Assembly: GCA_902762795.1 (NCBI GenBank)
Contig: CACWPM010000024.1
Location: 1 to 51,915 of the forward strand
DNA: 51,915 nt
Direction: 5' to 3'
Origin: Fibrobacter succinogenes
Lineage (GTDB): Bacteria; Fibrobacterota; Fibrobacteria; Fibrobacterales; Fibrobacteraceae
Part shown: piece after piece, positions 1-51,915 of the stretch
Position numbering within the stretch: position 1 is the first letter of the stretch
How the letters are laid out: every line of letters begins with the position of its first letter
Notes under the pieces: model-generated
The model's input: only the letters and a program-made list of their open reading frames with translations
Database searches by the model: none
Told to the model about the DNA's origin: nothing
Position numbers and translations under genes: made by a program

Positions 1-156
1 GTTGTCGATTTCGTCGAAACGCTTTGCAGCGGCAAGACCCTTAGCGGCAAGGGTGGTGCAGATTGCAGCGGTCAAAGTGGTTTTACCGTGGTCAACGTGG
101 CCGATAGTGCCGATGTTGCAGTGCGGCTTGCTTCTGTCAAAATGTTCTTTTGCCAT
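1..156 (-). CDS. tuf: Elongation factor Tu, N-terminal part (truncated by window edge)
   Basis: EF-Tu is the GTPase that delivers aminoacyl-tRNA to the ribosome. Only the first 52 codons are in the window; the gene runs off the left edge. The translation begins [20 protein letters not shown] and continues [12 protein letters not shown], which contains the P-loop GHVDHGKT typical of EF-Tu (about residues 20-27). The start ATG lies 156-154 on the minus strand, with a purine-rich Shine-Dalgarno (GAGGAAAAA) just before it. It has a ~105-nt leader behind a plausible promoter. No tRNA or ribosomal protein gene precedes it inside the window. Confidence 0.97.
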
Positions 157-267
157 TTTTTCCTCTTCTTCAGCAGAAGGTTTATCGCTTCAAGTTCAAG
201 AGAACTACTTGAGTTCCCCGTATTTTCGCAAAGCATAGGAAGCGGTACTCTGCGAAATTGGAACACA

Positions 268-295
268 AATTTAATAAATCCTAGGTAATTTGCAA
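268..295 (-). promoter_or_regulatory. Candidate sigma70-type promoter of tuf
   Basis: On the minus strand TTGCAA (295-290) is followed after 16 bases by TAAATT (273-268). The same TAAATT -10 hexamer appears in the candidate promoter of the tRNA gene at 14033-14061. Transcription would start near 261 and give a ~105-nt leader. Pattern match only. Confidence 0.4.
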
Positions 296-339
296 GTATT
301 TTTCTTTTGAAATTTCGCCAAAAATGCGGATTCTCAGAC

Positions 340-379
340 TTATCCACAGTTTTTTCTATCGCTTTTCGTGTGTTGATAA
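340..379. other. Pair of DnaA-box-like 9-mers
   Basis: TTATCCACA (340-348) is a perfect match to the bacterial DnaA-box consensus. TGTGTTGATAAC nearby contains TGTTGATAA (371-379), the reverse complement of the near-consensus TTATCAACA. A weaker CTATCAACA sits at 473-481. They could bind DnaA or be chance matches in AT-rich DNA. Confidence 0.35.
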
Positions 380-523
380 CAAGCTTTTTACCATGCAATT
401 AAATGCCCTTTTTTGCTCAAATTTCAAAGGTTGAATATTTTATTTCAACCATAAAACCATTTTTTTCACAATCTATCAACATTACTGGTATTTTATTTCG
501 GGAGAAGTTCGTCGTTTAGATGT

Positions 524-553
524 ATTCATTGTAAAAAGATTTTTACAATGAAT
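524..553. repeat. Perfect 14-bp inverted repeat, 2-nt spacer
   Basis: ATTCATTGTAAAAA (524-537) and TTTTTACAATGAAT (540-553) are exact inverted copies separated by GA. A partial third copy, TTTTTACAAT, follows at about 555-564. It lies 240 bp before the GH45 start. It could be an operator or a cruciform-forming site; it lacks the U-tract expected of a terminator. Confidence 0.7.
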
Positions 554-790
554 ATTTTTACAATTTTTTACAGTTTTCTTTTTCTCTCTCTCTTGACCTT
601 CTTCATTTTGATGATTTTTTTCTTACATCCAAATGAAGAAATTTTTCCTTTTTCCTTTTTTCGACAAATCCAATCTTCTTAGTGTTTGTTCCACATCACG
701 ATTATCACATAAAATCTTTTTTTACAAGACATTACATATATATTTTCTATCTTTAATCGAGGTGTTTGGGGATAATTTCGAGGAACTTCT

Positions 791-2467
791 ATGAACAACC
801 CCCTTTTGAAGTCCCTGCTCTCGCTTGGGACACTTATTTTGGCGTGTTCTTGCTCAGATGATAAGCCGTCACCTAATAACGGTGACGATCATTCTGTTAT
901 CCCCTGTGAAGACGCATGGTATTTACCCGATCAAGGTTTTTTGATGTACCAGGATCTCAGAGTAACCGATCTCATGGGCAACCAGATCGGCACCTTGGTT
1001 CCTGTTCCCCGTACGACACTTGTCATTGTCAAGGACATGATGGGACAAAACCTGATTGACCAGCTGGACTTGGCCCAAGTCCAAGTACTCAAGGGCGATC
1101 CGGAAAACTGCACGACGAAACCTCCCGTTCAGCAGCCCGACATCTCGATTTCGTCCTGTATTGACGCATGGTATCTCGTTGCGGACAATAAATACCTCAT
1201 TTATGCAGACCGCACGGTAACCAACGAAGCGGGTACCCAGGTCGGCACCATTACACCTGTTCCGAACACCACTCTCGCGAACATGGTGGACATGTCCGGA
1301 AACCCGATCATCAATAATGTGAACCTCGCCCAGCTTCCGGTCGTCACCGGAGACAATATCCGCTATAAGATTGTCGAACCGGCCTTCCACTTGAAGGACG
1401 CAACGGGCAACTATATCATATACCAGAGTACAGTCGTCACGAACCCCGCAGGAGTTCCTGTCGGTTATGCCGATTTTGCAACGGGAACGATCAAGGGTCT
1501 TGACAATGTCACCCCGATTACAGTTGCAAACTTTGCAAGTCTCCCGATTCTTTCGCCAGGCGGCAAATGCGTGGATTACGAACCCATCGTCGTTTCTTCC
1601 AGCTCTAGCGCCCCTGTTTACAGCAGCTCCTCCAGTGAACCGCCTACCCCGAAGAGCAGTTCCTCCGTTGTCAAGAGCAGCTCCTCTATCGCCAAGAGCA
1701 GTAGCAGTTCCGCTCCCAAGAGCAGCAGCTCCTCCGCCCCCCCTGCAGGCGGATGCCCGACAATCAAGACTAAGAGCGGCGGCAGAAGCGGCTCCGGATG
1801 GGCAACCCGTTACTGGGATTGCTGCAAGCCTCACTGCTCATGGCCAGAACATGCAAACGGCAACTATTCAAAACAATGCTCCAACAAGGGCAAAAACGAA
1901 AGCACCGACTGGGGTGGCGGAAGCGTCTGTAGCGGCGGCGGTCTCATGACCTGCACAAGCCAAATTCCGTTCACGGTCGATGGCTGCGATGAAATTGGAT
2001 TTGCCTTCGCGGCAGTGCCTGCTAGCGACGGTGGTTCCTGCGGCAAGTGCTTCCAGCTCACCTTCACCGGTACCGGCAAGTACTCTACCGACAACAACCA
2101 CAGAGCTATCAAGGGCAAGAAACTCATCATCATGACTACAAACATCGGTGGTGACGTTCAGCACGGCCAGTTCGACATCATGATCCCTGGCGGTGGCGTT
2201 GGCATGTTTAACGGATGCTCCTCCATGGGATGGGGCGCCCAGGGTGAACAGTACGGCGGCCTCCTTTCCGACTGCGAAAAGTCTTCGAACTACGTCGCTT
2301 CCAAGACTCTTTCTTGCCTCAAGGATAAGTGCAACAGCGTATTCTCCAACGACAGCGAAGCCAAGAAGGGCTGCATGTTCCTAGCCGAATGGATGCACGC
2401 AGCAGGCAACCCCGAACACAACTACGTCGAAGTGGAATGCCCTGAAGTTCTCAAAGCCAAGTACTAA
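791..2467 (+). CDS. GH45 endoglucanase, surface lipoprotein with three N-terminal repeat modules
   Basis: A 558-residue secreted beta-1,4-endoglucanase predicted to hydrolyse cellulose with inversion of configuration. The order is: lipoprotein signal peptide ending ILAC-SCSDD (Cys about 19); three related ~65-residue modules (about 37-97, 121-185, 197-262) with the shared pattern V-T-N/D-x-x-G-x-x-x-G-T and N-x-N-L-A-x-L-P-V; a Ser/Lys/Pro-rich linker (about 272-322); and the GH45 domain. The family signature ATRYWDCCKPHCSWP carries Asp343, and GQFDIMIPGGGVG carries Asp462; these match the two catalytic aspartates of GH45 enzymes. Many cysteines are expected to form disulfides. A strong terminator follows, so it is probably transcribed separately from the paralogue downstream. 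Confidence 0.93.
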   Translation: MNNPLLKSLLSLGTLILACSCSDDKPSPNNGDDHSVIPCEDAWYLPDQGFLMYQDLRVTDLMGNQIGTLVPVPRTTLVIVKDMMGQNLIDQLDLAQVQVLKGDPENCTTKPPVQQPDISISSCIDAWYLVADNKYLIYADRTVTNEAGTQVGTITPVPNTTLANMVDMSGNPIINNVNLAQLPVVTGDNIRYKIVEPAFHLKDATGNYIIYQSTVVTNPAGVPVGYADFATGTIKGLDNVTPITVANFASLPILSPGGKCVDYEPIVVSSSSSAPVYSSSSSEPPTPKSSSSVVKSSSSIAKSSSSSAPKSSSSSAPPAGGCPTIKTKSGGRSGSGWATRYWDCCKPHCSWPEHANGNYSKQCSNKGKNESTDWGGGSVCSGGGLMTCTSQIPFTVDGCDEIGFAFAAVPASDGGSCGKCFQLTFTGTGKYSTDNNHRAIKGKKLIIMTTNIGGDVQHGQFDIMIPGGGVGMFNGCSSMGWGAQGEQYGGLLSDCEKSSNYVASKTLSCLKDKCNSVFSNDSEAKKGCMFLAEWMHAAGNPEHNYVEVECPEVLKAKY

Positions 2468-2488
2468 TTTCAAAGTATAGAATGCAGC

Positions 2489-2520
2489 AAAACGCCCCGG
2501 ACAGGGGCGTTTTTATTTTT
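2489..2520 (+). terminator. Rho-independent terminator after first GH45 gene
   Basis: Stem ACGCCCC (2492-2498) and GGGGCGT (2504-2510) around loop GGACA, preceded by A's and followed by a T-rich tract. Confidence 0.92.
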
Positions 2521-2685
2521 GTAAGTCTTTGATAATAAATAGGTTGTGCAAAATTTCACAATTCGTCATTGTATAGTTCTTTTTACTCATATTTTACGAG
2601 CATTTTTAAAAAGAAGATTTTATCTTTTAGCGCGGATGATTGGAATACAGGGTGTGATATAATAATTAAAAGGGCTTACTATATC

Positions 2686-4338
2686 ATGAAGAATAAACTA
2701 TTCAAAACCCTCGCCATTTTCGGACTTTCCTTTATCGCATGGAACTGCTCCGAAGATCTCGCCTCCACACCACAAGACACTGGAGCAATACTCACACCAA
2801 AGCCAGCACTTGAAGTAGATCAAAGCTGCTGGAAGATTACGGTAGGCACACAGACTTTCTTGATTGTGCCCAACGGAACAGGCACTTATCCTGTCACCAA
2901 CGAAAATAGCATTCCTGTCGGCACATTCGATGTCGCCACGAATACCATCGTGGATGCAAACGGCAACGCAATTGTTGCCAACGTAAATCTTGCAACCCTA
3001 CCCGTCGTTAATCCGGACAAGACGATTTCCTACACTGACGGTTCCAAGACAACTCTTCAAGGTCAATACATTCTCCTCCCGGGAGGAATTGACCCGAACG
3101 CAACAATTCCGGGTACAGGCCTGACGAACAGCAGCTCCTCCATCTACAATCCGGGCATTTCTACCCCAAGTTCGAGCTCCGTCAAGACCAAACCTGCAGT
3201 TTCCTCCTCTTCGCAGAAGCCTCAGCAGAAGGCAAGCTCTTCTTCGCAGCAGCCGAAATCCTCCGCAAACACATCGAACAAGCAATGTGACGGCCAGTGC
3301 TATGACAGCGCTTCGGGTAAATGCGTTGCCTATTACGATCAGCTGACCGGCTCCAAAGGCGAAAAATACGCCTACGACAATGATTGCAAGGTAAACTGCT
3401 ACTACGATCCTGAAAATAAAAATTGCCAGAACATGACGGGCTCCACGCCAACAAGCAGCACGTCTCAGCCGAAGTCCAGCTCCAGCGCGAAGTCTTCTTC
3501 GTCCCAGCAACAGCCGAAATCTTCCAGCAGCAAGCCCAAGTCTTCGTCTTCCCAGCCGAAGTCCTCCAGCAGCCAACCGAAATCTTCGTCTTCCCAGCAG
3601 CAACAAGGTAGCGGAAACGTTTCCGCTGAAGAAGCCAAGTACCTCAATGCAGGCGCCGGCGGACAGCAGGGATTTGCAACGCGCTACTGGGACTGCTGCA
3701 TGCCCCACTGCTCCTGGCCCGAACACGGTGGCGGCGCCAAGACATGCGATGCCAAGGGAAAGACCCCTATAAGCAACACTAACGGAAGCATCTGCTCCGG
3801 CGGACAGGGCACCACATGCACAAGCCAAGTTCCCATCATCGTCAGCGACAAGCTTGCCTATGCATTCGCGGCGACTCCAGGTAACGACGCTACATGCGGC
3901 AAGTGCTTCGCCCTCACCTTTACCGGCACCGGCAAGTACGAAACCAAGGCAAACCACAAGGCTCTTGCGGGCAAGACCCTCGTCGTGATGGCATCCAACA
4001 TTGGTTACGACGTAGCCGGCGGACAGTTCGACGTGATGATTCCGGGTGGCGGATTCGGTGCATTTAACGGATGCAGCCAGATGGGCTGGAAAATTCCAAG
4101 CAACAGCACGACATACGGCGGACTGCTTTCTGACTGCGAAAAAGAAGTCGGATATGACGGCGACCTTCTGACCAAGCGTAAACAGTGCCTTACCGAAAAG
4201 TGTAACAGTGCTTTCGCAAATGATACCCAGGCCAAGGAAGGTTGCCTCTTCCTAGCCACATGGATGGAAGCTGCCGGCAACCCGAACCATACCTACAAAG
4301 AAGTCGAATGCCCGGCAGCCCTCAAGGCCCAGTATTAA
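2686..4338 (+). CDS. GH45 endoglucanase paralogue, single N-terminal module and Cys-rich insert
   Basis: A 550-residue tandem paralogue of the preceding cellulase. I start it at the ATG of MKNKLFKTLAIFGLSF; the open frame extends upstream to 2569 but those codons give no signal peptide. The signal peptide ends FIAWNC-SED, an atypical lipobox, so lipid attachment is likely rather than certain. One N-terminal module (about 46-115, ending NVNLATLPVV) is followed by a serine-rich linker, a short cysteine-rich segment (about 202-254, six Cys), a second longer poly-Ser/Gln/Lys linker, then the GH45 domain. Catalytic aspartates correspond to Asp336 in ATRYWDCCMPHCSWP and Asp449 in GQFDVMIPGGGFG. Closely similar to the upstream gene in the catalytic part, so the pair arose by duplication. 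Confidence 0.93.
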   Translation: MKNKLFKTLAIFGLSFIAWNCSEDLASTPQDTGAILTPKPALEVDQSCWKITVGTQTFLIVPNGTGTYPVTNENSIPVGTFDVATNTIVDANGNAIVANVNLATLPVVNPDKTISYTDGSKTTLQGQYILLPGGIDPNATIPGTGLTNSSSSIYNPGISTPSSSSVKTKPAVSSSSQKPQQKASSSSQQPKSSANTSNKQCDGQCYDSASGKCVAYYDQLTGSKGEKYAYDNDCKVNCYYDPENKNCQNMTGSTPTSSTSQPKSSSSAKSSSSQQQPKSSSSKPKSSSSQPKSSSSQPKSSSSQQQQGSGNVSAEEAKYLNAGAGGQQGFATRYWDCCMPHCSWPEHGGGAKTCDAKGKTPISNTNGSICSGGQGTTCTSQVPIIVSDKLAYAFAATPGNDATCGKCFALTFTGTGKYETKANHKALAGKTLVVMASNIGYDVAGGQFDVMIPGGGFGAFNGCSQMGWKIPSNSTTYGGLLSDCEKEVGYDGDLLTKRKQCLTEKCNSAFANDTQAKEGCLFLATWMEAAGNPNHTYKEVECPAALKAQY

Positions 4339-4370
4339 TCCATAAATTATCGGTCATAAGTAAAATCTGT

Positions 4371-4400
4371 AAGAGCACCCCGCCAAGGGGTGCTTCTTTT
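4371..4400 (+). terminator. Rho-independent terminator after second GH45 gene
   Basis: Stem AGCACCCC (4374-4381) and GGGGTGCT (4387-4394) around GCCAA, followed by CTTTT. Confidence 0.9.
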
Positions 4401-4498
4401 GATTACGATTTGTACCCATATACCCAAAAATATTTTTCAAGAAAAAAATGGAAACTATTGTTTGCACGCATTTTTTGACAGATTCATAAAATTTAAGG

Positions 4499-4846
4499 AT
4501 GCGATATGACATTGACGTCATCCAAAAAGCTGAAATAGAACTTTTAGCACAGATGCAGGGAGCAACTTCCTTAACAAAGAAAAAACTCGCTTTAGATAGC
4601 GGGATTAGTCGTCAGCATCTCGGACTCGTCGCAAAAGGCAAACGCAATCTTTCTATCAAATCATTTTGCGATCTCGCAGATGCTTTCGGTTGTTCCGCTA
4701 CAGAACTTATGGCAAAACTCGAAGCACTGATGCAGGAGCAAGTTAAACTCCAAACGCCTGCCGCTGCAGATAAAGCTAAAGGGATGAACTATATCCACAA
4801 GGCATTTGCCGATAAGAAAACTGCGAATGAACCGCCCCGCCTGTAA
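4499..4846 (+). CDS. Small XRE-type helix-turn-helix regulator
   Basis: A 115-residue protein. Residues about 23-72 form a Cro/C1-type helix-turn-helix: LTKKKLALDSGISRQHLGLV is the turn and recognition helix, followed by KRNLSIKSFCDLADAFGCSA, typical of XRE regulators. The C-terminal ~40 residues are charged and unassigned. The ATG at 4499 is preceded directly by AAGG, too close to be an ideal ribosome site; an in-frame stop at 4487 rules out a longer form. It stands alone between the GH45 terminator and a convergent protease gene, so a target cannot be deduced. Control of the neighbouring cellulases is possible but only a guess. Confidence 0.8.
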   Translation: MRYDIDVIQKAEIELLAQMQGATSLTKKKLALDSGISRQHLGLVAKGKRNLSIKSFCDLADAFGCSATELMAKLEALMQEQVKLQTPAAADKAKGMNYIHKAFADKKTANEPPRL

Positions 4847-4916
4847 GCCGCCCCTGGCAGAAACGTTCTGCCCGTACAACCACAGTCATCTTACATGCCC
4901 CAAATCCTAGATACCT

Positions 4917-5933
4917 TCAGAACTGCTCCAGCAATTTAATACGTTCGGGCGTATCCGGGTGCGTGCAAAACATGATATTCGCTTTCGCAACCCAGCCTTT
5001 AAGGCCCATTTTATTATCGGCTTCCTCATCGGGATGAATGACGTAAAGTTGGGCAATATCGCTACGTTTCACACTGGCAAGTCCCGGATTATCCGAAATT
5101 TTCCTCAGCGCAGACGCTAGCGCCAAAGGGTCGCCACAAAGTTCGGCACCGCCGGCATCGGCAACATATTCGCGCTTACGAGAAATGGCAAGCCGCGTGA
5201 GATAGCTGAAAAAATACCCCACAACCGACCACAGCAAAATTACAAGCAATACAAGAACGATCGCACCACCACCCTTGCGGCTAGAACGTCGAGGCGCCTT
5301 CGAAACCGAACCCAGAAGCTGAAATGACACATTCATGAGCATATAAAAAATACCCACGAACACGATGCAGACAATCATGAGTCGCGTATCGCGATTCTTG
5401 ATATGCGTGAGCTCATGACCTACAACCGCAGCAAGTTCCTCGTTATTCAGCTTGTCGATAATCCCTGTCGTAAGCGTAATCGTATAGGAATTGATGTCGA
5501 TACCGCTTGCAAAAGCGTTCAGGCTCGAATCGTTGACGATATTGATTTTCGGCATCTCGATACCGCCAGCAATGCAGAGATTCTCGACAATATTGTAAAC
5601 GCGCACGTTCTCCTTACGTTCGAGCGGGCGGGCATGTGTCGCATGGCGAATAATCGACGTGTTCGCAAAATAGGCTATGATGAACCAAAGTGCCGTTATC
5701 CCCATTACATATGGAGCTACAGCAAAAAAGTATTCCCCGACTATATCCCAATGAAACATCGCCGCTTCAAATTCTGGAGGGCATTTATTCCCGTTACAAA
5801 AAAAACCGAGCCAGTCAAGCACCGTGATAGTACCGAAAAGCATTCCCAACAAGAGCAACGGGAACATGCAAAGCAGAATTACCGTGTTGCGGTTATTCCG
5901 CCAAATCTGGGTTTGAATACCAACGTATTTCAT
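4917..5933 (-). CDS. M48 family zinc metalloprotease (HtpX-like membrane protease)
   Basis: A 338-residue integral-membrane protease. Two N-terminal membrane segments (about 18-40 and 70-90) precede the catalytic region. The zinc motif is GHELTHIKN, with His173, Glu174 and His177; the third ligand is probably Glu255 in EYVADAGGAEL. A further hydrophobic segment lies at about 222-245 (GAIVLVLLVILLWSVVGYFF). HtpX-type proteases degrade misfolded membrane proteins. The gene lies directly downstream of a lemA-type gene on the same strand, a pairing common in bacteria. There is no Shine-Dalgarno before the ATG at 5933: the whole 93-bp gap to lemA is a heptad repeat plus hairpin element. Confidence 0.9.
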   Translation of the reverse strand: MKYVGIQTQIWRNNRNTVILLCMFPLLLLGMLFGTITVLDWLGFFCNGNKCPPEFEAAMFHWDIVGEYFFAVAPYVMGITALWFIIAYFANTSIIRHATHARPLERKENVRVYNIVENLCIAGGIEMPKINIVNDSSLNAFASGIDINSYTITLTTGIIDKLNNEELAAVVGHELTHIKNRDTRLMIVCIVFVGIFYMLMNVSFQLLGSVSKAPRRSSRKGGGAIVLVLLVILLWSVVGYFFSYLTRLAISRKREYVADAGGAELCGDPLALASALRKISDNPGLASVKRSDIAQLYVIHPDEEADNKMGLKGWVAKANIMFCTHPDTPERIKLLEQF

Positions 5934-5937
5934 TTTT

Positions 5938-6029
5938 TAGACGAAAGACGAGAGACTAGAGACGAGAGAAAACACAAAAAAAATCTTTCGTCTCTCGTCT
6001 GTAGGACCGCAGGTCCGTTCTCCCGTCTA
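5938..6029. repeat. Inverted heptad-repeat element (AGACGAR type) with internal hairpin
   Basis: AGACGAA/AGACGAG-type 7-bp units run 5939-5968 on the plus strand and the complementary units CTTTCGTCTCTCGTCT run 5985-6000, followed by the hairpin GGACC-GCA-GGTCC (6003-6015) and a last CCCGTCT that overlaps the lemA stop codon. It fills the lemA/M48 intergenic gap. The right half is almost identical to 22003-22042, except for the hairpin stem. Confidence 0.85.
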
Positions 6030-6584
6030 GAAGCGAACCTCTGGTGCTTTTTCGAGTGTTTCCCTGTTTTCCGTTGCCTCGTACATGGCAGCTCTGCTAA
6101 AGTGGAACATGCCCGCAATGATGTTGCTCGGGAAAACTTCACAGGCGTTGTTGTATTCGCGTGTCGCGGAATTGAAGAAGCGGCGGGCAGCTGCAAGTTT
6201 ATTTTCAATGTCCGAAAGTTCCGTCTGCAGCTGCAAGAAATTCTGGTTAGCCTTAAGTTCCGGATAAGCTTCAAGCGATACCTTGAGTCCCGAAAGTGCA
6301 CTGCTCATGGCCTTGTCAGCGGCAACCTTTTCATCGATAGTCGAAGCACTCATTGCAGCGGCACGGGCTGCCGTCACCTTTTCAAGCACGTCCTTTTCGT
6401 GGGTGGCATAGCCCTTGACCGTCGAAACAAGCTGCGGCACCAAGTCAAAACGCTGCTTGAGCTGCACATCGATATTCGCAAACGCATTCTCGCGATTGTT
6501 GCGAAGTTTCACCAGTCCATTGTACATGGAAATGAAGCACAGGACTAAAATCACGATAACAGCGATAATAATAACAGTTACCAT
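6027..6584 (-). CDS. LemA family membrane protein
   Basis: A 185-residue protein with one N-terminal membrane helix (about 2-22) and a long helical domain. The conserved LemA core is visible as NRENAFANIDVQLKQRFDLV followed by PQLVSTVKGYATHEK, and near the end as FNSATREYNNACEVFP. The molecular function of LemA is not settled; it is commonly found next to HtpX-like M48 proteases, as here, and is thought to act with membrane quality control. A second LemA paralogue is encoded at 29603-30199. The stop codon TAG lies inside the repeat element that separates it from the protease gene. Confidence 0.9.
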   Translation of the reverse strand: MVTVIIIAVIVILVLCFISMYNGLVKLRNNRENAFANIDVQLKQRFDLVPQLVSTVKGYATHEKDVLEKVTAARAAAMSASTIDEKVAADKAMSSALSGLKVSLEAYPELKANQNFLQLQTELSDIENKLAAARRFFNSATREYNNACEVFPSNIIAGMFHFSRAAMYEATENRETLEKAPEVRF

Positions 6585-6623
6585 ATAATCTCCTTTCTTA
6601 TAATCTTGAATATATATAAGTTT

Positions 6624-6670
6624 TTAGGTATTAGTTAATAGTTACGTCATTCCGGGCTTGATCCGGAACC
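6624..6670. repeat. TTAGGTA heptads followed by a 'GTCATTCCGGGCTTGATCCGG' type palindrome
   Basis: Three 7-bp units (TTAGGTA, TTAGTTA, ATAGTTA) at 6624-6644 are followed at 6646-6670 by a sequence beginning GTCATTCCGGGC and ending CCGGAACC. A related copy lies at 25109-25135. It occupies part of the 256-bp gap between lemA and the BatD-like gene; the rest of that gap shows nothing recognisable. Confidence 0.75.
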
Positions 6671-6840
6671 ACCATGACATCGCCATCTTTCCGCCTTGAC
6701 ATTGTTCTGTAATTTATTTAGCCGCCGGAACAATAGTAAATCAAAACTAAGAACTTTCTACTTCTTCTCTTTTTCTTCTTCGGGCCGTGAACGACAAGTG
6801 CTTCGTATCAACGAAGCATAGTCGCAAAAGTAAGTGCCTA

Positions 6841-7842
6841 TTACTTTTCTTTATTACCTTCAGCACGAACGGCTTCAGGATCAGGCTTCGTATCTTCGAG
6901 CAAGCGGTCGGCCCATTCGTCCCAGAAGGTGCACCGTTCGCCTTCGAGTTTCATCTTCGCAAACTTCACCGGTTCCGTTTCGACGGCAAGCGTCACGACA
7001 GATTCCTTGTACGCCTGCGGAAGCCCTGCCACATGAGCCATGCGCTTCTTGAGTTCGGCGACGGTCGCATCGAGAATATCGACTTCGAAACGCCTTTCGA
7101 TGTAACGGCGAGTTATGAACCCGAGCGTCATGAAGTAATCGCCCTGGTTGCCTTCGGCGAGGTAATTCCTGTTGCGTAAATTCTTGAGCGCAAGCACGGC
7201 TTCTTCGTACGGCGGCAACTGCGGAGCTTCATCACGTTTTGCAAATTTCTTATGCAGGAACCATCCGAGGAACACGAGCAAGGCAACGCCAATCACCGCA
7301 AAAAGAATATAGAGCCACTGCGGAAGTCTCGGGTCGCTCAACGGGTCTTCGATTTCGATAATGTCCGTCTCTTCGCCGTTCGTACGTGCAGAGACCTTGA
7401 CCGCGACGGGATCCGTGTGCGTCTTGACGGTATCCGTGCCGACGATGGCGTTCACTTCTTGCGGGGCAATCAAAAAATCGCCGCCCACGAACGTGTTGAG
7501 CGTCGCAAGCCAGGTGAACTTCGCCGTCCCCTTGGGCATGCCCTCGGTAATCTTCTCGTTCTTCATTTCCTTGACTTCAAAACTGCCAAGGTTCCCGACA
7601 AAACTCGGCAAATCGACGATGGCGTTCTCAGGCGCCGTCACCTGAATTTCGTAATTGAACTTGTCGCCAATAAAGATTTGCGCATTATCGACATTCGCCT
7701 TGACCGACAAATCAAAAGCATGGGCAGAAACCGCTAAAAAAGCAAATGCCACTAAAAAAGCTGCGTGAGAAAATCCGCTCCTCTGCGAAATACCACGACC
7801 ATCCATTCTATTTTGCACTTCAAAAACATTCATTCGTGACAT
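6841..7842 (-). CDS. BatD-like secreted/membrane-anchored protein
   Basis: A 333-residue protein with an N-terminal hydrophobic signal (about 26-43, ending SAHAF), an extracytoplasmic beta-rich part (about 44-160; pattern F-x-V-E/Q-V...G..F), one membrane helix (about 174-196, YILFAVIGVALLVFLGWFL) and a cytoplasmic helical tail. This matches BatD/oxygen-tolerance-type proteins, which usually sit with MoxR and BatA genes; neither is present here. The start is uncertain: ATG codons at residues 1, 4 and 13 are all possible, and the basic stretch before the signal is longer than usual. Function unknown beyond the family resemblance. Confidence 0.55.
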   Translation of the reverse strand: MSRMNVFEVQNRMDGRGISQRSGFSHAAFLVAFAFLAVSAHAFDLSVKANVDNAQIFIGDKFNYEIQVTAPENAIVDLPSFVGNLGSFEVKEMKNEKITEGMPKGTAKFTWLATLNTFVGGDFLIAPQEVNAIVGTDTVKTHTDPVAVKVSARTNGEETDIIEIEDPLSDPRLPQWLYILFAVIGVALLVFLGWFLHKKFAKRDEAPQLPPYEEAVLALKNLRNRNYLAEGNQGDYFMTLGFITRRYIERRFEVDILDATVAELKKRMAHVAGLPQAYKESVVTLAVETEPVKFAKMKLEGERCTFWDEWADRLLEDTKPDPEAVRAEGNKEK

Positions 7843-7958
7843 AAAAACCTCTGTGGCAAAGAATATACAAAAATATAAAGCCCTTGCACAAGTAAAACCG
7901 GGCTCACCGCCAAAAGTCCGTAGTGCACCTTTTGTATATTGTACAAAAAGGATAGATT

Positions 7959-8604
7959 ATGCAAAACAACGCTCCAAATGGAGAAAAACTACTCCTTTCG
8001 CTTAAGTTTTTTGCTGTTTTACTAGCAATTATCACCATTGCAGACTGCATCATACTAGCAGCCGCCACTCTTTTTTATTACCATTGTTGCGGCATTCATT
8101 TCTCGTCTATTTTGGCTTTTGTGGATTTTCCGTGCCGAAGCAAACTTGCGGGAAGTAACGACCACGACATTTTCCCCGTGGATAGCCGTCTTCTTTTCTT
8201 TTTTTCCGATAATGGATGCCTTCATCCTCAGAGATATCGTTCAAAACACGGAACGACAGCTTGACGTAAAACAACCGGATAGCCCTGCGGCCCCCATCAA
8301 CTTGAAACCGGTTTATATTGCATTCGCATTTTTAGCCGTCAATATCTGCTACGTTTTCTTCCTCTACTCAACCCACTTGAGCACCACATTCCCGATTAGC
8401 ATCACCACCAGCACAATCATCATCACCGGCATAATAATTTGCCTTGTCCGGATCATCAAACCGTTCCTGAAAAAAGAACAGCAACTTTTTCAAATTTACG
8501 AAAACGAAATATTGAACACATTGAAAAAGAAGGTGGATGAAGTCCTGCAGAACCGCAAAATAGAAGAAGCGGCAAGGATGGTACAAGAAGCTAAGTTTAA
8601 TTAG
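7959..8604 (+). pseudogene. DUF4328-like membrane protein, interrupted by a frameshift at a T6 run
   Basis: Two overlapping frames encode one protein homologous to the intact gene at 24123-24917. The first frame starts at the ATG 7959 (MQNNAPNGEKLL; compare MQNNTKRADRVL in the paralogue), after the ribosome site AAAAAGGA, and remains sensible to about 8070. From about 8071 the sensible reading moves to the next frame (FFITIVAAFISRLFWLLW, then LREVTTTTFSPWIAVFFSF). Removing one T from the TTTTTT run at 8071-8076 would restore a single ~214-codon gene. It therefore looks like a recent pseudogene, a slippage-controlled gene or a sequencing error. Several membrane helices and the FSP...P motif of DUF4328 proteins are visible. 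Confidence 0.7.
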
Positions 8605-8672
8605 GTTTTAGGTTATAGGGATTAGGGGTTAGGAACGTCATCCTCGCGTAAGCGAGGATCCATACAATCCTA
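8601..8672. repeat. Five TTAGGNN heptads plus 'GTCATCCTCGC' hairpin palindrome
   Basis: Units TTAGGTT, TTAGGTT, ATAGGGA, TTAGGGG, TTAGGAA occupy 8601-8635 with exact 7-bp period. They begin at the stop codon of the frameshifted gene. A hairpin TCCTCGC-GTAA-GCGAGGA (8641-8658) with flanks GTCA and TCCATACAATCC follows. Confidence 0.85.
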
Positions 8673-8734
8673 GCTACGTTTACAAGATGTATAGATTGAC
8701 TAAAACCCAACCACTGTCTACTTGCACTTTCACT

Positions 8735-8890
8735 TCGTTCAAATGCCAAAAGTGTGCAAGGCTTATGCAGCGACAAAATGCTTGCATTTTGGCATTGCAT
8801 AACCGAAGCCACGAACGCCAAAGGCGTTAAATGCTGGCCTCGAACCCTTTTGGCTCGGATATACGAAAATAAATTTTCATGCATCACTCG
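8735..8890. repeat. Double-hairpin mosaic elements, two copies
   Basis: Hairpins CAAAATGC-TT-GCATTTTG (about 8774-8791) and AACGCC-AAA-GGCGTT (about 8814-8828) flank the linker GCATAACCGAAGCC. A second copy in the opposite orientation has GAAAAT-TT-ATTTTC (about 8864-8878) with flanks GGCTCGGATAT and CTCGCCTTAC. These match the dispersed double-hairpin family at 19-21 kb. With 8601-8672 this accounts for nearly the whole 303-bp intergenic stretch. Confidence 0.6.
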
Positions 8891-8906
8891 CCTTACAGGG
8901 GTTTGT

Positions 8907-8934
8907 CCTACTGTCTACTGCCTACTACCTTCTT
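8907..8934. repeat. Heptads (TAGGCAG type) forming the 3' end of the protease gene
   Basis: Read on the minus strand the units are AAGGTAG, TAGGCAG, TAGACAG, TAGGACA. They encode the last residues VVGSRQ and the stop codon of the HExxH protein. Confidence 0.8.
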
Positions 8935-9513
8935 CAGGATTCTTTGGCTGCGGAGCGCGACAGTCGGGTGTTCCCTGTAAATCGAGGCAAAAAGTTTTGA
9001 ATACGGGATTTCGCATTCGGCGAGTTCATGCATCGCTGCTTTCGCCTTCTGTTGGCCCACTTCCTTGAAAGCATACGCGTCCGCCTCGTATTCCTGCGTC
9101 CAGCAATACCAATTGAAAAAGTACTTGAACGGAATTGCCACCAGATGCAGCCACAGCACCGCTTCGAAAAAGCTCGCATTCCAGCGAACGACCATTGCCG
9201 CCAAGAACCACACCGCCACCAGCAAGAACGCGACCTTCATCAAGTTCCGCAACACCGCATGGTGCAGCGCATTGTGCCCCTCTTCGTGCTTCTCTACGAA
9301 CAAGCTAGTCGGAGGATCGCAGCTATTCTCAGGCAAAGGCACAATATCGTTCACTAGCGGAATCAATCGCAACACGGCAAACACGCCACCGTGCAACTGC
9401 GTAAGCCTACGCTCGCGAACTTCGATTGCAATGCGAACCGCAATTTCTAAACAAAGTAATATATACAACAACATAACAGAAAAGTCCACGCAATTCAATA
9501 CGCGCCTAAGCAA
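8908..9513 (-). CDS. Small M48-like membrane zinc protease (HExxH)
   Basis: A 201-residue membrane protein with hydrophobic segments at about 13-30, 91-109 and 117-136. KHEEGHNALHH supplies a zinc motif (His76, Glu77, His80), and EYEADAYAF (about 141-149) fits the third-ligand region of M48 peptidases. No close named family is recognised. Its start overlaps the end of the DUF4954-like gene by 8 bp, so the two are translated from one message. The last six residues, VVGSRQ, and the stop codon are made of heptad repeat DNA, suggesting that the original C-terminus was replaced or extended. Confidence 0.7.
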   Translation of the reverse strand: MLRRVLNCVDFSVMLLYILLCLEIAVRIAIEVRERRLTQLHGGVFAVLRLIPLVNDIVPLPENSCDPPTSLFVEKHEEGHNALHHAVLRNLMKVAFLLVAVWFLAAMVVRWNASFFEAVLWLHLVAIPFKYFFNWYCWTQEYEADAYAFKEVGQQKAKAAMHELAECEIPYSKLFASIYREHPTVALRSQRILKKVVGSRQ

Positions 9514-11374
9514 GATTTTTTACAATTGCGTTCAAGCGCTTCGCCGATTCTTCAAAGCGCGACTTTTCCCACTCCAAAAATCCCCTGTCGGCCGGATGCG
9601 CATCATCATAGTCGTCAAAAATCTTTCGCCCACGTTCATTGTCGCGATCGAGTCCGTGGCTGACATTATCAAACCATTCTTTTTCGAGCTGCCTGTAACG
9701 CTTGACCAAATCGTCCATTGTCTCGGGGAGTGCGACCACTCGTGCAATTTCTTTATTCGTATCGCCAAGAAGCTTGCGCAACTCACGCGGAGACTGCTTC
9801 GAAAGCGACTCGTCTCCTTCCACAAGCGAAAGCATCAGATCCAGCACATAGCGTTCCAAATATTCGCCATACGCTTTAATCGCACTTTGACGTACGCGCT
9901 CACGCAAAAAGTTTTCGCCAAGCCCGTCAATATCGTTTTTCGTATAAACGTCCTTGACCTTGCCTACTTGCAGGCGGCTGTAGGCATCAAATACAAGTCT
10001 AGCCGTTTCCGGATTGTATATCGAATAAAACGTCGATGGTACAAGTCCCTTTCCGCGAATGCCATACTTGTACGCATTGCGGTCGAGCGCATATGCATTC
10101 TTTGCATAATTCCAGCCCGGTACAATCTCGTTCAATCGCGGAGCAACGCCCACCAACTGCGGATCGCCTGCATGGATAAGTGAGAACGGGAATTTGAGCC
10201 GTTGCGGAAGCGTCGTAAGCCCGCTTGCAATCAAAGTAAAAGGCGACTCGCGGAAATTAGAGGGGAACTTGATGTTCACGCCAAGCCCGAAGAACATCCC
10301 CTGGCCCGGCATCACTTCCTGGTCCGGCATGCGGCCCGTGTGGTTGCTGCCCACATTCGCGCCATAGCCCAAGTTGCCACATCCATCCGGCCAAAGCGCC
10401 GCAATCAAAAGCGAATGATGGTGCATCTGCGTCATCGGTCCCATGTATGAGCTATTGACCTCGCCCTCTTCGATATGGCAGCACGGCGCAATGATAGACG
10501 ACTTCACGATAGCCTTGCTCCCCACCTTGCAGCGGCTCATCAATACGGAACTTTGAACTTCGGCACCCGTATGCACCTTAACGCCCATCTGCACATTCGT
10601 ATTTTCAAGAATGACGGAATCGTAAATATGGCTCGATTCCTCGAGAGAACTCATAATTATGGAATTGCGGATCTTTGCGGCACCTTCGATACGAGCATGC
10701 GGACCAATCCAACTATTGCGGACAATGTTCGTATTCGACACAACCGCGCCCTTTCCCACAATCCCGAACGGAAGTGCCAGTTCGGACCTGTACGCACTAA
10801 GCATCTCGGCAAAGGAATCCTGGACACCCTGTTCTGCCTTGTGGAACAACTGCAAATCGACAAGCTCCGTCGTGATTTCCGGAATTACCAGCACTTCGCG
10901 GCCGCCCATCTCGTTACCCACATTGATAGACGAACCCACCATGTAATTGATTTTGCCGCTACTTACAAGCGTGCCCACATTCTGCACGACAGCGCTGCTC
11001 CTCACAAGCACATTGCTCAGCATCGCGACCTTATAAATCAAGGCATTCTCGATAATGCAGTTGTGCACCATGCAGTCATAAATACCTGTAGCGACCGAAA
11101 CATCACCCGGCAAAAGGAGCGTGCCGAAAAACTTCGGCAAACGTACATCGCCCATAAAACTCGAGCGGAAAATCCTATTCGGATCAAAGTCAGGCTCGAC
11201 CAACACCTTGGTCCAGTCGTCACAACTGTTCCCGTTTTTCTCCAAAATCTGGATTTCAAAAGCAGTCATCGGACGGTACTTGCCAGTCGCTGACTTGATA
11301 GCTTTAAAATTTTCGACCGAAGTAGCCAAAACACTGCTCTTCAGCGCTTTTTTCAATTTTAACAATCGCTGCAT
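9506..11374 (-). CDS. DUF4954-like left-handed beta-helix protein
   Basis: A 622-residue cytoplasmic-looking protein (start at MQRLLKLKKALKS; the frame stays open to 11425 but that would run into the divergent gene start). Residues about 60-350 contain hexapeptide-like repeats (for example GVKVHTGAEVQSSVLMSRC and SSIIAPCCHIEEG) expected to form a left-handed beta-helix as in sugar nucleotidyl- and acyltransferases. NLGYGANVGSNHTGRMPDQE is a conserved-looking segment. The C-terminal third is helical and charged. The length and layout fit DUF4954 proteins, whose activity is unknown; the link to sugar metabolism is inferred from the fold. It is co-transcribed with the downstream protease. Confidence 0.6.
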   Translation of the reverse strand: MQRLLKLKKALKSSVLATSVENFKAIKSATGKYRPMTAFEIQILEKNGNSCDDWTKVLVEPDFDPNRIFRSSFMGDVRLPKFFGTLLLPGDVSVATGIYDCMVHNCIIENALIYKVAMLSNVLVRSSAVVQNVGTLVSSGKINYMVGSSINVGNEMGGREVLVIPEITTELVDLQLFHKAEQGVQDSFAEMLSAYRSELALPFGIVGKGAVVSNTNIVRNSWIGPHARIEGAAKIRNSIIMSSLEESSHIYDSVILENTNVQMGVKVHTGAEVQSSVLMSRCKVGSKAIVKSSIIAPCCHIEEGEVNSSYMGPMTQMHHHSLLIAALWPDGCGNLGYGANVGSNHTGRMPDQEVMPGQGMFFGLGVNIKFPSNFRESPFTLIASGLTTLPQRLKFPFSLIHAGDPQLVGVAPRLNEIVPGWNYAKNAYALDRNAYKYGIRGKGLVPSTFYSIYNPETARLVFDAYSRLQVGKVKDVYTKNDIDGLGENFLRERVRQSAIKAYGEYLERYVLDLMLSLVEGDESLSKQSPRELRKLLGDTNKEIARVVALPETMDDLVKRYRQLEKEWFDNVSHGLDRDNERGRKIFDDYDDAHPADRGFLEWEKSRFEESAKRLNAIVKNLA

Positions 11375-11402
11375 GGTTAAAAAATAGACTAAATTAGGGG
11401 CG

Positions 11403-11870
11403 ATGATGAAGGAATACCTCTTCAACTTGATAAAAAAACATCAATACAATATCTCCATCTATACTGAAGATATTTTTGAGAGACGTTGTCAGGAAGAAAT
11501 TATCCGCAGTGACGAGGATAACAGTTCCTTCGTGTACATCGAATTTGACTTCGCCGCCATCGAAAAGTCCCTTGGAAACGAAACCAATTCACAGCAATTC
11601 TGGAATATCTTTATGGAGACGCTTTCCAAGAACAAGCGCGGTGACGACATTCTCGGTTTCCTGGAACATGAAAGCGGAATTGGGCTTCTACTCCTGGATT
11701 CAAAACTCGATGGCTGGAGCCGGCTTGCAGGCCGTTTTCAACGAACAGCAAACGGAGAGGGTTTTGAAATCATGAACCTGGTTCTTGATAAAACCGTAAA
11801 ACCCATAGTCTATCCGACCTGCATCCAGGACATCAACAAAATACAAGAAACCGAAAAGCAGGCACCATGA
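11403..11870 (+). CDS. Unknown protein, possible degenerate GGDEF-like fold
   Basis: A 155-residue cytoplasmic protein without signal or membrane segments. The stretch KNKRGDDILGFLEHESGIGL (about 76-95) resembles the R-x-x-D-x-x-G/A-x-x-x-x-x-E-F core of diguanylate-cyclase domains but lacks GGDEF, so no cyclase activity is claimed. Its stop overlaps the start of the following glycosyltransferase by 4 bp (ATGA), implying translational coupling and a possible role in controlling exopolysaccharide synthesis. The start may be the ATG at 11403 or 11406; no clear ribosome site is seen. It is divergent from the DUF4954-like gene, with only 28 bp between starts. Confidence 0.55.
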   Translation: MMKEYLFNLIKKHQYNISIYTEDIFERRCQEEIIRSDEDNSSFVYIEFDFAAIEKSLGNETNSQQFWNIFMETLSKNKRGDDILGFLEHESGIGLLLLDSKLDGWSRLAGRFQRTANGEGFEIMNLVLDKTVKPIVYPTCIQDINKIQETEKQAP

Positions 11871-13141
11871 AAGTCCTCGTCATAGGCTCCGTCTACCCCA
11901 GATTTCAAGAGGATGCCGAAGTCCCCTGGTTACGCACTTCCATTGCGCACTTAAAAAAAGCAGGTGCCGAAATTCAAGTGCTCGCGCCCGCCTACAAGGG
12001 ACTCAAGAGCCATGACATCGACGGCACTCCCGTAAACCGCTTCCGTTACGCGCCCGCCGCCTGGGAAATCCTCACGCACGAAGAAGGCGCCCCCTCCAAG
12101 ATGGCTTCCAAGCCATGGCTGCAACTGCTCGCCATCCCGTACATCATCAACGGATTTTTCCAGTGCCTTAGAATTTGCCGCAAGTGGCGCCCCGATGTCA
12201 TCCATGCGCACTGGCCGTTCCCTCACGCCTATATAGCACTTGGCGCCGCAAAGCTTTTCAAAATCCCACTTGTACTCAATTTCCACGGTGCAGAACTTTT
12301 GCTCATCCGCAAAAAGAAATGGGTCAAGCCGCTTCTGAAATTCGCAATCGGCCAAGCACAAGCCATTTTCGCAAACTCAAGCTTCACCGCCGGTAAAATC
12401 AAGGCGCTCCGCAACGTGAACGTCGAATGGAGCCCGTACGGAACTACTTTAGAAATAGACAGTAGGAAGTCGGAAGTCGGAAGTACTCCGCATGCCGTGA
12501 ACGGCAAGTTCAAGATTCTCTTTGTCGGGCGTCACATCGAACGCAAAGGCATTACATACCTTATCGAAGCCGCAAAGTACTTGCCCAGGGACAAGTTCGA
12601 AATCCGTATCGTCGGCGGCGGCGACTTGACCGAACAACTTAAGCAGCAAGCGGAAGCAGTAGGAAGTGAATTTTCGCATTCTGAGTTGTCATCCTCGACC
12701 AAGTGCAACGCGGGAGGGGATCCATACAGTCTTGCAGACGCCCCTGCGTCCATCATTTTCACGGGCAAACTTTCACCCGAAGATCTCGCGAATGAATACA
12801 AGACCGCAAACGTCTTCACGCTTCCAGCGATTGTCGATAGCAAGGGCGACACCGAAGGCCTCGGAGTCGTCCTTATCGAGGCCATGGAACTTGGACTTCC
12901 CATTGTAGCAAGCAATGTCGGCGGAATCCCGGATGTCGTTGTCAATGGAGAATCGGGAATCCTCGTTCCCGAAAAAGACCCCGTAGCGCTTGCCGACGCC
13001 TTCAAGCGCCTTGAATCCGATCCGACACTGGTTAAAAAGCTTCTCGATGGCGCCCGCAAGCGCATTGAAGAATGCTTCACCTGGGACGGCATCATCGAAC
13101 GCCAAATAGATGTTTATAATAAAGTAATTAACAAACAATAG
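11867..13141 (+). CDS. GT4-type glycosyltransferase carrying in-frame repeat insertions
   Basis: A 424-residue GT-B glycosyltransferase. The acceptor half begins MKVLVIGSVYPRFQEDAEVP and has HAHWPFPHAYIALGAAKLF; the donor half has FKILFVGRHIERKGI (about 214-228) and EGLGVVLIEAMELGLPIVAS (about 328-347), the E-x7-E region of GT4 enzymes that retain the sugar anomer. The acceptor is unknown. Two stretches look foreign: SRKSEVGSTP (about 199-208), encoded by 7-bp repeats, and VGSEFSHSELSSSTKCNAGG (about 265-284), encoded by a heptad fragment plus a palindromic repeat. Both fall in loops where insertion is tolerable. It is translationally coupled to the gene before it. Confidence 0.88.
   Translation: MKVLVIGSVYPRFQEDAEVPWLRTSIAHLKKAGAEIQVLAPAYKGLKSHDIDGTPVNRFRYAPAAWEILTHEEGAPSKMASKPWLQLLAIPYIINGFFQCLRICRKWRPDVIHAHWPFPHAYIALGAAKLFKIPLVLNFHGAELLLIRKKKWVKPLLKFAIGQAQAIFANSSFTAGKIKALRNVNVEWSPYGTTLEIDSRKSEVGSTPHAVNGKFKILFVGRHIERKGITYLIEAAKYLPRDKFEIRIVGGGDLTEQLKQQAEAVGSEFSHSELSSSTKCNAGGDPYSLADAPASIIFTGKLSPEDLANEYKTANVFTLPAIVDSKGDTEGLGVVLIEAMELGLPIVASNVGGIPDVVVNGESGILVPEKDPVALADAFKRLESDPTLVKKLLDGARKRIEECFTWDGIIERQIDVYNKVINKQ
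12456..12483. repeat. Four heptads inside the GT4 gene
   Basis: TAGACAG, TAGGAAG, TCGGAAG, TCGGAAG with exact 7-bp period, in frame, encoding SRKSEVGS. Confidence 0.85.
12648..12735. repeat. Heptad fragment plus 'GTCATCCTCGACC...GGATCCATACAG' repeat inside the GT4 gene
   Basis: GCGGAAG, CAGTAGG, AAGTGAA-like units (12648-12670) are followed by GTCATCCTCGACCAAGTG ... GGGAGGGGATCCATACAG (12687-12730). The second part matches the outer ends of the repeats at 8637-8672 and 29517-29560. The reading frame is preserved. Confidence 0.75.
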
Positions 13142-13146
13142 GATAT

Positions 13147-13187
13147 TTACGTACTTCGACATCGTTTTTAAAGCACTTAGTACGTAA
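13147..13187. repeat. 41-bp inverted-repeat element, copy 1 (TTACGTAC-N25-GTACGTAA)
   Basis: TTACGTAC at 13147-13154 and its exact inverse GTACGTAA at 13180-13187, with 25 bases between. First of three elements of identical geometry in a 362-bp gap that contains no gene. Confidence 0.85.
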
Positions 13188-13292
13188 TTCTGAAATTTTT
13201 TTCATCGAAAAATACCGAAACACACCGAAAACGCATTTTTCAACACCTCAAACAATATTTTTTCCAGCATTTTTTTCACATTTTTACCAATT

Positions 13293-13333
13293 TTACGTAC
13301 TACACCGCTCAAGAACATCTTCCCAGTACGTAA
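13293..13333. repeat. 41-bp inverted-repeat element, copy 2
   Basis: TTACGTAC at 13293-13300 and GTACGTAA at 13326-13333, again exactly 25 bases apart. The spacer sequence is unrelated to copy 1. The 105 bp between copies 1 and 2 is AT-rich, with several ATTTTT and CCGAAA runs. Confidence 0.85.
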
Positions 13334-13356
13334 CATACAAAATAACAACAAAAACT

Positions 13357-13397
13357 TTACGTACCTGTCCCAGCAAAACAAACACTAAAGTACGTAA
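13357..13397. repeat. 41-bp inverted-repeat element, copy 3
   Basis: TTACGTAC at 13357-13364 and GTACGTAA at 13390-13397, 25-base spacer. It lies only 23 bp after copy 2. Confidence 0.85.
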
Positions 13398-13440
13398 ACC
13401 ATCCACTTTCCGCATTAAACGCACAAAAGCCGGACAAAGC

Positions 13441-13466
13441 AAAAAAAAAAACCGCAATGCTGCGGC
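13441..13466 (-). terminator. Terminator of the lipoprotein gene
   Basis: On the minus strand GCCGCA-GCAT-TGCGGT is followed by a run of ten T's. Two CCTAAAA heptad units lie between it and the gene's stop codon. Confidence 0.88.
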
Positions 13467-13503
13467 TTTGATTATGGTGCATTCAACACCTAAAACCTAA
13501 CAG

Positions 13504-13929
13504 TTATTTTACCTTAAACCCGGCCTTTTCAAAGGCATTTCTGTTTTCAGGATTTTTCAAGGCGACATTTGTAATCCAGTTGAATTCGGCAATTCCGCCT
13601 TGCAAACCCGCACGTGCACAAAGCTGGTCGCGGGCAACATTATAGGCATTCAGAATCTGGATTTTCTCGAAATCCTTGGCGTTGTCAATACGTTCGGACC
13701 ACTTCACTCCAAGCTCGACAAGACCGTTGCTCGCCTTCGCATAAGTCGTTGCTTTTTCGACTGTAATATTGGATTTTGAAGGAGCCGTAAACGGCATTAC
13801 GGGAACAATCGGCTGCGACTGCGGCAACACGACCTGGCTCACCGGCTTTGTTTCAGATTGCTTATCAGAGCAAGAAACAAAAAAAGAGGCGACAGCCAAA
13901 AGAGAAATTACTAGAACTTTTTTTGACAT
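13504..13929 (-). CDS. Small lipoprotein of unknown function
   Basis: A 141-residue protein. The signal peptide MSKKVLVISLLAVASFFVSC ends in a good lipobox (FVSC, Cys20), followed by SDKQSE. A Pro/Gln/Val-rich stretch (about 28-50) leads into a ~90-residue, mostly helical, conserved-looking domain containing two cysteines at most. No family is recognised. The gene starts 21 bp after the tRNA-Met gene on the same strand and ends at a strong terminator, so it may be expressed from the tRNA promoter after processing. The ribosome site GAGGCGAG overlaps the tRNA trailer. Confidence 0.8.
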   Translation of the reverse strand: MSKKVLVISLLAVASFFVSCSDKQSETKPVSQVVLPQSQPIVPVMPFTAPSKSNITVEKATTYAKASNGLVELGVKWSERIDNAKDFEKIQILNAYNVARDQLCARAGLQGGIAEFNWITNVALKNPENRNAFEKAGFKVK

Positions 13930-13950
13930 GCTCGCCTCTTTTTTTTGTAA

Positions 13951-14022
13951 TAGCGGTTCAGGGATTTGAACCCCGGACCAATGGATTATGATTCCAGTGC
14001 TCTACCGCTGAGCTAAACCGCC
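13951..14022 (-). tRNA. tRNA-Met (CAT anticodon)
   Basis: A 72-nt cloverleaf on the minus strand. The acceptor arms are GGCGGTT and AACCGCT (first pair G-U), D arm GCTCAGCGGTAGAGC, anticodon loop ATCATAA with anticodon CAT preceded by T33, and T arm CGGGGTTCAAATCCCTG. The discriminator is A and CCA is not encoded. The G1-U72/A73 acceptor is like elongator tRNA-Met of other bacteria. An Ile2 tRNA (lysidine-modified CAT) cannot be excluded from sequence alone. Confidence 0.9.
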
Positions 14023-14032
14023 ATTGACTGCA

Positions 14033-14061
14033 AATTTAGCAAAAACGGTTAGAAATTTCAA
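14033..14061 (-). promoter_or_regulatory. Candidate promoter of tRNA-Met and the lipoprotein gene
   Basis: TTGAAA (14061-14056, minus) and TAAATT (14038-14033) are 17 bases apart, 10 bases before the tRNA 5' end. The -35 hexamer overlaps the stop codon of the phosphoesterase gene. Confidence 0.5.
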
Positions 14062-14807
14062 GGGGTATTTGAAAAATAAACCTTCGTTTCCAAAAAATTT
14101 TCGCCCCATTCAATCACGCGCCAACGCGGTGCCGCCGAACTCAGACAAAATACCGAAATATTCGGATCGATTTGCATCTGCGTCGAAGGCGTCACGTACA
14201 CAATCTTGTCACCCAGCTCTACCGTCATCTCGCTGTGATAATGACCCACAAAAATATGTTTGAGATTCTTGATTTTCGCAAGAGTTTCCTGGACCTCTTC
14301 CATGTTTTTCAACGAATATCTCAAGTCCATAAACTTGTGGTTGCAGTAGCACGGAGGATGATGCATGAAAAGCAGAATTTCCCCATCGATTTTCGCAGTT
14401 TCCCGTTCAAGCCAAGAAAGCTGATCGCTCGACACCGTGCCGTCTGCACTATCCAGGAAGAAAATGGAACGACCGTCGATATCGTAACGGTAATAGCATT
14501 TACCGTTATGAATTTTGCCGCTAAAATCAAAGAATTCTTCCATGACTTCAATTTTGTCATGGTTTCCCGGAATGATACACACCGGTACTTTACAATCCTT
14601 CAAAATGTCAGCAATAAAGGCATAAGCGCCCGGTTCGACCGCATCCGCCAAGTCACCGGAAAGCACTAAAAGATCCAAATCCTTCATCGATTCGGAATTA
14701 TATGCAACGAGGAAATTCTTGCGAACATCAATCTCTTGCACAGGCTTGTCATCCCCACCAATATGGGCATCGGATATTTGGCCAATCTTTAGTACTTTTT
14801 TTTCCAT
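14058..14807 (-). CDS. Calcineurin-like metallophosphoesterase (CpdA-like)
   Basis: A 249-residue cytoplasmic phosphoesterase with a dimetal centre. The motifs appear in order: D-x-H in ISDAHIGG (about 10-17), GDxxD in LSGDLAD, GNHD in IIPGNHDK, HH in FMHHPPCYCNH and GHxH in FVGHYHSE. This is the layout of class III cyclic-nucleotide phosphodiesterases, so cAMP hydrolysis is possible, and a cyclic-nucleotide-binding protein is encoded at 48005-48805; the substrate is not proven. The palindrome TTCTACGTAGAA lies just before the start codon. Confidence 0.88.
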   Translation of the reverse strand: MEKKVLKIGQISDAHIGGDDKPVQEIDVRKNFLVAYNSESMKDLDLLVLSGDLADAVEPGAYAFIADILKDCKVPVCIIPGNHDKIEVMEEFFDFSGKIHNGKCYYRYDIDGRSIFFLDSADGTVSSDQLSWLERETAKIDGEILLFMHHPPCYCNHKFMDLRYSLKNMEEVQETLAKIKNLKHIFVGHYHSEMTVELGDKIVYVTPSTQMQIDPNISVFCLSSAAPRWRVIEWGENFLETKVYFSNTP

Positions 14808-15180
14808 ATTTCTACGTAGAACATATTAGAATATAGCTATTGGGAATGGAAAACGATAGCGTATTTCGCTTTTTTATATTTTTTGTGATGTAGTTCATAC
14901 TTTTGATGAATTTTATTCACCAATTTCGGCGAATCTTCAACATAACATCGTTATCAACTCGTTAATTAACATTGAAAACCCGGGTTTAACATCTATCAAC
15001 GTTGAAAAAAGTGAATAGATTCTCTATTTTCAACATCAATCCACATTTTCTTTATTGTTGTATCTCGTTGAATATCATCGACTTACGTTTTCGGCATTCT
15101 TTTTTTATTCACTATTCACTATATTAAATATCAATTACTATATATAAATATATCTAGTATTATTTAATATAGGCGGTGGA
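14808..15180. other. Very AT-rich gene-free region with DnaA-box-like 9-mers
   Basis: A 373-bp gap. It contains TTATCAACT (14951-14959), CTATCAACG (14993-15001), TCAATCCACA (about 15035) and several TTCAACAT/GTTGAA words, then a nearly pure A/T tract (about 15105-15172) that could unwind easily. It must also hold the promoter of the phosphoesterase gene. An origin function is conceivable because parABS is adjacent, but this is speculative. Confidence 0.35.
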
Positions 15181-15534
15181 TTACTTGTCCTTCTTTGTTG
15201 CAGGCAATTCGTTCATATCGCAGTTGCCCTGAAAAACGGCACCTTCGTTTATGACAAGCTGTTCCGCCTTGACATTTCCAATAATTTTTGAATTTTCCTG
15301 GAGATAAAGCTTGCCCTTGCATTCTACATTGCCTTTAATAGAACCTGCAAGAATAGCGGCGCCGCATTTGACATCGCCCTCTATAGTTGCGAGCTTTTCA
15401 AGAATAAGTTCACCGTCGATGGAAACGTTTCCGTTGACTTTTCCGGCAATACGTAAATCGGTTTTACCTGTAATGTCACCGTTGACTTGAACGCTTCTTC
15501 CGATTTGTGTGAATTCCTGTTCGTTCTTTCCCAT
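15181..15534 (-). CDS. Bactofilin (polymer-forming cytoskeletal protein)
   Basis: A 117-residue protein made almost entirely of a bactofilin domain: short repeated beta-strands such as VQVNGDITGKTDLRIAGKV, VNGNVSIDGELILEKL and IEGDVKCGAAILAGSI that form a right-handed beta-helix. Bactofilins polymerise without nucleotide and localise cell-wall enzymes. The partner is suggested by the M23 peptidase gene directly upstream (9-bp gap), a common pairing that affects cell shape or wall modification. Ribosome site AGAGG precedes the ATG. Confidence 0.93.
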   Translation of the reverse strand: MGKNEQEFTQIGRSVQVNGDITGKTDLRIAGKVNGNVSIDGELILEKLATIEGDVKCGAAILAGSIKGNVECKGKLYLQENSKIIGNVKAEQLVINEGAVFQGNCDMNELPATKKDK

Positions 15535-15543
15535 AATTCACCT

Positions 15544-16344
15544 CTAGTAAGTAAATATCGTTTCTGGATCCTGTGGAACATTGTTTTTTGTAACAGAGTA
15601 ATGCAAATGAGGTCCGCTTGTATTGCCTGTCTCACCTATGTAACCGATTACATCACCTTTGGTGACATTTGTGCCTTTTCGTGCTTTTATGGTCTTGAGG
15701 TGAGAATAAGATGACTTGTACCCGTTTTGGTGATCTATGACAACTGTGTTGCCTAGATCTCCGCTATTTCCTGCGAATATAATCTTGCCACTACCCGATG
15801 CGAAGACCGGGTTTCCTTTGCGGGCCGAAATGTCTATGCCCAGGTGCTTGTTCTCGTAGGAGAATTTTTTGCTGATGATGCCGACAGCCGGGATGACGTT
15901 CGGAATGCGTTCCATCCTGATTTTTTCGTCAGTCGTGAGCCAATTGTGGATACCTTCGAAATCGATTTGGTTCTTGCTCGAGGGCACATGCGCAAAACGG
16001 TTTCGTTCGATGATGCTGTTTATTTTATTGGAGTCGTTTTCGAGGAATGTTTCGAAGATATTCTGGATTCGGTTTTCCATGATCCATAGCGAATCGAGTC
16101 TTGAGAAGAGTTCTTCGTAGTTCGCGTTCTGTTTTACCAGCTGGGCATTGTGCACGCGCATCTTTTCGTAATTCGCGAGAGTCTTGTTGATCTTTACGAT
16201 GTGAACGATGAACAAGACGAGGATGATGGCAACAATGACAAGTCCGATATGGAACAGCCAAAATTGCTTGCTCGAAATGCGGTATTTCTTTGCACCGGCC
16301 GTATTTTCCGGAATAATTTGTATGGTATAATACTTACGACTCAC
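15544..16344 (-). CDS. M23 (LytM-type) peptidoglycan endopeptidase, membrane anchored
   Basis: A 266-residue protein with one N-terminal membrane helix (about 27-50), a short coiled-coil-like stretch (about 55-110) and a C-terminal M23 domain. Zinc ligands are visible in NKHLGIDISA (H-x3-D) and GPHLHYSV (H-x-H). Predicted to cut peptide cross-links in the periplasm, or to act as an activator. The start is GTG at 16344; no better start is seen. It is encoded between parB and the bactofilin gene on the same strand. Confidence 0.92.
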   Translation of the reverse strand: MSRKYYTIQIIPENTAGAKKYRISSKQFWLFHIGLVIVAIILVLFIVHIVKINKTLANYEKMRVHNAQLVKQNANYEELFSRLDSLWIMENRIQNIFETFLENDSNKINSIIERNRFAHVPSSKNQIDFEGIHNWLTTDEKIRMERIPNVIPAVGIISKKFSYENKHLGIDISARKGNPVFASGSGKIIFAGNSGDLGNTVVIDHQNGYKSSYSHLKTIKARKGTNVTKGDVIGYIGETGNTSGPHLHYSVTKNNVPQDPETIFTY

Positions 16345-16354
16345 TATGTTACCG

Positions 16355-17374
16355 TTAACGGTTGTCCATTATTTCCTGGATTCGGGTCAGATCGTCCATG
16401 GAATAATAGTTGATGACTATGGTACCTTTGGTCTGGTCCTTGGCGCTTGGATTTAGTGCAACTTTTGTACCGAAGAATGTTTCAAGGCGCGATTCGAACT
16501 GTTTCATGTCGGCACTGAGTTCTAATTTCGGCTTTACCGTGACATCTACAGTCTCGGAATTTGCACCGTGGACTTCCGGAGGGAGCTCATCGCCCGCTTC
16601 GGCAGAAATATTTTCGGCTTCATTATCTTTTGTTTCTCGTCTTTCGTCTTTCGTCTCGAACGGATCTTCACCGCGGGCTATGGCTTCGATTTGGCGGACG
16701 TTCAAGCCTTCTTCGATGACACGCTTTGCGAGAGTTTCCGGGTCTGCGATTTTTTCGCTGCAGAGAGCACGGGCGGCGCCGCCTGCAAGTTTGCCTTCCT
16801 GGATCCAGGCCTGGACCTGGTTCGGAAGCTTCAAGAGACGAAGTGCGTTCGTGATGGCAGAACGGGATTTGCCGACCGTCTTGGCTAAGTCATCGTGCGT
16901 ATAATTGTGGTTGTCGATCAACTGCTGATACGACTGCGCGATTTCAATCGGATTCAAATCGACACGCTGGATATTCTCGATAAGTGCCCATTCGTTCATG
17001 GTCTTGTCATCGAGATTGTCGTAAACCTGTGCCTTGATGGTTCGGCAGTTGGCTAGTTTGGATGCGCGGGTACGGCGTTCGCCGCTAATGATCTGGTAAC
17101 GGTCGCCCACTTTGCGAACCGCGATCGGCTGGATGAGTCCGTGTTTTTCGATGGTTTCCGCAAGTTCTACAAGTTCATCGTCGTTAAAGAACTTGCGCGG
17201 CTGGAACGGGTTAGGGTCAATCAAGTCGATGTTGATTTCGACGATTTTCTGGTTGTCCGGATTTACGTTTTCATTTGCGCCGGTATTGTTGATAGCGTTA
17301 TCGAGAGAGTTACCGAGAACATCGTGTGCTTTGAAAATTGCTGAAAGACCGCGACCGAGTGCTTGTTTACCCAT
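16355..17374 (-). CDS. parB: Chromosome-partitioning protein ParB, with heptad-encoded insertion
   Basis: A 339-residue ParB/Spo0J CTP-dependent clamp that loads at parS. The N-terminal domain has GERRTRASKLAN (98-109, the CTP-binding motif) and IENIQRVDLNPIE; the central helix-turn-helix includes TVGKSRSAITNALRLLKL (about 167-184); the C-terminal ~45 residues form the dimerisation domain. The linker is long compared with typical ParBs of about 280-300 residues and contains ETKDERRETKD (about 240-250), encoded by tandem 7-bp repeats. The start codon lies next to another heptad block that replaces any Shine-Dalgarno. The gene follows parA on the same strand; five parS sites lie upstream of rsmG. 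Confidence 0.95.
   Translation of the reverse strand: MGKQALGRGLSAIFKAHDVLGNSLDNAINNTGANENVNPDNQKIVEINIDLIDPNPFQPRKFFNDDELVELAETIEKHGLIQPIAVRKVGDRYQIISGERRTRASKLANCRTIKAQVYDNLDDKTMNEWALIENIQRVDLNPIEIAQSYQQLIDNHNYTHDDLAKTVGKSRSAITNALRLLKLPNQVQAWIQEGKLAGGAARALCSEKIADPETLAKRVIEEGLNVRQIEAIARGEDPFETKDERRETKDNEAENISAEAGDELPPEVHGANSETVDVTVKPKLELSADMKQFESRLETFFGTKVALNPSAKDQTKGTIVINYYSMDDLTRIQEIMDNR
16633..16660. repeat. Four heptads inside parB
   Basis: TTTCTCG, TCTTTCG, TCTTTCG, TCTCGAA with 7-bp period. On the coding strand this is the AGACGAR flavour and gives a 7-residue protein period (ETKDERR). Confidence 0.88.
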
Positions 17375-17378
17375 AATA

Positions 17379-17539
17379 GTGACTAGTGGTTAGTGGTTGG
17401 TGGTTAGTAGGACAAATGCGTAAAACAAGAATTAATGGGTTATAGGTTACAGGCTTTAGGTTTTAGGTTAGTTTGGCACCGAAGGTGCGATTATATAATA
17501 TAATCCTAATCCCTAACGGCCTAATCCCTAAAACCTAAT
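17379..17539. repeat. Heptad blocks and triloop hairpin filling the parA-parB gap
   Basis: TGGTTAG-type units (17380-17411), AGGTTAT-type units (17437-17471), hairpin GCACC-GAA-GGTGC (about 17476-17488), then inverted CCTAATC-type units (17504-17538). The entire 165-bp parA-parB intergenic region is repeat. Confidence 0.88.
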
Positions 17540-18325
17540 TCACTTTTCCTTATTCAATATTTCCTCGGCGAGTTTCATGTACGATTGCGAGCCCGTACTT
17601 TGCACATCGTAAAGGATGACCGGTTTTCCGTGGGACGGGGCTTCAGAGAGTTTCACGTTACGCGGAATCATTGTCTGGAAAACGGTATCACTCAAGTTTT
17701 CGCGAACTTCTTCGGCAACTTGTTTTGAAAGGCTTAGACGGGAATCGTACATCGTCAGGAGCGCGCCTTCGATTTTCAAGTTGGAGTTCAGATTCTTCTG
17801 GACTTCACGGATGGTCTTGAAAAGTTCGGTCATACCCTGCAATGCATAGTATTCACACTGCACCGGAATGAGCACGCTCGTTGCGGCCGTCAGTGTATTA
17901 ATTGTGAGTAAGTTCAGGCTCGGAGGAGCGTCGATGATGATAAAATCGAACTCCTGCTTGAGTATATTTATTACGCGTTCGAGCCTACGTTCGCGACTCA
18001 TAGCGTTTACCAGTTCGATTTCCATGACGGCTAAATCAGGACCGGCTGTAATCATTTTCAAAAATTCAAGCGGAGTATCTACAATAGCGGGCTTGATATT
18101 TTCAAACGTCAAGTTGTCCGGGTTTCCAGCCATATCGAGAATTTCGTGGATATCCATTTCTTGGGATTCCATGAAACCAAGACCCTGCGAAGCGTTACCT
18201 TGCGGATCCATATCTAAAAGAAGAGTCTTCTTTTCCAGGGCGGCAAAACTTGCAGCCAGGTTTACGGCCGTCGTGGTCTTGCCCACGCCGCCTTTCTGGT
18301 TGCATACTGCTATCACTTTACTCAT
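17540..18325 (-). CDS. parA: Chromosome-partitioning ATPase ParA (Soj)
   Basis: A 261-residue ParA-type Walker ATPase that binds DNA in the ATP state and is stimulated by ParB. The deviant Walker A motif is CNQKGGVGKTTTAVNLAA (about 8-25), Walker A' is LLLDMDPQGNASQGL, and Walker B is FIIIDAPPSLNLLT. The length is typical of chromosomal ParA without a DNA-binding extension. Its ATG overlaps the rsmG stop codon by 4 bp (ATGA), giving an rsmG-parA-parB operon, the usual origin-proximal arrangement. Downstream lies a long heptad-repeat gap before parB. Confidence 0.96.
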   Translation of the reverse strand: MSKVIAVCNQKGGVGKTTTAVNLAASFAALEKKTLLLDMDPQGNASQGLGFMESQEMDIHEILDMAGNPDNLTFENIKPAIVDTPLEFLKMITAGPDLAVMEIELVNAMSRERRLERVINILKQEFDFIIIDAPPSLNLLTINTLTAATSVLIPVQCEYYALQGMTELFKTIREVQKNLNSNLKIEGALLTMYDSRLSLSKQVAEEVRENLSDTVFQTMIPRNVKLSEAPSHGKPVILYDVQSTGSQSYMKLAEEILNKEK

Positions 18326-19110
18326 TTATTACCTCGAGTGACTAAGGCGTAATCCTGTTCTTCGTTCGGCAGGTTGTATTTCCAGATATTGACTGCCGGG
18401 TCGTTTTCCAGGTGTGAAATGCTGTTAAAACTCTTGAGGGTGACGAAAAGTCCACCCTTCTTGAGGGCAGGCTGTGCACGTTCCCAGTCGTTTTCGAAAG
18501 TCGAGAGGGCGCGGCAGCTGATGAAGTCCAGGTCGGTAAGGCCTGAAGTCTCGAAGCGCTTGCCCACTACGGTCAGGTTCTTGAGTCCGAGTTTTTCCTT
18601 GGCGTAGTTCATGAATTCCACGCGCATGTGACGTGGCTCCACTGCATAGAACTGCACACCGGGCATCGCGATGGCGAGCGGGAAAACCGGACAGCCTGCA
18701 CCTGCACCCATATCCGCCCACTTTATAGACGAAAGATCGCTTCGCTGGTAGACGATAGACGATAGGGCACCTCTTTCGTCTTTCGTCTTTCGTCTTTCGT
18801 CTAATATATATATATAGGGAACGAGCGAATCAGCAATGTGCCTGCTCAGAAACTTCTCGGAATCTTTCGCCGAAATCAGGTTGCCGAATTGCTTCGTTTC
18901 TACCACTAGGTCGGCAAAGTCATAGAGTTTGTCCATTTGCTCTTTGGACAACTGTACATCATGCCCCTTCAGGAACTGGTTCAGAAGATTTTGTTGCTCT
19001 ATGTTTGTTTTGTAACTCAAGTTTTTCTTATTGTCATTCCCGCCACCGAGCGGGAATCTCCCTTTTGTTTTTGCGCTTTCTTCGAAAATGTCGGTAAACA
19101 GATTTCCCAT
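18322..19110 (-). CDS. rsmG: 16S rRNA G527 methyltransferase RsmG (GidB) with repeat-encoded insertions
   Basis: RsmG transfers a methyl group from S-adenosylmethionine to N7 of G527 in 16S rRNA. The SAM-binding motif is ADMGAGAGCPVFPLAIAMPG, preceded by RHIADSLV. I place the start at MGNLFTDIFEES (19110); in-frame ATGs at 19146 (inside a parS site, giving MFHVKQ) and 19224 are also possible, and none has a good ribosome site. The protein is long for the family because of two repeat-derived stretches: GRFPLGGGNDNKK near the N-terminus, and about 26 residues beginning LDERRKTKDERG between the RHIADSLV and SAM motifs. Translationally coupled to parA. Confidence 0.92.
   Translation of the reverse strand: MGNLFTDIFEESAKTKGRFPLGGGNDNKKNLSYKTNIEQQNLLNQFLKGHDVQLSKEQMDKLYDFADLVVETKQFGNLISAKDSEKFLSRHIADSLVPYIYILDERRKTKDERGALSSIVYQRSDLSSIKWADMGAGAGCPVFPLAIAMPGVQFYAVEPRHMRVEFMNYAKEKLGLKNLTVVGKRFETSGLTDLDFISCRALSTFENDWERAQPALKKGGLFVTLKSFNSISHLENDPAVNIWKYNLPNEEQDYALVTRGNK
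18726..18802. repeat. Heptads and hairpin inside rsmG
   Basis: AGACGAA and AGACGAT units (about 18727-18754) with a small GCGAAGC-type hairpin, then TCTTTCG units (about 18772-18800) in inverted orientation, ending in an AT dinucleotide tract. All in frame. Confidence 0.82.
19033..19061. repeat. 'GTCATTCCCGCCACCGAGCGGG' palindrome inside rsmG
   Basis: GTCATTCCCGC...GCGGGAATCTCC, a short palindromic repeat of the same class as 47438-47468, is read in frame as part of the RsmG N-terminus. Confidence 0.7.
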
Positions 19111-19129
19111 CGCGACTTTCGCTTTCGAC

Positions 19130-19145
19130 TGTTTCACGTGAAACA
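19130..19145. promoter_or_regulatory. parS site 1
   Basis: TGTTTCACGTGAAACA, a perfect 16-bp palindrome that matches the conserved bacterial parS. It lies in the 5' region of rsmG and can be read as MFHVKQ. Confidence 0.93.
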
Positions 19146-19224
19146 TACGCAGAGTGAGAGTCGCGACCACATTTGTGTGGGCATTGCCGAACCCAAGTAT
19201 GTAGGACACGGAGTGTCCAAACAT
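19146..19224. repeat. Double-hairpin element attached to parS 1
   Basis: Following parS: GAGAGTCGCGAC box, hairpin CCACA-TTTG-TGTGG (about 19168-19181), linker GGCATTGCCGAACCC, then hairpin GGACAC-GGA-GTGTCC (about 19204-19218). The same order of parts occurs after parS 4. Confidence 0.65.
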
Positions 19225-19302
19225 TTTTCATCCGAATTGAAATTTAGCATAACTTTTTTAGAAAGCAAACAATTAACTCCCCCGCTATAAAACTTTTATA
19301 AA

Positions 19303-19311
19303 ATATATGTT
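19303..19311. other. DnaA-box-like 9-mer upstream of rsmG
   Basis: TGTTGATAA, the reverse complement of TTATCAACA, within an AT-rich stretch (19255-19330) that contains TATAAAA and TTTTATAAAATATA. Confidence 0.3.
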
Positions 19312-19335
19312 GATAACATTTTGATAAATGTTGAG

Positions 19336-19500
19336 AACTTGTTAAGGCGAGCGTCGCGAAATGTATGCTCGCATATATTTCATGACCGAGCCGCCAAGTT
19401 CGCGCTTGCGCAAAACTTGTTAAGGCGAGCGTCGCGAAATGTATGCTCGCATATATTTCATAGCTGAGGCGCCAGTTTTGGGCTATGCCCAAAACTTGTT
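19336..19500. repeat. Tandem 78/79-bp repeat, two units, each ending in a different hairpin
   Basis: Both units begin AACTTGTTAAGGCGAGCG and contain the hairpin GAAATGTATGC-TC-GCATATATTTC. Unit 1 (19336-19413) ends in a hairpin with GCGC-TT-GCGC at its tip; unit 2 (19414-19492) ends in AGTTTTGGGC-TAT-GCCCAAAACT. A third AACTTGTT follows at 19493. Confidence 0.88.
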
Positions 19501-19527
19501 ATGGTTTGAATGCGAAGACGTGCTTTA

Positions 19528-19543
19528 TGTTCCACGTGAAACA
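19528..19543. promoter_or_regulatory. parS site 2
   Basis: TGTTCCACGTGAAACA, identical to the classical Bacillus parS consensus. Confidence 0.93.
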
Positions 19544-19635
19544 CAGTCGAGGTCAGAAAGCGAAAAATGCTTGCATTTTTTCATTTGCTGACCGATGGGT
19601 GTTGGACTATGGCAAAGCCATAGTCCAAACACAAC
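19544..19635. repeat. Double-hairpin element attached to parS 2
   Basis: Hairpin AAAAATGC-TT-GCATTTTT (about 19565-19582), linker TGACCGATGGGTG, hairpin GGACTATGGC-AAA-GCCATAGTCC (19604-19626). Together with 19225-19527 this explains most of the 468-bp gap before the next gene. Confidence 0.8.
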
Positions 19636-19692
19636 CATTTAAAAAAAAATCCCTCGCATTCGTAGCGAGGGTTATCTGTTTTTAATGGTTAA

Positions 19693-20478
19693 TTACTTTA
19701 AAAATTGGACTGTGAATTTTCCTTTGGCAGGTCGTCCCATTAAATCAAAATGTCTGCGCTTTTCGGTATGTAGTTTTGGGTGGACTGTATTATGGATTGA
19801 TGTTTTGTCTTTTTTTCGTTCATGGAAAAAGTAGGTAACTGTTTTGTGATCAAGTCCTTCTTCTATATATGTTTTGCTGAGTGTGGGTCTTCCATTTATA
19901 AAAGCGGTTTCGTATCGGTACCATATAGTCTGGTAGTTGTCGCGGTCATCTTTCTGATAGCATGTATTAGTGTCTTTTTCGTCCATGACAATAATCTCGG
20001 TTTGGTCGCGTCTGAAGATGGTATCGTTTTTCATGACATAGATGAAAGTGTATTCACCTTCTTCATCAGTGTTGGTAGTGGCTATGGAGTCTCCATCAAA
20101 ATAAATGGTTGTCGGTGAAATACCCATACTGTCTATCGCGGCACTTATGGTCCATACATTTTCTTCGTGGGTGACCTTAATGCTATCGTGAGGAACCTTG
20201 GTTGTTCTGTAGGTCCATTCCCCATTACGGAGGTTCGCTTCATAGATACTATCGATTTTTTCGTTGTTCCAGTATGCTTTCCAGATGTAGATGGATTTAC
20301 CTCTGGTTTCGGCTGTTCCTTTGTCCCAGTATGCACTGTCTGGAACGAGACCGTCGTAATTTTCGTCGAACATAGCGATTTCTATTTTTTCTAAATCGAA
20401 AATTGCCTGGAGACAATTGGCAGAAGTTTGAGAAAATAGAACTAAAGCGGAAAGTATAAGTATGATTTTCTTCTTCAT
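19693..20478 (-). CDS. Secreted protein of unknown function with T9SS-like C-terminal tail
   Basis: A 261-residue protein with a signal peptide (MKKKIILILSALVLFSQTSA). The body is acidic and rich in Tyr, Asp and Thr, with repeated short patterns such as IYIWKAYW, TIYFDGD and TIWYRYE that suggest a beta-rich, MORN-like or propeller-like fold. The end HFDLMGRPAKGKFTVQFLK resembles the last strand pair of type A sorting domains seen in type IX secretion substrates (compare FDMLGKEL...GMYIVR in the protein at 26668-29319), but is short. The function is not recognised. It stands alone between parS 2 and parS 3. Confidence 0.7.
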   Translation of the reverse strand: MKKKIILILSALVLFSQTSANCLQAIFDLEKIEIAMFDENYDGLVPDSAYWDKGTAETRGKSIYIWKAYWNNEKIDSIYEANLRNGEWTYRTTKVPHDSIKVTHEENVWTISAAIDSMGISPTTIYFDGDSIATTNTDEEGEYTFIYVMKNDTIFRRDQTEIIVMDEKDTNTCYQKDDRDNYQTIWYRYETAFINGRPTLSKTYIEEGLDHKTVTYFFHERKKDKTSIHNTVHPKLHTEKRRHFDLMGRPAKGKFTVQFLK

Positions 20479-20618
20479 GTGTCGTAATATAGTAAATGAA
20501 TAAATTTAAGAGTATTATATTGGAGAAAAATTAGAGCTAGTGTTGGGACACTTCGTGTCCTACCTCTTGAGGTTCAGCGATGTCCATACAAGTAAGGGCA
20601 CTACATTCGCCCTGTAGA

Positions 20619-20634
20619 AGTTTCACGTGAAACA
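20619..20634. promoter_or_regulatory. parS site 3 (one mismatch)
   Basis: AGTTTCACGTGAAACA differs from the perfect palindrome only in the first base. A hairpin GGACAC-TTC-GTGTCC lies just upstream at about 20546-20560. Confidence 0.85.
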
Positions 20635-20639
20635 TAACA

Positions 20640-21017
20640 CTATATGGTAATCTCTATTCTATTCCCTTCGGGGTCGAGAACGACGCTTTCATAATAGCCA
20701 TCGCCGGTAGTTCTCGGCTGCCCTACAATAGAAATTCCATCGGCAGACATTTGTTGTGTCAGGCGGTTCACCTCTTCTTTTGAACCAACGGAAAAGGATA
20801 AATGAGAAAATCCGAGATGTTGGGATGCTTCGTGTCCTATATCCGGGCGGTGCATGATTTCCAGTCGGGCGCCTTCATCGAAGGTGACGAACCGGCTGGT
20901 GAACTGTTTAGCCGGATTGTGATAAAGCGGGTGGACTACCCCACCGAAATATTTTTGGTAAAATTCGCAAACCTTGTCGATGTCTTTTACCCATATAGCA
21001 ACATGTTCGATTTTCAT
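20640..21017 (-). CDS. VOC family (glyoxalase/bleomycin-resistance fold) protein
   Basis: A 125-residue single-domain vicinal-oxygen-chelate protein. It starts MKIEHVAIWVKDIDKVCEFY after a good AGAGG ribosome site; a longer frame to 21068 lacks one. Metal-ligand positions typical of the fold are visible: His5 in IEHVAIW, Glu in ARLEIMHR, His in LGFSHLSF and Glu in NRIEITI. The pattern DPEGNRIEI near the end is characteristic. Probably a glyoxalase I-like or related lyase/dioxygenase; the substrate cannot be told. Confidence 0.88.
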   Translation of the reverse strand: MKIEHVAIWVKDIDKVCEFYQKYFGGVVHPLYHNPAKQFTSRFVTFDEGARLEIMHRPDIGHEASQHLGFSHLSFSVGSKEEVNRLTQQMSADGISIVGQPRTTGDGYYESVVLDPEGNRIEITI

Positions 21018-21477
21018 AGGACCTCTTGCAGAATATACATAAATGCACCCTTCGGAGAGTATCCTCATTCTGTCTTTTGAAAGTTTTCAACATCTATTCA
21101 CATTCTTGTTGAATATTACGGGGAGTGATTAAAGGGTTCGGTTTGAAAATAAAAAAAAAGTGTATTTTTTCTGCACCTCGGAAATGTCAGTAAACAAGTT
21201 TTCTGCCGCTTCCTCGGTTTGCAATTGTTGAGACTATAACTTCGTTATAGTCTTACAGTCTCATGCTCGGTCATGCCGGTGTGCAAGCACCCCGTCGCGA
21301 CTCTCGCTATCGACTGTTTCACGTGAAACACAATCAAGGATACCAAGCAAAAATATACTTGCATATTTTTATGACCGGGCATGAGCATGTAGGGCACGAA
21401 GTGTCCAAACATGCAACATATTTAGCTTTTTTTATATAGTGAATTATATTTATATCGAAATTTTGTAGGAGGTTTTC
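21018..21477. repeat. Repeat-filled intergenic region with duplicated rsmG 5' fragment
   Basis: 21168-21215 on the minus strand encodes ENLFTDISEV, like the start of RsmG (MGNLFTDIFEE). Then come hairpin GACTATAAC-TTC-GTTATAGTC (about 21231-21251), linker CATGCTCGGTCATGCC, hairpin GGTGTGC-AA-GCACCCC (about 21279-21294), box GTCGCGACTCTCGCT, parS 4, and a second double-hairpin in the other direction (tips at about 21350-21370 and 21393-21409). The stretch 21018-21167 shows only AT-rich leader sequence. Confidence 0.7.
21315..21330. promoter_or_regulatory. parS site 4
   Basis: Perfect TGTTTCACGTGAAACA, centred between two outward-facing double-hairpin elements. Confidence 0.93.
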
Positions 21478-21984
21478 ATGATAGAGATCGAAATTATCCA
21501 GGGGGACATCACAAAGCTTGCGGTGGATGCCATCGTAAATGCGGCGAACTGTTCGCTATTGGGCGGCGGCGGTGTCGATGGGGCAATCCATCGGGCGGCA
21601 GGTCCGGAACTTCTGCGTTCGTGTATTCCGCTGAAAGGTTGCGAGACGGGAAAAGCGAAAATCACTCCCGGGTTCAAGTTGCCGGCGAAGTACGTGATTC
21701 ATACTCCGGGACCGGTTTATCGGGATGGACAACATGGCGAACCTGCGCTCTTGGAATCTTGCTATAAATGCTGCCTCGATCTTGCCGAAGAGAACGATTG
21801 CGAGACGGTCGCCTTCCCCGCTATTTCCACCGGCGTCTATGGCTACCCCTGGGAGGACGCCACCGAGATAGCCGTGAAGACGGTCCGGAACTTTCCCGCA
21901 CGGAAAATCAAGAAAGTAATCTTCTGCTGCTTCAGTGCGGAGATGGAAAGGATTTATAGAGGAGCGGTAGGCAGTAGAAAGTGA
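21478..21984 (+). CDS. Macro-domain protein (O-acetyl-ADP-ribose deacetylase type)
   Basis: A 168-residue single macro domain that binds ADP-ribose and probably removes ADP-ribose or acetyl adducts. The MacroD-type motifs are clear: IVNAANCSLLGGGGVDGAIH (about 19-38) with the catalytic-loop Asn and Asp, and PAISTGVYGYPWEDATEIAV (about 117-136). A good GGAGG ribosome site precedes the ATG. The last residues, AVGSRK, are encoded by heptad-repeat DNA that supplies the stop codon, so the natural C-terminus was probably altered by repeat insertion. No ADP-ribosyltransferase is encoded nearby. Confidence 0.92.
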   Translation: MIEIEIIQGDITKLAVDAIVNAANCSLLGGGGVDGAIHRAAGPELLRSCIPLKGCETGKAKITPGFKLPAKYVIHTPGPVYRDGQHGEPALLESCYKCCLDLAEENDCETVAFPAISTGVYGYPWEDATEIAVKTVRNFPARKIKKVIFCCFSAEMERIYRGAVGSRK

Positions 21985-22084
21985 TTAGGGAAAAAGAGAC
22001 GAGAGAACGCCGCTGCGCGGCTACAGACGAGAGACGAAAGAAAAAATTGTCATTGCAAAGGGCAAAACCCTGAAGCAATCTCCG
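21968..22084. repeat. Heptads, covarying hairpin element and 'GTCATTGC...GCAATCT' repeat
   Basis: GTAGGCA/GTAGAAA heptads (21968-21989); AGACGAGAGA, hairpin GCCGC-TGC-GCGGC (about 22012-22024), TACAGACGAG/AGACGAAAG (to 22042); then GTCATTGCAAAGGGC...GAAGCAATCTCC (22049-22083). The middle part equals the reverse complement of 5984-6026 except for the hairpin stem. Confidence 0.85.
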
Positions 22085-22132
22085 GCAGTTGCTTGACGCC
22101 TCGTGGTTCATGGGAGCCTGCCGAAGTGTTCG

Positions 22133-22279
22133 TCAGTCCATCGTGATGAGGTCTATAATGGATTGTATGGTCTCTATTTTTTCTACTGTCCACCCGTAGA
22201 TTTTTAAAGGTAACGATCCATAATTAAGCCAGTTCCACCATTTTTTAATTGTAATTGCGACCTTTTTATTTTTATTCAT
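22133..22279 (-). CDS. Possible 48-residue small protein
   Basis: An ATG at 22279 with ribosome site GAGGAAAAA (as for tuf) opens a 48-codon frame: MNKNKKVAITIKKWWNWLNY, then GSLPLKIYGWTVEKIETIQS and a short tail. It is basic at the N-terminus and rich in Trp/Ile, and could be an amphipathic membrane-active peptide. It is surrounded by repeats and has no recognised family. The good start signal and lack of repeat sequence inside support it; the short length argues for caution. Confidence 0.4.
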   Translation of the reverse strand: MNKNKKVAITIKKWWNWLNYGSLPLKIYGWTVEKIETIQSIIDLITMD

Positions 22280-22318
22280 TTTTTCCTCTTTTTTGAATTC
22301 TCACGTTTTGGTCTATGT

Positions 22319-22423
22319 GACAGACGGAAAAGCCCAGAAGGTTGTTCCCGTGATTCCGGAGCCTGTACTCTTACCAGCAGATATGACAGGCGGGGAAACC
22401 CGGAGGACTTTCCCGTGATTCCG
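22319..22423. repeat. Imperfect ~40-bp direct repeat, two copies
   Basis: Copies 22319-22358 and 22385-22423 share GACAG-CGG, AGCCC/AACCC, GAGG/GAAGG and end identically in TTCCCGTGATTCCG. 26 bp separate them. No known riboswitch pattern fits. The rest of 22280-22585 holds the operator-like site before the antitoxin gene. Confidence 0.7.
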
Positions 22424-22514
22424 TTTGGAAGCCGCAAATTACGATATATTCCCGGGTGCCTGGATTCAGGGCGCATATGCTACACGGTGGTTAACTTGCT
22501 TCCTGACTCGGTTT

Positions 22515-22565
22515 TTCTGCAAATGTCATACTTTTGCAGAATATTTATTGTATATTTATGCAGAA
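22515..22565 (+). promoter_or_regulatory. Candidate autoregulatory operator of the relB-type antitoxin
   Basis: Perfect 9-bp inverted repeat TTCTGCAAA (22515-22523) and TTTGCAGAA (22533-22541), with a further TGCAGAA at 22559-22565, 20 bp before the antitoxin ATG. Antitoxin-toxin complexes of this class typically bind such palindromes over their own promoter. Confidence 0.55.
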
Positions 22566-22585
22566 TGCAAAAAAGGAGATTGAGT

Positions 22586-22861
22586 ATGGCCCAGGCAACT
22601 ATTTCAGCGCGTATCGATGCCGAAGATAAAGAGCGTTTTGATCGCTTTTGCAATAATGTAGGGCTCTCCTCCTCCGCAGCGATTTATATGTTCATCAAGC
22701 ATGTCATCAACGAACACAGGATTCCCTTCGTGGTTCGTGAACCCGATGCTGTTTACAGCGCCAAGAATATGTCGGTTCTGCAGAAAAGTCTTGATGAGTT
22801 GAATTCTGGTAAAGTTGTAGTGAAAAATATGGCAGAATTGGAGACTATGGAGAATGGCTAA
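22586..22861 (+). CDS. RelB/DinJ-family antitoxin
   Basis: A 91-residue antitoxin. The N-terminal ribbon-helix-helix region reads MAQATISARIDAEDKERFDR and NNVGLSSSAAIYMFIKHVIN, typical of RelB/DinJ proteins that pair with RelE/YafQ/YoeB nucleases. The C-terminal ~40 residues would wrap the toxin. The ATG at 22586 has the ribosome site AAAAGGAG. It overlaps by 8 bp the remains of a YoeB-like toxin gene, so the antitoxin now appears to be an orphan. Confidence 0.9.
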   Translation: MAQATISARIDAEDKERFDRFCNNVGLSSSAAIYMFIKHVINEHRIPFVVREPDAVYSAKNMSVLQKSLDELNSGKVVVKNMAELETMENG

Positions 22862-23102
22862 AATTGCCTTTTCAGAACGTGCTTGGGCAGAGTATTTGTA
22901 TTGGCAAAGTGAGCGCTCGCCATTTGAAGGGATTGGGGAACCGGAAGCGTTGGTCGGAAGTGGAGTTGTCATTGCGAGACAAAGGCGATATACAAAATTT
23001 GGCAAGTTGATGCCTTTGGCATCCGCAACTTCGGCTCAATCATGCCAGTCTGCAAGCAGCCTGTCGCGGCATTCGTCTTGTATGCTTTTGTTGCCTTCGT
23101 AG
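22854..23102 (+). pseudogene. YoeB-family toxin, degraded by deletion and repeat insertion
   Basis: The frame begins MAKIAFSERAWAEYLYWQ, the canonical N-terminus of YoeB/Txe mRNA endonucleases, then jumps to RSPFEGIGEPEAL, skipping about 17 residues that normally lie between these motifs. After GSG the frame runs into repeat DNA (22978 onward), so the conserved C-terminal half with the catalytic Glu, Arg, His and Tyr is missing. The remaining ~45 codons of the frame encode repeat sequence. It cannot make an active toxin. Confidence 0.85.
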
Positions 23103-23132
23103 AGTTAGGTTCGAAGGAGCAGCAATCTTCGC
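22978..23132. repeat. 'GTCATTGCGAG...GCAATCT' repeat split by a double-hairpin element
   Basis: The left end GTCATTGCGAGACAAAGGCG (22978-22997) and the right end AGCAGCAATCTTCGC (about 23117-23131) look like the two ends of a small palindromic repeat. Between them is hairpin GATGCC-TTT-GGCATC (about 23009-23023) with linker GGCTCAATCATGCC and box TGTCGCGGC of the double-hairpin family. Confidence 0.65.
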
Positions 23133-23215
23133 AAGTCTCTTGACTTTTTATACCTCACCGCTTGTGCCTCGTACCTCGAGCTTATATTTTAAACATTACT
23201 AATAGGAGAAATCAC

Positions 23216-23611
23216 ATGGAAGAAATCAAGAACTTCATCAAGGAATGCGGCGCCTATTTCCTTGCGACAGTTGACGGCGACCAGCCGCGCGTGCGCCCCT
23301 TCGGCACCATCGAAATTTTCGAGGGCAAGCTCTATATCCAGACGGGCAAGTCGAAGGACGTCTCGAAGCAAATCCAGAAAAACGGCAAAGTCGAAATCTG
23401 CGCTATGAACAAGTCGGGAAAGTGGTTGCGCATTGCCGGCACGCTTGTCCGCGATGACCGCCGTGAGCCCAAGGTCCACATGCTCGAAAACTATCCTGAA
23501 CTCAAGGCGATGTACTCCCCCGACGACGAAAATACCGAAGTTCTTTACTTCAAGGATGCGACCGCCACGTTTTACAGTTTTACGGAAGTTCCTCGTGTTG
23601 TGAAATTTTAG
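23216..23611 (+). CDS. Pyridoxamine 5'-phosphate oxidase-like FMN-binding protein
   Basis: A 131-residue split-barrel flavoprotein. The start is MEEIKNFIKECGAYFLATVD with ribosome site AGGAG. Motifs PRVRPFGTIEIFEGKLYIQT and KSKDVSKQIQKNGKVEICAM match the FMN-binding barrel of the PNPOx-like superfamily. The length and sequence are unlike true PdxH, so it is more likely an uncharacterised FMN/heme or F420-type reductase of that fold. A clear terminator lies ~130 bp downstream. Confidence 0.9.
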   Translation: MEEIKNFIKECGAYFLATVDGDQPRVRPFGTIEIFEGKLYIQTGKSKDVSKQIQKNGKVEICAMNKSGKWLRIAGTLVRDDRREPKVHMLENYPELKAMYSPDDENTEVLYFKDATATFYSFTEVPRVVKF

Positions 23612-23733
23612 GTTTTTCTAGATGGCTACATCAAGGTGGACTGATGATGACGTCATGGCGGATGTGATCCGCCATCTCTAAAACGTTTAAGTGTCGTTTC
23701 TATAATTATCGAAACTATAAGCTGGATTTCGAT

Positions 23734-23765
23734 GTCGAGTTCTTCGCGAACTCGGCTTTTTTTTA
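23734..23765 (+). terminator. Rho-independent terminator
   Basis: CGAGTTC (23736-23742), loop TTCGC, GAACTCG (23748-23754), then GCTTTTTTTT. Confidence 0.9.
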
Positions 23766-23941
23766 CGAAAAGAAAAGTTCTATTCTAGGCTTGGAACTGC
23801 CTTGCCTATTTAAAACAACGTATATCGTATAGTTGATAAGCTATAAATGTAAATTAACAATTCAAAAATTTTTATCACCAAGTTGTTCACTGTATAATGG
23901 CTATGTTGATAAATAATTCACAATTTACCCTATAGCCGCAT

Positions 23942-23957
23942 TGTTTCACGTGAAACA
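23942..23957. promoter_or_regulatory. parS site 5
   Basis: Perfect TGTTTCACGTGAAACA, without attached hairpins, 11 bp from a consensus DnaA box (TGTGGATAA, 23968-23976). Confidence 0.93.
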
Positions 23958-24122
23958 TTAAAATTATTGTGGATAATATGTAAAGAATGAAATTAAGTTT
24001 TATTGTAACCGTCTCTACTAATCAACATTTTGCCAACACTGAATTTTTCGTTTAAAATTGAAAGTTTTGAGACAATCATTATTAATCGATGTACAAATGC
24101 TATATTTTTGCATGGAGGATTT

Positions 24123-24917
24123 ATGCAGAACAATACGAAACGTGCCGACCGCGTGCTTTTTTGGATGAAGGCCATCATCGTTCTTTTTTTTGTTCTTAGG
24201 TTTCTCCCGGTTTTATTATTTGGTTTGCTAACACTGGCAGAAGGCAATTTTGTCCAGTCTATCATGAAATCTACTGCCGGGTTCTGGTATCTTTTTGGAA
24301 TATGCATTGTTATTTCGATGGTGTTTTCGGGTTTTGTCCTTCTGGGAGCATTTTTTGCATTTTGCGTTAGATATTTATCGTGGCTGTATCGGGCAATTTC
24401 GAATTTGCGGTTGTTGACGACGACATCGTTTTCGCCGATGGGAGCGGTACTCCTCACCTGCATTCCGTATTTCGGTTACTTTTTGAATTATTTCATTTTT
24501 ATGGATATGGTCAAGAGCCAAGAAAAATACATGGAGCAGCACGGCATTCTCAAGAAACGGTTCCCGAAAAAAATTTTGAATGCATGGTTTATCGCATCGC
24601 TAGTGTTGTTGATACTTGTTTTTGAAGAACCAAACCCGCATGGATTTATGACGATTTTTTATATGACGTTAGGCTTTGACGGAAACAATGCTATTACATT
24701 TTTGGAAAAAACGCTTATTGTTATAATCTCTATTTTGTACATCATGAGTTTCTCGGCATACGTCAAACAGGAACGCGAACTTTTCCGGGTACATACGGAA
24801 GAACTTTTCAACAAGCGTGTTGACGAGGTTATCCGCGAACGCGAAATTCTACGTGTTGCCGAAAAGCTCCGCAAAAGCAGAGGCCTCGAATCCTCTCCAA
24901 TGAATCAAGAGAAATAA
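24123..24917 (+). CDS. DUF4328-like multi-pass membrane protein
   Basis: A 264-residue protein beginning MQNNTKRADRVLFWMKAIIV after the ribosome site GGAGG. About six hydrophobic segments are visible. The stretch RLLTTTSFSPMGAVLLTCIP followed by YFGYFLNYFIFMDMVKSQE fits the S-P-x-x-A/G...P...N...M pattern of DUF4328 proteins. The soluble tail (about 225-264) is highly charged. The frame is open upstream to 24030, but there is no better start. A paralogue at 7959-8604 is frameshifted. Function unknown. Confidence 0.75.
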   Translation: MQNNTKRADRVLFWMKAIIVLFFVLRFLPVLLFGLLTLAEGNFVQSIMKSTAGFWYLFGICIVISMVFSGFVLLGAFFAFCVRYLSWLYRAISNLRLLTTTSFSPMGAVLLTCIPYFGYFLNYFIFMDMVKSQEKYMEQHGILKKRFPKKILNAWFIASLVLLILVFEEPNPHGFMTIFYMTLGFDGNNAITFLEKTLIVIISILYIMSFSAYVKQERELFRVHTEELFNKRVDEVIREREILRVAEKLRKSRGLESSPMNQEK

Positions 24918-25234
24918 AGAGAAAATCATAACAGACAGATGGCGGACCTGACGTCATTCCTCTTCGAGGCTTGACTGCTGCGGTTATCCAATACGAGCGC
25001 AAGCGTTCGTGCTGTCTAACCTTGCATGTCATTCCCCTCATGGAGCTTGACTTGTTCGCCTCGGATATAGAAACATGCACGCATGTTTCTGCGTCGCTCG
25101 GCTCCTACGTCATTCCGAGCTTGATCCGGAACCGTCGTGACGTTTCTATCTATGCCATGACGTCGCCGTTTTGTCGTGACCCCAAAAAATGGGTTTGTCT
25201 AAAATATAAATGCCGTTTTTATAACCACGAATCA
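24918..25234. repeat. Cluster of 'GTCATTCC' palindromes and a double-hairpin element
   Basis: Three palindromes begin GTCATTCC: 24953-24974 (...TCTTCGAGGCTTGAC), 25029-25050 (...CCTCATGGAGCTTGAC) and 25110-25135 (...GAGCTTGATCCGG). Hairpins ACGAGCGC-AA-GCGTTCGT (about 24991-25008) and GAAACATGC-AC-GCATGTTTC (about 25069-25088) lie between them. No gene is seen in this 317-bp gap. Confidence 0.75.
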
Positions 25235-26290
25235 CTACAAGTACGTGGCCACAAATTTTTTCTGGTATTCCGGGTCTTCATGTGCCCAGTGCTTTTCTTC
25301 CATCGCCTGGTATTGCCAGTTGATAGCCTGCATGAACTTTTCTGGATCGCAGAGATTCTTGAAAATTGCATCAAGATTATCGACTGTTGCGTTCGGGCTA
25401 ACGAGCTGTTCCTTGGGAGCGTAGCTGTACGGGCAACCGGCGAAATCACTCCCGATGAACACGGCACCGAGTGCGGCTGCTTCCTTGAGTTTCAGGTCGC
25501 TTTTCGCTTTGTTGAAGTTGTTGCTGGCGAGCGGCGCCAAGAAAAAGTCGGGCTTGTAGCTCACGACAGTTTGCGCGAACGGCAAGAAGTTCGTGTATGG
25601 AATCTTCGTGAATTTTCCTTCGAGGTCCTTGAGGAAATCGGGCTCGCCGAAAATGTATAAATCGATGCTTCCGTCCGCGACGTGCTTGCGGAGCCATGGA
25701 ACCCAAGCTCCTTCGAGGTCGCCCTGGATTTCGCCATTGGCAAAGTGCCCGAGACTGCCGGCGTACATCACCTTCGGAATTCCCGTGAAGGCGGATTTCC
25801 TCTGTGTCGTCCCGAATAGAGACTTCGAAATACCGTTCGGCATCACGACAGCGTTCACGCCGAGGTCGGATTTGATGCGGCTGGCGAGATATCGAGTGGA
25901 GCAGACAACCGTATCGAAAACTGGCAGCACCTGCTTGAGACTCGTAAGCATCATCTGGTCATGGTTCGGGATGTGCTTTGCGTAGGACGCGATGATCGGC
26001 GAAAGGTCCCAAAGAAGGTCGTCCATGTCGGTTACGAGCTTGAATCCGCATTCCTTTTTCAGTTTTGCGTAGTACAGTGCAATCTGTGCGCGACCTGGCG
26101 CCGTCGGTTTCTGCAAAATCACTGCGCGCGTCTGCTTGAGCGCGTCTTTGTTGGTGCAGATGATTTCGGTAATGGAAGGAATGATATCGAAATCGTTCTT
26201 GCCCATGAACTGGAGGCACGGCAAAATGCAACGAACCCAGTCCGGTTGCGCCATGTCGTAAGGATGCACAATAACTTGCTGTCTATTCAT
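25235..26290 (-). CDS. GT-B fold glycosyltransferase-like protein
   Basis: A 351-residue cytoplasmic protein. The pattern of an N-terminal Rossmann-like half with KLVTDMDDLLWDLSP, a hinge with VVMPNGISKSLF (about 166-177) and a C-terminal half with PKVMYAGSLGHFANGEIQGD and KLKEAAALGAVFIGSDFAGC fits glycosyltransferases of the GT-B superfamily. NGI...F and the E-A-A-A-L-G segment correspond to donor-binding positions. No GT family number can be assigned by eye. It is flanked by repeats upstream and an AT-rich promoter region downstream, with no polysaccharide cluster around it. Confidence 0.7.
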   Translation of the reverse strand: MNRQQVIVHPYDMAQPDWVRCILPCLQFMGKNDFDIIPSITEIICTNKDALKQTRAVILQKPTAPGRAQIALYYAKLKKECGFKLVTDMDDLLWDLSPIIASYAKHIPNHDQMMLTSLKQVLPVFDTVVCSTRYLASRIKSDLGVNAVVMPNGISKSLFGTTQRKSAFTGIPKVMYAGSLGHFANGEIQGDLEGAWVPWLRKHVADGSIDLYIFGEPDFLKDLEGKFTKIPYTNFLPFAQTVVSYKPDFFLAPLASNNFNKAKSDLKLKEAAALGAVFIGSDFAGCPYSYAPKEQLVSPNATVDNLDAIFKNLCDPEKFMQAINWQYQAMEEKHWAHEDPEYQKKFVATYL

Positions 26291-26667
26291 GCAAGGAAAG
26301 GTAGTAAAAATTTTTTGAGAAAGCGTAAAAATTGCCTGCGAATGTCATATTGGTTGTCCGTTTTGAATAACTATCAAAGCTTGTGTTCCTGAAAAACGGT
26401 TGTCGGAATTGAACGTTGCGGCTTTGATTGGCGTATTTTATGGCTGAGCTGTAAAGGGCGGAAAATGTTTTTTTGCGTCTCCCCGGATGCTATCCATATA
26501 ATATAGAAGTTACTATTCTTTTATATGAGATTTATATAAAAGAATATATATAAATGTTTAATTGTATTTATAAATTTACATAAATTTGTAGTAAATTACA
26601 AAAAAATGAAACTATCTTTAAAAATACCTTATATAACAAAATAGCACGAAATGTGTTAGGAGGAAAA
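26291..26667. other. AT-rich promoter region of the propeller/FG-GAP gene
   Basis: 26480-26667 is over 75% A/T by eye and includes a 13-bp perfect inverted repeat (TATTCTTTTATAT 26514-26526 and ATATAAAAGAATA 26534-26546). Repeated AAATTTACA/GTAAATTACA words follow. The ribosome site AGGAGG lies before the ATG at 26668. Confidence 0.55.
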
Positions 26668-29319
26668 ATGAATACCAAAATAAAGATGGCAACAGTGATG
26701 TTGTCAGTATCTTCTGCTATAGCTTCAACTGAGCCGATGAAGGCGTTTGATCCTTTCGTAAAGGAAAATGTTGAAGCAACTGATTACTCAAACGAGGGAT
26801 ACGCTTACGCTCCGGCTACAGTGTATCATGATGGGTATTTCCATCAATTCTATTGCTCGACGGGAAACATGACTGACAGGTATTTTGTCAAGTTCAATAC
26901 GGATCGTCATATAGCCTTAATAAATTCATGGGATCATATCCGATACAGATACTCAAAAAATGGTTCTGTTTGGTCCGGTCCGTTTATTGCGGTAACGCAA
27001 TCCCCAGGCAATTCTGGAGAAGGTTGCGCATGTGACCCTGCTGTTGTACATGGCGGGGATGGATACTGGTATATGTTGTATGCGGGTAATCGAAATAGTC
27101 CGTATTATACTGATCTTTATTTGGCGAGATCGAAGAATATTCAGGGACCGTATGAAAAATATTCAGCACAAAATGGTTGGGATCGATGGGTAGAAAATCC
27201 GACACCTGTCTTGAAGAAAAATTACCCCCCTAGTCAATATTTTGCCTTTAGTGTGAAACCGTATGGAATCGGGCAACCTACAATTATTAAAAAGGATGGA
27301 AAAATCCATGTGTGGTTTACCGAAATGAATAATGTTAATTTTAAAATAAAAGGTACGAATGAACTGTATGCTAAACGTTATCATGTCGTTGTAGATAATT
27401 TGCTTCAATTATTAGAAGTGAATATGGATAATTTGTCGGCAGGAAGGCATGTTGACAAGATAAAAGATAATTCCTCAACAGCTATAGACAAAAATGACAG
27501 GACAAAATGGCATTTTGCCGATTTTGGCGAAGTCCGCTGGAATACCGCGAATAATAGATATGAAATGTGGCAACAGGATAAATATCTTGGAGAAGGGACA
27601 CGTATAAAGAAATATTATTCAACGAATGGTATTGATTGGAACTTAGACAATAATTACTCGGAAGGCCCGTTTAATTTCGTTCATAATCTTGGCGTTTCGG
27701 GTGATGCCTTTGGTGTTATATATAACGATCAATACTTATTGTCATTTAGCGGTCCTGAAGGAAGCTTGCATTATTCCGCTCAGCAAATGGACAGAATGGG
27801 CTATGTGGACGATTCTGAAGGAAGGGTTGGTCATGGCTACTGGCCGATGTACCAAATTTTGAATGGCAAGAATTGGGGAACGAGTCACGTTAATTATGCC
27901 AACGCTAGTTTTATGAACGCCGGTTCTGATAAGCAGTTAGAGTACTTTGTTGGTGACTTTGATGGCGATGGAATTGATGAGCTTGGCGCCGTGGAAATGT
28001 TGCCATATGGAAAGCTTAGGTGGTATTTGCGTTCTAGTAAAAATTCCAGTGGTCAAAGTTCAATATGGGGTACAAATTGGTCGTCTATCTCAAAGGGTGG
28101 GGTCCTTGCCGAAGAGTATAAAATTGTATCCGGTGATTATGACGGTGATGGCATTACAGATTTTGGTGTCGTATTGTTTTATATCGAAGAAGGTAAATGG
28201 AATGCCTATTGGCGAATTCATTCGAGCAAAACGGGAGAAATGGGAGTTCCGAGTATTCCTAGTAACTGGGTATGGCTTGGGCTGACTCCTTCCTATGTTT
28301 TGCTTAATGGCGATTATGATGGCGATGGAAAAGTAGATTTGGCCGCATTCCTGCCTGGTACAAAGAAATGGTATATGCTCTCCAGCATGGATGGTGCACT
28401 CATGAATTTTCGTAATATAGCGAGGACGAAATCTACCCAATCTGTTGATTTGTTTGATTATGCCGAAACAGGAATTAGCGCTACTAGTATCAAGCCTATT
28501 GTTGGTGATTTTGACGGGGACCACATTGCGGACCTTGCCATTGTGGATACAGCTAGGGGTTCGTGGTTTATCCGTTCTAGCCAAACAGGAGAGCACTTGA
28601 AGACAACTCATAATTCAGGATTGAGTTTTGGTGAATGTGTGCTGGAAAGATGGCCGCTTTACATGTTACTTGATGTGAGATCGAAGAATTCTGCCAGTAT
28701 GTGCAATCTTGCAATTCCGAATCAAGATTTCAGGAGTTATAAATTCTTGACGGGTGATTTTGATGGTGATGGTATTGATGACCAGCTTGTAGTTAATCGT
28801 AATGATGGTAGTACGAAATATATCTTGAGTAAAGGTGGTCTTCATAATTATTCAGGACAGTTAGCTGGAGTAAATATACTTGCTCTTCTTGGTCCCATAG
28901 ATTTTGTTGTCGGTGACTTTGATGGTAATGGATACTCCGATATTTGCTTAATTAACAAAACACCAAATTCATATATTATTTATTTCCATTCCGCTGAAGG
29001 TATCGAACAAACTTCTTCTCGTGATGTAAAATATGTAAGTTTTACTTCGTCTCCATTCTTACCCAAGAAGTCTGTTGAACCGTCTGAACCTAAAGCCGCA
29101 CCTGCAAAGTCGGCGCCTGGCTTTAACGTAAATGTCGAAGGTCAAAAGCTGATTGTGTCCAATACAACCGCTGGCCAGAGAGTTGCTGTATTCGATATGC
29201 TCGGCAAGGAATTGAACCGTAAAATATCGAATGGCGGAAATCTGACCTTTGAAACTCCAACAAGGGGCATGTATATTGTCCGCGCCGGATCGATGCAACG
29301 CATGATTACGGTAAAGTAG
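26668..29319 (+). CDS. Secreted beta-propeller (GH43-like) protein with FG-GAP repeats and T9SS-type tail
   Basis: An 883-residue exported protein. Signal peptide MNTKIKMATVMLSVSSAIAS. Residues about 40-400 look like a five-bladed propeller of the GH43/GH32 type (YAPATVYHDGYFHQFYCSTG, CDPAVVHGGDGYWYMLYAGN, GQPTIIKKDGKIHVWFTEMN), so glycosidase activity is possible but not shown. Six FG-GAP/VCBS-like repeats follow with the calcium-loop pattern G-D-F/Y-D-G-D/N-G (VGDFDGDGIDELG, SGDYDGDGITDFG and four others). The end VAVFDMLGKEL...GMYIVRAG...MITVK is a type A sorting tail. Codon use is clearly AT-richer than the neighbours, which suggests horizontal transfer. A terminator follows. Confidence 0.8.
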   Translation: MNTKIKMATVMLSVSSAIASTEPMKAFDPFVKENVEATDYSNEGYAYAPATVYHDGYFHQFYCSTGNMTDRYFVKFNTDRHIALINSWDHIRYRYSKNGSVWSGPFIAVTQSPGNSGEGCACDPAVVHGGDGYWYMLYAGNRNSPYYTDLYLARSKNIQGPYEKYSAQNGWDRWVENPTPVLKKNYPPSQYFAFSVKPYGIGQPTIIKKDGKIHVWFTEMNNVNFKIKGTNELYAKRYHVVVDNLLQLLEVNMDNLSAGRHVDKIKDNSSTAIDKNDRTKWHFADFGEVRWNTANNRYEMWQQDKYLGEGTRIKKYYSTNGIDWNLDNNYSEGPFNFVHNLGVSGDAFGVIYNDQYLLSFSGPEGSLHYSAQQMDRMGYVDDSEGRVGHGYWPMYQILNGKNWGTSHVNYANASFMNAGSDKQLEYFVGDFDGDGIDELGAVEMLPYGKLRWYLRSSKNSSGQSSIWGTNWSSISKGGVLAEEYKIVSGDYDGDGITDFGVVLFYIEEGKWNAYWRIHSSKTGEMGVPSIPSNWVWLGLTPSYVLLNGDYDGDGKVDLAAFLPGTKKWYMLSSMDGALMNFRNIARTKSTQSVDLFDYAETGISATSIKPIVGDFDGDHIADLAIVDTARGSWFIRSSQTGEHLKTTHNSGLSFGECVLERWPLYMLLDVRSKNSASMCNLAIPNQDFRSYKFLTGDFDGDGIDDQLVVNRNDGSTKYILSKGGLHNYSGQLAGVNILALLGPIDFVVGDFDGNGYSDICLINKTPNSYIIYFHSAEGIEQTSSRDVKYVSFTSSPFLPKKSVEPSEPKAAPAKSAPGFNVNVEGQKLIVSNTTAGQRVAVFDMLGKELNRKISNGGNLTFETPTRGMYIVRAGSMQRMITVK

Positions 29320-29340
29320 TTTAAAGACTCATCATTCGCT

Positions 29341-29391
29341 ATCCCCGTCAACTTGGTCTGATAAAGATCGATGTTGGCGGGGATTTTTTTT
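29341..29391 (+). terminator. Terminator after the propeller/FG-GAP gene
   Basis: ATCCCCGTCAAC (29341-29352) pairs with GTTGGCGGGGAT (29373-29384), followed by eight T's. Confidence 0.88.
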
Positions 29392-29479
29392 GTGTTTCTG
29401 CAAAGACGTCGAGCGTATAAGTTAGCTGAACTAGAAAAAAATAGGTCATCGTGTTTCACGATGACCGTTTTATATGCTT

Positions 29480-29602
29480 TAGATCCTTCGACTTTGCTCA
29501 GGATGACACTGTCATTTTATGGATTCCCTCCCGCGTTACACTTGGTCGAGAATGACGTTCCTAATCCCTACCCCCTAAAACCTAATCCCTATCCCCTACT
29601 TA
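29480..29602. repeat. Two palindromic repeats and six CCTANNN heptads
   Basis: GATCCTTCGACTTTGCTCAG-GATGAC (29480-29505) and TGGATTCCCTCCCGCG...GAGAATGAC (29520-29555) are followed by six exact 7-bp units CCTAATC, CCTACCC, CCTAAAA, CCTAATC, CCTATCC, CCTACTT (29560-29601) that abut the stop codon of the lemA gene. Confidence 0.9.
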
Positions 29603-30199
29603 TTACTTTATATCAAACTGTACTTTCGGGGCTACGCTTGCGCCGGCGTCAGCGGAGAAGAGGGCTTTCGGGGAGGCGCCTGCAAAGCCTGCGACGAGGT
29701 TTGTCGGGAACTGGCGGATGGTGGTGTTGTATGCCTGGACGGTTTCGTTGTAGCGCTTGCGTTCGACGGCGATGCGGTTTTCGGCGCCTTCGAGTTGTAC
29801 GCGGAGTTCCTGGAAGCTCTTGTTGCTCTTGAGGTCGGGGTAGTTTTCGGAGACGGCCATGAGGCGCTGGAGGGCGCCACTGAGAGAGCCTTGCATTTCT
29901 TGGAAGCGCTTGAGGGCGGCTTCGTCGTTCATGAGGCTTTCGTCGAGCTTGAGAGTTCCGCCCATGCGGCTGCGCATTTCCATGACTTCGGTGAGGGTGC
30001 TCTTTTCGAAGTTGGCTTCGCCCTGGACGGTGCTGACGAGATTCGGGATAAGGTCAAAGCGGCGCTGGTAGGTGTTTTCGACTTGCGCCCATTGTGTCTT
30101 TACGCCTTCTTCGAGAGCGATGATGTTGTTGTAAGTGCCGATGCCTTTCCCCACGATGATTACGAGGATGACGGCGATGATGATGAGAGCTTTTTTCAT
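29603..30199 (-). CDS. LemA family protein (second copy)
   Basis: A 198-residue protein with an N-terminal membrane helix (MKKALIIIAVILVIIVGKGI) and the LemA core: ALEEGVKTQWAQVENTYQRR, FDLIPNLVSTVQGEANFEKS, and near the C-terminus RYNETVQAYNTTIRQFPTNL. It diverges from the first LemA (6027-6584), keeping the same layout. No protease or TPM-domain partner gene is adjacent. The ATG has the ribosome site GGAG. The role is unknown beyond the family's link to membrane processes. Confidence 0.92.
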   Translation of the reverse strand: MKKALIIIAVILVIIVGKGIGTYNNIIALEEGVKTQWAQVENTYQRRFDLIPNLVSTVQGEANFEKSTLTEVMEMRSRMGGTLKLDESLMNDEAALKRFQEMQGSLSGALQRLMAVSENYPDLKSNKSFQELRVQLEGAENRIAVERKRYNETVQAYNTTIRQFPTNLVAGFAGASPKALFSADAGASVAPKVQFDIK

Positions 30200-30278
30200 T
30201 GAGACTCCATTTTTTTCGATTTACGATAAGCAATATAAAAATTTCGTGATGTGTATATTAATACAGGTGTAAATCGAT

Positions 30279-30312
30279 ATTGTATGGATCCTCCTTGCGG
30301 AGGATGACATCA
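30279..30312. repeat. 'TATGGATCCTCC...GGAGGATGACATC' palindrome
   Basis: GATCCTCC-TTGC-GGAGGATGAC stem-loop with flanks TGTATG and ATCAAAG. A member of the same class as 8637-8672 in opposite orientation. The remaining 30200-30454 contains a further CCGC-TTTT-GCGG-GCATGAC stem (about 30400-30420) and no gene. Confidence 0.7.
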
Positions 30313-30454
30313 AAGAGGAGCGTTTTCTGCGCATTCCTGGCGTAATTCCCGCGCATTTTCTTTCCGCTTTCGCACAGTTTTTTTGTGAAACCCTGCTTCT
30401 ATTCCGCTTTTGCGGGCATGACAACGCAAATTGACGTGCTCCTTTTGTGAAATC

Positions 30455-31561
30455 CTACTCCACCACTAGCGATTTATCGTAGATGTACTCGACATCTTCG
30501 GGGATGATGCCTCCCGGAACGAGGTCGAGCTTGGAGCGGTTCGCTTTCATGGCGGCGGCAAATTTGTCTTTCAATTCGCGGGTGATGGTGCATGTGCCGA
30601 TGAGCTTGCGGAGCATTTCCGTAAATTCGTCGATGCCGTTGAGGCCTAAAAGCGAAAGAATCTTTTCGACATCGGCCGGAACTTTCTTTTGGCAGACTTC
30701 GACATAGGCGGCGAGGAAATAACCGACGGCGGCTCCGTGCGGCGTTCCTTTGCTGAGTGTGAGGTCGTAGCTCATTCCATGCGGTACGGCGGTGCTTGTC
30801 TGTGCGATGGACATGCCGGCAATTGTTGACGTGTACATCAGTTTTTCGTACAAGCTAGAATCGACGGGAGAATCGGCGAGGAGCGCTTCTTTGCACTGTC
30901 CCCAAAGCTTGAGGCCGTATTCGGGACACATGCGGTTGAGCATGTCCGAGTGAACGTTCAGGATGCTTTCGACCATGTGCGCGAGCGCATCGACGGCGGT
31001 GTTTACGATCAGCTTTTTCTTTGCGGAAGCGAGATACTTTCCATCGACAAGCGCGAGCGTGGGGAAAATCCGGTGCGGGATGCTCTTCTTTAAATTGATT
31101 TTATGGTTCGTGATGATGGCGACCGGGGTTGCTTCGGAACCTGTTCCGCAAGTGGTCGGGACGGCGACGACGGGTGCGTGGTTGAGGGCGCATGGTTGCG
31201 TTTTGTGGAGGTCATCTGCGTTTACGTCTGGATTGACGAGGAGGAGTGCGGCGGCTTTTGCCGCATCGATGGCGGAACCTCCTCCGATGCCGATAATAAA
31301 GTCGGTGTTAAATTCGCGGGCGGTTTGTGCGGCCTTCCCCACTGTATCGGTTGACGGGTTTTCTTCGACTTGGTCGAAGATTTGGTAGGCGATTCCCCCA
31401 GCGTTCAGGATTTCGGTCACATCGCTCAGGGAGCCGTTCAGTTTAGCGGAGGTGTGCCCGGTCATGATGAGGGCGCGTTTTCCGATGGCGAGCAAATCTT
31501 TCGCGTGTTTTTTTACGCAGTTTTTTTCAACGTAGATGTCGGTGGGAACGTAAAAGCGCAT
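30455..31561 (-). CDS. Iron-containing (group III) alcohol dehydrogenase
   Basis: A 368-residue NAD(P)-dependent alcohol dehydrogenase. The nucleotide-binding part has FIIGIGGGSAIDAAKAAALL (about 89-108) and VVAVPTTCGTGSEATPVAII (about 131-150), the family signature. Iron-ligand histidines are expected in VDALAHMVESI, VPHGMSYDLT and TPHGAAVGYF; the third is well placed. It probably interconverts an aldehyde or ketone and an alcohol, and may serve redox balance in fermentation. Ribosome site AAAGGA. It is 9 bp from the TPR gene upstream, so possibly in one transcript with the TPR and phosphatase genes. Confidence 0.93.
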   Translation of the reverse strand: MRFYVPTDIYVEKNCVKKHAKDLLAIGKRALIMTGHTSAKLNGSLSDVTEILNAGGIAYQIFDQVEENPSTDTVGKAAQTAREFNTDFIIGIGGGSAIDAAKAAALLLVNPDVNADDLHKTQPCALNHAPVVAVPTTCGTGSEATPVAIITNHKINLKKSIPHRIFPTLALVDGKYLASAKKKLIVNTAVDALAHMVESILNVHSDMLNRMCPEYGLKLWGQCKEALLADSPVDSSLYEKLMYTSTIAGMSIAQTSTAVPHGMSYDLTLSKGTPHGAAVGYFLAAYVEVCQKKVPADVEKILSLLGLNGIDEFTEMLRKLIGTCTITRELKDKFAAAMKANRSKLDLVPGGIIPEDVEYIYDKSLVVE

Positions 31562-31570
31562 GAAAATCCT

Positions 31571-32668
31571 TTACAGCATTAGCCATTCTCTGTTGAACCA
31601 TTGGAAGAGTCGCACTTGTTCGCTCCTGTTTTTGATGAGCCATTGGGCGAATGTCGGGCGGTCAATGGGTTCGCAGATGGTATAGATAAAGGCTTCTACA
31701 AGTCTATCGCGGATTAATCCTTGATAAAATCTTTGAATCGGTTCGTTGATTTCATCGGTGAAGGCGATAAGCTTGATACACTTCTCAAGAATGTGGATCA
31801 GGAATTCTGTTTGTTGTGCCGAGGTGGAATCTTTGTCGTAAAGTTTACGTGCGCCCAAGGTATCCGTGGCGAGCATGGTTTGGATGGCGAGCAAAAATTC
31901 GTTATTGACGGTTGAATCGCTGCCGGTTTGCTTGATGTTCGGCTTGCTCATTTCGATGGTGCTATCTTTTTTTAGGACAAGGTATTTAGTCTTGCCGTAA
32001 AGTCTTGAAAGGTTGTCGCGGATGATTTCGCCTTTTTTGGTGATGAATGTCGAATACATCGTGTAGGCGTAAAAAGCGGGCCATTTGCCCATTTGGCTTG
32101 CGATGAACCCCGCGTAGTAATAGCTGCCTTCGTGGGTTCGCGAATTGTTGATGCTGCGCTTGACCCAGGCATATGCGCTGTCGGCGTTGTTCTTGCGCAT
32201 GTATGTGATGGTTGCGTTGTAGGGAATGTTGAATGAGTTCGGTTCTTTTGCAAAGCCTTCACGATAGATGGTCAGCGCGGAATCGGGCATGCCCTTTTCA
32301 TCGTAGATGGTTCCGAGCAGGCTATATAGATTTTCGTTGAGGCCCTTCGTGTCTAGTTTCGCGGCGGCCTTTGCGTAGGAGAGAGCCTTGTCGAGTTCGT
32401 GCTTGGCATGGTACGAAAAAGCCATCTCGTATTTGACGAGAGCGCTTTTCGGGTCTTTTTTTTCGGCGATTTTGTATTTCGCGATAGCTTCATCGTATTG
32501 ACCTTGTTCGTGAAACTGTACGCCTTGATCGACGAGGTTTTTGACGGCTTCGGCTATGGCGTTTTTATTAGCGGTGCTTGTAGATGCGTTTTTGGACGCG
32601 GCATTCGGAGCGGCAAAAAGCGAGGTACAAGTGGCAAGGCTGAAAATGAGTGCGATAACTTTATTCAT
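31571..32668 (-). CDS. Secreted TPR-repeat protein
   Basis: A 365-residue protein with a signal peptide (MNKVIALIFSLATCTSLFAA). At least four tetratricopeptide repeats are visible between residues 45 and 200, for example GQYDEAIAKYKIAEKKDPKS and HELDKALSYAKAAAKLDTKG. The C-terminal 160 residues are helical, aromatic-rich and unassigned. Such proteins act as periplasmic scaffolds. The gene lies between a histidine phosphatase gene and an alcohol dehydrogenase gene, with gaps of only 9 bp on both sides, so the three form an operon; a common function is not obvious. Confidence 0.85.
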   Translation of the reverse strand: MNKVIALIFSLATCTSLFAAPNAASKNASTSTANKNAIAEAVKNLVDQGVQFHEQGQYDEAIAKYKIAEKKDPKSALVKYEMAFSYHAKHELDKALSYAKAAAKLDTKGLNENLYSLLGTIYDEKGMPDSALTIYREGFAKEPNSFNIPYNATITYMRKNNADSAYAWVKRSINNSRTHEGSYYYAGFIASQMGKWPAFYAYTMYSTFITKKGEIIRDNLSRLYGKTKYLVLKKDSTIEMSKPNIKQTGSDSTVNNEFLLAIQTMLATDTLGARKLYDKDSTSAQQTEFLIHILEKCIKLIAFTDEINEPIQRFYQGLIRDRLVEAFIYTICEPIDRPTFAQWLIKNRSEQVRLFQWFNREWLML

Positions 32669-32677
32669 GATAAATTA

Positions 32678-34099
32678 CTAATGGCGGATGGCTTTTTCGT
32701 TATTGAGGATGGCTTTGTAAAATTCTCGGATATCGTTCCAATAGTAGTAGGGGCCGTGGGCAATTTTAACTGCGTCTTTATGTTCAGGGTTTTGCAATTC
32801 GAGTTCGATACCGGGCATTTGTTCGATTTCGTTGTACAGGATTTTCACGAGGATGGGTTTTTTGGGAGCCTTGTAGAATACCATCTGGAGGTTCGCGGCC
32901 ATCGGGATGATTCTAAAGTCGTTCCACTGTTCATGCAGCTTGGAGAGGTCCGAGACTTTCGCGTTTGCGACTGGTAGTTGCATGAGGGCTGCTAGCGGGA
33001 GGAGGGTTGCGTCGTGGCCGAAGCGGAGAGTTGCTGCGATTGGCTTTGTCGAACCGCGAGCGGTATCGGCGGCGATGGCTTCGTCTGCTTCGTCAAGGAT
33101 GTTCTGCAAGGTGGGCTTTGCAAAGTCGAGGCCGTTTTGGCTGTTGATGAGCGGGCTTGTGCCTTCAAGGCTGTACCACCAGGCGTTTTGGGCTTTCCAG
33201 CGGACGATTTTTTCTTCGGTCGTGAAGATGTTCACGAAGGAATCGGCAGGGATTTTTGCCTTTTCTGCGATTTCGTCGAGGAGCGGTTTGTCCATGCCCT
33301 GCAGCGATGTCGCGATTTCGAAGAAACGGTTATAGAACTTGTCCGCTTCGATGTTATTTACAACATAATTGCTGTCGGCGAAGATCTTTTTCAGGAACGG
33401 TTGCGGGTTTACGTTTTTCCACAGTTTGTCGCTTTCGTCGGTGTAGGTCTTGACTTTGGAGTAGTCGAGCTTGCCCCAGTCAAAGGCGCTGATGAAGTTC
33501 ATGTAGCTCTTGCCGGAGATGAGTTCGGGACTGATTTTGGGATACTGTGCGCGGAGTTCCCCGATGAACGCGGCCATGCTCACGATGCAGCGTCCGCTGG
33601 TACTTGCGTAAGCCTTGACATGCGGCGTGACTTTTTTGCCGGCGACGTTTACGTCCTTGAAAATTTCCGGGAAGTTCTTGGACATGCGCTTGGCGATGCC
33701 TTCGTGCTGGTGGACGCCTACCTGTGTCAAGTCACCTTTTTGCGGGGCGGCTTTTTTGTAGAGCACTTTTGCATAGGCAAGCGCCTGCTTGCCGAACTCG
33801 GTGAGCTTGCCTGCGGAATCGGCCTTGGAAAGCGTCTTGTAGAGATACTTGTATTCGTTCGAGTCGTGGTGGTAACGGCTTCCGTGGCGCCCGTAATGGC
33901 TGATATAGAACGGCTTGTAGCCTGCGGGAACCTTTGTGTATTTGATATTTACGGGTTCTGGATATACCAAGTAATTGCTGGACGTGAATTCGGGATGCTT
34001 TGCAAGTTCCTCGTCGCTAACTTGCGCGTTCACGGGTGCAATAAGGAAAAATCCCGTTGCGAGTACAAAAATGCTTTTAACGAAATCAATTTTTTTCAT
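32678..34099 (-). CDS. Secreted histidine-type (branch 2) acid phosphatase, MINPP/phytase-like
   Basis: A 473-residue exported phosphatase. Signal peptide MKKIDFVKSIFVLATGFFLI APVNAQ. The catalytic motif HYGRHGSRY has Arg71, His72 and Arg75; the C-terminal FGHDATLLPL supplies the HD proton-donor pair. These mark branch 2 histidine phosphatases such as multiple inositol polyphosphate phosphatase and phytase. In a rumen-type organism a phytate or phosphate-ester scavenging role is plausible but unproven. First gene of a three-gene minus-strand operon. The ~200-bp gap to secA holds the divergent promoters. Confidence 0.88.
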   Translation of the reverse strand: MKKIDFVKSIFVLATGFFLIAPVNAQVSDEELAKHPEFTSSNYLVYPEPVNIKYTKVPAGYKPFYISHYGRHGSRYHHDSNEYKYLYKTLSKADSAGKLTEFGKQALAYAKVLYKKAAPQKGDLTQVGVHQHEGIAKRMSKNFPEIFKDVNVAGKKVTPHVKAYASTSGRCIVSMAAFIGELRAQYPKISPELISGKSYMNFISAFDWGKLDYSKVKTYTDESDKLWKNVNPQPFLKKIFADSNYVVNNIEADKFYNRFFEIATSLQGMDKPLLDEIAEKAKIPADSFVNIFTTEEKIVRWKAQNAWWYSLEGTSPLINSQNGLDFAKPTLQNILDEADEAIAADTARGSTKPIAATLRFGHDATLLPLAALMQLPVANAKVSDLSKLHEQWNDFRIIPMAANLQMVFYKAPKKPILVKILYNEIEQMPGIELELQNPEHKDAVKIAHGPYYYWNDIREFYKAILNNEKAIRH

Positions 34100-34296
34100 A
34101 TACCCAATATAATATATTGATATAGCGATGTAAGTAAACTAAAAGAATAAAATCAATAATCCTCGAAAAATGTTCTTCAAAATGGGTATTTCAACTTGAA
34201 ACAAAAAAATTAGTGGCACATCTTTTGCTAATTTTAACCACGTTTAATTTTAAATCATGCCCTGCGGGATTCCGGGGGTAATTACAAAGGATAACC

Positions 34297-37269
34297 ATGA
34301 GCATTGTAGATACAGTACTCCATAAGATTTTTGGTACACCTCATGAACGTAAGGTGAAGCAGCTCCGCCCGGTGATTGCAAAAATTCACGAAGCATGCAA
34401 GGCTCTCGCTACATTGGATGACGCAGAACTTGCTGCAAAGAGCGCCGAATTCCGCGAAAAACTCAATAACGGCGCAACACTCGACGATATCAAGGTTGAT
34501 GCCTTTGCTGTTTGCCGCGAAGCTTGCGACCGCCGCTTGGGTATCTTCAACATTTTCAAGCCGGAATTTGGCTTTGATTTTAGCAGCCTCGGCCCCGAAC
34601 TCCAGGATGCCGTGAACAAGGCAAAGTCTGAACTCGAAAGTGGGAAGAACGAATGGGAAGTCTACTTGCCGGCTGCCCTTTATGCGAAGGTTCGTGAGCT
34701 CTATCCGGAATCGGTGAAACCGTTCCGCATGTTGCCTTTCGATGTGCAGATGATCGGTGGTCTCGTGCTTCATGAAGGTGCGATTGCCGAAATGGCAACC
34801 GGTGAAGGTAAGACGCTTGCTGCCGCCCTTCCTGTTTACTTGAACGGTCTTTCCGGCCATGGCGTGCATGTGGTGACCGTGAACGATTACCTTGCAGGCC
34901 GTGACGCAAAGCAGATGGGCTTGGTCTACAAGTTCCTCGGCCTTACGGTGGGTCTCATTATCAATGGCCTTGATGCAGAACAACGTCGCGAAAGCTATAA
35001 CTCCGACGTGACTTACGGTACCAACAACGAATTTGGTTTTGACTATCTCCGTGACAACATGGCGGTGGAACCAAGCCAGCTCGTGCAGCGCGAACTCAAC
35101 TTCTGTATCGTTGACGAAGTGGACTCCATCTTGATCGACGAAGCCCGTACGCCGCTCATCATCAGTGGTCCGGCCGAAGATGCTACCGAAAAGTACGCCA
35201 AGGCGAACGAGATTTCGAAGCAGCTCGTAAGGAACAAGGATTTCTCCGTTGACGAGAAGGACAAGAACATCCAGTTCACCGAAAAGGGTGTGCTCCATAT
35301 CCAGGACTTGATGCACATTACGAACCTCTACGGCGAACATGCCGACTGGGTGCACTTCCTCGATAACGCTCTTCGTGCCTGGTACCTCTTTGAAAAAGAT
35401 GTAGACTACATCGTCCGTAATGGTGAAATCATCATCGTTGACGAAAACACAGGCCGCTTGATGGAAGGCCGCCGTTATTCGAACGGTATTCACCAGGCTA
35501 TCGAAGCGAAGGAAGGTGTGCAGATCCGTCGCGAAAACCAGACGCTTGCGACGATTACATTCCAGAACTACTTCCGTATGTACAAGAAGCTCTCCGGTAT
35601 GACCGGTACGGCTGAAACCGAAGCAACGGAATTTATCAAGATTTACAACATGAATACGTGGGTCATTCCGACGAACAAGCCATGCATCCGTAAGGACTTG
35701 CAGGACTTGGTTTATAAGTCCGAAGACGCCAAGTGGCGTGCGATTGTCGCCGAAATCAAGGAACGCCATTCGAAGGGCCAGCCGCTCCTCGTGGGTACGG
35801 CTTCCATCGAAAAGTCCGAAATCCTCCACGGCATGCTCGAAAAGGAAGGCATCCCGCACGAAGTCTTGAACGCAAAGAACCATGGCCGTGAAGCCGAAAT
35901 TATCCAGTACGCAGGTCACAAGGACAAGGTGACGATTGCAACGAACATGGCTGGTCGTGGTACTGACATTGCGCTTGGACCGGGAGTGACTGAACTCGGC
36001 GGTTTGCATGTGCTCGGTACGGAACGCCATGAATCCCGCCGTATCGATAACCAGTTGCGCGGTCGTTCCGGCCGTCAGGGCGACCCGGGTTCCAGCCAAT
36101 ACTTCCTTAGCCTCGATGATAACCTGATGCGTATTTTCGGTGGCGACAATGTCAAGAATCTCATGAACCGTTTTGGCGTGGGCGAAGACGAAGTGATTAC
36201 CCACCCGATCGTTTCTCGCTCCATCCGTGGTGCACAGCGCCGCGTCGAAAGCCAGAGCTTCGATATCCGTAAGCACTTGCTCGACTACGATAACGTGATG
36301 AACGAACAGCGCAAGGTGATTTACGGACTTCGCCGCCGCATCTTGAACGGTGAAGACATCCGCGACGAAATCATGAACCGCATTGAAGATGCTTGCGATA
36401 TCAAGGTTTCCGCTTACATCCCGGCCAAGAGCTATCCGGAACAGTGGAACCTCGAAGGGTTGCATGCGGACTTGCAGCGTACGCTCGGCATGGAATACAA
36501 TCTCACACTTGAAGAGGCTGTATCGAAGACGCCGGAACAGGTGCTCGATGAAATCATCGACCTCTGCAAGGTGCGTTACGACAAGCTCACGAAGATTATC
36601 CCGGATGCTGACTTCCGCAATATCGAACGCCGCTTCCTCCTCATGACGATTGACCAAGTTTGGAAGGAACACTTGTATGCAATGGACCAGCTGAAGGATG
36701 CCATCCGCTTCCACGGATACGCCCAGAAGGATCCGCTGATGGTGTACAAGAACGACGGTTTCAAGATGTTCGAAAGCTGCCTTGAAAAGATTGCAACGCT
36801 CACGGCTCTCCGCATTTTGAATATCCGCATCACGCTTCCGAACGGCGTGACCGTTTCTCCGGACCAGCTCCAGCTCAAGAGCCAGGAACAGATTGACGCC
36901 GAACGCAAGGCCGCTGAAGAAGCCTCGGCTAATGCCAATGGTGAAAATGGCGTCTCTGACGTCACTGCAAGCGAAGCGAAGCAATCTCAAGAATCAGCAG
37001 AACAGCTTAGCGCTGAAGGCGCCAAGGCCGCTGGTCTTGCCGGTCAAGCTGCTGCTTCTGAAACGAATGCACTTTCCGAAGATCAGCCACAGCCGATGCC
37101 GCAGAGCGCACTCCCGGGCACTCGTCCGAACTCTGTTGCGAATGCGGCTCTTGCTGCTGCCGTGAAGCGCGCCCAGAAGCAGGCTGCCGCAAAGCTTGGT
37201 CGTAATGACCTCTGCTGGTGCGGTTCCGGCCTCAAGTACAAGAAGTGCCATGGCAAGGACGTTGAATAA
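34297..37269 (+). CDS. secA: Preprotein translocase ATPase SecA
   Basis: A 990-residue SecA motor that pushes unfolded preproteins through SecYEG. Walker A is ATGEGKTLAAALP (Thr173), Walker B is IVDEVDSILIDEARTPLII (DEVD 273-276), and motif VI includes GRSGRQGDPGSSQYFLS. The C-terminal zinc site is LCWCGSGLKYKKCHG with Cys973, Cys975, Cys984 and His985. The linker before it (about 865-965) is long and low-complexity, and includes VTASEAKQSQES (889-900) encoded by a palindromic repeat. At 990 residues it exceeds the usual 830-900. Ribosome site AAAGGA. Single gene; a repeat block follows. Confidence 0.97.
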   Translation: MSIVDTVLHKIFGTPHERKVKQLRPVIAKIHEACKALATLDDAELAAKSAEFREKLNNGATLDDIKVDAFAVCREACDRRLGIFNIFKPEFGFDFSSLGPELQDAVNKAKSELESGKNEWEVYLPAALYAKVRELYPESVKPFRMLPFDVQMIGGLVLHEGAIAEMATGEGKTLAAALPVYLNGLSGHGVHVVTVNDYLAGRDAKQMGLVYKFLGLTVGLIINGLDAEQRRESYNSDVTYGTNNEFGFDYLRDNMAVEPSQLVQRELNFCIVDEVDSILIDEARTPLIISGPAEDATEKYAKANEISKQLVRNKDFSVDEKDKNIQFTEKGVLHIQDLMHITNLYGEHADWVHFLDNALRAWYLFEKDVDYIVRNGEIIIVDENTGRLMEGRRYSNGIHQAIEAKEGVQIRRENQTLATITFQNYFRMYKKLSGMTGTAETEATEFIKIYNMNTWVIPTNKPCIRKDLQDLVYKSEDAKWRAIVAEIKERHSKGQPLLVGTASIEKSEILHGMLEKEGIPHEVLNAKNHGREAEIIQYAGHKDKVTIATNMAGRGTDIALGPGVTELGGLHVLGTERHESRRIDNQLRGRSGRQGDPGSSQYFLSLDDNLMRIFGGDNVKNLMNRFGVGEDEVITHPIVSRSIRGAQRRVESQSFDIRKHLLDYDNVMNEQRKVIYGLRRRILNGEDIRDEIMNRIEDACDIKVSAYIPAKSYPEQWNLEGLHADLQRTLGMEYNLTLEEAVSKTPEQVLDEIIDLCKVRYDKLTKIIPDADFRNIERRFLLMTIDQVWKEHLYAMDQLKDAIRFHGYAQKDPLMVYKNDGFKMFESCLEKIATLTALRILNIRITLPNGVTVSPDQLQLKSQEQIDAERKAAEEASANANGENGVSDVTASEAKQSQESAEQLSAEGAKAAGLAGQAAASETNALSEDQPQPMPQSALPGTRPNSVANAALAAAVKRAQKQAAAKLGRNDLCWCGSGLKYKKCHGKDVE
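36958..36990. repeat. Palindromic repeat inside secA
   Basis: GACGTCACTGCAAGCGAAGC followed by GAAGCAATCTC has the ends of the 'GTCATTGCGAG...GCAATCT' repeats seen at 22049, 22978 and 37314, and is read in frame as TASEAKQS. Confidence 0.85.
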
Positions 37270-37682
37270 GAGTTACTAGTCATTAGTTAGTAGTTACTAG
37301 ATAATTCGGAATTGTCATTGCGAGGGCGAATGCCCGAAGCAATCTAGCGGTTGAAAAATCCTTGGCTTCCCCGCCGAGGATTTTTCACATTCATAAAAAA
37401 ATTAAAGCGTCGGCCAAGGTATTTTCTTCGCAGTAGCGTGCAAAACGAGTGTTGCGACGGGCTGGTTGCAGCGCGGCATAACCGAATGAAGCCGCTGACG
37501 CCGAAGGCGTCAAAAGCATCAAAGGCGAATGCTGCGGTTGCACTTGTGCAAACATAGCTGAGCCGTAATTGCTGATGCTGAAAGCATCCACTCCGAGCTG
37601 GTGCCCCGTCCGCATGATGTACTTTTATGAAATAAAAAAAGACCATTAGCGGTCAGCTAAAAATTTTTGCATATTTGTGCTT
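37270..37682. repeat. Repeat-filled gap between secA and tmk
   Basis: Five AGTTACT-type heptads (37271-37305) start at the secA stop. A palindrome GTCATTGCGAGGGCG...GAAGCAATCT (37314-37344) follows. From 37450 to 37610 there are double-hairpin parts: linker GGCATAACCGAATGAAGCC, hairpins GACGCC-GAA-GGCGTC (37498-37512) and GATGCT-GAA-AGCATC (about 37576-37590). No gene is seen. Confidence 0.8.
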
Positions 37683-38315
37683 ATGAAAACAGCGAAGAAA
37701 TTTTTTAGCCTCGAAGGCATTGACGGTTCCGGAAAGTCTACGCAAATCGACATGCTTGTCCGCGTGTTGGAATCCGATGGCCACAAGGTCGTTCGTTTGC
37801 GTGAACCTGGAGGCGCAAAAATTTCAGAGCGTATCCGCGAGCTTTTGCTCGACCCCGCTTTCAAGGGGGTCATGGCGGACGATACAGAGCTCTTGTTGTA
37901 CAATGCCGCCCGTGCCCAGGTAATTCATGAAATCATCCAGCCGTCGCTCGATGCAGGTTACATCGTCATCGCCGACCGTTTTGCGTGGAGCACTTTTGCC
38001 TATCAAGGTTACGCTCGCGGTCTTGGTGCAGACAAAGTACAGCGCCTCACGGAACTCACATGTGGCGGTTGCTTTCCGGAACTCACTGTGGTTCTCGACT
38101 TGACTGTCGAAGCAAGCCTAGCCCGTATGGCGATTCGCGGTGGAGCGCCCGACCGCCTCGAAAGCGAAAAGGCGGAATTCTTCGAGCGTGTCCGTGAAGG
38201 CTACCTTGCCGCCGGTCGCGATTACAGCGATTGCGTGAGTATCGTCGATGCCGACCGTACACCCGACGAAGTTCATAACGATGTCCTTTCACTTATTCAG
38301 GCAAGATTGAAATGA
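37683..38315 (+). CDS. tmk: Thymidylate kinase
   Basis: A 210-residue dTMP kinase that makes dTDP for DNA synthesis. The P-loop is FFSLEGIDGSGKSTQIDMLV (about 8-27); RLREPGGAKISERIRELLLD is the DRX-like/substrate region, and IADRFAWSTFAYQGYARGLG carries the DR(F/Y) motif and the Y-Q-G signature of dTMP kinases. The start is the ATG at 37683 (a GTG two codons earlier is less likely); no strong ribosome site. It is followed with a 4-bp overlap (ATGA) by a membrane phosphoesterase gene. Confidence 0.95.
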   Translation: MKTAKKFFSLEGIDGSGKSTQIDMLVRVLESDGHKVVRLREPGGAKISERIRELLLDPAFKGVMADDTELLLYNAARAQVIHEIIQPSLDAGYIVIADRFAWSTFAYQGYARGLGADKVQRLTELTCGGCFPELTVVLDLTVEASLARMAIRGGAPDRLESEKAEFFERVREGYLAAGRDYSDCVSIVDADRTPDEVHNDVLSLIQARLK

Positions 38316-39412
38316 TATTCTTATTTATACTCATTTTTGGCGTATTCTTCCTGTTCATGAATGTCAGGATGATTGCGCCTGGTGTCAAGGGGAGTATTAT
38401 TGCTGGTATTGCTGTTGTCCTTCTCCCCATGTGTTTTCTGCTTCGGACAAGTTATATTGCTTCGCTCGGCATGTCGTTCTTGGCAGTGTGGCTGTGCGAA
38501 GCTTTGATGCTTTACATCCTCTGGTGGATTGTCCGTGGTCTCCGTCGCGCAATTGTGAAAAAGCCGCTCGACCGCCGTCTTGAAATTTCGGTGTCGAGAC
38601 TTTTGCTTTTTGTTTCTGTGCTGCTTACCATTATTTTCCGCATAGCAGGCTCTAGTGCCAACGAGAATTTCCATATACGCAGTTTCAAGGTGGCAATCCC
38701 GACGGAGAAGGAATTTACTGCCGTCTTCTTTAGCGACCTCCACATCGATCCCTTGTTCAATCGCGAAAAGATGGAACGCATTGTGCATGTGTCCGACAGC
38801 CTCCATCCGGATTTGGTCCTGTTTGGTGGTGACTTTGCCGACGTTGTGGATACAACACTTTCTGCCTGGGAATACGACTTCCTTGTGCAGAAGCTTGCGG
38901 CGACAGCCAAGGTGGCGGCCATTGCCATCGACGGAAATCACGAAGGTTTAGTAGAACGTGAAGGTGGCGACTACAAAAAATGGATGCAGAATAACGGTTT
39001 TGTCGTGCTTGAAGATTCTACGGTCTGTACATCGTTTGCCTGCATTACCGGTCGTGTGGACCATAGCGTTGCCAGGATGCGCGATGTCGAACGCAAGCCG
39101 CTTTTTGACCTGCGCCCTCCGATGGGGGCTGCAAAACTTCCCTGGCTTCTCCTCGATCACCAGCCGCGCGGCATTGAAGAGGGTCATCCCGGCCGCCGTC
39201 CCGATTTCGCCATGTCCGGTCATACGCATAACGGTCAGTTTTTTCCGGGAACGGTTATCATAAACTGGGTCTGGCGCCTTGCTTATGGTCTTGGCGAACT
39301 GGATCAGGTCAAGTGGCTTGTCTCTAGCGGTGTCGATTCTTGGGGGCCTCCGGTCCGTATCGGTAGCGATACAGAGGTATGGCTTCTCCGTTTTGTGCCT
39401 GACAGGCTTTAA
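38312..39412 (+). CDS. Membrane-anchored metallophosphoesterase (YkuE/LpxG-like)
   Basis: A 366-residue protein with about four membrane helices in the first 118 residues and a calcineurin-like phosphoesterase domain after them. Metal-binding motifs: FFSDLHIDPL (D-x-H), LFGGDFADV (GD-x2-D), IDGNHEG (GNHE), LLDHQPRG and MSGHTHNGQFFPG (GHTH). This topology is like YkuE and the LpxG type of UDP-diacylglucosamine hydrolases; the lipid A pathway enzyme is one possibility, but the substrate is undetermined. Translationally coupled to tmk. Confidence 0.88.
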   Translation: MIFLFILIFGVFFLFMNVRMIAPGVKGSIIAGIAVVLLPMCFLLRTSYIASLGMSFLAVWLCEALMLYILWWIVRGLRRAIVKKPLDRRLEISVSRLLLFVSVLLTIIFRIAGSSANENFHIRSFKVAIPTEKEFTAVFFSDLHIDPLFNREKMERIVHVSDSLHPDLVLFGGDFADVVDTTLSAWEYDFLVQKLAATAKVAAIAIDGNHEGLVEREGGDYKKWMQNNGFVVLEDSTVCTSFACITGRVDHSVARMRDVERKPLFDLRPPMGAAKLPWLLLDHQPRGIEEGHPGRRPDFAMSGHTHNGQFFPGTVIINWVWRLAYGLGELDQVKWLVSSGVDSWGPPVRIGSDTEVWLLRFVPDRL

Positions 39413-39455
39413 TGTCAGTCAGTGTCAAAATACATTAACTATATTTTAGCGAACT

Positions 39456-39776
39456 ATGACTCTTTGTTTAGAATCGGATCAGTTGGAAACCGTACAGAGA
39501 ATTCTGGGGCTCCATTTTGAGGGCTTCGAAGTTTGGGCGTACGGCACGCGTGTCACGGGTGTGGATTTGACCCCGGATACGGATTTGGAATTGGCAGTCA
39601 TCTCGGACTCTCCCATAGCCCTCGATGACATGACTTCGGTAGAAAAGGCATTTGTCGAAAGCGGACTTCCGTTCCGTGTTGATGTAATCGACTGGTCCAA
39701 GCTCCCCGAATCCCTTCAAAAGCAAATCAAGAAAGAACATTTTGTCATTCAGGAGGCCGCCGATAGCTTCCAGTAA
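39456..39776 (+). CDS. Minimal nucleotidyltransferase (MNT type)
   Basis: A 106-residue protein of the polymerase-beta fold. VWAYGTRVTGVDLTPDTDLE gives the G-[ST]-x-x...-D-x-D signature (Asp and Glu at about 48-50), and VDVIDWSKLP the third acidic position. Such minimal nucleotidyltransferases usually act as AMP-adding antitoxins with a HEPN toxin gene beside them; no HEPN partner is found here, since the next gene begins 19 bp later and is a secreted protein. It may be a solitary remnant or have another role. Confidence 0.85.
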   Translation: MTLCLESDQLETVQRILGLHFEGFEVWAYGTRVTGVDLTPDTDLELAVISDSPIALDDMTSVEKAFVESGLPFRVDVIDWSKLPESLQKQIKKEHFVIQEAADSFQ

Positions 39777-39794
39777 GACGGCGAGGTTTAAAAT

Positions 39795-41639
39795 ATGAAT
39801 CGCTTGTTTCCCCTATTCCTAGCAGCAATTCTTACGACTTCGGTTTTCGCGCAAGACGATGTCGAACGCATAAAGTCGGTGGTCAAGAGTGGTCGCTGCT
39901 CGGATGCGATTGCACCGCTGCAAAAAGTTTATAGCGCTTCGTTCCGCAAGCTCGAAGGCGAAAAGGCTTCCGTCATGCTCGCGGAATGCTACTTGCGTAC
40001 AGGCAAGAAAGACGATGCTTACGATGTGGCATCCCGCTTCCTGGAATACCACGTGAAGTCCGCTTACCGTGAACGCATGGAACTTGCCCGTGCCGTAATA
40101 GATGTCGAGAAGGGTTCCGTGTTCGATGGCGTCGAAGCGATGCTCCGCGTGCTTTCTTATTCGACCAACCCGGCGGCAAGGTCCCGTGCAAAGGATGTCG
40201 TCATCCAGACGTTGGCGGCTTCGCTCCTCACGGCGGACCAGCTCCAGTCCTTGCTTGAAAAGTATCCTGTCGATCGCGACGTCATGGGCTGGATGCAGCT
40301 TCAGATCGGTCGCGAGTGCCAGAACGCCAAACGTTACCGTGCTGCGAGGTACTGGTACAAGAAGGTTCTCAAGAGCAGCTCTTCGGAAAGTTTGCAGAAG
40401 ACAGCGAAGAAGGGTATCAGCGCCCTTGAAGGTCTCGGTGCCGGGCTTCCGACCGTCCTTGTCCTCGCTCCGCTTTCGGGAGATTATGCTGAATTCGGCG
40501 CTGCCGCTGTACAGGGCTCGCTCCTCGCTTATGAACAGGCGGGTCTCAAGGGCAAGGTGAATATCATTTTCCAGGACACGCATGCTGATGCAGCTATCGC
40601 ACTCATGCGTACGCAGCGCGCTGTGAACCAGGACAGCATCATTGCTATTATCGGTCCCATCATGAGCGCCCCTGCGACCTCTGTCGCTGCCTGGCTTGGC
40701 AGTAACTTCCAGCATGTGCCGATGCTTACCCCGACTGCAACGGACGCTGGCATCGCAAAGCTCGGTCCGAATATTTTCCAGGTGAATATCACCATGGATA
40801 TCCTTGCACAGACTATTGCCGACTTTGCCATCAAGTGCTTGGACATTCGCGAATTTGGCGTGATGAGTCCGCTTGGTGAATTTGGTACGGCCATGTCCGA
40901 AAGCTTTACCAAGGCTGTCGAACGTCGGGGCGGTGATGTTGTCGGTTTCCGCAATTACGAAGAAGGTCGCCCGGACTATAAGACGGAATTCAACCTCATG
41001 CGCGATGTCCGCTTCAATCAGGTAAATCGTCGTCGCAACATTGCAAAAGGCATGAGTGACATCAGTACCGTGAATCCGAGAGACCGCAAGCTTTACCTCG
41101 CCGATTCCACCTCTGATTTTCCGGGTCTCTTTATCCCGGCGACAAACCCTGCCGATGCCGGTGCCATGGTGAGCCAGGCGGCGTTCAACAAGGTCTCCGG
41201 TACGTACCTCGGAACGTCCGGCTGGTACGGTCGTGAACTCCTGATCCAGGGCAAGCGTCTTGTGGAGGGAGCTTACTTCAGCGTTCCGGATCTTGATATG
41301 AACAAAGGAAATGTCGCATACACGAACTTCGTTAAGGACTTTACAGCCCGTTGGGGTGTCGAGCCGGGTGAAGACAAAGTAAGCGGCCTCAGCTATGATG
41401 CTGCAAATATCATTTTCACGTCGCTTGCAGCGGTCAGTGACCAAAACGACGACATGACGCACTATATCAATGCGACCAAGGATTTCAGGGGTATTTATGG
41501 CGATATCAGGTTCCGTCGTGGTGCGAACGCTAACACGCGAATTGTGACCGTGAAGAAAGGCAAGTTCGAAGTCGTGACTGCCTGCGAAAAGCAGGATCTC
41601 GCGGCAAAGGATGCTTCCAAATCCAAGAAAAAGAAATAA
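39795..41639 (+). CDS. Periplasmic TPR plus ligand-binding (type 1 PBP) protein, LpoA-like
   Basis: A 614-residue exported protein. Signal peptide MNRLFPLFLAAILTTSVFAQ. Residues about 25-215 are TPR-like helices (KKDDAYDVASRFLEYHVKSA, AKRYRAARYWYKKVLKSSSS); residues about 222-590 are a Leu/Ile/Val-binding-protein-like fold (VLVLAPLSGDYAEFGAAAVQ, IIAIIGPIMSAPATSVAAWL). The same two-part layout is found in LpoA, the outer-membrane activator of penicillin-binding protein PBP1A, but this protein lacks a lipobox, so the comparison is tentative. A lysine-rich tail ends it. A clear terminator follows. Confidence 0.8.
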   Translation: MNRLFPLFLAAILTTSVFAQDDVERIKSVVKSGRCSDAIAPLQKVYSASFRKLEGEKASVMLAECYLRTGKKDDAYDVASRFLEYHVKSAYRERMELARAVIDVEKGSVFDGVEAMLRVLSYSTNPAARSRAKDVVIQTLAASLLTADQLQSLLEKYPVDRDVMGWMQLQIGRECQNAKRYRAARYWYKKVLKSSSSESLQKTAKKGISALEGLGAGLPTVLVLAPLSGDYAEFGAAAVQGSLLAYEQAGLKGKVNIIFQDTHADAAIALMRTQRAVNQDSIIAIIGPIMSAPATSVAAWLGSNFQHVPMLTPTATDAGIAKLGPNIFQVNITMDILAQTIADFAIKCLDIREFGVMSPLGEFGTAMSESFTKAVERRGGDVVGFRNYEEGRPDYKTEFNLMRDVRFNQVNRRRNIAKGMSDISTVNPRDRKLYLADSTSDFPGLFIPATNPADAGAMVSQAAFNKVSGTYLGTSGWYGRELLIQGKRLVEGAYFSVPDLDMNKGNVAYTNFVKDFTARWGVEPGEDKVSGLSYDAANIIFTSLAAVSDQNDDMTHYINATKDFRGIYGDIRFRRGANANTRIVTVKKGKFEVVTACEKQDLAAKDASKSKKKK

Positions 41640-41933
41640 CGTATAGCGACTCTTCGAAGCGTTATCCTGAAGCGTAGCGACGGGAACCATGACGTCTCGA
41701 TATAAAAGGAACCCTGCGGCTAGGCCACAGGGTCCTTTTGTCTTTGTTATGAGGAAAAACCGGAAATCCGGAAGCGAGAGAGATTTTTGGGGCTTGACCC
41801 GTATCGGCTAGGAGGCGTTGGACATGGTCGTTCGAAGTTGGTTTTATCGATAGGCCGACTTAGAAAGGAGACGGGTTCGGTTTACACAGTTCTCATTCCA
41901 ACTCGTATTCCCGTCTCCCTCCTATTGTCGGGG
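41640..41933. other. Intergenic region with terminator and large inverted repeat
   Basis: It contains the terminator at 41705-41742 and a long stem GGAGACGGG (41867-41875) / CCCGTCTCC (41910-41918) with a 34-base loop, perhaps the 3' hairpin of the minus-strand small gene that ends at 41934. The rest shows no gene. Confidence 0.5.
41705..41742 (+). terminator. Terminator after the LpoA-like gene
   Basis: AAAGGAACCCTGCGGC (41705-41720), loop TAG, GCCACAGGGTCCTTTT (41724-41739); a long stem with two mismatches and a U-tract. Confidence 0.88.
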
Positions 41934-42146
41934 TTAGCAGCTTGCCGCAGAAATGCAGGCCGCTACAAAGTCCGCCGATTCGCCTTGCTGGTAATAAGTG
42001 TAAAGGTTCGAATCATCCATGATATCTTCGAGATTGATGCCGCTCGTGGCATTCAGTTCGTCCTTGATCCGTTCCTTGAAGGTCTGGAAACCGGTATGGA
42101 ACAGATAATAGAGAGCCGTAGTCTGCGTCTTGTTGAGGAACTTCAT
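41934..42146 (-). CDS. Small protein with cysteine-ended tail (possible peptide precursor)
   Basis: A 70-residue protein that starts MKFLNKTQTTALYYLFHTGF with a good GGAGG ribosome site six bases upstream; the frame is open further to 42236 but lacks a better start. It has no signal peptide. The first 50 residues are charged and helical, then QQGESADFVAACISAASC ends the protein with two cysteines in a small, Ala/Ser-rich segment. This leader-plus-core look recalls ribosomally made modified peptides (RiPPs), but no modifying enzyme or transporter lies next to it. No family recognised. Confidence 0.6.
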   Translation of the reverse strand: MKFLNKTQTTALYYLFHTGFQTFKERIKDELNATSGINLEDIMDDSNLYTYYQQGESADFVAACISAASC

Positions 42147-42391
42147 GAGGGCCTCCAATCGAAAAATGACGTACTCGTGTCCAGTTCTGTTATTCCTTTT
42201 GATCACTTTTTTTGTAATTGTTCTAGTTGCAATCACTTAGCGTAACAAAACTCTTTAAAATGTTGATAAGATGTTTATTTCTTATTAGCATCTATTGTAT
42301 TTATATATTTTTTTACATTGGAGGGCAAGCCTTTGCCATATTCCAAAGTGGAAGGTGGTGCGCTGCGTCAAATCTTTCTAAATTACTGATA

Positions 42392-43327
42392 ATGTTTTCG
42401 AGATTTACTGCAACGCTTTTAATGATTGCCGGCATGTCTTTTGCCGACGAACTTTCTTTTGTTCTTCCTCCGGCACAAAATGAGCTTGCCGAGCAAATTA
42501 CAAAAAAGACAATGGAGCTCAATTATGTCGAGGCGTTCAACTTGGCGCGTAAGCTTCGTCTTGAAAACGACGGCGTCGGCTGCGTGTTCCAGAATATTAT
42601 CCGGGTAAGCATGTACGACGACAAGGGCGATACCACATCGCTCAAGGTTGCCGCGAAAAATCTCGAAACTTGCAAGACTGAAGGTCTGTGGGATGCGCTC
42701 CGTAATTTTGAAATGGGTTATGTTTTAACGGAAACAGGGCATTCTGTCAAGGGAGCCATGCAGACGCGTTCGGCCGCAAATCAGTTCGAAGATGCCAAGG
42801 ACTTTGAATCAAAGGCTTTTTATTCCATTTATGCTTACTATTTTGACGATAGTTTTGGGTGGCTTCCGTTCAAGTCGGACAACCGTGAGGCTTATCTCAA
42901 GATACTCGATTCCGGTTCCCTGCGTTCGGCAAGGTTCTGGCCGCTGTTTTTGACACCGCTTATTTGGATGCATTATGACCGCAAGGATTTCAAGATGGGA
43001 CTGTTCCTCGCTGAACGTGGACTTAAAAAGGCTCCGAACCATCCTGTGATGCTCCAGATCAAGGCGGATATGCTTTATAGGTTGGAACGCTATGACGAGG
43101 CCGCTTCCATTTACGAAAAGAGTGCTTCTGATTACCTCGAACGCACTGGCAAATCCATTCGTTACTGGTGTTCTATATTGAATCTTATTCGCATTTATCA
43201 CGATGCGGGTGACGAAACCAAGGCCGCTGAACAGCGCAAAAAACTCAATGATCCGGATTACCAGAAGCTCAAGAAATGGATGCCTGGTTCACTGATCGAT
43301 GACCTCGTCGACCGCAAGCTGATTTAA
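42392..43327 (+). CDS. Secreted TPR-containing protein
   Basis: A 311-residue protein. I start at MFSRFTATLLMIAGMSFADE, which is a proper signal peptide; the frame is open upstream to 42227 but that part is not signal-like. TPR-like helices are seen at about 40-100 and again at 205-270 (KMGLFLAERGLKKAPNHPVM, RLERYDEAASIYEKSASDYL). It probably works in the periplasm as a scaffold. It is isolated: divergent from the small gene at 41934-42146 and closed by its own terminator. Confidence 0.8.
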   Translation: MFSRFTATLLMIAGMSFADELSFVLPPAQNELAEQITKKTMELNYVEAFNLARKLRLENDGVGCVFQNIIRVSMYDDKGDTTSLKVAAKNLETCKTEGLWDALRNFEMGYVLTETGHSVKGAMQTRSAANQFEDAKDFESKAFYSIYAYYFDDSFGWLPFKSDNREAYLKILDSGSLRSARFWPLFLTPLIWMHYDRKDFKMGLFLAERGLKKAPNHPVMLQIKADMLYRLERYDEAASIYEKSASDYLERTGKSIRYWCSILNLIRIYHDAGDETKAAEQRKKLNDPDYQKLKKWMPGSLIDDLVDRKLI

Positions 43328-43331
43328 CGGT

Positions 43332-43364
43332 AGACAGTATTTTCTAGGGACCATACTGTCTTTT
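43332..43364 (+). terminator. Terminator after the TPR gene
   Basis: AGACAGTAT (43332-43340) pairs with ATACTGTCT (43353-43361), then TTT. Confidence 0.85.
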
Positions 43365-43723
43365 GTAACGCTTGAGGATAGACTTGGGCGTTGAATTATA
43401 GTTGATAATGTTAATAAAATATTTTATATCAATTTATCTTGTTGTAAATTTCGTTTAGTATAAAAAAACTATCATTTGGCATAGAGCTGTATTTTTATTG
43501 CTACTTGATAGAGTTTGATTCTATATATGGAATCATCGAAGCCGATAGATAAAAGGATGATTCGTATATTATTTTCTAGCCTTGCTTAGCAGGGCCTTCT
43601 TTGTATATAAAATTTTATTGAAAAAAGGGCGGACAAAATCGAAAAAAAAGCGTGTTAATATATTAGGTGGAGAAAATCTCTGCTTGCCTTGCGGGGGTGT
43701 TCCCGAGTGGCGAACATGGAAAA
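43365..43723. other. AT-rich leader region of the Rpn-family gene
   Basis: Contains stem GCCTTGC-TTA-GCAGGGC (about 43580-43596) followed by a T-rich tract, then the segment shared with the NYN gene (43600-43661). No open frame with a start signal was found. Confidence 0.55.
43600..43661 (+). promoter_or_regulatory. Shared upstream segment, copy 1 (Rpn-family gene)
   Basis: TTTGTATATAAAATTTTATTG...GACAAAATCGA...AAAAAAGCGTGTTAATA aligns with 44718-44776 over about 60 bp. A GGACAA/TTAATA pair could serve as -35 and -10. Confidence 0.7.
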
Positions 43724-44683
43724 ATGAACAAGATAAAGACTGAAAAGTTTTTTTTCAAAAAGACGGTACGCCGAAAACACGATTCCTTCTTTCGGTATAT
43801 ATACGCAGTTCCCGATAATACGAGGGTTTTATTGCACCTTGCATCGCGTAAGAATCCAGAACTTCGACAAATGCTTGCTTCCGTGGACATGCGGAGTCTC
43901 GAACCTATTCCCGGCAGTTTCAGCAATGTTAAGGAGTGGGGCGAGGCGGATCTTGCGTTCAAGGCGCGGATTATGGGTGGCGCTGAAATATTTGTGGGTA
44001 TTTTGTTGGAACACAAATCCTATCGCAAGGGCGACGTGCTTTCTCAAATTTACAGCTATACATTCGAAGTGATGGTGAACAAGAACGCGACCGATTTTCG
44101 CTGGCTTCCGACGAAGGCTATCATTATTTACAATGGTCAAAAAAAATGGGACCCGCTGGCGGAATTTCGGGAAAAGTACAGGGGCAAATTCAACGGCAAT
44201 GAATTGCCGTTCGAGTGCGTCCTTGTAAACCTTGCAGAAATTCCCGATAGGGCGTGCTTTGTCGAGAAAAACATCGAAGCCTCGGTTGGCGCATTGGTGA
44301 TGAAATACGCTTTTGACACAGATGGATTGCGAAGAATTGGGGATCGTCTAGTTGAAATGCTCTCGAAAATGGAGAACGGGGCTCGTGCTACCTTGGTTGA
44401 AAAAATTGAATTATATTTACAAGAGTACATTGACGAAGGGATTATGGAGGAACTGCGTATGCGCATGAGTATTGGTCAAGCTTTGGGTATTGTTACTGCG
44501 GGGGACCGTCGCCGTGCGGCTGAGCGCGCAGGACTTCGTCGTGGCATGAAGAAAGGGATTGAAAAAGGGATTGAAAAAGGGATTGAAAAAGGCGTTGAGC
44601 AAGAGCGCAAGAGAATGATTGACTTTTTACGCTCGAAAGGTGTTTCAGAGTCTATTATATCTGAGGCGATAGCTTTTAAATGA
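43724..44683 (+). CDS. Rpn/YhgA-type PD-(D/E)XK nuclease family protein (Transposase_31-like)
   Basis: A 319-residue protein. The N-terminal part has FFKKTVRRKHDSFFRYIYAV and, further on, EADLAFKARIMGGAEIFVGI and LLEHKSYRKGDVLSQIYSYT, which fit the D...E-x-K nuclease core (Glu/Lys in LLEHKS) of Rpn recombination-promoting nucleases, often annotated as YhgA-like transposases. The start is taken as the ATG at 43724; the frame is open from 43667. The C-terminus contains the tandem KGIEKGIEKGIEKG, encoded by three perfect 12-bp repeats (44555-44590), common in this family. Such genes are widespread in multicopy form in rumen bacteria. Confidence 0.82.
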   Translation: MNKIKTEKFFFKKTVRRKHDSFFRYIYAVPDNTRVLLHLASRKNPELRQMLASVDMRSLEPIPGSFSNVKEWGEADLAFKARIMGGAEIFVGILLEHKSYRKGDVLSQIYSYTFEVMVNKNATDFRWLPTKAIIIYNGQKKWDPLAEFREKYRGKFNGNELPFECVLVNLAEIPDRACFVEKNIEASVGALVMKYAFDTDGLRRIGDRLVEMLSKMENGARATLVEKIELYLQEYIDEGIMEELRMRMSIGQALGIVTAGDRRRAAERAGLRRGMKKGIEKGIEKGIEKGVEQERKRMIDFLRSKGVSESIISEAIAFK

Positions 44684-44691
44684 ATGGATTT

Positions 44692-44718
44692 ATGTCCTGT
44701 TTAGGCGGGACATTTTTT
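44692..44718 (+). terminator. Terminator after the Rpn-family gene
   Basis: ATGTCC (44692-44697) and GGACAT (44708-44713) flank a ten-base loop and are followed by TTTTT. Confidence 0.75.
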
Positions 44719-44776
44719 GTATAAAAAATTTTATAAAAAAATATTTAGACAAACTCGACAAAAAAGCGTGTTAATA
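44718..44776 (+). promoter_or_regulatory. Shared upstream segment, copy 2 (NYN gene)
   Basis: TTGTATAAAAAATTTTATAA...AGACAAACTCGACAAAAAAG...CGTGTTAATA, aligned with copy 1 at 43600-43661. TAGACA and TTAATA are 19 bases apart. Confidence 0.7.
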
Positions 44777-44809
44777 AGTAGAAGCTCATTGACAAATCAG
44801 GAGGTTTTT

Positions 44810-45574
44810 ATGTCGAGCAAGTTATCCGTATTGCGGGTCGGTTTTTTTTTGGACGGTTTTACGCTTAAAAAGGTCAATGAATATTATCTCAAATACCACA
44901 GATATCACGCGCGTCTGGATTTCAGGGCGTTAAAGGGCTGGGTTAGGGATTATGCTACGAAACTCTTTGGTCGGGAGGGTTGTCCATCGGAAGTGGAAGC
45001 GCATTATTACCATCCATATACAAGGCGTATTGACCGAGATGAAATGTCGTATGGTAATGGAATGGATCGCTTTGAAAAGCAACTGACGCTTGCTGGTTTC
45101 GAAGTTCATTACAATATATCTGGGGACATCGACCGGATGGGACCGAACATGCAGCTTGTCGAGGATGCGTACCTTTATGCGTACTACCACAAAATCGATG
45201 TTCTTGTATTGCTAAGCACGCAGGGGCAGTATTCGACTTTGCCGGAACGGCTCAAGAGGGAAGGGGTGCCGATGCTCCTTCTGGGTTGGAATTTTGATTA
45301 TGAGAAGGATAATACTACGATATATTGGAGAACGGACGCCAGTCTTCGTGAACTTAGCGGTTATTATGTGGCTATGGAAGAAGTTGCCGAAATGTATCCG
45401 CCTAAGCGCGCCGCCGAAAGGAATTTGTTCATGCTGCCGTACAGTGCGCGTCCGTCGCATTCAAGTGTCTGGCGTGCGTATTTGCAGAAAATCGTGGAGT
45501 CTATTGACAATCCAGAATTGAATTATGAAAAAGGCGGATACGAAAAAAGCCCCGCATTGGCGAGGCTCGGCTGA
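44810..45574 (+). CDS. NYN-domain (PIN-like) protein, putative ribonuclease
   Basis: A 254-residue protein starting MSSKLSVLRVGFFLDGFTLK after the ribosome site CAGGAGG. The N-terminal FFLDGF...N, the central acidic positions (QLVEDAYLYAYYHKIDVLVL) and LLSTQGQYSTLPERLKREGV PML follow the NYN/LabA-DUF88 pattern of D-x-N...D...S-x-D-x-D-x-x-P...G. The last motif reads STQGQYS instead of S-x-D-x-D-F, so key acidic residues may be missing and activity is uncertain. It shares its upstream segment with the Rpn-family gene. The last codons overlap the terminator of the convergent outer-membrane gene. Confidence 0.72.
   Translation: MSSKLSVLRVGFFLDGFTLKKVNEYYLKYHRYHARLDFRALKGWVRDYATKLFGREGCPSEVEAHYYHPYTRRIDRDEMSYGNGMDRFEKQLTLAGFEVHYNISGDIDRMGPNMQLVEDAYLYAYYHKIDVLVLLSTQGQYSTLPERLKREGVPMLLLGWNFDYEKDNTTIYWRTDASLRELSGYYVAMEEVAEMYPPKRAAERNLFMLPYSARPSHSSVWRAYLQKIVESIDNPELNYEKGGYEKSPALARLG
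45543..45567 (-). terminator. Terminator of the outer-membrane protein gene, inside the NYN gene end
   Basis: Read on the minus strand: AGCCTCGC (45567-45560), loop CAAT, GCGGGGCT (45555-45548), then T6. It overlaps the final codons of the convergent NYN gene. Confidence 0.82.
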
Positions 45575-45589
45575 AAAGCTGGGTTGTTG

Positions 45590-46450
45590 TTAAATCTTGT
45601 CCAGTTGTTTCTTTTCCCAAGGGCTCAAGAACGTCCAGGTGAGGCGGAGACCCACAAACCAGGTATCGGCATCGTTATCGGTGTTGAAGTCTTCTGTATC
45701 GAGATTGGCGCCTTCGACATTCAGTTCGTTGTAACGTATTGCGCGGTATCCCCCGTAGAGGCCGACAGAGAACTGGTCGAACTGCAGGCGGGCTTCCAGT
45801 TCCGTGTTGAACGTGGCGGCCATGGTGCTGTAGTAGCGGTCGCGCATGATGGATTCTTCATTACTTTCCAAGTTCGTGACGATGTAGTTGGACGTGAAGT
45901 GGATGTTCATCATGTTGAACCCGATACCAACGGCCGGAATCAAGTTGAAGAACGCATTTTCGCCGAGAATCTTCCAACCGAACATCCAGTCGGCGCCGTA
46001 GTTGAACCAACGAGCGTCGTAGAGCGGGAAATTAGAATTTTTTCCGTTTGCATCCATAGCCTGGGACTTATTCGCCGGACGTTCGGAAATCTGCGTGATA
46101 GCAAAATTGATGTTGAACCATGTCAGGAACTGCTTGTACTGCGCACCAATGTTGAGGTGAAGGTTCGGATAGTATTGATTGAATTTACTGTATCTAGGGT
46201 TGGTGGCCAGTCGGTATACAGTTGAATCGCCTTTATGTTTTAGGGTGCCTCCATTAATTCCCTTGAAGGCTACAGCGTTGATGTAGCGATGGAAACCGTC
46301 GAACATGCCGCGGAAATCACCGCCGAAGGAAATGAAACCCCGGATGTGTTCCTTGTCGTAAAATCCTTCTTCTGCTGCGGATGAATTACTGGCAAGCGTA
46401 AGAATGCTAAAAACCGCAGCCATGCACAAAGAGGCTATTTTTGTCTTCAT
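45590..46450 (-). CDS. Outer-membrane beta-barrel protein
   Basis: A 286-residue protein with a signal peptide (MKTKIASLCMAAVFSILTLA SNSSA). The mature part shows alternating hydrophobic/aromatic strands (GFISFGGDFRGMFDGF, LHLNIGAQYKQFLTWFNINF, NYIVTNLESNEESIM, FSVGLYGGYRAIRYNEL, DTWFVGLRLTWTFLSPWEKK) that fit an outer-membrane barrel of 10-14 strands. The near-terminal LRLTWTF ends in an aromatic residue, as usual for barrels. Function unknown. Ribosome site AGGAGA; the gene is monocistronic with its own terminator. Confidence 0.82.
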   Translation of the reverse strand: MKTKIASLCMAAVFSILTLASNSSAAEEGFYDKEHIRGFISFGGDFRGMFDGFHRYINAVAFKGINGGTLKHKGDSTVYRLATNPRYSKFNQYYPNLHLNIGAQYKQFLTWFNINFAITQISERPANKSQAMDANGKNSNFPLYDARWFNYGADWMFGWKILGENAFFNLIPAVGIGFNMMNIHFTSNYIVTNLESNEESIMRDRYYSTMAATFNTELEARLQFDQFSVGLYGGYRAIRYNELNVEGANLDTEDFNTDNDADTWFVGLRLTWTFLSPWEKKQLDKI

Positions 46451-46528
46451 AAAGGTACTCTCCTAATAGGAAACTCTAAAAGAGACGTTAAGTTAAACAA
46501 TAAAATACATTATCTTCTGGTTTTGTGC

Positions 46529-48001
46529 ATGAAAATTTACGATAGATTGTTGAAAATCAAGAAATTAAGCCCTTTTTCGCTTTCGTTCCAAGGGGGGCGG
46601 TTTAGTTTTTTTGATGTTTTTCCCCTTGTTCCGCGTTTGGTCTTGCCTTTTTTGCTTTTTTGCGCTGTTTTGACGGGAGCCGTTTGGGTGACGGGTTGTA
46701 AGGACGACAAACAGGACGCGTCGGTGGCTGTGTGCAACCAGGCTTTGCAATTCGAACCTATCGGGAGCGATTATTTCTCGATCGGTAAACTGTGTGGGGT
46801 GGATATCGCGGTCGTGCGATCCGTGGTCGGTAAAGATACGATTGTCCATAAGTATGTGATGATGGATTCTATTGCGGCTGCACTTGGGACGGATTTGCGC
46901 CGTCGGGGTTTCCCGGATGACTGGCACTCTGCGGTTGTGTTGCGCGTACCGCTCAGGCGGGTGGCGGCGCTTTCGACTTCGCAGGTCGGTTATATGCTCA
47001 GGCTCGGGCTTCGCGACAGGATTGTGGGTGTTTCTGACGGGCAGTACATTGTGGATAGCATTTTGTATGAACGCGCTAAACAGAACGTGGTGGCGAGTAT
47101 CGGTTACGATGCGGGCGCCTTGGAAAAGCTCATGGCGCTTGATTTGGACTTGATTCTTGACTTTACGACGGGTGGCGATTACGACAACTATGAACAAATT
47201 GCCCGGACGAATCTTCCGTTGATGCTTACGTCGGAGTGGCAGGAAAGCAGCGCGCTTGCTAAGCTTGAATGGATTAAGTTGTACGGAATTCTCTTCGGGA
47301 TTCGTCCGCTCGCCGATTCGATTTTTGAACAAGAGAAGAATAAGTACGAAACGCTAAAAGCCTTGATTGCAAATTCTGCATCTCGCAACGGGGGCGTTGC
47401 GGGGGTGCCCCCCGCTAGAGGGGGTAGCGAAAGACGTAAGGAGATCCCCGCCTGCGCGGGGATGACAAACGGCTGTAGCGAGGGGGAGACTTCCCCCGGT
47501 AATAATTCAGAAAAAAAACTCTCGTCTCTCGTCTCTCGTCTCTCGTCTAAACAATGCCCTCGCGTTTTGGCTGGCATGTCTTACGGCGGCGTGTGGCATG
47601 CGTCCGGCGGCAAAAGCTTTACGGCTAACTTGATCCGCGATGCGGGCGGCTGTTACGTGTGGGCGTCCGATACGTCGCGTGAACTTACGTTCTCGTTCGA
47701 AGAGGTCTATGCGCTTGCCGATAGCGTTGATGTTTGGGTCAATCCGTCGATGTTTGCGACGGCAGAAGAAATTCTTTCGCTTGAACCTCGCGTGAAAAGT
47801 TTCAAGGCGTTCAAGGAGAAGCGGGTCTTCCAGAATGACGGGCGCAAGGGACCTGGTGCGGGCAATGATTTTTACGAAGGGGCGATTACGCGGCCGGCGG
47901 AACTCCTATGGAATCTTACAAAAAGCATAAAAGGCCGTGTTCCGGGGGTAAATTCTATTGATACCAGTTACAAATGGTACAGAAATATCTATAATTTTTA
48001 A
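46529..48001 (+). CDS. B12/iron-siderophore-type substrate-binding lipoprotein with large repeat-encoded insertion
   Basis: A 490-residue periplasmic binding protein of the BtuF/FepB class. A long basic N-terminus precedes the signal helix (about 36-55) and lipobox VTGC (Cys57). VVLRVPLRRVAALSTSQVGY and MLRLGLRDRIVGVSDGQYIV are the typical first strand and helix; LDLDLILDFTTG and VDVWVNPSMFATAEEILSLE follow. Residues about 280-345 (NGGVAGVPPARGGSERRKEI, PACAGMTNG, KKLSSLVSRLSSK) are encoded by hairpin, palindrome and heptad repeats inserted in frame in the helical backbone region. The start is the ATG at 46529. No permease or ATPase gene is adjacent; the next gene is a CNB protein. Confidence 0.82.
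   Translation: MKIYDRLLKIKKLSPFSLSFQGGRFSFFDVFPLVPRLVLPFLLFCAVLTGAVWVTGCKDDKQDASVAVCNQALQFEPIGSDYFSIGKLCGVDIAVVRSVVGKDTIVHKYVMMDSIAAALGTDLRRRGFPDDWHSAVVLRVPLRRVAALSTSQVGYMLRLGLRDRIVGVSDGQYIVDSILYERAKQNVVASIGYDAGALEKLMALDLDLILDFTTGGDYDNYEQIARTNLPLMLTSEWQESSALAKLEWIKLYGILFGIRPLADSIFEQEKNKYETLKALIANSASRNGGVAGVPPARGGSERRKEIPACAGMTNGCSEGETSPGNNSEKKLSSLVSRLSSKQCPRVLAGMSYGGVWHASGGKSFTANLIRDAGGCYVWASDTSRELTFSFEEVYALADSVDVWVNPSMFATAEEILSLEPRVKSFKAFKEKRVFQNDGRKGPGAGNDFYEGAITRPAELLWNLTKSIKGRVPGVNSIDTSYKWYRNIYNF
47385..47548. repeat. Hairpin, palindrome and heptad cluster inside the binding-protein gene
   Basis: GCAACG-GGGG-CGTTGC (47385-47400), GCGGGGG-TGC-CCCCCGC (47399-47415), GGAGATCCCCGCCTGCGCGG-GGATGAC (47440-47466), GGGGGA-GACT-TCCCCC (47482-47497), then four perfect CTCGTCT units (47521-47548). 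The reading frame is kept throughout. Confidence 0.9.
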
Positions 48002-48004
48002 CAT

Positions 48005-48805
48005 ATGATGTCACATACTGGTATTGGAGATTGGATTGCTGCACAATATGACCTTGGTGTCCCGTTTTTACAACTGGTCCCGAGAGACTGTGCGGATTTT
48101 TTGCTTTTGAATGCTCAGATTCGTGAATACGATGCTGGCGAGATTATCCTCCAGGGTGGCGTCGAATGCGAATTTTTTTGCGTTTTGCAAAGCGGATGTG
48201 CGACGATTTGTGGTCAGATTTTGCCGGACGGTCATTATAGTGCGCTTGCGACTTTGGAAAGTGGTTCCTGTTTTGGCGAAATGTCCATTTTGTGTAACGA
48301 GCCTATTAGCAATACGGTCATTGCTATCGAAGACGGTTGCACGGTGCTCCACATCCCGAGAGCGGAATTTGTGAAGTTTCTCGATAAAAATCCGAGCATT
48401 GTGGTTTACCTGTATAAGGTGATAGCGAATCGTCTCCGTGCAAAGAATGAGGCTTTTGACGAATTTGAACGCTTGTCGCTTCTTGCTTCGGCGAGGGTTC
48501 TTCCGTTCATTGATTTTGCGCAGACAATGGAAAAGAGCCACATTACCGGGACTGTTATTTTTGAATGTGCTGGTGAAACTGGCTTTATCGCTTTCCTGAA
48601 TGGCCGAATTAGCTGTGCCAAGTGCGGAAAGCTTGCCGGACCGGATGCTCTCGAGAAGATGCTTTCGTGGGGTGACGACACCTTGTTCAAGTTGGATACT
48701 CACGTGATGCCTGATGTAGTGAATATCAACCAGATGGCCGATACCACGAGCCTTATCTTGGATGCGCTCAGAAATATTGATGAAAAACAAAGTGCCCGTA
48801 AATAG
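48005..48805 (+). CDS. Cyclic-nucleotide-binding domain plus PATAN (DUF4388)-like protein
   Basis: A 266-residue cytoplasmic regulator. Residues about 25-140 form a CNB domain (YDAGEIILQGGVECEFFCVL, SGSCFGEMSILCNEPISNTV, with the phosphate-binding-cassette G-E-M and acidic/arginine-poor ending). Residues about 175-262 (GTVIFECAGETGFIAFLNGR, ALEKMLSWGDDTLFKLDTHV) match PATAN/DUF4388 modules of two-component-type proteins. The canonical Arg for cAMP binding is not evident in NTVIAIE, so the ligand is uncertain. ATG 48005 or 48008; it begins four bases after the binding-protein gene, so probably co-transcribed with it. Confidence 0.82.
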   Translation: MMSHTGIGDWIAAQYDLGVPFLQLVPRDCADFLLLNAQIREYDAGEIILQGGVECEFFCVLQSGCATICGQILPDGHYSALATLESGSCFGEMSILCNEPISNTVIAIEDGCTVLHIPRAEFVKFLDKNPSIVVYLYKVIANRLRAKNEAFDEFERLSLLASARVLPFIDFAQTMEKSHITGTVIFECAGETGFIAFLNGRISCAKCGKLAGPDALEKMLSWGDDTLFKLDTHVMPDVVNINQMADTTSLILDALRNIDEKQSARK

Positions 48806-48844
48806 GGCCAAATCGCTGCCCGCTCGTAGGGCAAAGGAAAGAAG

Positions 48845-49870
48845 ATGAATTACGCAGACGCAGGAGTTTCCTTGGCACGTGCCGACGAGGCAATGGTCGG
48901 TGTCAAGAAGTCCGTACGTACCACATTCAACCAGGGCGTTCTCGGCGACGTGGGCAACTTCGGTGGCCTGTTCACGTTGAACCACCTTGGCATGAAGGAT
49001 CCTGTCCTCGTGAGCTCCGTTGATGGCGTGGGCACAAAGCTCAAGGTCGATATCGAGATGGGCACGCACGAACTGCCGGGCCAGGACATCGTGAACCACT
49101 GCTGCGATGATATTCTCGTTCAGGGCGCACGTCCGTTGTTCTTCTTGGACTACGTGGCTACGGGTCGCCTTGAACCGGGCGTGATGGACAAGCTCGTTGC
49201 CGGTATGGCGAAGGCTTGCCGTGAAAACGATCTCGTCTTGATCGGTGGCGAAACTGCCGAGATGCCGGGCTTCTACGGTCCGGGCGACTACGATATCTCC
49301 GGTACGATTGTGGGTGTCGTGGAGCGCGAAAACATCATCGACGGTAAGAAGATCAAGCCGGGTACGATTATCCTCGGTCTTCCGTCCACGGGTCTCCATA
49401 CAAACGGTTATTCTCTTGCTCGTAAGGTCCTCTTTGACGTGGCTGGCTACAAGGTTGACACCGTTGTGGATGGCATGGACAAGTCCATCGGCGAAGCTCT
49501 TGCTACACCGCACCGCAGCTACTACCCGAGCCTCATCGACCTCTGCAACAAGAAGAAGATTCAGGGACTCGCCCACATCACGGGTTCGGGCTACCAGGGC
49601 AACATTCCGCGTATCCTTCCGGACAACGTTGACGTGATCATTGACCGCACCACGTGGGATCCGCCGATGATCTTCAAGCTCATCCAGCAGGCAGGTTCCG
49701 TCGAAAAGGACGAAATGTACTCTACCTTCAACATGGGCATGGGTATGCTCATCTTCATCGACCCCGCCGACAAGGCTGAAGTTGTCGCACACCTCGAATC
49801 CAAGGGTGAAAAGTGGACGCAGATCGGTGAAGTCGTCGAGGGCACCAAGCAGGTGAAGTTCCGCGACTAG
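48845..49870 (+). CDS. purM: Phosphoribosylformylglycinamidine cyclo-ligase (AIR synthetase)
   Basis: A 341-residue PurM that closes the imidazole ring in purine synthesis (FGAM + ATP to AIR). MNYADAGVSLARADEAMVGV, SVDGVGTKLKVDIEMGTHEL, DIVNHCCDDILVQGARPLFF, LIGGETAEMPGFYGPGDYDI and ITGSGYQGNIPRILPDNVDV are diagnostic. Good ribosome site AAAGGAAAGAAG. Length typical. It follows the CNB-PATAN gene after 39 bp and ends in a heptad block and a terminator. No other purine gene is in the window. Confidence 0.97.
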   Translation: MNYADAGVSLARADEAMVGVKKSVRTTFNQGVLGDVGNFGGLFTLNHLGMKDPVLVSSVDGVGTKLKVDIEMGTHELPGQDIVNHCCDDILVQGARPLFFLDYVATGRLEPGVMDKLVAGMAKACRENDLVLIGGETAEMPGFYGPGDYDISGTIVGVVERENIIDGKKIKPGTIILGLPSTGLHTNGYSLARKVLFDVAGYKVDTVVDGMDKSIGEALATPHRSYYPSLIDLCNKKKIQGLAHITGSGYQGNIPRILPDNVDVIIDRTTWDPPMIFKLIQQAGSVEKDEMYSTFNMGMGMLIFIDPADKAEVVAHLESKGEKWTQIGEVVEGTKQVKFRD

Positions 49871-49873
49871 GAG

Positions 49874-50064
49874 TTAGGTAATAGGTATTAGGCTATAGGT
49901 TAATTATCGCGACTTCGTCGTCTAATATGGATGCGCGGAGCGCATGATACTTTTCCTAAATCCTATAACCTACAACCTGTCCCCTTTAAAAGGCTTGCGC
50001 ATAAAGTGCGGCCTTTTTCTTTTTCCAATCACTTCCTGCTGTCTACTTCCTACCGTCTACTTTT
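49874..50064. repeat. Three heptad blocks and two hairpins downstream of purM
   Basis: TTAGGTA-type units (49874-49901), hairpins GCGAC-TTC-GTCG (about 49908-49919) and ATGCGC-GGA-GCGCAT (49930-49944), inverted CCTATAA-type units (49955-49982) and CACTTCC/TACTTCC-type units (50030-50064). It covers most of the 290-bp gap before the GH45 gene. Confidence 0.88.
49986..50021 (+). terminator. Terminator of purM, embedded between heptad blocks
   Basis: AAAAGGC, TT, GCGC, loop ATAAA, GTGC, G, GCCTTTT, then CTTTTT: an imperfect stem with a U-tract. Confidence 0.75.
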
Positions 50065-50160
50065 TGTCCCAACTCACATTATCTGCTTTTAAAAATCTTT
50101 TTTTTGTGCCTTTTTTCGCAATAAAATCTAATTTTAAAAGAAGGTGTGAAAAGGAAAATT

Positions 50161-51714
50161 ATGAAAAAAGTTTTACTGAGTTCTTTATTGGCTGCGGGCG
50201 CTTGTGCAATGTTTGGCGCCTGCTCGGATGATTCTGTTACTCCGCCGGTTGGTCCTACACCATCGGATATTTGCTCTTACATGACGCTCTCCCATTCAGG
50301 TTGGCTTCTTCAAAAAGGTAATTCTTATTGGATTATCGGTGACGATAACATTGTGACAGATGTTGTGGACAATCCTGTTGGAACGTTTGATGGAACCAAT
50401 ATTTTGGATTTGGCTACCGGTGGTGTTGTCATATCCAACGTCAATCTTGCGAATTTGCAGCGTTGCGAAGCGAACTTTAATCCAGGTGGCGAAAGTAGCT
50501 CTAGCGTTCCCGTTCCGAATTCGGGTTCTAGTTCGTCTGTTGTACCGGGCTCTAGCTCTGACAAGTCGCTTTCGAGTTCTTCTGCCCCGAATCCGGCCTC
50601 TAGTTCCAGCGACAAGCCGTCCCAGTCTAGTTCGTCTGTAGTCCCGACGTCTAGCTCTATTCCGGCATCTTCTGCTGCTGAAAGTTCTAGCAGCGGTCCA
50701 GAACTTGGTCCTGACGGATTTCCGACGATTGAATCTTACGGCCCGCCTCCTGCTGAATACACGAAGGATATTTTGAGCAATGGAAATAAGGGCTGGAACA
50801 GCCGCTATTGGGATGCCTGCAAGCCTCACTGTTCCTGGATTAGCAATGGTCAGGAAGGTAAGACTGACACGACCACGCAAGAATCCTACGTGAAGGGCAT
50901 GACGACCGCACGTAACTGCAATATTCACGATGTCGAGGTGCCGACCTTTACGCTTGGACATGCTGTTCAGCAGTATTGGTATGGTTTCGAAGGTACAAAT
51001 AACGCTTGCGGTAACGCTAAGGAAAAGGGCGTGTTCACTTGTACGGACATGGCGCCTATCGCCGTGAACGAAAACCTTTCTTATGCCTATGTCGCTGGCC
51101 CTGGTTCCCAGACGACTTGCGGCAAGTGCTTCCACTTGCAGTATGACGGTTCCTTCAAGGATGCTAGCGCGAACAACGCTGCGAAGGAAACCCATAAGGC
51201 GCTCAAGGGCAAGCACATTGTCGTGATGACGTCCAACATCGGTCACGACGTGGAAGTTGGCCAGTTTGACTTGATGGTGCCGGGTGGTGGTGTTGGCGCA
51301 TTCGACGCGCTTTCTGTCCAGGTGAATGGCAAGAACGTGAGCTGGGGCGCTGGCTTTGGCGGCTTCCTCACGGAATGCCAGAGCAAGCATGGCTATGACA
51401 ACAAGCTTGAAGTTTATCAGCAATGTGTGAAGGATATGTGCGATGCCGCTTTCGGCAACGCTGGATTCCCGAACTTGCTACGTGGTTGCCACTGGTTTGC
51501 GGATTGGTACATGGCTGCCGATAACCCGACTTACCATTGGGAAGAAGTGGAATGCCCGCAGTACCTCATTGACCATTACATGACAACGATCAATACCACT
51601 AAGGATAACCGTTACAAGTGGCATGATGACTGGTCCACCTACAAGAAGGGCGATCCACTCGAAGAACAAGAATGCTTGACGGATGAATATCCGCAGGGCT
51701 GCAAGCCAAACTAA
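50161..51714 (+). CDS. GH45 endoglucanase, surface lipoprotein (third copy)
   Basis: A 517-residue cellulase with the same plan as the two at the left end: lipoprotein signal peptide MKKVLLSSLLAAGACAMFGA-C (Cys21 in a standard lipobox), one N-terminal module (about 38-102, ending ISNVNLANLQRC), a serine-rich linker (about 110-182) and a GH45 domain. NSRYWDACKPHCSW carries Asp218 and GQFDLMVPGGGVGAF carries Asp370, the presumed catalytic pair. It differs by an extra loop after the signature (about 232-262) and a longer C-terminus with two more cysteines. ATG at 50161 with ribosome site AAAAGGA; its own terminator follows. Confidence 0.93.
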   Translation: MKKVLLSSLLAAGACAMFGACSDDSVTPPVGPTPSDICSYMTLSHSGWLLQKGNSYWIIGDDNIVTDVVDNPVGTFDGTNILDLATGGVVISNVNLANLQRCEANFNPGGESSSSVPVPNSGSSSSVVPGSSSDKSLSSSSAPNPASSSSDKPSQSSSSVVPTSSSIPASSAAESSSSGPELGPDGFPTIESYGPPPAEYTKDILSNGNKGWNSRYWDACKPHCSWISNGQEGKTDTTTQESYVKGMTTARNCNIHDVEVPTFTLGHAVQQYWYGFEGTNNACGNAKEKGVFTCTDMAPIAVNENLSYAYVAGPGSQTTCGKCFHLQYDGSFKDASANNAAKETHKALKGKHIVVMTSNIGHDVEVGQFDLMVPGGGVGAFDALSVQVNGKNVSWGAGFGGFLTECQSKHGYDNKLEVYQQCVKDMCDAAFGNAGFPNLLRGCHWFADWYMAADNPTYHWEEVECPQYLIDHYMTTINTTKDNRYKWHDDWSTYKKGDPLEEQECLTDEYPQGCKPN

Positions 51715-51735
51715 AAAACGCCTAACCGCAAATGT

Positions 51736-51774
51736 AAAACGCCCCGGAAGCACCCGCTCCCGGGACGTTTTTTT
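51736..51774 (+). terminator. Terminator after third GH45 gene
   Basis: AAAACGCCCCGGAAGC ... GCTCCCGGGACGTTTT stem with small internal bulges and a T7 tract. Confidence 0.85.
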
Positions 51775-51915
51775 ACCTATCGCGTGTTGCGGGGGCGCCA
51801 TTCTGCGGATGCCCGTCAAAAGATTTCTGTTTACAGAATGTTGACATAGTGTAGCGCGGGCGGCATACATCCCGTTTCTAGCGGAAAAAGTGAAAAAAAG
51901 TGAAATTTTTTCGAA

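Follow-up and report, generated by a model that had tools for sequence, protein, structure and literature searches.

A three-unit array in Fibrobacter succinogenes is probably a solo copy of a cooperative, multi-unit binding platform for a nuclease-fold protein encoded on another contig (C23) of the same genome; it would have spread by copying and been kept by selection. The array lies in the window, the whole 51,915-base stretch of DNA that was analysed, and each of its units joins the word TTACGTAC to its inverse GTACGTAA. Taking all arrays and their proteins together, we lean towards a previously undescribed two-part system. It would pair a stand-alone PD-(D/E)XK-fold protein carrying an exchangeable beta-hairpin head with a helically phased address array, the two being passed on and swapped as one cassette; dispersed addresses would be kept working, and all sites would be re-addressed upon a change of head.

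The initial annotation of the window described three TTACGTAC-N25-GTACGTAA pairs in a gene-free gap and no such pair elsewhere. Both statements are confirmed: the window contains six exact copies of the two words, all of them in the three units (Table 1). The spacing of exactly 25 bp holds for these units, but not genome-wide, where 24-26 bp occurs; the spacers, described as unrelated, share a composition, in that an A/T-rich centre with G/C-rich stretches on either side recurs. The array corresponds to a doublet - long gap - doublet layout that lacks one unit of the first doublet. The stop codon of the glycosyltransferase gene and the 3' end of the lipoprotein-like gene both face the array; therefore, the flanking genes are convergent. 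An rsmG-parA-parB gene order (16355-19224) adjoins the array region, which probably places the window near the chromosome origin; taken together, the arrays extend beyond this presumed origin region.

Table 1. Coordinates of the array, its surroundings (window positions) and the cognate gene (contig positions)
Feature	Position	Strand	Remarks
Unit 1, TTACGTAC-N25-GTACGTAA	13147..13187	.	Exact word match
Unit 2, TTACGTAC-N25-GTACGTAA	13293..13333	.	Starts 146 bp (14 helical turns) after unit 1
Unit 3, TTACGTAC-N25-GTACGTAA	13357..13397	.	Starts 64 bp (6 helical turns) after unit 2
Accessory motif ACAAAATAA	13337..13345	+	Just outside the right arm of unit 2
Intergenic space housing the solo array	13142..13503	.	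362 bp
Glycosyltransferase gene	11867-13141	+	Stop codon borders the 362-bp space
Small lipoprotein-like gene	13504-13929	-	3' end borders the 362-bp space; adjoins tRNA-Met
Cognate gene (locus L034), G000 contig C23	35782-36609		~276 aa; flanked by two arrays

In the draft genome that contains the window (G000), a search permitting interiors of N15-45 found 47 exact TTACGTAC-N24..26-GTACGTAA units, no exact pair at any other spacing and none of the same pattern read backwards; random spacing of the words, the outcome that the initial annotation had named as adverse, is not what the genome holds. The 47 units fall in 15 arrays on 12 contigs, all intergenic, and the main layouts are doublet - long gap - doublet (63-64 / 135-168 / 63-64) and 64/95/84 or 85/85. 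Among 60 relatives (most genomes being drafts, with one genome searched per species), 58 have no such pair, and the TTACGTAC word is limited to a sister species, with 20 units, and a further species, with 4. The motif ACAAANTAA follows one arm per array in 11 of the 13 solo TTACGTAC arrays, and the arrays are therefore polar; it is found in 18 of 27 Fibrobacter gene arrays versus 1 of 27 control regions. We also considered ACAAANTAA as a general Fibrobacter promoter and rejected this, its reverse motif occurring three times in the window, as expected by chance. A second dispersed set in G000 uses the word GTACCTATAAA (53 matches to the core) and is tied to a paralog at C37. From locus to locus, the GTACCTATAAA arrays can be recognised as copies of each other that have diverged, and their flanks are unrelated; therefore, arrays appear to spread by copying and then stay. 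At locus L035 (3667-3779), two identical adjoining units, spacer included, form a 73-bp tandem duplication, a recent local expansion of the array.

The window array is linked to the C23 gene by its word and by the gene's own flanking arrays: the gene sits between two TTACGTAC arrays, and the same layout is present in the sister species. Its protein matches no Pfam or NCBIfam family, and a sequence search of the PDB was empty. The family is multi-copy, with six matches in G000, and is present in 24 of 61 genomes, all of the same genus (a few matches are weak); upstream of most copies lies an array that keeps this geometry but uses a word of its own. Across 85,000 collected genomes, members are frequent in Fibrobacter, Treponema and Lachnospiraceae/Clostridia; searches of phage, plasmid and viral collections yielded hardly any relatives, and a phage or plasmid origin was thus rejected. 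At the best 80 loci, at least two same-word inverted pairs lie upstream in 56 and at least three in 43, versus 1 of 63 control stretches; an exact-7-mer detector found no upstream array for 24 of the 80. One control stretch, 1,900-2,800 bp upstream of the gene at L161 in Butyrivibrio hungatei, holds four inverted pairs of AGTGACT, each 38 bp long, which probably make up a further array built on another word. Words at other family loci include GTACCTATAAA, GGGGCGTATAAA, ATGCATATAAA, TCCGACTTAAC and TACGGACGAAA, so that the DNA target of an uncurated multi-copy family of rumen and gut bacteria becomes legible directly in the sequence. Most arrays in the Treponema genomes examined stay close to a gene; dispersal may therefore be a peculiarity of Fibrobacter.

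Some family genes lie between two direct copies of their own array (L034, L039, L068, L070 and L075). At L068 (960-1480 and 2280-2700 on G004 C1), upstream of trpS, the two array copies are near-identical and ~300 bp long; the arrangement at L075 (G000 C3) is the same and may be likened to a small long-terminal-repeat.

The geometry of the arrays is helical. For 137 centre-to-centre unit spacings from 43 arrays, a free period scan is best at 10.50 bp (R=0.93); keeping one locus per word leaves 97 spacings and R=0.92, with related loci not fully independent. The spacings cluster at about 52, 63, 74, 84, 95, 105, 126, 137, 147 and 158 bp. Within units, GC content is lowest at the centre and 9-11 bp away and highest at 3-6 bp, a profile that Fibrobacter shares with other phyla, whose words are unrelated. 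The phasing and the GC profile together point to proteins on one face of bent duplex DNA, not to RNA. A separate row of eleven TACGGAC units in a Treponemataceae genome (G067 C41, 21991-22983) advances in steps of almost exactly 95-96 bp, or nine helical turns, apart from the six-unit array at a family gene.

Comparison of orthologous arrays, identified by shared flanking genes and, for the window copy, also by recognisable intervening DNA, indicates selection on the words. In four such arrays of G000 and the sister genome G001, arms (tallied with up to two mismatches per arm permitted) differ at 7 of 239 positions (2.9%), against 47-48% in the interiors (179/374), inter-unit DNA (222/458) and flanks (135/285). 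Since the arms are nearly unchanged amid ~48% divergence at sites that have not moved, they are under constraint, and the decaying copies that the initial annotation had named as an adverse outcome are not observed. The contrast is weaker, but in the same direction, when G000 and G019 are compared at orthologous arrays of a second word (5% versus 14-21%, one pair having an alignment problem).

The window array itself has an orthologue in another sister species (G006), where the layout and recognisable intervening DNA are kept and every one of the six arms has become TTACATAC through a change at the same symmetric position. TTACATAC is the genome-wide word of G006 (26 units, none in G000 or G001) and is also the word at the family gene of G006. 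The array is absent from the orthologous intergenic space in G001, G004 and G014. G019 also carries TTACATAC arrays (C6, C16, C29, C70 and C102; L253-L257), whose arms show no clear decay, a result that is uninformative at the 88% completeness of this genome. No gene with this word was found in it; either sequence is missing or a protein there reads two words.

Word and protein change together. The proteins at L110 and L114 are 98% identical in the nuclease part and 93% in residues 71-138, but only 14% in residues 1-37 and 30% in residues 38-70; their similarity breaks at codon ~52, and their words differ. At one locus, represented by L120 and L124, DNA that is 94-96% identical lies on either side of an unrelated ~730-bp block, which comprises the array and the first ~51 codons, and again the words differ. 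At a purA-adjacent locus, several species have the same protein body with different heads and words. Judged from these alignments, the array and the first ~51 codons appear to be exchanged as a single block, leaving the remainder of the gene in place. Across 38 proteins, word similarity tracks residues 38-70 after general relatedness is allowed for (reached by 0 of 500 permutations); it does not track residues 1-37, and residues 106-180 show part of the signal. Moreover, proteins with the word TTACATA, from Fibrobacter and a Treponema, have in common an N-H in the first strand of the hairpin. Considering this shared pair and the tracking of residues 38-70, the beta-hairpin is the likely reader. 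Dozens of natural protein-word pairs therefore offer a ready-made recognition code with natural head swaps.

In the AlphaFold model of the protein (pLDDT 95.7), a coiled coil with a beta-hairpin (42-57) and a long helix precede a C-terminal PD-(D/E)XK-type domain, whose core elements are H168-179, E190-194, E197-201, E205-209, E214-221 and H227-242. The C-terminal domain matches Bax1, TnsA, Vsr, VRR_NUC and the R2 endonuclease in structure, with middling Z-scores of 6-8, and the C-terminus of PADLOC PDC-S68 and HEAT_CxxC_PDDEXK in sequence. The model thus appears to have the core fold of the PD-(D/E)XK superfamily, given the agreement of several families and the PDC-S68 match. In 60 sequences, E170, E187, E219 and H220 never vary, and D204 and K236 hardly do; this makes an active site plausible in the prediction, with the motif E-H-x-G in place of (D/E)-x-K and a non-canonical position of the catalytic lysine. 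For the N-terminal part, a known fold was sought and rejected, the hits being uninformative coiled-coil look-alikes (Snf7, prefoldin; Z 8-9.5).

We propose the following mechanism. The beta-hairpin heads of a dimer would read the two inverted words of one unit, whose centres are 33 bp apart, and the DNA between them, soft at its A/T centre, would bend around the protein. With units whole helical turns apart, several dimers may sit on one face of the DNA and, through cooperative assembly, form a single complex on each array. Arrays would spread in the genome by copying, perhaps through activity of the nuclease domain, and would then be kept by selection at the new place, so each copy presumably still works. 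A selfish or homing role is possible, as is a benefit to the host through a role in chromosome organisation. Overall, the reading offered by the initial annotation is partly supported. The C23 gene, the helical phasing and the word-protein co-variation lend good support to its suggestion that the sites bind a dimer or tetramer whose gene lies far away; its crossover or attachment sites are possible, the cognate protein having a predicted nuclease fold and being no known recombinase.

The arrays may instead be ends or landing sites of a mobile element, at which a TnsA-like or restriction-like endonuclease nicks or cuts and so moves or homes the gene and its array, the solo arrays being non-autonomous or left over. 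This is a possibility to be taken seriously, though we doubt it. Diverged copies at unrelated loci of one genome, the five genes between direct array copies, the differing presence of arrays among sister species and the resemblance of the nuclease domain to TnsA are all consistent with it. However, perfect arms at fixed orthologous sites where all else is saturated are unexpected of a dead or idle copy; there is no recurrent partner or transposition gene among the neighbours of 78 loci, and neither clean insertion boundaries nor a target duplication were seen at this divergence in comparisons between sister species and between loci. The same arm conservation speaks against neutral, MITE-like debris whose arms look perfect merely through an exact-match search. 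The common ancestry of copies at different loci would suit such debris, but the contrast of arms and surroundings persists with mismatches permitted, and the coordinated arm change in G006 and the helical phase of the units also make this explanation highly improbable.

It is unlikely that the arrays are operators of a conventional regulon, with the protein in effect a transcription regulator and each array controlling its neighbouring gene. An array upstream of the protein's own gene at most loci, and a word that co-varies with the protein as operator does with regulator, are what a regulon predicts; yet the genes beside solo arrays are unrelated to one another, and their orientations (convergent, tandem or divergent) occur at roughly random frequencies. 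The window copy lies between two gene ends with no start codon near, unlike a promoter site, and the operator array suggested by the initial annotation is thus unsupported there. Least credible of all is an RNA element, in which the units would be transcribed hairpins or guide cassettes: although each unit is an inverted repeat able to fold, the units keep a 10.5-bp phase, their interiors have no conserved sequence, and an Rfam search returned tmRNA and tRNA alone, with no match for the array. Nor do the arrays resemble a CRISPR-like or spacer-bearing cassette array, the last suggestion of the initial annotation; acquired spacers are kept, whereas these interiors drift like the surrounding intergenic DNA.

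The binding platform with its nuclease-fold protein is closest in logic to REPIN-RAYT, in which REP doublets have a cognate REP-associated tyrosine transposase (PMC3116915, PMC8049555). Both have inverted word pairs with a loose interior, dispersed in extragenic space, one protein gene per family beside the same words, and repeat populations kept over long times. The arrays nevertheless fall outside the REPIN-RAYT definition because the enzyme class differs: the protein is predicted to have a PD-(D/E)XK fold and is no Y1/HUH tyrosine transposase. Furthermore, the two words of a unit stand as far as 33 bp apart, and the units keep a helical phase, form arrays of 3-5 and number tens, unlike the single-strand hairpins and hundreds of copies of REPINs; the arms of the units are constrained in place, and the reading head is exchanged in one block with its array. 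The 10.5-bp phasing argues for duplex binding, as opposed to the single-stranded hairpin intermediate of REPINs. Our search of the open-access literature, without preprints, found REPIN/RAYT papers and no published account of this array-protein system. The system would pose the REPIN-type puzzle, of why a bacterium keeps dispersed repeats working, for a second time and with an unrelated enzyme.

Other systems share single parts. The PD-(D/E)XK domain is structurally similar to TnsA of Tn7-like transposons (Z 7.6, 117-123 residues aligned), and multi-site ends are a Tn7 feature too. In Tn7, it is TnsB rather than TnsA that binds the site arrays, and unlike in Tn7-like transposons, tnsB and tnsC do not recur beside the family genes at the 78 loci. 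Over its C-terminal ~125 residues, the protein also aligns with the C-terminal end of PDC-S68 (E down to 1.5e-28), one of the PDC-S68/S69 candidate defence proteins of PADLOC; those have ~1,200 residues, whereas here the domain follows a small, predicted DNA-reading head without a large enzyme part. In HsdS, the specificity subunit of type I restriction systems, recombination exchanges the part that recognises DNA and leaves the remainder of the gene in place. The recognition part of the array protein is likewise exchanged on a constant gene body; unlike HsdS, it has no recurrent neighbour such as a methylase, and its putative binding array is swapped together with the head.
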